DNA of 34,439 nt, from contig JAHIRQ010000154.1 of assembly GCA_018818645.1 (NCBI GenBank), forward strand, positions 1-34,439. Direction: 5' to 3'. A model generated the notes under the pieces. The model did no database searches. It was not told where the DNA came from and saw nothing but the letters and a program-made list of their open reading frames with translations. Of this stretch, positions 1 through 34,439 are shown in pieces. Made by a program: the position numbers and the translations under genes. The stretch is from Bacillota bacterium. GTDB taxonomy: Bacteria > Bacillota_I > Bacilli_A > Acholeplasmatales > Acholeplasmataceae. Position 1 is the stretch's first letter; each line of letters opens with the position of its first letter.

Positions 1-95
1 AACATGGCCGAGGAAGATTTCACACTAAGATTATATCCTACACAACCATGGGTTAGATATTCTACAAGTTTTTATGCATCTAATTATTCAAGTAG

Positions 96-572
96 TACAT
101 ATCAACCACGATAGAAATCAATCTAGGTGATTGGTTTGTCCCAGACACGCGAACATATGTCAACTGTTATGCATTTGCTATGGGTTTTGATATCGAATCA
201 AACCCAAATAATGTCTCTAATTATGTGGATGTAAGCATTTTATATGATAATGTTGTAGCGGATTTGAATAATAGAAATATCACTCATAGATTTCTATCTT
301 CATATAATGATGTGATTTTTCAAGGGGAATATAGGGTTGGTATGAGAGTTGGGGATATGTCTGGTACACAAACAACATATGATTATCATTTTATCAAGCA
401 ATTAAGTAACGGAACATGGGTCACAAAAATAGCAGCAAGTCCTTCGAAATTTCATTGCCCTGATGGTGTGAATCCTGATGACATTTATTGGTATCCCTTT
501 GTTGATTTATACACTGGTGATACAATTGATTTATATGATTCGGAAACGATATATATTGCAGTATCTCCATAG
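96..572 (+). pseudogene. Fragment of Cys/His peptidase-like secreted protein, apparently frameshifted near 95-113
   Basis: The frame of ORF 180..572 is open from 96 (TTIEINLGDWFVPDTRTYVNCYAFAMGFD...YDYHFIKQLSNGTWVTKI). The preceding coding-like sequence at 1-113 (NMAEEDFTLRLYPTQPWVRYSTSFYASNYSSSTYQPR*) is in another frame. The NCYAFAM and DYHF..NGTW motifs resemble a Cys/His hydrolase domain. Confidence 0.45.
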
Positions 573-584
573 GAGGAATAATTT

Positions 585-1556
585 ATGAAAATCAATAGAT
601 TTAAGAAATATATACTAACATTATTTTTATTATTACTTTCAGTTCTCCTTATTTCTTGTTCAAATAATAACACATCAGGATCAATAGGTTTGAACTATGA
701 ATTTATCGAGGAGTTAGATGGATACAGTGTAACTTCATATGATGGAACCGAACCGGAGGTGGTTGTACCAAAAACCTACAATGGTAAACATGTCATTGCT
801 GTTAAGGATTCTGCATTCAAAAACAATTCTAGTATAACTAGTATTCAATTGCCAAATACTATAGAGTTAATTGATGATTTATCCTTTCAAGGAACATCAT
901 TATCAACATTTACAATTCCTTTTGCATTAGAGGAATTTGCACATGCATTTGGATATAATATGACTGTCGAAGTATACCTGCCTAGTAGCCATGAGTTTTT
1001 GAAAGAAATAACAGTATCGGGACAAAGACTTATAGTTTCAATGGATGAAGAAAAACTTGTTTATGTATATCGTTCGAAGATAGATACAGCAAATATTACT
1101 ATTCCTAATGGAATTAAATATATAGCTCCATATGCACTTTTTCAAACAGGATTCTTCTCAGCACTTATTCCTAATTCAGTTGAAAATATAGAGAGATATG
1201 CTTTTGCTGAAAATCCATTGTTGCAATACAGTATTCCAAGTAATATTAAAAATATTGGTGAAGGTGCATTTCAAAATACTAGATATCACAGAAAACTAAT
1301 ACTTCCTGAGGGATTGCTTTCTATTGGATCGGGAGCATTCAGTAGATGTGGAATAGATGAAGTAGTATTACCATCTACTCTATATAAGTTAGGCAGAGGT
1401 GCTTTTGGGAACTCAGCACCAAATAAGTTTATCAATTTAAATGCAATTGTCAAAATAACATTCAATTCATTCAATCTTGATCAGGAATCACTAACAGACT
1501 TCACTTATTATTTTACGATAGATAATTTCTTGTGGGGTTATTACGAAGAAGTGTAG
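585..1556 (+). CDS. BspA-like leucine-rich repeat (LRR_5) lipoprotein
   Basis: N-terminal signal with lipobox (LLISC); repeated 'I..YAF....L....IP..I..IG.GAF' units; RBS AGGAGGA just upstream. Confidence 0.75.
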   Translation: MKINRFKKYILTLFLLLLSVLLISCSNNNTSGSIGLNYEFIEELDGYSVTSYDGTEPEVVVPKTYNGKHVIAVKDSAFKNNSSITSIQLPNTIELIDDLSFQGTSLSTFTIPFALEEFAHAFGYNMTVEVYLPSSHEFLKEITVSGQRLIVSMDEEKLVYVYRSKIDTANITIPNGIKYIAPYALFQTGFFSALIPNSVENIERYAFAENPLLQYSIPSNIKNIGEGAFQNTRYHRKLILPEGLLSIGSGAFSRCGIDEVVLPSTLYKLGRGAFGNSAPNKFINLNAIVKITFNSFNLDQESLTDFTYYFTIDNFLWGYYEEV

Positions 1557-1912
1557 ATTCAAATAATATTACCGAATAATTCAATGGAAGCTGATAGTTT
1601 AATTGTTGCTCTAAATCAATCTTATCAATATGCTAAAAGTGCAACTAATGAATTCATGCTTGAACCATATGAGTATCAATAATATAATATGTAAAAAAAT
1701 CACTAAACATATCAAAATATTTTTTATAAAGAGTACTCTGCCAATAATAGGAGTTGTTAGAATAATATTTTAATCGATTGACCCAATGAACTTATTGAAT
1801 ACAGCATAAATGTTCAATCAACTTTAATATAAAATCGCATTCAAAATCTTAAGGTGCACACTTTAATAATTTAAAGCATACCTTATACCCTCTAATAATT
1901 TAAATACCTCTT

Positions 1913-1944
1913 AAAAAAAGAGGTTACTCATTCGAGTAGCCTCT
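1913..1944 (-). terminator. Rho-independent terminator of the PrsA-like gene (possibly bidirectional)
   Basis: AGAGGTTACTC-attc-GAGTAGCCTCT stem with an A-run at 1913-1918 (U-tract on minus strand). Confidence 0.8.
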
Positions 1945-1967
1945 TATACTTTTTAATTGATTAAATC

Positions 1968-4913
1968 TTATAATCCGCTTTCTAGAATTGTAAACCAAGT
2001 CGCATATAAGTTACCATAGTTTACATCATTAACACCAGTTGTTGATAATAAATATTCATTTAACTGACGTCTATTGATTTCTCTAATGACTTCAAATCTA
2101 GCAGTACCGTTATTATCTGCATAAGTAGCATCTTCTAATAACTTGAAGATTAACTCTCTTTGCATATAAGTGTTGTTATATCTTGTAAGTACTGGAGTTA
2201 AGTAGCTTGTTACTGCAGTTTGTACAGCAGTTGGAAGTACTACGCCTTCATCAGATTTTTGTTCAGTGATATAGAACTTAATTTGAGATGGAGTTAATGT
2301 TTCTGAATCTTCATTATAAACATTTAATGTTTCATCAGTAGATGATACGTATTTACCGTCTTCATCATCAGATGCGCTAAATACTGCAGAAGTTGTTTCC
2401 TTAACTGATGTTGCTAGAATTAAATGCCAACCAAATGATGATTTCACTTCATCAAGTGCATCTTCAGTGATGACTGTTTGATATAAATCAAGATATGGGA
2501 ATTTAGATGCGTCATCTTCAATATTTTCTAATGTTGCATGAAGTTCCATAGCTCTATCGTAGAACACTGGATCAAGAACAGTTTGACCTGTTATGACATT
2601 TGAAGTGTTTGTAATAGCTGATGAAAGTGTTTCAAACTTCAAGTAGAAACCTAATTGACGATATTCAGACCATAATTGTTCGATTTGGTAATCGTATGGA
2701 GGTGTAACACTACCACGTAGGATACGACCTGAATTATTGAACTCAGTAGCAAGTGCAGTTAGACCTTCAGGTAATCCCTTATAGTCTCCGACCTTGTTAT
2801 AAACAAGTTCAACAAGTTCAACTAAACCATCAAGAACTTGTGCAGCACCAGCAGCACCTAGATTATCAAGATATTCTTGAGGATCATCTGGTGAACCGTC
2901 GCCATTTGCATCTACATAGATTAATAAATGACTGACATTAATTGACTTAAAGTTATTGTATTGTAGTTCAGCAAGATCTGCTAGTTTTTCGTAGATAGTA
3001 TAATTCGCAGTTCCATAATGGCCTTCGATATCTTCCATATATTGTCCTCTAAGCTCAGGATATACATAAAGTTGATTCACAGCTTCTGTATTGGTTGTTG
3101 AGCCAAAAGCTAGATATAAGAATTTTTCTCTACCCATTGATGCTGGGAAACCAGAAGTAGCGAAGTTGTCAGCTGAAAATTGGCTGATAATGTCTTCGAA
3201 TTGTGTTTTGTAATCTTCTAGATCTTCTTCAGATACTGTATATTCATCACTAGCAAGTAAGAACTTATTGGATGCGATATCAAGTGCTAAGTTAATACCA
3301 TATGATTTTTCAAGTTTATCAAAGAAATCATCGACTAAAATATCTTTACCATCGATATCAGCTATAACATCACCACTATTATTCTTAGTAGATCCTTCAT
3401 AACCGTAGGATTGTTCATAGAAAATACGAACAACTTTATCATAAATGTTTAATTCCATGTCTTCATAAAGTTCATTGACTTTAGCTGAGATATAAGTAGA
3501 AGATAGTTTGGATTCAAATAATTTTTCAAACACTTCAGCTTTAATATCTAAGGCTTCTTGTGATGTTCCGAAAAGTTGTATTTCTTCATCTTCTGCATCT
3601 TCAACAAGAATTCCATCTTCTGAAGCTTTTTCATCAGATAATTTGAAGACTAGGTAACGAGAGTTTCCAAATGTTTGTACACGTGATGAGAATGGTTTTT
3701 CTGTAGTTAAATCATCTGGGTCTGTCATTGAAGCTTCAGCAGTTAGTGTTGTGTAGATATGGCTTCTTAAAGAAGTATTTAGTTTAGTTAAGTCATCATA
3801 AGTCATTGTTGAACTAAATGTTGAACCTAATGCACCAACAATTGAACCATCTACAGCAACTTCAACTTGAGCAGCTGGATTTAAAATGTTATAGATATTT
3901 ACGAATTCTGCTTTAACTTGTGCTGTTGTTAAAGCTTCATCAGCAAGACCAGAGTCTCTTGATGTAGAAATGACATATCTCTTATAATAGTTTTCATAAT
4001 CTAATACGCTAATTTGAGCGCGGTCTTCAAGGTCAGCACCAAGCTTACCTAAAATACCTAAATCACTTAAAATCGTACGTACGTGACCAAAACCAGTTTG
4101 TGATAGATCATCTAAATCGATATAGCCTGGGTTACCTTCTAAAATTCTAATATCAGGAATCTTGTACCAAAGACCTCTTGAGTCTGATTTGATACTTGCT
4201 TGATATAATGCAGCATTTGCTTCATTTAAGTTAATGAAACGAACGATTAATGCATCTACATCGTAGCGACCTTCCATATTATTCTTATAATAGGTAACTA
4301 AGTTTTGTTCAGTGATATAATTTGCATTATCTTCATCTAGAACTTCATCATCTAGGATGTCTTTCGCATGTTGTCTTTGAGTGACTCTTAAGACATAACG
4401 TTCCATAAGTGATGGAATTGCAGAATATCCTTCGTATGCAACAGGTAATGCGTTTAAGCTTGCCTTAACGGCTGCAATATCCACGCTATTATCTAAAAGA
4501 TATAGAGAGTCTACAAATTGCTCGATGTTTCTTGCAAATCTTTCAGGACTATCAGTATAAAGACCTTCTAAAGCTTCTTTATCTGCACTGCCATGGATTG
4601 CGTTGTTAATGGTTTCATCCAAGTAGTCATTTAGATCTTCGTCACCTTGTAGAATTAATGCTTTCATTGCTACAATTTGATCAGCAAAGATCGTTTCGTC
4701 AACCATTGTTGCTAAAATAGAAGCACCTTGTAAACGTAGTTGATCATATAATTCTTTTTCCGTTACTGTGATATCACCTAGGGTTAAGTATGCTTCATCT
4801 GTGATGCTTCCATAAGGTGTTTTGTCGCCGCTCTTGCATGCAGCTAACGTAAGTACACTCGCTAATACTAGCACTAATACAGCAAGCTTCCTTAATGTTT
4901 TTATTTGATTCAT
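1968..4913 (-). CDS. Large PrsA/SurA-like parvulin-type peptidyl-prolyl isomerase lipoprotein (981 aa)
   Basis: Lipobox LTLAAC; parvulin-like signatures INVSHLLIYVD and FGWHLILAT near the C-terminus; long helical N-terminal region. Confidence 0.65.
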   Translation of the reverse strand: MNQIKTLRKLAVLVLVLASVLTLAACKSGDKTPYGSITDEAYLTLGDITVTEKELYDQLRLQGASILATMVDETIFADQIVAMKALILQGDEDLNDYLDETINNAIHGSADKEALEGLYTDSPERFARNIEQFVDSLYLLDNSVDIAAVKASLNALPVAYEGYSAIPSLMERYVLRVTQRQHAKDILDDEVLDEDNANYITEQNLVTYYKNNMEGRYDVDALIVRFINLNEANAALYQASIKSDSRGLWYKIPDIRILEGNPGYIDLDDLSQTGFGHVRTILSDLGILGKLGADLEDRAQISVLDYENYYKRYVISTSRDSGLADEALTTAQVKAEFVNIYNILNPAAQVEVAVDGSIVGALGSTFSSTMTYDDLTKLNTSLRSHIYTTLTAEASMTDPDDLTTEKPFSSRVQTFGNSRYLVFKLSDEKASEDGILVEDAEDEEIQLFGTSQEALDIKAEVFEKLFESKLSSTYISAKVNELYEDMELNIYDKVVRIFYEQSYGYEGSTKNNSGDVIADIDGKDILVDDFFDKLEKSYGINLALDIASNKFLLASDEYTVSEEDLEDYKTQFEDIISQFSADNFATSGFPASMGREKFLYLAFGSTTNTEAVNQLYVYPELRGQYMEDIEGHYGTANYTIYEKLADLAELQYNNFKSINVSHLLIYVDANGDGSPDDPQEYLDNLGAAGAAQVLDGLVELVELVYNKVGDYKGLPEGLTALATEFNNSGRILRGSVTPPYDYQIEQLWSEYRQLGFYLKFETLSSAITNTSNVITGQTVLDPVFYDRAMELHATLENIEDDASKFPYLDLYQTVITEDALDEVKSSFGWHLILATSVKETTSAVFSASDDEDGKYVSSTDETLNVYNEDSETLTPSQIKFYITEQKSDEGVVLPTAVQTAVTSYLTPVLTRYNNTYMQRELIFKLLEDATYADNNGTARFEVIREINRRQLNEYLLSTTGVNDVNYGNLYATWFTILESGL

Positions 4914-4954
4914 GTTGTGTTCACTCCTTCAATGTATTTCATACAAGCATTTAT

Positions 4955-4983
4955 AATATAGCATTTTTCAGGGGGTATTGCAA
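4955..4983 (-). promoter_or_regulatory. Sigma70/SigA-type promoter for the PrsA-like gene
   Basis: Minus strand TTGCAA - 17 nt - TATATT, 42 nt upstream of the start codon. Confidence 0.5.
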
Positions 4984-5046
4984 CCACTTTCATTTTATTT
5001 GTTAATCTCACATATTTTCGTGATATCATAAAAGAAGGTGATCACA

Positions 5047-5817
5047 GTGGAAGTATTTGTAATGGCTTCTGGGTCGAAGGGAAATATGACCTACTTAAAA
5101 GTAGGTGATATTAAAGTCTTCATCGATGCAGGTATAAGCTATCTAAAAATGAAAAATAAAATGCTTGAATATCAAGAGAATATATATGACATTAAAACGC
5201 TATTCATAACCCATGAACATCACGATCATATAACGGGTTTGAAAATGCTTTTAAAGAATGGTGGAATTGAAGATGTTTACCTGACTCAAGGTACATATGA
5301 TAGTCTTCCAGTTGATGTAGTCAAATTATTTATCAATATACACATTATTCGTGCTGATATAGTGTTTCAAGTAGGCGAGATGAAGGTCACGCCTTTTATG
5401 CTTTCTCATGATGCAGCTGAGCCTGTTGGATTTGTGATTGAAAACCATGTCAAAAAAATGGTTTTATTAACAGATTCAGGTTATGTAGATCAAAGCTATT
5501 ATGAACTCTTAAGTGATGCTGATCTCTATATCGTGGAAGCCAATCATAATCCGTTCACACTTTTTCAATCCGCTAGACCATTTTTATTAAAAAAACGCAT
5601 TGTTGGGGAACTCGGGCATCTATCAAATGAGGATGCAGCCAGACTGATGAACATTCTCATTAAGAATAAGGTGAGTAAGTGGGTCGTTGCCCATATCTCT
5701 GAGGATTGTAACTGTATTGAAGATATTGATATGGCAATTGTTAAGGAATTTGATGATCCAACAAAGGTAGAAGTCTTTTATGCTTCTCAAGAAGGGCTTC
5801 CGGTCATTATTTTATGA
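5047..5817 (+). CDS. yycJ: MBL-fold metallohydrolase, YycJ/WalJ family
   Basis: MASGSKGN start motif, HEHHDHITGL metal-binding motif; GTG at 5047 preceded by AGAAGG (the ORF track starts at 5038); followed directly by rlmH. Confidence 0.75.
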   Translation: MEVFVMASGSKGNMTYLKVGDIKVFIDAGISYLKMKNKMLEYQENIYDIKTLFITHEHHDHITGLKMLLKNGGIEDVYLTQGTYDSLPVDVVKLFINIHIIRADIVFQVGEMKVTPFMLSHDAAEPVGFVIENHVKKMVLLTDSGYVDQSYYELLSDADLYIVEANHNPFTLFQSARPFLLKKRIVGELGHLSNEDAARLMNILIKNKVSKWVVAHISEDCNCIEDIDMAIVKEFDDPTKVEVFYASQEGLPVIIL

Positions 5818-6257
5818 TTAAGATCATCGTTGTTGGAAAGTTAAATCAAAAATATCTAGAAGAAGGTATTTTATATTATCAAAAACAAATCCCTTCAAAA
5901 GTGGAGTTTATCGAAGTACCCGATGAATCAACGATTCAAGGTGTAGATATCGAAGGAACCAAAATTTTAGCAAAAATAAAGGATTCTGATTATGTCATCA
6001 GTCTTGCTATTTTAGGTAAAATGATGGACAGTAATGAATTTAGTGAAATGCTTGATCAAGTCTCTACCTATCAACAAGGTGATTTAGTCTTTATCATTGG
6101 TGGATCTTATGGATTATCTAATGATGTGCTCAAAAGATCAAATAAGCAAATCTCTTTTTCTAAAATGACTTTTCCACATCAACTCATGCGTCTGATTTTA
6201 ATGGAACAGATATATAGAGGATTCATGATCTTAAAAAACCACCCCTATCATAAGTGA
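5814..6257 (+). CDS. rlmH: 23S rRNA (pseudouridine1915-N3)-methyltransferase RlmH
   Basis: 147 aa; FIIGGSYGLS and C-terminal MEQIYRGFMILKNHPYHK hallmark; ATGA overlap with upstream gene. Confidence 0.92.
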   Translation: MIKIIVVGKLNQKYLEEGILYYQKQIPSKVEFIEVPDESTIQGVDIEGTKILAKIKDSDYVISLAILGKMMDSNEFSEMLDQVSTYQQGDLVFIIGGSYGLSNDVLKRSNKQISFSKMTFPHQLMRLILMEQIYRGFMILKNHPYHK

Positions 6258-6263
6258 GGTACT

Positions 6264-6884
6264 ATGAAATATATTTTTTGGGACTTTAATGGAACGATTT
6301 TGGATGATGCAAAATTATGTTTTGATATCTTAAATGAAATGTTAATCGAAGAAAATAGACCAACCGTAACATTTGAAGAGTATTTGATGATCTTCACTTT
6401 TCCTGTTGAAGCTTATTATGCAAAAGTCTATGATTTGAATAAAACTCCTTTTAAGGTACTCGCTCATAGGTTTATCGAAAGGTATCAGCCAAGAAGCTTA
6501 GCGCTTAGTCTTCATCAAGAAGTTGTTGAAACCATCAAGCACTTTGAAAATAAAGGAATTACCAATATTCTTTTATCAGCATCTGAAGTTAAAAATTTAG
6601 AAGAACAACTCAGTCACTTCAACATCAGACCATTATTTAAGTATATTTTAGGAACTTCTAATGTTTATGCTCAAAGCAAAGTCCAGGTAGGTAAAGACTT
6701 TATTGAAAAGCATAAAATTGATACCAACGGAGCAATCATGATTGGTGATACACTCCATGATGCAGAGGTAGCAAAAGAGCTTGGAATGGACATTATCCTT
6801 TTTACAAAAGGACATCAACATAAAGAAAGACTAAAAAACTATAAAAATATTGATAGTTTTGATGAATTAATTGGTAAAATATAA
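6264..6884 (+). CDS. HAD-superfamily hydrolase (phosphoglycolate phosphatase-like)
   Basis: DFNGTILDD motif I, LLSAS motif II, IGDTLHDAEVAKELGM motif IV. Confidence 0.8.
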   Translation: MKYIFWDFNGTILDDAKLCFDILNEMLIEENRPTVTFEEYLMIFTFPVEAYYAKVYDLNKTPFKVLAHRFIERYQPRSLALSLHQEVVETIKHFENKGITNILLSASEVKNLEEQLSHFNIRPLFKYILGTSNVYAQSKVQVGKDFIEKHKIDTNGAIMIGDTLHDAEVAKELGMDIILFTKGHQHKERLKNYKNIDSFDELIGKI

Positions 6885-6922
6885 ATACAAGTTATATACG
6901 TTTCAATTAAAGAGGAGATCTT

Positions 6923-7771
6923 ATGAAAAAAATCGCGATTTTAACATGTAGTAATGCAGGTTTAGACTATCTAGACTATCCAAAAGATATTAGAATCTTA
7001 CGTTCAGTCATTCATTTTGGTACAGATGAATCCTATGATGATTTTATCGATATTGATGCGAAAACATTTTATGAAAGAATAGCAAATGATCCTAACGATA
7101 TTCCAAAAACATCCTATGTTTCACCTGGTAAAATGATTGAAATCTTTGAAGAACTTGAAAAAGAGGGATACGAAGAAGCATTAGTGATTACCATTTCCTC
7201 ACAACTCTCAGGTTTATTTGAAGCAGTCAAAAGAGTAGCAAGTGATGTCAACATTAAAGTCACTGCATTCGATTCTAAAACCCTAGCCTATGGTGAAGCT
7301 TATATGGTATTAGAAGCACACCGTATGGTAGATGATGGTAAGTCAGTCAAAGATATCGTCGCTCATCTAGAGACCATTAGAGATAACGACACCATCTATT
7401 TTGCTGTAGATACACTCCTTTATTTAGTGAAGAATGGTCGTCTATCCAAGCTTCAAGGTACACTAGGAACGATGTTACAATTAAAACCATTACTCGTTTT
7501 AGGAGATGATGGAAAGGTTGCATCTTTAGAAAAGATTAGAACGACACATAAAGCTCAACAACGTGTTCTAGAAAAATATATCGAAGAAACTAAAGATTTA
7601 AACGTCTTAACATTTATTTCACATGCTCATAATGAAAATGCTGCAGAGTGGTTTAAATCTGAAATTCAAAAGGTATATCCAAAAAGAGATGTTATTGTTG
7701 CACCACTGACTCCGGTAGTCGGTGCTCATACTGGTCCTAAGGGCATTGGTGTGGGATTTATAAAATTATAA
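6923..7771 (+). CDS. DegV family fatty-acid-binding protein
   Basis: PKTSYVSPGKM, SSQLSGLFEAVK and C-terminal VVGAHTGPKGIGVGF motifs. Confidence 0.88.
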   Translation: MKKIAILTCSNAGLDYLDYPKDIRILRSVIHFGTDESYDDFIDIDAKTFYERIANDPNDIPKTSYVSPGKMIEIFEELEKEGYEEALVITISSQLSGLFEAVKRVASDVNIKVTAFDSKTLAYGEAYMVLEAHRMVDDGKSVKDIVAHLETIRDNDTIYFAVDTLLYLVKNGRLSKLQGTLGTMLQLKPLLVLGDDGKVASLEKIRTTHKAQQRVLEKYIEETKDLNVLTFISHAHNENAAEWFKSEIQKVYPKRDVIVAPLTPVVGAHTGPKGIGVGFIKL

Positions 7772-7778
7772 AAAGGTT

Positions 7779-7811
7779 AAGGATGCACATCAAAAATGTG
7801 CATCCTTTCAT
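7779..7811 (+). terminator. Rho-independent terminator of degV-family gene
   Basis: AAGGATGCACAT-caaaa-ATGTGCATCCTT perfect stem, followed by T-rich sequence. Confidence 0.85.
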
Positions 7812-7851
7812 TTTAAAGTGTTATAATATTTCATATAGAGGAGATGAAAAA

Positions 7852-8328
7852 ATGAAAAAATTTATGACTGAGTTTAAAGGATTTATCATGAAGGGGAATG
7901 TGTTGAATCTAGCAGTAGCTGTTATTATCGGTGGTGCATTTGGTAAAATCATTGCGAGTCTTGTTAAAGATATTTTGATGCCTGTGATCAGTTTAGTATT
8001 GGGTGGCGAAGGATTTGAAAACTATAAATATGTGATTACTGCAGCAGACGTAGATGCTGGAATCGCAGAAAATGCTATCTATTATGGATTATTCATTCAA
8101 AACATCATTGATTTTATTATCGTTGCCTTTGTCGTATTTCTAATTGTTAAACTATTTGCTAAAGCATCAGAATTAGCAAATCAGAAACAAATTAGAGAGG
8201 AAGCTCTAGCAAAAGAACTAGAAGCTAAAAAAGCTAGTGAACAAACTGCACTAGATGCTAAGAAGCCAAAAGTTGAAGATTTACTACAAGATATTAAGTT
8301 ATTGTTAGAAAAAAACCTCAAAGCATAA
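7852..8328 (+). CDS. mscL: Large-conductance mechanosensitive channel MscL
   Basis: MKKFMTEFKGFIMKGNVLNLAVAVIIGGAFGKIIASLVKDILMPVIS; start placed at 7852 (RBS GAGGAG) because the track start at 7783 lies in the degV terminator. Confidence 0.93.
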   Translation: MKKFMTEFKGFIMKGNVLNLAVAVIIGGAFGKIIASLVKDILMPVISLVLGGEGFENYKYVITAADVDAGIAENAIYYGLFIQNIIDFIIVAFVVFLIVKLFAKASELANQKQIREEALAKELEAKKASEQTALDAKKPKVEDLLQDIKLLLEKNLKA

Positions 8329-8347
8329 GTATATATATTTTAAACAG

Positions 8348-8383
8348 AAAAGCATATGAATAAAGAGTATGCTTTTTCTTTTT
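8348..8383 (+). terminator. Rho-independent terminator of mscL
   Basis: AAAAGCATA...TATGCTTTT stem followed by TCTTTTT. Confidence 0.75.
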
Positions 8384-8393
8384 AGAAAAAACA

Positions 8394-8422
8394 TTTACAA
8401 ATTTTACCAAATTATATATAAT
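8394..8422 (+). promoter_or_regulatory. SigA-type promoter upstream of rsgA and its uORF
   Basis: TTTACA - 17 nt - TATAAT. Confidence 0.7.
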
Positions 8423-8470
8423 ATAAATGTTCGTTTATCAAAAAATCCATAATGAAATGAGGAATGTTCT

Positions 8471-8530
8471 ATGAATGATATGAGAATTGTATTTACCCAA
8501 AGAATGAAGGAGGGCATTTTTGTCATTTAA
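8471..8530 (+). CDS. Candidate 19-aa upstream ORF (leader) before rsgA: MNDMRIVFTQRMKEGIFVI
   Basis: GAGGAA upstream of ATG; stop codon abuts a CCCTCC element that can pair with the uORF or the rsgA SD. Confidence 0.35.
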   Translation: MNDMRIVFTQRMKEGIFVI

Positions 8531-8557
8531 CCCTCCAAATAAAATAACGGAGGAATT

Positions 8558-9577
8558 ATGGAAGAAATACGTTTAAAAAACGTCTCTTTGAATAGAGAGA
8601 GACAAGAAGAAGCAAAATTGTTTTACCCACTTGAAATCGCACGAGTAGTCAATCAACAAAAAGACAAATATACACTCGATTTCAATGGAGAATTAGTCAG
8701 TGCTTGTGTTTCAGGAAAAATGATGTATCAAGCAAAAGATGTGATGGATTTTCCATCAGTTGGCGATTATGTCATGATTGGTAATGATCAAGATACTAAA
8801 ATCATCCATCATATTTTAAAAAGAAAAAGCATCCTAGAAAGAAAATCAGCAGGAAAAAATACAAATGCACAGGTTATAGCAACCAATATTGATTATATTT
8901 TAATCTGTATGTCATTAAATGAGAATTTCAATTTACGAAGATTGGAAAGATATCTATCCATCTCTTGGGTTAGTGGAGCAATTCCAGTGGTTGTACTTAC
9001 AAAGTATGACTTATATGATCCATCGAGTCAAAAACTAGAGATGGTCTATAAGATATCATCAGGTTCGGATGTTATCGTAACATCTGAAATAACTGAACCC
9101 ATGTATAAGGAACTTGAAGATATTATTTTTGAAGGTAAAACCTATGCATTGATTGGATCATCAGGTGTAGGGAAGTCAACCATCATCAATCATTTAATTG
9201 GTAAGAAAGTTACAGAGACAAAAGAAATAGGTTACTTAGATAGAGGAAGGCATATTACAACATCTAGAGAACTCTATGAAACCAAAGACCACGCATATAT
9301 CATTGATACACCAGGTATGAGAGAGCTACAGCTAGATGATGTCGATTTAGATCAAACCTTTCAGGATATTGAAAGCTATAGTAAACTTTGCAAATTTAGT
9401 AATTGTACACATCATCAAGAACCAGGATGTCATGTTAGAGAAGCAATAAGAAATGGATTATTATCAGAAGAAAGATTGAAGAATTACAAGACCTTGCTGA
9501 GAGAGTTTGAGTATCAGCAAAGAAGATTAAAACAAAAAGAAAGAAAAATGATGAAGGCAACAAGAGTAAACAGGTAA
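8558..9577 (+). CDS. rsgA: Ribosome small-subunit-dependent GTPase RsgA
   Basis: Circularly permuted GTPase: GSSGVGKSTIINHL, DTPGMREL, Zn knuckle CKFSNCTHHQEPGCHV. Confidence 0.92.
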   Translation: MEEIRLKNVSLNRERQEEAKLFYPLEIARVVNQQKDKYTLDFNGELVSACVSGKMMYQAKDVMDFPSVGDYVMIGNDQDTKIIHHILKRKSILERKSAGKNTNAQVIATNIDYILICMSLNENFNLRRLERYLSISWVSGAIPVVVLTKYDLYDPSSQKLEMVYKISSGSDVIVTSEITEPMYKELEDIIFEGKTYALIGSSGVGKSTIINHLIGKKVTETKEIGYLDRGRHITTSRELYETKDHAYIIDTPGMRELQLDDVDLDQTFQDIESYSKLCKFSNCTHHQEPGCHVREAIRNGLLSEERLKNYKTLLREFEYQQRRLKQKERKMMKATRVNR

Positions 9578-9620
9578 TCCCTAAAGGGTAGAGTAATCTA
9601 TCCTTTTTTGTTTAAAAAGA

Positions 9621-9659
9621 AAAACCCTATCCAACGGGGGGGGAAGGGATAGGGTTTTT
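9621..9659. terminator. Bidirectional terminator between convergent rsgA and pdxT
   Basis: AAAACCCTATCC...GGATAGGGTTTT 12-bp perfect stem with A/T flanks; loop contains G8. Confidence 0.9.
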
Positions 9660-9669
9660 AAACACAAGT

Positions 9670-10239
9670 CTATCTAGCTTTGATGATAGATAGAAAGTAT
9701 TCGTGAAGGTAAGTGCTATCTGTCAATTCCGGATGGAATGCAGTAGCAAGCTGGTTATTTTCTCTAGCAGCAACAATTCGATCATTAACAACAGAAAGAA
9801 TTTCAACACCAGGACCAACCTTTGATATATAAGGTGCTCGAATAAAGGTCATTGGAATTTCTTGATCACCAAATAAAGCATTTGTGAAAAAACTTCCTAA
9901 CTGTCTTCCATAAGCGTTACGTTCAACTTCAATATTCATGGTTTGAAAATGGATATGCGAGTCATTGGTTAGTTTATTTGCAAGTAAAATCATTCCAGCA
10001 CACGTTCCCAATACAGGAAGTCCCGATTTGATTAAATCCTTTAAAGGGTTAAACAATCCCAAATCATGAAGTAGCTTACCCATGGCTGTTGATTCACCAC
10101 CAGGTAAGATTAATCCATCCATACCTTTTTTTAAATCTCTCAATTGTCTAATCTCAAAGGTTTTTACACCAAGCTTTTCTAAAATGTATTGATGCTCAAT
10201 GAACGCCCCTTGAACTGCAAGGATGCCGATCGTTATCAT
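9670..10239 (-). CDS. pdxT: Pyridoxal 5'-phosphate synthase glutaminase subunit PdxT
   Basis: GILAVQGAFIEH, LILPGGESTAMGKL, GTCAGMILLA, FHPELT. Confidence 0.95.
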   Translation of the reverse strand: MITIGILAVQGAFIEHQYILEKLGVKTFEIRQLRDLKKGMDGLILPGGESTAMGKLLHDLGLFNPLKDLIKSGLPVLGTCAGMILLANKLTNDSHIHFQTMNIEVERNAYGRQLGSFFTNALFGDQEIPMTFIRAPYISKVGPGVEILSVVNDRIVAARENNQLATAFHPELTDSTYLHEYFLSIIKAR

Positions 10240-11114
10240 TATTTACCTCGTTCAGCCATTAAGAGTTCAATTTCAGACTCGTTAATACCAACCATGGCTT
10301 CGCCTAAATCTTCAGAGATTTCAGCTAATATTTTTGGATCATTGAAGTTGGTTACAGCCTTAACAATCGCTTCAGCTCTCTTTGCAGGATTTCCTGACTT
10401 GAAGATACCTGAACCAACGAAAACACCTTCTGCACCGAGTTGCATCATGAGTGCAGCATCTGCGGGAGTTGCTATACCACCAGCTGCAAAATTAACGACT
10501 GGAAGCTTACCATTTTCATGGACATAACGAATTAAATCGAGTGATACTCCCATTTGTTTCTGCAAAACAAAGAGTTCATCAGCACGAAGAGATTGAATCG
10601 TTCTAATTTCTTTTTGGATTGCGCGCATGTGTCTAACCGCTTGAATCACATCACCTGTACCAGGTTCACCCTTGGTTCTAATCATTGCTGCACCTTCTGA
10701 AATTCTACGAAGTGCTTCTCCTAAATCCTTCGCTCCACAAACAAATGGAACATTAAATTTAGTTTTTTCAATGTGATACATGTCATCAGCAGGTGATAAG
10801 ACTTCACTTTCATCAATATAATCGATTTCAATAGCTTCTAGAATTTGAGCTTCTACGAAATGACCGATTCTAACCTTAGCCATAACAGGTATTGAAACTG
10901 CTGCTTGAATTTCTTTAATCATTTTAGGATCGCTCATCCGAGAAACGCCACCAACAGCGCGAATGTCTGCAGGTATTCTTTCTAGTGCCATGACTGCAAC
11001 TGCACCAGCAGCTTCAGCTATTCTTGCTTGAGCTGGGTTACATACATCCATAATGACTCCACCTTTAAGCATTTGAGCTAATTCTTTGTTTAATTTATAT
11101 CTTTGACTTTGCAT
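10239..11114 (-). CDS. pdxS: Pyridoxal 5'-phosphate synthase lyase subunit PdxS
   Basis: [50 protein letters not shown]. Confidence 0.97.
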
Positions 11115-11147
11115 GATATTGTTCCTCCTTGAATTCTATTCATGAAT

Positions 11148-11176
11148 AGTATATACTTATAACTGGTATAGGTAAA
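11148..11176 (-). promoter_or_regulatory. pdxS promoter with an operator half-site in its spacer
   Basis: Minus strand TTTACC - 17 nt - TATACT; ATACCAG (complement of CTGGTAT at 11163-11169) lies in the spacer. Confidence 0.5.
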
Positions 11177-11207
11177 TATTCAGATTAGAAAAAAATGAGC
11201 ATACCAG

Positions 11208-12605
11208 ATGGGTGAATCTATGGAGCATGTAAAAAAGCCAATCTATGTAGAACTATATGAACAATTCAAGAGTATGATTGTTGAAGGTAAATATGAGGAA
11301 AATCAAAAACTACCTTCTAAAAGAAAGCTTTCAGCAGATTTAAAAATCAGTCCTATAACTGTAGAAGCTGCTTATCTGCAATTGATTGCTGAAGGATATG
11401 TATATTCTGTTGAAAAAAGTGGTTACTTCGTCTCTAAAAGGGTTGAAGTTGTTTTAGGGGCTAAAGAGTCGAAAGTAGATATTGAATATGATCATCAAGA
11501 AAAGAAAGATGACTATCTTTACGAATTTAATACCAATGTAGTGGATACCTCATTATTTCCAAATTCAACATGGGCTAAGTTATCTAGGGAAGTGCTATCA
11601 GAAAATCATCATGAAATGTTAAATATTACGCATCCTGAAGGGATGAGAGAATTAAGAGTTGAAATTGCTAGATATTTAGAGCTATATCGAGGAATGCATG
11701 TGGATCCTTCTCAAATCATTATCGGATCAGGAAGTTCATCACTCATTGGATTAATCGTTGAGATACTAGGTAGAAAAGAATGTTACGCGATGGAGAATCC
11801 TGGTTATTCAAAGATATATCATTTGTTTAAGGGAAACGATGTGCAATTAGCTTTGATTGGTTTAGATGATCTAGGAATTCGTGTTAATGAATTGATTGAA
11901 TCGAATGCAAGTATTGTTCATATCACACCATCTCATCAATTTCCAACAGGCGTCGTGATGCCAATTCAAAGAAGAAATGAATTGTTAAACTGGGCCAATG
12001 AGAAAGATAACCGTTTTATCATTGAAGATGATTATGATTCTGAGTTTAGGTTCCAAGGAAAACCAATTCCTGCACTTCAGGGGTTAGATTATAATGATAA
12101 AGTCATTTATATGAACACATTTACGAAAACACTAGCGCCATCATTTCGAATGGGATATATGGTATTACCCAGAAAGTTGTTATCTATATATAATAAGATT
12201 AAAGGCTATCATGGATGTACGGTACCTAACTTTGAGCAATACATTATGTATAAGTTCATGAAGGGTGGCTATTTTGAACGTCATGTGAATCGGATGAAGA
12301 ATCATTATCGCCAAAAGATAGAACTCATTATGAAGATTGTCGAGAAGTATCCAAAAATTAAGTTGAAAGGCTATGAATCAGGTTTACATTTTTTAATGGA
12401 AGTTGATTCGAGTACTTCAGAAGAAGATATGGTTTTATATGCGATGAAAAACAAGATTAAAGTTTCTGGATTGACTTCCTATCTTCAAGAGAATTTTGGA
12501 AGTTTAAACAAAGCGTTGGTTATTGGTTATTCAGGAATAGAAATAGAGAAATTAGAGCAAGCAATGAACTTATTAATACAAAGTGTTTTAGTAGATCTAT
12601 GTTAG
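11208..12605 (+). CDS. pdxR: MocR/PdxR-type regulator (GntR wHTH fused to aminotransferase-like domain)
   Basis: GntR-like N-terminus (YEQFKSMIVEGKYEENQKLPSKRKLSADLKIS) and AT fold (EDDYDSEFRFQGKPIPALQGLD...TFTKTLAPSFRMGYMVLP); divergent from pdxST. Actual start may be ATG 11220. Confidence 0.85.
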   Translation: MGESMEHVKKPIYVELYEQFKSMIVEGKYEENQKLPSKRKLSADLKISPITVEAAYLQLIAEGYVYSVEKSGYFVSKRVEVVLGAKESKVDIEYDHQEKKDDYLYEFNTNVVDTSLFPNSTWAKLSREVLSENHHEMLNITHPEGMRELRVEIARYLELYRGMHVDPSQIIIGSGSSSLIGLIVEILGRKECYAMENPGYSKIYHLFKGNDVQLALIGLDDLGIRVNELIESNASIVHITPSHQFPTGVVMPIQRRNELLNWANEKDNRFIIEDDYDSEFRFQGKPIPALQGLDYNDKVIYMNTFTKTLAPSFRMGYMVLPRKLLSIYNKIKGYHGCTVPNFEQYIMYKFMKGGYFERHVNRMKNHYRQKIELIMKIVEKYPKIKLKGYESGLHFLMEVDSSTSEEDMVLYAMKNKIKVSGLTSYLQENFGSLNKALVIGYSGIEIEKLEQAMNLLIQSVLVDLC

Positions 12606-12744
12606 TAACACTTTTGATGGTTACTATTGACTCTTATGTTACAATTCACATTTTAAAAAAATATGAAATAATATCAGTTTTCTTAGAGATTAATTGAAAG
12701 TGCACGTTCTTGCAAAAAAAGTCGATTTAGAACTTTATTAACTA

Positions 12745-12773
12745 TTGATAATCTCCAGTAAATGTTATATAAT
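12745..12773 (+). promoter_or_regulatory. SigA-type promoter of the AbiE operon
   Basis: TTGATA - 17 nt - TATAAT, followed by GGAGGA RBS and ATG 12796. Confidence 0.75.
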
Positions 12774-12795
12774 ACAATTATGTGGAGGAAATAGC

Positions 12796-13386
12796 ATGAT
12801 TTTTACAACATTAAGCCTAAAAGAAAAGTATAAAGATTATACAGATATTAATGGTAGGATTAAAAGAGATGTAGATAAAGGCATCTTATTTCCGCTTGTA
12901 AGAGGTATATACGAGACCAACGGTAATACAGATGGATTCTTGCTTGCTTCGTATATTTATGGTCCATCATATTTGTCTTTTGAATACGCACTTTCGTTTC
13001 ACAATTTAATTCCTGAAAGAGTTGTTGTCTATACGAATGCGACATTCAACAAAAGAAAAACCAAGTCATATCAAAATCATTTTGGTCTTTTCACTTATAG
13101 GGATGTTCCAGATAAAGCCTTCCCATTTTTTGTAAAAGCTTATGTAGAAGATACTTACGCATATTTCATTGCAAGCCCTGAAAAAGCATTATGTGATCTA
13201 CTCTACATAAAAGAACCAGTAAAAAGCGTTAGAGAACTAAAAATGTTATTATTTGAAGACCTTCGATTGAACAAGGATGCATTTAAACAATTAAACTTTG
13301 AAGAAGTTTTGTTTTTGTCCGATAAGTATATATCCAATAATATTAAGCACCTTGTGAAATATATTGAAAGTGAGTATAACAAATGA
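12796..13386 (+). CDS. Type IV TA antitoxin, AbiEi-like (N-terminal wHTH)
   Basis: DINGRIKRDVDKGILFPLVRGIYET, SYLSFEYALSFHNLIPE, SPEKALCDLLYI motifs; start corrected from track 12745, which lies in the promoter -35. Confidence 0.8.
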   Translation: MIFTTLSLKEKYKDYTDINGRIKRDVDKGILFPLVRGIYETNGNTDGFLLASYIYGPSYLSFEYALSFHNLIPERVVVYTNATFNKRKTKSYQNHFGLFTYRDVPDKAFPFFVKAYVEDTYAYFIASPEKALCDLLYIKEPVKSVRELKMLLFEDLRLNKDAFKQLNFEEVLFLSDKYISNNIKHLVKYIESEYNK

Positions 13387-14258
13387 CTATCATTCAACAA
13401 ATGATTAATAAGTACAATTCAAAAACATTAGAGGATAAAAAGAATGCGATTAAAGAAGTTTTACAAGAAGTGGTTTTAGCAGGACTTTCTAAAACTGACT
13501 TTTTTACACATGCAGCTTTTTATGGGGGAACTGCTTTAAGAATATTTTATGGGATGGATCGTTTTAGCGAAGATTTGGATTTTTCATTACTTGTATCGGA
13601 TTTTGCTTTTGATATCGATAAATATTTAAAACCAATCAATGATATTGTGAAATCTCTTGGGCTCAATTTTGAAGTATCAAAAAAGGAGAAAGTGAGAGAT
13701 TCGAATATTGATTCAGCATTTATTAAAGGGAATACAAGAGAAACATTAATCACTATTTTTCCGAATTCGACAGATTCTAATCGAATCATTCACAATGAGA
13801 AAATCACTATCAAATTTGAAGTCGATGTGAATCCACCCATGTATGCACATACTGAAATAAAATTTCGCTTATTACCTTTTCCTTACCAAGTTAGAGTTTA
13901 TGATCAAAAATCCTTATTTGCAGGTAAAATTCATGCAGTAATTGCTAGAAGTTGGAAAAACCGTGTAAAGGGTAGAGACTTATATGATTATATCTATTAT
14001 TTGAGTTTCGACACAAAAGTGAACTTAAAACACTTAGAAGCAAGACTTAAGCAAACAAAAACAATAGAAGAAGATGTCAATTTAACTAGAGAATTATTAA
14101 TTGAAATATTAGAAAAAAGATTTGATCTTATTGATTATGAAACAGCCAAATCAGATATTAGACCATTTATTAAAGATCAAAATAAACTCGACATTTGGAG
14201 TAGTGATTTTTTCAAATCAATTACAAAAGATTTAAAGGTTGATTTGTTAGATAGTTAG
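13383..14258 (+). CDS. AbiEii/AbiGii-type nucleotidyltransferase toxin
   Basis: YGGTALRIFYGMDRFSEDLDFSL NTase signature; ATGA overlap with AbiEi. Confidence 0.88.
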   Translation: MTIIQQMINKYNSKTLEDKKNAIKEVLQEVVLAGLSKTDFFTHAAFYGGTALRIFYGMDRFSEDLDFSLLVSDFAFDIDKYLKPINDIVKSLGLNFEVSKKEKVRDSNIDSAFIKGNTRETLITIFPNSTDSNRIIHNEKITIKFEVDVNPPMYAHTEIKFRLLPFPYQVRVYDQKSLFAGKIHAVIARSWKNRVKGRDLYDYIYYLSFDTKVNLKHLEARLKQTKTIEEDVNLTRELLIEILEKRFDLIDYETAKSDIRPFIKDQNKLDIWSSDFFKSITKDLKVDLLDS

Positions 14259-14350
14259 ATTAGACCTAATTCTATGTTACTTTGGTATTCTATCGATTTT
14301 TTACCCATGTAAAGGGAAACTTATTCTACCCAAATTTGATATTTCTTTGA

Positions 14351-14509
14351 TACACACAAGTCGATTGGTATGGAAATAAATCAGTGGGTTGTGATACCGT
14401 TTCATATGTGGATTCAAACACAAATGGAACAATCACAACTGAGTATTTCCTTGACGGTACTTTAGTTTTATTTGAAAAAACCGGAATGGAGAGTGTGGGA
14501 AGATGGTAG
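14351..14509 (+). pseudogene. RHS/YD-repeat-like protein fragment
   Basis: Open frame YTQVDWYGNKSVGCDTVSYVDSNTNGTITTEYFLDGTLVLFEKTGMESVGRW* resembles RHS repeats ('Y..DG..V..E'); no start and a stop immediately upstream. Confidence 0.4.
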
Positions 14510-14667
14510 TAGCACTTAACCACAGGAATTCAACTCATTAGTGAATATACATAAAAATTGAAAAGTGACACAACAATAAAGATAATAACTCAATATTCTC
14601 AATAAGTAGAAAGGAATATATTAGCATCCAATCAATGTCTTCTTGGACTTATATATAAGGTACTGCA

Positions 14668-15066
14668 ATGAACCTCATGGATTATATTAACAATAAGAAT
14701 TATGAGTATAAGATTGAGAAATATTTGGGAGAAATCAATAAGACAGGATTTAGGGATTCCATCTCATTAAAATATTTTGTCAACACTATAATTGAACCAG
14801 ATAAATCATTAATAGGATGTTTTAACGAGATCAATCTTTTTGATGTCTATCAATATCATATGCTAGACATCTTTAAAATTGTTATAGAGTTTGCGAAAGG
14901 TAATATTGTAGTGATTACCGAATGGACTGTTCCATGGGAGGGTGATTCGTGTTATTCTGAGTTTATTAAAAACATGCATGCAGAGTCGATTCCAGCATAT
15001 CCTTATCCCAAAGTTAGAGAATATTGTGGATTGGTATTGGTGCTTCTGCAAAAGTTGGAGTGTTGA
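14668..15066 (+). CDS. Hypothetical, immunity-like protein; C-terminal tail probably replaced at a recombination junction
   Basis: Start with AAGG upstream; the last ~18 codons overlap, out of frame, the next coding-like segment from 15024. Confidence 0.4.
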   Translation: MNLMDYINNKNYEYKIEKYLGEINKTGFRDSISLKYFVNTIIEPDKSLIGCFNEINLFDVYQYHMLDIFKIVIEFAKGNIVVITEWTVPWEGDSCYSEFIKNMHAESIPAYPYPKVREYCGLVLVLLQKLEC

Positions 15067-15263
15067 ACACGATTTATGGTGTAAAACTTGGGAATACAGT
15101 TTCTGTTGATTTAGAATTGTATTTTGGGGTTGGAGCTGCATTTGACTTATCAGAAGGAGTTAAAATCGGTGGACCGGGTTGGGAACTATCAATTTGTTTT
15201 GATTGGAACTTGGATATGGCTAAAATTTTGGGCTATGATAAAATTAGTTTTGATCTTGATTAA
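15024..15263 (+). pseudogene. C-terminal remnant of a Gly-rich toxin-like protein
   Basis: IGIGASAKVGVLNTIYGVKLGNTVSVDLELYFGVGAAFD...; no credible RBS/start, followed by RBS and small membrane proteins. Confidence 0.4.
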
Positions 15264-15324
15264 CGAAATATTATGAAAAGGAGCAATTACTATGTTACGA
15301 GACATATTAATTCGTATTTGAAAT

Positions 15325-15645
15325 ATGCTGAGTATATTCGGACGTTATAAGTATTATAAATATTTAATGTGTATTCCTGGTATTGGAGGAGTTATCTCCT
15401 TTTCAATTGTATACTCCAAAAAGAACAAAATTAAGGATTTTTCCATTTCTACATATTATATGAATTTTGTTTATTGTCTAATGTTGATATTTGCATCATT
15501 CATTGTTTTTGTAGTTATAGAAGAAATAATGAAGTTGACTATAGATAACCGATTATTTTTATATATTTTGTACATTATTACTGGAATTCAATTCAATTTA
15601 TTATTTTATTGGTACTATAAGAAATACATAAAGGGGAATATATGA
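15325..15645 (+). CDS. Small multi-TM protein, candidate immunity protein; in-frame TGA separates it from ATG 15292
   Basis: 106 aa with three apparent TM segments; RBS AAAGGAG precedes ATG 15292 in the same frame (MLRDILIRI*). Confidence 0.5.
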   Translation: MLSIFGRYKYYKYLMCIPGIGGVISFSIVYSKKNKIKDFSISTYYMNFVYCLMLIFASFIVFVVIEEIMKLTIDNRLFLYILYIITGIQFNLLFYWYYKKYIKGNI

Positions 15646-15953
15646 AATTATTTAATAAAGACAAATATTTATTTTTCTTGATTTTAATCCCTTATGCTGG
15701 ACCAATTTTGGGATTTAAGATTCTGAATTATAGATATAATAGCAACAAAGATTTTTCACAAAGAACATTTTATTTAAGCGTGTTTGTATCGTCGATTGTA
15801 ATTACAGTCTATATCGCGTTACTTCTTATAATTTACCATTTACTGGAGATTAGTAAGAATTACTACTTTGATTTGATACTTATCATACCAATCAATCTCA
15901 TTTTAGTTTTTTCACTAATAATTTACTACAAAAAAAACATCTCCAATATCTGA
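15642..15953 (+). CDS. Small multi-TM protein, paralogue of the preceding ORF
   Basis: Shared pattern 'kYl..l.lIP..G...gf.I...k.NkdFS..TfY'; ATGA overlap. Confidence 0.6.
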   Translation: MKLFNKDKYLFFLILIPYAGPILGFKILNYRYNSNKDFSQRTFYLSVFVSSIVITVYIALLLIIYHLLEISKNYYFDLILIIPINLILVFSLIIYYKKNISNI

Positions 15954-16230
15954 TATAAAAACTGAGGGATTTTTCAGTAAGAACCATCTGGTATTGAGTG
16001 CTTCTAAATCACAAAATTACAAGGAGATGTCATAGATTTATTGGACAATTATTACCAAAGTACTATGAAACAAAAAAAATGATACTTTTATTATAATGTC
16101 TAACATGATTCATATTTAAGCAGTTTAAAGCTTTAGAACATCTATTATGTTTAAAGTTAAGCAACTACGTGAAATTTAGATATGTTCCTAACTGATAAAA
16201 GGTAGGAGTTGTGGAATTTTGAGTGGCTAA

Positions 16231-16818
16231 AAATATGTATCCGGCATATATGAATCGACATATTTTCGAGCAATTAGATATACTCCACACACGGCTTGGT
16301 GGGTGATTGGTGCTGTTGTAGGGGGAGTTGTTGGAGGAGCATTAGGAGCATATTACTCTTATCAAACAACTGGAAAAGTAGATTGGAAATATGTTTTAGG
16401 CGGAGCTGTTGCTGGTGCATTAATTGGTGCAGGATTAGGCGCACTAGCTCAAAAACTTTATGCAGTATATGCTGTTGCAGCACCAGCTGCTGGTGAAGAA
16501 GTGTTATCCACAATTCTTGAGGCAGACGAAGTAATAATTCATCAGCACCATAGTTATCCCGTATATCTAGGAGGCGATGTAAATCAGATTACAACCCCTA
16601 TGATTGCTTCTGAACATAGAGCACTTCATGCTGGGTTTTCTAGATTTGAAGGTGGGTGGCTTTATCCCAAAATAGGTTATAATGGTAAAATTATTATAGA
16701 TTTGCATGGAAAAATCAATATTATATCAGGAATAGAAAGATACTACAAAGATAACTATCCAAATCTTTTGATTGATTTTTATAATGCAGTAAGGTTCACT
16801 GCAGAAAAAGGAAAATAA
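16231..16818 (+). CDS. Orphan polymorphic-toxin C-terminal module with HNH/Endo VII-like nuclease motif
   Basis: Frame is open from 16231 without ATG/RBS; Gly-rich TM-like pretoxin stretch (VVGGVVGGALGAYYSYQTTGKVDWKYVLGGAVAGALIGAGLGAL) then HQHHSYPVYLGGDVNQITTPMIASEHRALH. Confidence 0.6.
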   Translation, partial: KYVSGIYESTYFRAIRYTPHTAWWVIGAVVGGVVGGALGAYYSYQTTGKVDWKYVLGGAVAGALIGAGLGALAQKLYAVYAVAAPAAGEEVLSTILEADEVIIHQHHSYPVYLGGDVNQITTPMIASEHRALHAGFSRFEGGWLYPKIGYNGKIIIDLHGKINIISGIERYYKDNYPNLLIDFYNAVRFTAEKGK

Positions 16819-16822
16819 AACT

Positions 16823-17623
16823 ATGAAATGTATACAATATATTCATGTATCAAAAAGCTATGAGAATGAATTGCTCGATTGGAAGGATTTTATTAGTTAT
16901 GAAAGCGAAGATGTGAAATTAGGAAAGGTAATAGCATTTAAATTGATAGAAGATACAGAAAAATATAATCATTTAATCAAGTATTTAAACATAAATAAGA
17001 TTGAGTATCTTATATTTAGAAAAGATTATAAATTTAACAAGAAGGATATTGAGAACGCTCAAATTTACTATTTGCATTTATATAAAAGCATTGAGCAATA
17101 CTTTGATCACTTTACTGAACGAGAATCATGCATGAAATGTCATAAGAAAATCAACACATTAACAAAAAAAGTCTATTTAGATAAGAAGATAATAACTAAG
17201 TTTGATATTTTTACGCATTATTTTGGTTATGAGGAAATTATTGTATCAGAAAAATTGAAGAATATATTTGAAAAAGAAAAAGTTGCTGGAGCATCATTTG
17301 AACCCTTCCTTGGTGAGAATGAGGGATATTATCATTTGAAATTAGAAGAAACTAAAATGGATTTAACAGAACAGTCCTTTTCAGTGAAAGATGGATATTG
17401 TGAAGTTTGTAAAAGATATGATACTCTGTTAATTTATCCATTATTCTATTTCAATAAAAGTCTTTATGATAACTTAGATATTTTTTACACTAAAGAATGG
17501 TTTGGTGACGAAAAAAAAACACAAGGAAAATCAATAATCATAAGTAAAAAACTTTATATGATACTTAAACAAAATAGTATAAGTAATGCTGAATGGAGTG
17601 TTCATCCTGCTTTTCTTATTTAG
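16823..17623 (+). CDS. Putative cognate immunity protein with two CxxC pairs
   Basis: 4 nt after the toxin module; CMKC and CEVC pairs plus IIVSEKLKNIFEKEKVAGASFEPF, reminiscent of double-CxxCG/SitI-like immunity proteins. Confidence 0.5.
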   Translation: MKCIQYIHVSKSYENELLDWKDFISYESEDVKLGKVIAFKLIEDTEKYNHLIKYLNINKIEYLIFRKDYKFNKKDIENAQIYYLHLYKSIEQYFDHFTERESCMKCHKKINTLTKKVYLDKKIITKFDIFTHYFGYEEIIVSEKLKNIFEKEKVAGASFEPFLGENEGYYHLKLEETKMDLTEQSFSVKDGYCEVCKRYDTLLIYPLFYFNKSLYDNLDIFYTKEWFGDEKKTQGKSIIISKKLYMILKQNSISNAEWSVHPAFLI

Positions 17624-17697
17624 CAAACTCTACCACTGTCAATAGCCTTTGATGTCAAATACAAATGAGTTGGTATTGGACTAAATATAGCTATTGA

Positions 17698-17915
17698 TAT
17701 GTTTCCGACCTACACGAAACAATATATTTTCAAGCAATTGCAGTAACTCAAGCAGCATGTTTTAGACAACATATCTAGTGAAATATGTTTCCACATTGAA
17801 AAAAGCCTAGTGTGACAAAACATATTTTGGCCTAAAATATGTTACATGCCTACATTTTACAGCATAAATTCAAGCAATGGGAGTAACTCCACGCAGATTG
17901 AATGTAGCAACATAA
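17698..17915 (+). repeat. Two degenerate repeats of the toxin-junction segment found at 16231-16302
   Basis: YVSDLHETIYFQAIAVTQAACF (17698-17766) and YVTCLHFTA*IQAMGVTPRRLNVAT (17838-17912), cf. YVSGIYESTYFRAIRYTPHTAWW. Confidence 0.65.
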
Positions 17916-17962
17916 AAAAGATTCAGAGTACTAGATCTACTAGTAATCTATGAATCTTTTTT
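17914..17962. terminator. Bidirectional Rho-independent terminator
   Basis: AAAAAAGATTCA...TGAATCTTTTTT outer stem with an inner ACTAG/CTAGT stem. Confidence 0.75.
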
Positions 17963-18173
17963 CTTTGATAAGGCAAGATTAAATCAATAATAAACCAGTT
18001 ATTAAGTATCTTGAGTATGACTAGGTAAAAATTAGAGCGATTAAAGACATACACTTTTTACGAACACTTTTTCTTGTATATTTTCATGTTCAAAGTATAT
18101 CCTTTTTCGTGTATAATAAAAACTAGGAATGCAATTAAAAATTTAATCACAAATGAAGAAGAACGAGGTCAGT

Positions 18174-20345
18174 ATGAAAAAAATCGTTTTAGGAATCCTA
18201 GTATTTCTAGTTTTATTTGTTGCAAGCGTTGGTATTCAATTTGGAATCAATATGGGAATTGATCCACTACCGAGCAGACCAGTAGAATCCATAAATTCAG
18301 GCGGTGGAGATCGCCTTCTTTACTATTACTATCTAGATGAGATTGGAGAACCTCTTCCTGAAGGAATAGTTCTCACTGAAGAATTTGTAAATAGTGAACT
18401 TGAAGGAACATTTGAATATGTCAATGGAAGATATGACGTATCTGACTTTAGAGTCAATGCGTTAGTTCGTCTATATCTAAGTTATAAAGATGTACTTCCT
18501 TTGAGTGCTAAAGAAGATATTAAAGAAGTACTTCTTGATTTTAAATATTGGATGGACCAAGGTGGAGAGGATTCGATGTGTTTCTGGTCAGAAAACCATC
18601 AAATTCTATTTGCTGTTGAAGAGTATTTGGTCGGTCAAGAATTTCCAGATGAAGTTTTTTCAGTAGACGGGAAATCCGGAGCAGTACATATGATTATGGC
18701 TACTGCTAGAATTGAAGCCTGGATGTCTCAACGCTTCACCTACGGGTTTACTGAATGGTATTCAAATAACTATTACCCAGAAGATATATCTCCAATGGCA
18801 AACTTTATCCAATTTTCTAATGACACAGAAATGGTGAATCGTATGAAGATGATTATGGATCTTCTATGGTTCGATATGGCTTCTCAAAGCTTTAAATATG
18901 AAGGACTTGATCCAAGTGGTGCACCAAGAACCTATTATATCTTTAACCCAAGTAGTGGTAGAGCTTATTCTGATAATAGAATGAGCGATGATACAGGAAA
19001 TCGTATGCGTAATTTCATCGATTATGTCATGCAACCTGATGAAACTAAAGATTTTGAAAATAGTTGGGCTACATCTGCTAATGGATTCTTTAATTGCTTT
19101 AGACAAATGATGGAAGCCTTAAATATTGATAACGAACCTTACTACACAGTCCCTGAAGTCATTAAAGAAATATTTAATGACGATTCAGAAGAAAAGATTC
19201 TTAAATCTAGCCAATCCTTAAATGTTGAAGAACTTGAAGGTGAAGGTTTACTGGGTTTAGAAGATCATCAAATCATGATGCAATGGAATATGGAAGCCTT
19301 TAGTAATCCTGAAGTCGTTGATAATACAATCAAGTACATGTCAAAGCATAACATGTTTACCAATGAATTTTTAAATGACTTTAAGTTAGTGAATTTATGG
19401 CCCCTTAGAGCTTTCAATTTACTAGGTATGGTTTCAACAACACTTCAACCATCAACAAATGGGGTAGCAATTGAAAGAGCGAATGTTTATACCTATAAAA
19501 CAGATCATTACTCAATGCATACTGCACAGGCTTACCAACCAGGAGAATATGCAGATCAACACGCTGTATCTTCGATTAACTTAAGTAATCAGGTTTCAGT
19601 GTTTTCAACACAACCTGCAAAAATATCTAGAAGAAGTGGAACACCAACCTATTGGACAGGAAATGGTAGACAACCTTATAGTGTTCAAGAAAAAAACGTA
19701 AATATCTCGATCTATCTTCCACCTACAAAAACTGGATTTATGGAACCAATGATTGTTAAAGATACTACACATATATTCTTTCCTTATGAACTATTTGATG
19801 AAGTAGATGAATCTTATATTGACCAAGGATTCATATTTGGAAGAGTAGGTCAGGCGATGATTGCTATTTCTTCAAGACATCCATTAGCATGGGTTCCATT
19901 TGAAACGAGTAATCAAGAAGGAAACCGTGATGATATGTTGGCTAGAGGTAGTGTTAAGGATGTTTTAACTGAGAAATATGATTTAGTTCAAACAGGATCA
20001 GGAGATCACTACTTCGTCACCGAACTTTCATCATTAGAGAATGAAACATGGAGTGCTTTCATAACAAGATTTATGGATAATGATCTTTCTTATGATACAA
20101 ACACTCATCAACTAACGTACATAACCAAGTTAAATGGTAATTCCTCATTAACAACAATGATTGCTACATTTGACCAAAGCTTTACTATAAATGGATCTTT
20201 ACAAGATTTAGAATATAAGAGATTTGATAATCCCTATGTAGTATCAGGTGGTATAGAAAGAAAACCAGAAGTTATTCTATTTAGCTTCAATGGGCATACA
20301 CTATCTCTTGATTATATAAATAATACAAGAACTATAGGAAACTAA
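18174..20345 (+). CDS. Membrane-anchored or secreted uncharacterised enzyme, presumed alpha/alpha-toroid plus beta-domain
   Basis: N-terminal TM/signal (MKKIVLGILVFLVLFVASVGIQFGI); FKYWMDQGGEDSMCFWSENHQILF and YGFTEWYSNNYYPEDISP blocks shared with 22554..24395. Start corrected to 18174. Confidence 0.65.
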   Translation: MKKIVLGILVFLVLFVASVGIQFGINMGIDPLPSRPVESINSGGGDRLLYYYYLDEIGEPLPEGIVLTEEFVNSELEGTFEYVNGRYDVSDFRVNALVRLYLSYKDVLPLSAKEDIKEVLLDFKYWMDQGGEDSMCFWSENHQILFAVEEYLVGQEFPDEVFSVDGKSGAVHMIMATARIEAWMSQRFTYGFTEWYSNNYYPEDISPMANFIQFSNDTEMVNRMKMIMDLLWFDMASQSFKYEGLDPSGAPRTYYIFNPSSGRAYSDNRMSDDTGNRMRNFIDYVMQPDETKDFENSWATSANGFFNCFRQMMEALNIDNEPYYTVPEVIKEIFNDDSEEKILKSSQSLNVEELEGEGLLGLEDHQIMMQWNMEAFSNPEVVDNTIKYMSKHNMFTNEFLNDFKLVNLWPLRAFNLLGMVSTTLQPSTNGVAIERANVYTYKTDHYSMHTAQAYQPGEYADQHAVSSINLSNQVSVFSTQPAKISRRSGTPTYWTGNGRQPYSVQEKNVNISIYLPPTKTGFMEPMIVKDTTHIFFPYELFDEVDESYIDQGFIFGRVGQAMIAISSRHPLAWVPFETSNQEGNRDDMLARGSVKDVLTEKYDLVQTGSGDHYFVTELSSLENETWSAFITRFMDNDLSYDTNTHQLTYITKLNGNSSLTTMIATFDQSFTINGSLQDLEYKRFDNPYVVSGGIERKPEVILFSFNGHTLSLDYINNTRTIGN

Positions 20346-20346
20346 T

Positions 20347-21093
20347 ATGAAAATAGGAGTACAAACGTATACCATTAGAAAGTTGGCTAAAAAGAATTTA
20401 GGCTTCGCATTGGATGAATTGCTCAGAGTTGGAGTCAATAAAGTTGAATTAGCACGTCTGGATTTAAATGATGAACTCAGTTTATTATTATCAAAGAAAA
20501 AAATAGAAGTGTTATCGATTCAAATGACAGCGAATAAGTTACTTAAAGATGTTGAGCAAATATCATCATTTGCAAAACAAGTTCATTGTAACTTAGTGAT
20601 TGTTTCAAGATTATCTATCCCTGCAATTCTTGGAGGCAAAAGTAGTTTACTCAAATTTTCGAAAAAGCTAAATCAATTAGTAGATCTATATCATCAAAAG
20701 GGAATTCAAGTTGCATTCCATCATCATGATTTCGAGTTCAAAAAGATCGGAAATGAAACTAAGCTTGAAATACTACTTAAGAATACTTTAGATGAATTAA
20801 GGATTGTTTCAGATACATTTTGGTCTAAAAAATCAGGCTATGAGCCACATGAAGTTATTGAAATGATAGGAAAAAGACTGATAGGTATTCATTTAAGAGA
20901 TTATATGATTCAAGAAAATGGTCGATCAATGGACACTGAAGTAGGGTCAGGATTGATTGATTTCAATCAAGTGATGCTCGTATCAAATGATGCATCCTAC
21001 GCAGTGATTGAACAAAATACGAAACATGAAATAGAAAGCATTGAGAGAAGTTTTAATTATTTAAAATCAAACTATAAGGAGTATTTTCGATGA
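20347..21093 (+). CDS. Sugar phosphate isomerase/epimerase (xylose isomerase-like TIM barrel)
   Basis: MKIGVQTYTIRK, VAFHHHDFEF, GIHLRDY motifs. Confidence 0.8.
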   Translation: MKIGVQTYTIRKLAKKNLGFALDELLRVGVNKVELARLDLNDELSLLLSKKKIEVLSIQMTANKLLKDVEQISSFAKQVHCNLVIVSRLSIPAILGGKSSLLKFSKKLNQLVDLYHQKGIQVAFHHHDFEFKKIGNETKLEILLKNTLDELRIVSDTFWSKKSGYEPHEVIEMIGKRLIGIHLRDYMIQENGRSMDTEVGSGLIDFNQVMLVSNDASYAVIEQNTKHEIESIERSFNYLKSNYKEYFR

Positions 21094-22544
21094 GCACAAA
21101 AATGTATGATGTAGATCAAACTCAAATGAAGACAAAGGAAAAATTAATATTTGCATGGGGTGACGTATTTGGTGGTGGTGCACAAGCAATGATTGGTGTG
21201 CTTTATCTAATCTTCTTGACTGACGTGATTGGACTCAATCCAGCAATCGCAGCCACTGCAATACTAATATCGAAAATTTGGGACGCAATTAGCGACCCAA
21301 TCATGGGTGTTGTTAGTGATAATACAAGAACGAAAATGGGTAGAAGAAGACCATTCATTATGGCAGGTGGTTTTCTAGTTATTATCGCCTTCGCTTTAAT
21401 GTGGTTACCTATTGGTGGTTGGGAGTCTGATACTGCGAAGGTAGTATTTGCTATCTCTACGTTCTTATTCTATAGTACGATATCTACAATTATTGCTGTT
21501 CCCTATAGCTCATTATCAGCTGAAATAACAACCAATGTGAAGGAAAGAAATCAAGTGAATGTAATTCGGTTAGTTGTCTCTACACTAGCTTCAGCTGTTT
21601 GTACTTTAGTTCCTTCAATGATTCTAGAAATATTTAAAGCTGGAACTATTGGAATTAATACATTCTATTTAGTGACTGGTATTGGCTTTGGTTTATTCTT
21701 TGCTCTACCTCTAATCTTGATTGGACTATTCACCAAAGAGCGTGTTGAGCTTCCAATAGAAAAGTCAGTATTTGAAGTCAAATCATTTGTTAAACCTCTG
21801 AAGGTCAAAGCATTTAGAGGCTTAGTTTATATGTATCTATGTCAAAGTATATCGATGGATATTTTATCTGCAGGTATTATTTATTATTCGTTATATGTAG
21901 TTCCAGGAAGTGCTACAGTTTTCTTAGGAACATTCATCGGTGTGCAGCTCCTCATGTTTCCTATCATCAGTAAACTCGTTAATACAGTGGACAAGAAGAA
22001 GATTTATTATTTTGGATTGCCTGTCGCTATAATTGGATTTATTGGAGTTGGATTATATCCTTCTGATTGGTCAGTGATTGGTGCATATGCATTAACTGCG
22101 GTTACTGCATTTGGATTTGCTGGAGCGCAGCTGATGAGTTGGATCATATTCCCTGATGCAGTGGATGCAGGCGAATTGAAGCTTAAGGAAAGACCTACAG
22201 GAAGCTTCTCAGGTATTATGACCTTTATTAGAAAGACAAGCTCTGCGATTGCGATTCAAATATTTGGGTTAATGTTATTTATTTCTGGTTATGTAAAACC
22301 AACAGAAACAAATTTAGTTCCAACACAACCAGATAATGCACTATTAGGAATTAGAATCGCGATGTCTCTATCTTTTGTGATCTTAATGACGATTGGTTAT
22401 TTCGCTGCGAAAAAATTTGTATTAACCAATCATAGAAGTTTACAGGTTAGAAAGTTCTTGAAGCTAAGAGAAGAAACAGGATTAGAGAACTTAAGTGAAG
22501 AAGATCAAGTGGAGTTAAGAGAATTAGAATCTGTTATATTTTAG
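21090..22544 (+). CDS. GPH-family glycoside/uronide:cation symporter (MFS)
   Basis: WDAISDPIMGVVSDNTRTKMGRRRPFIMAGG signature; multiple TM segments. Confidence 0.88.
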   Translation: MSTKMYDVDQTQMKTKEKLIFAWGDVFGGGAQAMIGVLYLIFLTDVIGLNPAIAATAILISKIWDAISDPIMGVVSDNTRTKMGRRRPFIMAGGFLVIIAFALMWLPIGGWESDTAKVVFAISTFLFYSTISTIIAVPYSSLSAEITTNVKERNQVNVIRLVVSTLASAVCTLVPSMILEIFKAGTIGINTFYLVTGIGFGLFFALPLILIGLFTKERVELPIEKSVFEVKSFVKPLKVKAFRGLVYMYLCQSISMDILSAGIIYYSLYVVPGSATVFLGTFIGVQLLMFPIISKLVNTVDKKKIYYFGLPVAIIGFIGVGLYPSDWSVIGAYALTAVTAFGFAGAQLMSWIIFPDAVDAGELKLKERPTGSFSGIMTFIRKTSSAIAIQIFGLMLFISGYVKPTETNLVPTQPDNALLGIRIAMSLSFVILMTIGYFAAKKFVLTNHRSLQVRKFLKLREETGLENLSEEDQVELRELESVIF

Positions 22545-22553
22545 GAGGTCATC

Positions 22554-24395
22554 ATGGCTGTAAAAGAAGATGTTGGAATGCTCATTAAAATGAATGTCAA
22601 ATGCTTTAAGGATATTAAAAAGCTTGATGAAGGATTGACAATCGATGAGTCACAAATATTCGAACTCACTCAATTTGTGAATAACAGATATGACTGTGCG
22701 GACTTTAGACTAATCTCTTTAATCAAAACATATCTAGCATATAAAGATTTATTATCTAGCAAAGCAGTAGAGGCTATAGAGGATGCTATGCTTAACTTCA
22801 AATACTGGATGGATGAGCCTGGAAGTGATGGGATGTGTTTTTGGTCTGAAAATCATCAACTACTCTTTCATACCTGTGAATATTTTGCTGGGGATTTGTT
22901 TCCTGAACAAACATTTTCTAATGACGGACATATCGGACTTTATCATCATCTAAAAGCTAAACCTAAAATATTAGACTGGCTTGAAAACAGATTTAAATAT
23001 GGATTTACTGAATGGCATTCCAATACGTATTATGAAGAGGATATCGCTCCACTTTGCGTTTTAGTGGATCACGCTAAAGATATAGAGATTGTGAATAAAG
23101 CAAAAATAATATTAGATATTATCTTTCTAGATTTCGCGATGCATAGCTTCAATGGTTATTTTGTAGCGAGTAGTGGAAGATGCTATGAGGAACAAAAGAA
23201 GAATCCAGAAAAGGCTGACGTCAATGATATACTTGCCCATGCATTTGGAATTCAAAAAAGAGAATATGATTATGAAAGAATTTCTGCATTATTTATTCTA
23301 TGTAAAAACTATCAGGTTCCAAAAATCATTATCGATATCGCGAAAAATACGGATAAGCAAGTGATTAAAGACTCAATGGGCTTGAATTTAAGTGAAATTA
23401 CGCATGAATTCAAGGACAATGACATCAACAAGAAAGGGATGTTTCTTTGGTCCATGGAGGCATTTACCAATACTCGGTCTATCAATATGACCATGAATAT
23501 TTACAACGCATGGAACCTAAAAGAGAATAATTTCTTAAAAGACCTAGAGTCAGTCAATATTTCTATCCTAAGAAAGCCTGGATTACTTCCTTTGGTCGTC
23601 AAATTGCTCAATCCAGCAACTCAAGGAGTAGCAATTGAAAGAGCGAACACCTATACATATAAAACAAGTAATTATATGCTATCTACAGCACAAAAATATC
23701 ACCCCAAAAAATTTGGGGATCAACAGCATATTTGGCAAGCAACTCTAGATGAAAATATATCCATTTTTTCGACCCATCCAGGGTCTCCTATGTTTGATGA
23801 TGCAGCAAGAAACTTCTCTCCATCATTTTGGGTTGGAAATGGAATCAATCCACATGCAGTCCAACATGAGAATAAAGTCTTCTTAATGTATGATTTAACG
23901 CCAAGAAAAGGCTATTTAGAGCGAAAAAGACAAGAGCTAGTTCATTTCTATTTTCCCATTGAGAGATTCGATGAGGTTATCGAAAAAGATTCGATTATAC
24001 TTGCTAAAAAGAGACAAAATTATATCGCAATTATCGCATCAAAAAAACACAAAAAAATGGAAAACTCTGAAATTATTTATGAAGGAAAGAAGAGTCAATT
24101 CATCGTCATTTTAGGTAGTGAAATAGAAGACGTTTCCTTTGAGAAATTTAGTGATTATATTCTATCAATGAAAACTACTTTTTCCAGTCAAAAAATAACC
24201 ATGAAATCAGATCATTTATATGAGCTTAATATGCTAGGTGATTTCAAAATAGATGGCAATAGAATAAACACAGAGTACTCTAGGTATGAAACACCTTATG
24301 TGAATGCGAAAAGAAAGCCTGAAGAGCTACTTATTTCATATAAGAATAAGAAGTTATATTTAAATTTTTATCAAATGATTAGGGAGGAAAAGTAA
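22554..24395 (+). CDS. Cytosolic paralogue of the 18174..20345 enzyme
   Basis: FKYWMDEPGSDGMCFWSENHQLLF, YGFTEWHSNTYYEEDIAP, GVAIERANTYTYKTSNY; no signal peptide. Confidence 0.65.
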   Translation: MAVKEDVGMLIKMNVKCFKDIKKLDEGLTIDESQIFELTQFVNNRYDCADFRLISLIKTYLAYKDLLSSKAVEAIEDAMLNFKYWMDEPGSDGMCFWSENHQLLFHTCEYFAGDLFPEQTFSNDGHIGLYHHLKAKPKILDWLENRFKYGFTEWHSNTYYEEDIAPLCVLVDHAKDIEIVNKAKIILDIIFLDFAMHSFNGYFVASSGRCYEEQKKNPEKADVNDILAHAFGIQKREYDYERISALFILCKNYQVPKIIIDIAKNTDKQVIKDSMGLNLSEITHEFKDNDINKKGMFLWSMEAFTNTRSINMTMNIYNAWNLKENNFLKDLESVNISILRKPGLLPLVVKLLNPATQGVAIERANTYTYKTSNYMLSTAQKYHPKKFGDQQHIWQATLDENISIFSTHPGSPMFDDAARNFSPSFWVGNGINPHAVQHENKVFLMYDLTPRKGYLERKRQELVHFYFPIERFDEVIEKDSIILAKKRQNYIAIIASKKHKKMENSEIIYEGKKSQFIVILGSEIEDVSFEKFSDYILSMKTTFSSQKITMKSDHLYELNMLGDFKIDGNRINTEYSRYETPYVNAKRKPEELLISYKNKKLYLNFYQMIREEK

Positions 24396-25468
24396 TGAAC
24401 GATAAAAGCTATTTTACTAAGGTTATAGATCTTGCAGATTATATCGCTCAAACATGGAATCCTAAAATGAAGTGGATGTGGGGAGAAGCTTTATTTGGAT
24501 ATTCACTAACACTACTTGATGAGCATTTAAAGAGTGATAGATATACAAAGTTTTTAACTGACTATTGTGACTACTATGTCTCTAACCCTCCAAGAGTTGA
24601 TCAAAGTGATACTTCAGCACCTGCTTTGATCACTTATCAGATGTATAAAAAAACAGGGAATGAAGATTATAAAAAATTAACAGACAGAGTTTTATACTAT
24701 ATCAAAAATGAACCCAGATTAATTGAAGATTCAGTCAATCATCTAGGCAATAGCTTAGAGGGGAAGTTTTATCCAAAGTCTATTTGGGTGGATAGCTTAA
24801 TGATGTTTTCTGTATTTCCTTCGCATTATGCTAAGGATAATAATGATCAAGACATGATGGATATAGCAAGTCGTCAGCCAAGAGTAATGTCTAAATATAT
24901 GCAGGACCCAGATCATAAATTATGGTATCACTGTTACTGGACGAAGGCAAAAACACATTACCCGAGAAGAAAAATATTTTGGGGTAGAGGTAACGGTTGG
25001 GTGATTGCATCCCTTCCAATGATATTAGAAAATATTGGTGAGCACGCAGAAAAAGAAAATATTATAAAGAAATTTAAAGAAACATCTGAAGCATTACTTC
25101 CATATCAAAGAAGTGATGGAGCGTTTGAAACAGTATTCAATAAAGTAGGAAAGACTTATCGAGAACTATCTTTTACAGCTCTAGTTGCTAGAGGTTTCCT
25201 ACAAGGATATCGTATGGGGCTACTTGACGATAAGTTCCTTGAAGCTGGAATCAAAGCATACAAGGCAGTAGTCGATGCACTCATCTATGAAGACGGTGGA
25301 ATCTTTATGCCAGAGATTAGTGGTCCTACCATTCCTCTCCCACTATTTCCTTATCTAGGATATAAGTTTATACCAAAAGCTAGAAACTGGTCCTTTGGAC
25401 TAGCAGCACTCATATTTGCAGCAATCGAGTTTGATCGAATAGAAAAAAATAAGGCAGAACTCATTTGA
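24395..25468 (+). CDS. GH88/GH105 unsaturated glucuronyl/rhamnogalacturonyl hydrolase
   Basis: WMWGEALFGYSL, SIWVDSLMMFSVF, FWGRGNGWV hallmark motifs. Confidence 0.85.
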   Translation: MNDKSYFTKVIDLADYIAQTWNPKMKWMWGEALFGYSLTLLDEHLKSDRYTKFLTDYCDYYVSNPPRVDQSDTSAPALITYQMYKKTGNEDYKKLTDRVLYYIKNEPRLIEDSVNHLGNSLEGKFYPKSIWVDSLMMFSVFPSHYAKDNNDQDMMDIASRQPRVMSKYMQDPDHKLWYHCYWTKAKTHYPRRKIFWGRGNGWVIASLPMILENIGEHAEKENIIKKFKETSEALLPYQRSDGAFETVFNKVGKTYRELSFTALVARGFLQGYRMGLLDDKFLEAGIKAYKAVVDALIYEDGGIFMPEISGPTIPLPLFPYLGYKFIPKARNWSFGLAALIFAAIEFDRIEKNKAELI

Positions 25469-25483
25469 GTTTTGCTTTATTTT
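25445..25483. terminator. Bidirectional terminator overlapping the 3' end of the GH105 gene
   Basis: AAAAATAAGGCAGAACTC...GAGTTTTGCTTTATTTTT near-perfect stem containing the GH105 stop; convergent minus-strand stop at 25483. Confidence 0.8.
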
Positions 25484-25722
25484 TAAAGTCTCTTCAATTT
25501 GAAAATTTTTCTCTTCAGTCTTTTAATTTGTAATCCGAATTTTTCTCCCAATTTCTTTCTCATACTTCTAAAGAAATCAAAGAGCATAATCCATACTACA
25601 TAAAAGATCAATAAGAAGTGAATAACACGTACTGTCATTCCTACAATATTATCGAAAATAGGACTTCCAAGGAAATAGAGTGCAATCAATCCAATGATTG
25701 CTAGGGTTCCGATATTTTTCAT
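25483..25722 (-). CDS. Small membrane protein (79 aa) of the kinase operon
   Basis: Two hydrophobic segments plus a basic C-terminal tail; 4-nt overlap with upstream ORF. Confidence 0.55.
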   Translation of the reverse strand: MKNIGTLAIIGLIALYFLGSPIFDNIVGMTVRVIHFLLIFYVVWIMLFDFFRSMRKKLGEKFGLQIKRLKRKIFKLKRL

Positions 25723-25916
25723 ATGAACAAGAACCCGAGTATTCCAAAGATAATGAGATAGTAAAAATTCAATCTCATTGTCTTTTTTATTGTAAAAATA
25801 ACTTCTTTAGGTATTTTAATCTTTGTATATTTCTTAACAATCATTAATACAATCCATAAAACATTTAAGAGTGCCCAAAATATGGATAACCCAATGCATA
25901 CATAAGCTATAATCAT
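25719..25916 (-). CDS. Small membrane protein (65 aa) of the kinase operon
   Basis: Two hydrophobic segments; 4-nt overlap with kinase stop. Confidence 0.55.
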   Translation of the reverse strand: MIIAYVCIGLSIFWALLNVLWIVLMIVKKYTKIKIPKEVIFTIKKTMRLNFYYLIIFGILGFLFI

Positions 25917-28507
25917 GCGGCACCTCCAAATATGAGTCTATAAAGTCTTATGAAAAAGTCTATCGCATTTTGAAAGAATCTAATAATCGCATCTAATCTG
26001 ATAAACTCTTTTACTGTTTCTAGTTTTTCAGTAAAATTGATTTGAGCGAGTAATGCTTCAAGCTGATTGATACCTACAGTGTTTAATACATAAATCATCA
26101 TGATAATTAAACTAGATAGTATTAAATGATTTAAGATCTTGTTCGTGAAAAGAAGAATGTGCACTGCACCTTTTTTATTCTCTAAAATAAATTGTCTCAT
26201 TTTTGCGTGATCTTTTGTATCACCTGTCGCACAAATAGGACAATTGGTTATACTTTGATGGTAATAATGGTATTCAGATGTTAAGCATTTTTTACTCTCA
26301 AATGATAACTTAGAAAGCACACTATGCCATTCACTAGGTGAAGTTCTAACAATCTTCGTTGGGTTTGATACAATCAAAGCCTTTTTCATCGCTCTTTGAT
26401 AGTAATTCGGGAAAAGTTCAATGAGTTTTGTTTTCTCATCGATATCAACTCCAGGAACTGTTTCTTTATGGAGATAGTAGTTCTGTTCAACAAAGAAGGA
26501 TAGTGGTTTGCTAGCGAGTTTATGAGTACCCTTGAATGGATGCGCATCATGGAGAATCATATGGATAATGACAGCGAGATAGTACCTGATGGTTTGTTTA
26601 CTCTTTGGTTCGAAAGTATATTCCATCGGAGTTACAGGAACAACCTCTTTTTGTTTAACCTCTTTTTGCAAAACTTGATTTGATTTCTCGAATTCAAAGC
26701 CTTCAACAGTTGTTGATGACTTAAGGTCAATGACTTTCTCTTCCTTTTCAACCTTTTCTTTTGTCTTAGGTTCTAAGGGGGATCTGATAAGTTCTAAATC
26801 CTTCTTTCTGATTTCCTCCAAACGTTTTCTTTCAATCTCACGTTCTTTTTCCTTAGCTTCTTCAAGTGTTTTCAAGTATTTTTTATAGTTTTGTTCATAG
26901 AAGTATTCCTGTGGAAGATAGTCCTCTCTTTGGAATGCCATTGCTTTGGTTGTATCATCGGTGGCTCCTAGGAAAACAAAGTCAGGAATAAAAGGATTCA
27001 AATCCTTATCTATAAAGATCTGATTAAATTCAATAGGAATGTTATGTTTCTCGAGAGTAGAAAACATCGATGCGATATTTTTAGCAACGTTAATTTTTAC
27101 TTTATCAGTAATCTTTAGTTTTCCAAGTCGATTATTCTTTAAAAATGTTTGAAGTCGATAAAGATTTGGCATCCGTTTACTCACATAACCAATCACCTTA
27201 TCATGCTTCATGATGAGTTCTTGAGGTGGAGCGAAATATGCTGGCATTTTTTGATATATCTTTTCATTTCGAAGGGCTTCAATACGTGTTCCCAATTGAT
27301 ATTTATCAAGCATCTTCGGATTAAAAAAGACAGCGAGTCGTTTACTACCCTTTAAGGTATAGCTCTTGCTAGCAAGTGTTTCATCATAAACATGGTTTTC
27401 ATCAACAATTATTTCTTTATCATCGGTGTCGTATTTAACATATTTTCTAGAAATAGTTTTAAAGTAATCGAGTAGATAATCATAATCCTTTGTCTGTTCT
27501 CTTGCACAAATTGGACATTTTTGAAAATGATTTGGATAGTAGTGTTCTTTATTTTTTCTACATTTTTTTATATTATCCTTAACCACTCTTAAACCAGCAG
27601 CCCATTCATCAGCAGTTGGTCTATTGATAACATCGTTATGCTTTTCAAACGCTCTTGTAAATAAATCCTGAATTTGTTTTGGGAAAAATCCAAAAGGCAT
27701 TGAATTCTTTGGAGGGATAATATTCGAATTTTGTGTACTATATGGGAATATTTCATGCTCCATATTATAGTTGATCGCGTTTCCATCAAATCCCATAACA
27801 CCCTTGATTCTTGCTGAAAATGGATGGACACCCATCATTAAGATTTGAAATATAAGAATCGCTAGGCCATAATTGTCATGGTTTGGTATTCTTTTAACTT
27901 CAACTTTAGATTTCTTTTTCGCTTCAATGACTTCAGGTGGTGTATAGTCTGGTGTAAATACCTTGCAGTGATACAACTTAGATTCTGAGGATACCTGAAA
28001 GGAGTCTGTATCAACAACACCAATTTCAAATCCTGGATAGACAAAGAAGTCACTGGTGTTAATATCACCAATCACCGTATCATTCTTATGAATAAAGCTC
28101 ATGACTTTCGCTAAATTAATTGATATTACAAGTCTGTCATACCATGTGATATTCGGAAATTTGGTTTTCTGAAGTCCTGGGGTAATGACGTGAGATAATT
28201 GATTTTTTGCTTGAACTCTACGCATTAAGTATCCAATGAATTTTCTATTTTCATCATAGATTACATAGCTTGGCCACGCAATAATTGTTAAACCATTATA
28301 ATCTAGAAGACCTGGTTTCTTTTGAACCATCGCTTTAATTTTATCCACAATTTCTGGCATTCTTTCTAAAGCACGGTCAGTATAGACCTTCACTAAAATA
28401 TTAGGATTTTTAGCAAGCTTAAAAACACTACCTTCGCCACCGCTTCCAATAGGTTTTGTATCATCAACTAATATTTTAGAACCGTCTTCTAAATAGTATT
28501 TTTTCAT
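25913..28507 (-). CDS. TerY-P/YegI-like Ser/Thr protein kinase with second degenerate kinase module and C-terminal TM
   Basis: GSGGEGSVFKL P-loop, VKVY Lys, VIGDINTSDFFV catalytic loop, VVDTDSFQV metal-binding; two copies of KKC.....YHYY/EHYY...CPICA zinc-ribbon-like motif. Confidence 0.8.
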   Translation of the reverse strand: MKKYYLEDGSKILVDDTKPIGSGGEGSVFKLAKNPNILVKVYTDRALERMPEIVDKIKAMVQKKPGLLDYNGLTIIAWPSYVIYDENRKFIGYLMRRVQAKNQLSHVITPGLQKTKFPNITWYDRLVISINLAKVMSFIHKNDTVIGDINTSDFFVYPGFEIGVVDTDSFQVSSESKLYHCKVFTPDYTPPEVIEAKKKSKVEVKRIPNHDNYGLAILIFQILMMGVHPFSARIKGVMGFDGNAINYNMEHEIFPYSTQNSNIIPPKNSMPFGFFPKQIQDLFTRAFEKHNDVINRPTADEWAAGLRVVKDNIKKCRKNKEHYYPNHFQKCPICAREQTKDYDYLLDYFKTISRKYVKYDTDDKEIIVDENHVYDETLASKSYTLKGSKRLAVFFNPKMLDKYQLGTRIEALRNEKIYQKMPAYFAPPQELIMKHDKVIGYVSKRMPNLYRLQTFLKNNRLGKLKITDKVKINVAKNIASMFSTLEKHNIPIEFNQIFIDKDLNPFIPDFVFLGATDDTTKAMAFQREDYLPQEYFYEQNYKKYLKTLEEAKEKEREIERKRLEEIRKKDLELIRSPLEPKTKEKVEKEEKVIDLKSSTTVEGFEFEKSNQVLQKEVKQKEVVPVTPMEYTFEPKSKQTIRYYLAVIIHMILHDAHPFKGTHKLASKPLSFFVEQNYYLHKETVPGVDIDEKTKLIELFPNYYQRAMKKALIVSNPTKIVRTSPSEWHSVLSKLSFESKKCLTSEYHYYHQSITNCPICATGDTKDHAKMRQFILENKKGAVHILLFTNKILNHLILSSLIIMMIYVLNTVGINQLEALLAQINFTEKLETVKEFIRLDAIIRFFQNAIDFFIRLYRLIFGGAA

Positions 28508-29256
28508 TCATCTCTCACTTCAATAAATAATAATGTTTTATCATCGTCTGTCTTCTTATTAATTCTTTCCGATGCTAAAAAGCGCTCTAATGATTTTTGG
28601 ACTTCCTCTTGATTATAGTTTTCATGAGAAAAGACCTTAAAGAATGGATCATAAAATAAGTGACTGACTGTTTTATCCTTCGCTGAGATACTAATTGACT
28701 CAATACCATCACTCATTAAGGATACCATTGGATAAAACTTGTCACATTTTTCATAAATTCCATTCTCAATACTCTCTAAATTACAAATTGAGAATGTCGC
28801 GTTCGCGTATTCTCCTCTTTGTTGTTTCGCAATGACTTCATAGGAATCTCCAATCTTGCCAATTGCTGCACAATCACCTACCTGACCATAAAACTGGCGA
28901 TCGTGAAAGCTAACAAAAACAAGAAGAGTCGCATTTAAATCTTTGATATTGACTTCGTTTTGATTGGCGACGTCATGCAATTGATCATTGGTTTCAATAA
29001 AGCCTTCCTTAATCAAAGTGATGATTTCTTCATCTGTCATTTTGACATCAAGGTATTTTTCTAAAAAGTCAACGATAAAAGTAGAAGCGGTTAAACTTCC
29101 TAATTCTGCATGAGACGCACTGCCCATACCATCACTAACGCATGCAATAAAACCTAACCCATTTGGTAATATTTTATAAGCGTGATTGTCATGACATGGT
29201 GTTTCTGTAGATAAATGCGAGGTGCCAACAACAGATGCACCATATAGTCTAACCAA
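28504..29256 (-). CDS. PP2C-family protein phosphatase (TerY-P triad)
   Basis: CHDNHAY, VSDGMGSASHAE, GQVGDC, MSDGIES, DDDKTLL motifs; 4-nt overlap with kinase. Confidence 0.85.
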   Translation of the reverse strand: MVRLYGASVVGTSHLSTETPCHDNHAYKILPNGLGFIACVSDGMGSASHAELGSLTASTFIVDFLEKYLDVKMTDEEIITLIKEGFIETNDQLHDVANQNEVNIKDLNATLLVFVSFHDRQFYGQVGDCAAIGKIGDSYEVIAKQQRGEYANATFSICNLESIENGIYEKCDKFYPMVSLMSDGIESISISAKDKTVSHLFYDPFFKVFSHENYNQEEVQKSLERFLASERINKKTDDDKTLLFIEVRDE

Positions 29257-29258
29257 GA

Positions 29259-29957
29259 TTAGACCTCAAATTCAAAGACATCATCACTTGGTTTTTCAAG
29301 CTTTAATGTATCTCCTACACGACTTGAAGAAACTGAGGATAATGATGAGGATACCCATTGGAAGAGTTCCTTGAAGTTTAGACCATTGAGTTTGAAAACA
29401 CGGTCTCCAGATCCTGATATTTGACGTAATCTTTCGATATTTGCGTTTTCAACACCAATACCAAAGAAAATAACTTTCTTGCTAGAAATAGCACTTTGTA
29501 GCATACCACTTGCTTCACTGACGTTATCTGTTGGTTCACCATCAGTAATGACAAATAGCCATGGTCTATAATAAGAAATACCAGCATTTCTATATTCTTG
29601 TTTTCTGCTTTCAATATTTCTAAGTGCTGTTACAATCGCTTCACCCATTGGAGTCATCCCATTGACCTTTAGTTCAGGAGCTTGAGACTCAGAGACTGTT
29701 GCGAAATTTTGTACAACAGATACACTTTGACCAAATGTAATCACCGATAAATCAACTCGAACACTTGCTAGATCATCATCACGCAGTGCAGCATATAGTG
29801 CATGAACACCTTCATTGAGTTGGTTGATTGGATTACCAGACATGGAGTAAGAAGTATCAAGTAATAAAACGACTGGGCATCGTGGTTCTGGATTATCCAG
29901 AAGGGCTTCATCAACGACTTCCTTTTCAAATTCAAAATCATTTCTTAAATCACTCAT
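29259..29957 (-). CDS. VWA-domain protein, TerY-like
   Basis: MIDAS DTSYSMSG, GMTPMGEAI, VITDGEPTD. Confidence 0.88.
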   Translation of the reverse strand: MSDLRNDFEFEKEVVDEALLDNPEPRCPVVLLLDTSYSMSGNPINQLNEGVHALYAALRDDDLASVRVDLSVITFGQSVSVVQNFATVSESQAPELKVNGMTPMGEAIVTALRNIESRKQEYRNAGISYYRPWLFVITDGEPTDNVSEASGMLQSAISSKKVIFFGIGVENANIERLRQISGSGDRVFKLNGLNFKELFQWVSSSLSSVSSSRVGDTLKLEKPSDDVFEFEV

Positions 29958-29995
29958 AAGTCACATACCTCTCTTATTTTTAATTTTTTTATTCT

Positions 29996-30691
29996 TTAAA
30001 GTAGGAATAGAACAATCAAAGATACAAATAAAGCTTTTAAACTGAACTTACTCTTGATGTAGACTATTGTAGCAAATAAAATGTATACCAAACCAAATGC
30101 AAGCTGAATCCAATTGAAGCCATCTGGTGATGTTGCTAGCACCAAACCATAGAAGAATAAGGCAACTAAATATCTAAGAAGCATTGAAAAGGGGAGTTCC
30201 ATATTCATTTTTTGGATTTGATAGAAATAGACAAGAATTCCTGCTATATAGATTGACATCAAAATCGTTCCTATCGTATACAAAGCATACACCCATACGG
30301 ATTCAAAAACAAGTAAATTGGAATAGTTATCTTGACCAATTAAATACCCTATGATACCGAAGTGATAGGATAGATTCATAAGGATTAATACAAATTGAGA
30401 TATTAAGACAAGTAATGCGGAAAATATAAAGACTTTGAAAAATTTATCAAGATCAAAAACATTATATTTTTTACCGATGGTATAGTGGTATAAATTGAAA
30501 TTCAAAAAAAGAAAGAACACAATTTGAATCACATAGATGAAGATATAGCTGTAACTACCTCCAAAAAGCGAACCAAATAGCGTACCATCCCATATAGACT
30601 CATTAAAAAATGGATAGAGATAAAAGACACCCCAAATGATAGAACCAAAGAATATTTTATTGATATTATTGTTCACAGGATTTGGATTCAT
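29996..30691 (-). CDS. Polytopic membrane protein of unknown function
   Basis: Six or so TM segments; start at 30691 (MNPNPVNNN) with GGGGGAG RBS; 38 bp upstream of the VWA gene. Confidence 0.6.
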   Translation of the reverse strand: MNPNPVNNNINKIFFGSIIWGVFYLYPFFNESIWDGTLFGSLFGGSYSYIFIYVIQIVFFLFLNFNLYHYTIGKKYNVFDLDKFFKVFIFSALLVLISQFVLILMNLSYHFGIIGYLIGQDNYSNLLVFESVWVYALYTIGTILMSIYIAGILVYFYQIQKMNMELPFSMLLRYLVALFFYGLVLATSPDGFNWIQLAFGLVYILFATIVYIKSKFSLKALFVSLIVLFLL

Positions 30692-30783
30692 CTCTACTCC
30701 CCCTGTTGTATTTCTTGTTATCATTATAGCACGCATTATGTGCGCGAGTGCTTTTCAAAAGTTGATTTTAATTGAAAATTAAT

Positions 30784-30811
30784 AAAAAATATACAACTAG
30801 AAGCTGTATAT
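30784..30811 (-). terminator. Terminator of the PadR/HAAS-type operon
   Basis: ATATACA...TGTATAT stem with U-tract on minus strand. Confidence 0.6.
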
Positions 30812-30841
30812 CTTTCTTTTTTGTTTCTATTTACTATTGTC

Positions 30842-31945
30842 TTAAGTGTTTTCGATGATTGCTACAATTGGAATTAATAAGAATGCTAACCAAGAGATGT
30901 AAAAGAGATCAAAAAAATATCCTAATGAGAAGAATAAGATAACTGCAATAAATGGCATGAGTGCAGTAAATCTGACTTTGTCGAAAGCGATGATTGCTAC
31001 CATAGGAATGAAGAGGAAAGCTTGCCATGCATATGCCCAACCATCAAGCGCGAAACCTAGTCCTAGGAAAATCGCTGTAGAAACCACGATAACAGATACC
31101 ATAAAGATTGCTTTACTTCTTTCTCTTCCTTCAAGTCGGTTATCCCAGACAAAGTGCATATCTCCAAATATAATACCTACGATAACAGGTAGTGCAAATC
31201 CTAATGCACCATATCTCCATTCCCCGTAAGTGTAGCCCATGTATAAATAGAAGAGAATCGAGATAACAAATGCTGCTTCATAAATAATAACTTTCCATAC
31301 TTTTTTGTCATTTAAGATTCCTAGCATTGGTATACTTAAGAAAACTAACCAACCAGGATTCCATAGATTATAATATGTCCCTAATAGAATGAAAACAATG
31401 ACTGATACAAATGGAGAGATTGCTACAAATACTTCCTTTAACTTCGTGTGAAGAAGTATAGATACCATTGGGATGAGTAGAAATACTAGCCAAGCTGGAT
31501 GCCATAAATCAAATCCCCAACCTAGGATTAAATAAGCAATGACGCTAATGAATGGTGATAAAGCTACAATACCATCTTTAAGTCTTGTGTGTAGTGCTAT
31601 TGATGTCACTGGAATAAGTAAGAATACCATCCAACCAGGATTCCATAACTCAAAATAAAAACCTAAGACAAAGAAAATGATTAAACTTAGAAATGGTGTA
31701 ATCGCGATGATTTTATTTCTAACACTTTTTTCTTTTTTGAGTTTTAATGTATCGATTAATTCATATGCAGCATTTTTAGGATCACCTAGCATGTTCCATA
31801 CTTCCTCATCCGTTTTACCTGTGCTTTTCGCATCCTCATAAAGCTGTTCATAATCAGTAACAATGTCATTAATTTCTGATTTACTTGCTTGAAACTCCTC
31901 TAATTGAGTTCTTAAACTACTTAAATATTTATCCTTCATTTTCAA
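30842..31945 (-). CDS. HAAS/DUF1700-like N-terminal domain fused to six repeated membrane hairpins
   Basis: N-terminus YLSSLRTQLEEF..SKSEINDIVTDYEQLYEDAKSTGKTDEEVWNMLGDPKNAAYEL; repeated 'PF.SVI.F.LG....LW.PGWLVFLLIPM..I'. Confidence 0.75.
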   Translation of the reverse strand: MKMKDKYLSSLRTQLEEFQASKSEINDIVTDYEQLYEDAKSTGKTDEEVWNMLGDPKNAAYELIDTLKLKKEKSVRNKIIAITPFLSLIIFFVLGFYFELWNPGWMVFLLIPVTSIALHTRLKDGIVALSPFISVIAYLILGWGFDLWHPAWLVFLLIPMVSILLHTKLKEVFVAISPFVSVIVFILLGTYYNLWNPGWLVFLSIPMLGILNDKKVWKVIIYEAAFVISILFYLYMGYTYGEWRYGALGFALPVIVGIIFGDMHFVWDNRLEGRERSKAIFMVSVIVVSTAIFLGLGFALDGWAYAWQAFLFIPMVAIIAFDKVRFTALMPFIAVILFFSLGYFFDLFYISWLAFLLIPIVAIIENT

Positions 31946-32252
31946 TACCTCCCAATAATTTGAATACCCCTTTTAAGAATGTTCTCCATTCGCCTTCATA
32001 CTCATCTAACTTTTCAATGCCTACATCTGTTATTTTATAATATTTTCTAGGTGCTCCTATATTTGTATTTTCCACATAAGTATCGAAAAGACCTTGTCCT
32101 GTTAATCTTCTAAGTATTGGATAGACTGTGTTCTCATTGACATCAATTTCGGATGACAGCTTTTCGATGACTTCGAATCCGTACATGTCATGATTCCTAA
32201 TGATGCTTAGGATGCACATTTCTAGAATACCTTTTTTGAATTGTGTATTCAT
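31929..32252 (-). CDS. PadR-family transcriptional regulator
   Basis: KKGILEMCILSIIRNHDMYGFEVIEKLSSE...ENTVYPILRRLTGQGL...RKYYKITDVG. Confidence 0.92.
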   Translation of the reverse strand: MNTQFKKGILEMCILSIIRNHDMYGFEVIEKLSSEIDVNENTVYPILRRLTGQGLFDTYVENTNIGAPRKYYKITDVGIEKLDEYEGEWRTFLKGVFKLLGGIENEG

Positions 32253-32262
32253 AATTTCCTCC

Positions 32263-32312
32263 TTACTGTGTGTTGCACACTACTATAATAACACCTTACT
32301 GTGCAAAACACA
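32263..32312. promoter_or_regulatory. Two tandem dyad operators upstream of padR
   Basis: TTACTGTGTGTTGCACAC and TTACTGTGCAAAACACA, dyad centres ~32 bp apart. Confidence 0.55.
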
Positions 32313-32359
32313 ATACCTAAAATAACAAATTTTTATTTTTTTTATTACGTATGGATATC

Positions 32360-32388
32360 TTGTCTTTTCAAAGCGAATATGATACTAT
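32360..32388 (+). promoter_or_regulatory. Promoter of the aroF-tyrA leader
   Basis: TTGTCT - 17 nt - TACTAT upstream of the leader peptide ORF. Confidence 0.4.
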
Positions 32389-32415
32389 TATTTCAAACAA
32401 AGATAGGTGATATTG

Positions 32416-32460
32416 ATGTTAAATGTTAAAAAGGTTAGTTATTATTACGCATATCGTTGA
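32416..32460 (+). CDS. Tyr-rich leader peptide MLNVKKVSYYYAYR
   Basis: ATG 32416 with AGGTGA RBS; Tyr codons TAT TAT TAC . TAT before stop, followed by an attenuator. Confidence 0.7.
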   Translation: MLNVKKVSYYYAYR

Positions 32461-32526
32461 AAATGAGGATTGCTAGGGCATTCCTTTTTGAGTAATAAAG
32501 GAACAGCCAAACCATGACAAACGTTC

Positions 32527-32554
32527 ATCCTTGGGGTTCCTCAGGGATTTTTTT
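32527..32554 (+). terminator. Attenuator terminator in the aroF leader
   Basis: ATCCTTGGG-GTTC-CTCAGGGAT stem (with G:U pairs) followed by T7. Confidence 0.75.
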
Positions 32555-32580
32555 ATTTAAAAACCAAAGGAGAAAATATT

Positions 32581-33600
32581 ATGATTGTTCAGATGAAAAA
32601 GGGTTCAACCAAAAAAGAGTTTGAAAAGATTGTTGAGTTTTTAAAGGCTAAAAAATTAGATATTATGGATGCGAGCTCAGACGAGATTCGTGTGTTTGGT
32701 ATTATTGGGGATACAACATCGATTGACCCTAGTGATTTATACGCATTTGAAGGCGTTAAGGAAGTCACTAGAGTATCCACACCATTTAAGAAAGCAAGCA
32801 GAAGCTTCAAGAAAAAGGATACCATTATTAAAATCGGTGATGACATCGAAATTGGTGGTGATCAATTCGTGATGATGGCAGGTCCTTGTTCTGTAGAATC
32901 AGAAGAGCAATTAAGAATTATTGCGAAAGCTGTTAAAAAAGCAGGTGCTACACTACTTCGTGGTGGAGCTTATAAGCCTAGAACATCTCCTTATGCTTTT
33001 CAAGGTCTAGAATTAGAAGGATTAAAGCTACTTAGAAAAATTGGTGATGAGGTTGGTTTGAAAATCGTTACTGAAATACCAAGTGCTGATTTACTCCCTT
33101 TATTTGAACAATATGTGGATGTAATTCAAGTTGGTGCTAGAAATATGCAAAACTTCCATTTGATGAAGGCATTAGGAAAATCAACAAAGCCTATTTTATT
33201 AAAAAGAGGGTTGTCTGCAACAATTGAAGAATGGTTAATGTCAGCTGAATATATTATGGCTGGTGGAAATGAACAAGTGATATTGTGCGAACGAGGCATT
33301 CGCACCTATGAAAAATATACAAGAAATACCCTAGATATTAGTGCAGTTTTAGCGGTAAAGGAACTTTCTCATTTACCAGTCATCATCGATCCATCTCACG
33401 CAGCTGGACGCTGGAATATGATTGAAAAGCTATCCTTAGCATCGCTTGCGGTAGGGGCTCATGGTTTAATTGTTGAAGTGCATCATGATCCTGAACATGC
33501 ACTATCTGATGGAGCGCAGTCACTCAAGCTTCCTAAGTTCGCATCTATGATGGATGAACTTGAAAAGGTAGCTCAAGTATTGGGTAAGAAGCTCAGATGA
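32581..33600 (+). CDS. aroF: 3-deoxy-7-phosphoheptulonate (DAHP) synthase with N-terminal ferredoxin-like domain
   Basis: MMAGPCSVESEEQL, LRGGAYKPRTSPYAFQG, VIIDPSHAAGRW. Confidence 0.93.
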   Translation: MIVQMKKGSTKKEFEKIVEFLKAKKLDIMDASSDEIRVFGIIGDTTSIDPSDLYAFEGVKEVTRVSTPFKKASRSFKKKDTIIKIGDDIEIGGDQFVMMAGPCSVESEEQLRIIAKAVKKAGATLLRGGAYKPRTSPYAFQGLELEGLKLLRKIGDEVGLKIVTEIPSADLLPLFEQYVDVIQVGARNMQNFHLMKALGKSTKPILLKRGLSATIEEWLMSAEYIMAGGNEQVILCERGIRTYEKYTRNTLDISAVLAVKELSHLPVIIDPSHAAGRWNMIEKLSLASLAVGAHGLIVEVHHDPEHALSDGAQSLKLPKFASMMDELEKVAQVLGKKLR

Positions 33601-34427
33601 AGATATTTGTTGTAGGACTTGGGCTCATTGGTGCGTCTTATGCCGAAGGACTTCATCAAGCAGGGCATCATGTTTATGGATATGATTTGAATGAATCTAA
33701 TATTGAAAAAGGAATTCATTTAGGATTTCTAGAAAAAGAGAATAGCTTATCAAAGATTAGTGTTGTAGATCTAATCATTTTAGCTCTGTATCCTAAGGAT
33801 AATGTAGATTTCATTCAGTCCAATAGAAATTTACTAACTGCAGGGCAAATACTAACTGATGTTAGTGGTACTAAATTATGGATGATGTCTGAAATAGAAA
33901 AAATATTACCAAATGGAATATCCTATACGTCTCACCACCCGATGGCGGGTCGTGAGTCCTCAGGTTTTGAATCTAGAAATTACCACATGTTTAAGAATGC
34001 AAATTATATCATTGTACAAGGTAAGAAAAGTGATCAGAAAGATATTGAAGTGCTTGAACTTATCGCAAAACAACTGAAATTTGGTAAAATAACAGTAACA
34101 GATGCGAAAACACATGATGAGCTGATTGCTTTTACATCACAACTCACACATATACTAGCTGTAACCTTAATTCAAAGTGATCATTTGAAAGAAACGAAAG
34201 AAGCGACTGGAGACTCATTTAGAGATTTAACTAGAATTGCTAAGATCAATGAAGTGATGTGGACAGAGCTTTTCTTAGAAAATAAAGATGCTTTAGTCAC
34301 TAAAATTAATGAATTTATGACAGAACTTGTTTATATCAAAGAGCTAATCCTAGACGATGATAAAGAACGGTTAATGAATTACCTAAAGGAAGCCAAAGAA
34401 AAGAGGAAATCCTTTGACATTTCTTAA
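33597..34427 (+). CDS. tyrA: Prephenate dehydrogenase
   Basis: GLGLIGASYAEGL Rossmann motif, DVSGTK, SHHPMAGRESSGFE; ATGA overlap with aroF. Confidence 0.88.
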   Translation: MKIFVVGLGLIGASYAEGLHQAGHHVYGYDLNESNIEKGIHLGFLEKENSLSKISVVDLIILALYPKDNVDFIQSNRNLLTAGQILTDVSGTKLWMMSEIEKILPNGISYTSHHPMAGRESSGFESRNYHMFKNANYIIVQGKKSDQKDIEVLELIAKQLKFGKITVTDAKTHDELIAFTSQLTHILAVTLIQSDHLKETKEATGDSFRDLTRIAKINEVMWTELFLENKDALVTKINEFMTELVYIKELILDDDKERLMNYLKEAKEKRKSFDIS

Positions 34428-34439
34428 AATGCAGAATTA

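Follow-up and report, generated by a model that had tools for sequence, protein, structure and literature searches.

Several described enzyme groups resemble parts of the locus analysed here. In enzymes of the polysaccharide lyase (PL) families PL33 and PL35, an Asn and a Tyr stand 53-54 residues apart and a His lies further on (PMC11848413, PMC12088678). In O-glycoside beta-eliminase (OGE), His132, Asp163, His189 and Glu233 are metal ligands and His134 is catalytic (PMC10628242). The locus encodes two homologous proteins, P1 and P2, which resemble PL12, PL15, PL17, PL21, PL33, PL35 and PL39 in their predicted helical plus sandwich architecture, their best Foldseek matches, and the Asn and Tyr motifs in the helical domain. 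They differ from these families in that they have no PF07940 or PDB sequence match, their sandwich-domain His is not invariant, and their superposition is poor. We consider it probable that P1 and P2 are beta-eliminating uronate lyases, built of a helical domain and an antiparallel beta-sandwich, of a family that is matched in no library searched, P1 acting outside the cell and P2 on imported fragments.

The window, that is the whole stretch of 34,439 nucleotides that was analysed, comes from a Bacillota bacterium, a free-living relative of the mycoplasmas. Five of its genes follow one another in the order P1, TIM barrel, GPH symporter, P2 and GH88/105; neighbours in this series overlap or are separated by no more than about 10 bp. 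The features of this operon are as follows:

18089..18117, plus strand: promoter-like site (TTCAAA, 17 nt, TATAAT) upstream of P1; a consensus match only, in a region where the count of such sites is not above that in shuffles
18174..20345, plus strand: P1, membrane-anchored member of the lyase-like family, 723 aa (reading frame, homology, model)
18585..18599, plus strand: P1 W138-S-E-N-H142, with N141 as proposed carboxylate neutraliser (motif invariant in 52/52)
18771..18773, plus strand: P1 Y200, proposed catalytic Tyr (invariant in 52/52)
20347..21093, plus strand: TIM-barrel gene (PF01261), OGE-like, 248 aa (Pfam, 33.2 against a cut-off of 31.1 bits)
21090..22544, plus strand: GPH-type MFS symporter, 484 aa (PF13347, 217 bits)
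22554..24395, plus strand: P2, cytosolic member of the family of P1, 613 aa (reading frame, homology, model)
22842..22856, plus strand: P2 W97-S-E-N-H101, with N100 as proposed neutraliser (motif invariant in 52/52)
23028..23030, plus strand: P2 Y159, proposed catalytic Tyr (invariant in 52/52)
23727..23729, plus strand: P2 H392, candidate sandwich-domain His (His in 47/52)
24395..25468, plus strand: GH88/GH105 gene, YteR-like, 357 aa (PF07470, 177 against a cut-off of 26.6 bits)

An alternative in-frame ATG for P1 lies at 18153. The preliminary description had placed two homologous reading frames here, bracketing a TIM-barrel isomerase and a GPH symporter, with GH105 as the last gene. Both frames are present and homologous (BLASTP E=3e-111, 32% identity over 665 aligned columns), and all three sequence blocks listed as shared, FKYWMD..G.D.MCFWSENHQ.LF, RF.YGFTEW.SN.YY.EDI.P and GVAIERAN.YTYKT, are present and aligned. 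The bracketing and the terminal position of GH105 are likewise borne out by Pfam; the word isomerase is not, the TIM barrel being OGE-like. The symporter also scores 213.7 bits with TIGR00792, slightly below the cut-off of 231. The match of the last gene to PF07470 is full-length, and its best PDB matches are YteR-type GH105 unsaturated rhamnogalacturonyl hydrolases, although its sequence similarity to the solved members is low. The same five-gene order is kept in relatives, namely at L009, L010, L011, L017, L018 (Peloplasma aerotolerans) and L037.

The surroundings of the operon show a few further features. Upstream of it there is an inverted repeat, ACATATTTT-GGCCT-AAAATATGT (window positions 17820-17842), and a protein at 16823-17623, just upstream, matches the Imm11 immunity domain (31.5 against a cut-off of 22.1 bits). 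On the minus strand, genes for a PP2C phosphatase, a VWA-domain protein and a protein with weak likeness to protein kinases are clustered at 25913-29957; L009 and L011 have related genes for all three after the operon, and L017 has two of them.

P1 and P2 have no meaningful match in Pfam or NCBIfam, nor by phmmer among PDB sequences, in agreement with the initial statement that no characterised CAZy family could be recognised, and a profile of 52 family sequences found no match among PDB sequences. CPV_Polyhedrin and similar weak matches all fell under the cut-off. Nevertheless, the family is widespread: 236 loci, found via two peptide patterns, were confirmed in genome contigs, together with 199 plasmid records, and they come from many phyla. 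Many of the source genomes are MAGs, and the list of phyla may be inflated by contamination. The plasmid records are mostly rhizobial, and three are from Haladaptatus. In the genus of the window the family is present in 12 of 20 genomes; other genera of the same GTDB family have none (0/68). At most family loci a single copy is seen, and a pair like that of the window is not typical. Members from Caldilineaceae (L071-L084) and rhizobia (L005-L007) have an additional N-terminal region of 330-490 residues, which contains a TTNGPADVW.NG-type motif and matches no PDB sequence. This region appears to be a genuine additional domain and may be a carbohydrate-binding jelly roll. Some Propionibacteriaceae members also have long N-terminal extensions; these appear to be open-frame artefacts.

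The proteins could also be lyases of a family that CAZy already describes but that is absent from the Pfam, NCBIfam and PDB entries within reach of our searches. As CAZy listed 44 PL families in early 2025, fewer than half of them studied in depth (PMC11848413), such a case is conceivable. However, the lack of any sequence match in those three libraries argues against it, as do the records themselves, which where annotated, including on plasmids, usually name the family member "hypothetical protein", and the open-licence literature, in which no description of the family was found. We regard this explanation as unlikely.

In the AlphaFold models of both P2 (pLDDT 93.0, pTM 0.94) and P1 (pLDDT 91.6, pTM 0.92), which are confident, an N-terminal helical domain is followed by a large beta-sandwich, an order of secondary structure that agrees with the toroid plus sandwich fold of the PF07940 group. 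The preliminary description had suggested a Foldseek search for toroid plus beta-sandwich lyases, and the best PDB matches are indeed such lyases or dermatan sulfate (DS) epimerase. For P2, nine matches have E<=1e-3, all of them uronate lyases or DS epimerase 1; for P1, the four matches at this level are all toroid uronate lyases or DS-epimerase, and its first 11 matches all belong to this lyase/epimerase group. The superpositions, however, are poor (TM-scores 0.19-0.37 with large rmsd for the matches at E<=1e-3), so the fold relation to the toroid lyases is a remote one. PL8 chondroitinase/hyaluronidase lyases are among the matches (2wda, 1rw9, 1hn0, 7eip and 8fnx), again with poor superposition and no sequence match. 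DS epimerase 1 (6HZN), the top fold match of P2, is about 9% identical to it and is a biosynthetic enzyme, whereas the P1/P2 family is found in catabolic operons.

Profile-profile comparison by hhalign of the family with three heparinase-like groups, represented by proteins from the genomes of relatives, was not significant (P 0.04-0.5). The best local alignment with one of these groups puts N100 on the conserved Asn and E-W-x-S-x-x-Y on the Tyr motif, which is suggestive only. By sequence, P1 and P2 show no Pfam, PDB or significant hhalign match to the PF07940 group (PL12/15/17/21/33/35/39). Given this result and the low TM-scores, we file the family under no PL family. The models nevertheless suggest that it may be remotely related to the group that includes heparinases, chondroitinases, oligo-alginate lyases and DS-epimerase.

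The conserved residues give some clues regarding the possible active site. W-S-E-N-H, one Glu, and a Tyr 59 residues past the Asn are invariant in 52 of 52 sequences, and so are E99, E153 and D188 of P2. The Asn and Tyr resemble those of PL33/PL35; their spacing is 59 here against 53-54 there. The sandwich-domain His is found in 47 of the 52 sequences; it stands one residue earlier in P1 and is missing in L022 and L066, and the roles of the residues are therefore only proposed.

One signal-anchored and one cytosolic copy had been described at the outset, and this split is supported. P1 has a modelled hydrophobic helix at residues 2-27. In close relatives, proteins of the P1 type have an N-terminal 17-residue window with a mean hydropathy near 3, and those of the P2 type have no such window. 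The split recurs on a quick tree of 75 family sequences. The anchored clade (27 sequences) has the N-terminal helix in every row except one that is truncated at its start by a contig end, and the cytosolic clade (32 sequences) has it in none. The supports are 98 and 84, and the compartment label requires 3 changes on the tree versus about 22 in shuffles. Both clades are of mixed phyla, so the split predates the genus of the window.

The gene neighbourhoods of relatives connect the family with the degradation of unsaturated uronates. Outside the window-like loci, GH105 homologues make up 13 of 216 genes within two genes of a family gene versus 1 of 448 farther away (p=3.5e-6, a guide only, since the loci are phylogenetically non-independent and the gene calls mechanical). 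In L046, L057 and L060 the family protein carries a C-terminal GH105 fusion, and in L061 a partial N-terminal one. In L030, a GH105 gene, KduI (114.6 against a cut-off of 23.9 bits), KduD (408.7 against 338.85) and a KdgR-like regulator lie between the two family genes; in L042, KduD, a KDG kinase-like gene and a KDPG aldolase adjoin P2 and GH105; and in Rhizobium sp. NLR16a, GH88 and a GH28 polygalacturonase-type gene are downstream of the family gene. At many family loci, including those of Caldilineaceae, no GH105 was found nearby. A scan of large neighbouring genes gave none that pointed to the polymer.

At five loci (L024, L036, L039, L040 and L041), a Gfo/Idh/MocA oxidoreductase gene and a ThuA-like gene are beside the family gene, and there is no GH105 in the stretch examined. 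A direct identification was made for the oxidoreductase of L040 and for ThuA of L036 and L040; the remaining genes were assigned by sequence clustering. It is as if these loci used a different downstream route.

The preliminary description had named the paralogues as the natural candidates for lyase chemistry, and the helical plus beta-sandwich models, the lyase and epimerase matches in Foldseek, and the GH105 genes adjacent or fused in relatives all favour this assignment. One could instead suppose that P1 and P2 are glycoside hydrolases that have a helical toroid fold and rely on invariant Glu and Asp residues, since E99, E153 and D188 are never replaced and Foldseek also matches a GH146 structure, though further down (E 7e-3). 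Yet every stronger match is a lyase or an epimerase, and the associated GH105 acts on unsaturated ends, so we find such hydrolases quite improbable.

Elsewhere in the genome of the window, a draft assembly that is 98.3% complete with 2.45% contamination, the locus L124 (contig C182) contains genes for an ABC ATPase, a GH28, a KDPG aldolase, a KDG kinase-like protein, a YhcH-family protein, an IclR-type regulator and a TIM barrel. The GH28 is PglA-like, under the equivalog cut-off. UxaC is present as well, and together with the KDPG aldolase/KDG kinase-like cluster it indicates that uronate catabolism is encoded. KduI is absent, and nothing scores above the cut-off for KduD; the best KduD-like match below it was judged to be FabG-like, from neighbouring reading frames only. 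A search for PF07940-type lyases found none in this genome. Our leading guess for the substrate is a pectin-like polymer. Least probable of all is that P1 and P2 are uronyl C5-epimerases conditioning the substrate for another enzyme: human DS epimerase 1 is the top PDB match of P2 (Foldseek E 1.9e-5) and the second of P1, and lyases share fold and catalytic set with it (PMC11848413), but a catabolic context with GH105, KduI and KduD needs a source of unsaturated ends, which no lyase of the PF07940 type, the type searched for, would supply in this genome.

The TIM-barrel protein has AtOGE, an O-glycoside beta-eliminase, as its closest PDB chain (8BVK, E 2.4e-19). The four metal ligands and the catalytic His134 of OGE are all aligned and identical in it. 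As judged from its sequence, the protein looks more like an O-glycoside beta-eliminase than an isomerase, and with these five residues kept and AtOGE nearest, "isomerase" is not its best label. No glycoside 3-dehydrogenase partner was found by Pfam among the five operon genes. We also considered the TIM barrel as a replacement for KduI, an idea weakened by L030, which has both a TIM barrel and KduI. Since the window has GH105 as well as the OGE-like protein, one operon may combine two elimination chemistries. A wider scenario, possible though rather doubtful, is that the proteins form a new PL family, present across many phyla and also in haloarchaea, in which an early split separated part of the members into anchored and cytosolic clades, and which feeds either GH105 or a ThuA-like plus Gfo/Idh/MocA route suggestive of keto-glycoside chemistry, with two eliminations perhaps combined in the operon of the window.

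If P1 and P2 are uronate lyases, the operon could work as follows. P1, which its N-terminal helix would tether to the outside of the membrane, would cut an acidic polysaccharide at uronic acid and leave 4,5-unsaturated ends. Short fragments would be imported by the GPH symporter and cut further by the cytosolic P2; GH105 would remove each unsaturated uronate, which, once freed, would enter central metabolism via 2-keto-3-deoxygluconate. In catalysis, the Asn of WSENH may neutralise the carboxylate, and the invariant Tyr and a His may take the C5 proton and protonate the leaving group. The homology, the predicted architecture, the conserved residues, the operon, the fusions and the compartment split on the tree were observed in this analysis; catalysis itself, the roles of residues, the order of steps, the substrate and the endo or exo mode are all inferred here.

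If true, the family would be new, but the kind of enzyme would be a known one. Confirmation would give a name, uronate lyases, to hundreds of proteins that are now "hypothetical", and the enzyme class would gain a family in bacteria without a previously recognised lyase. It would also point to the breakdown of acidic polysaccharides by free-living mollicutes.
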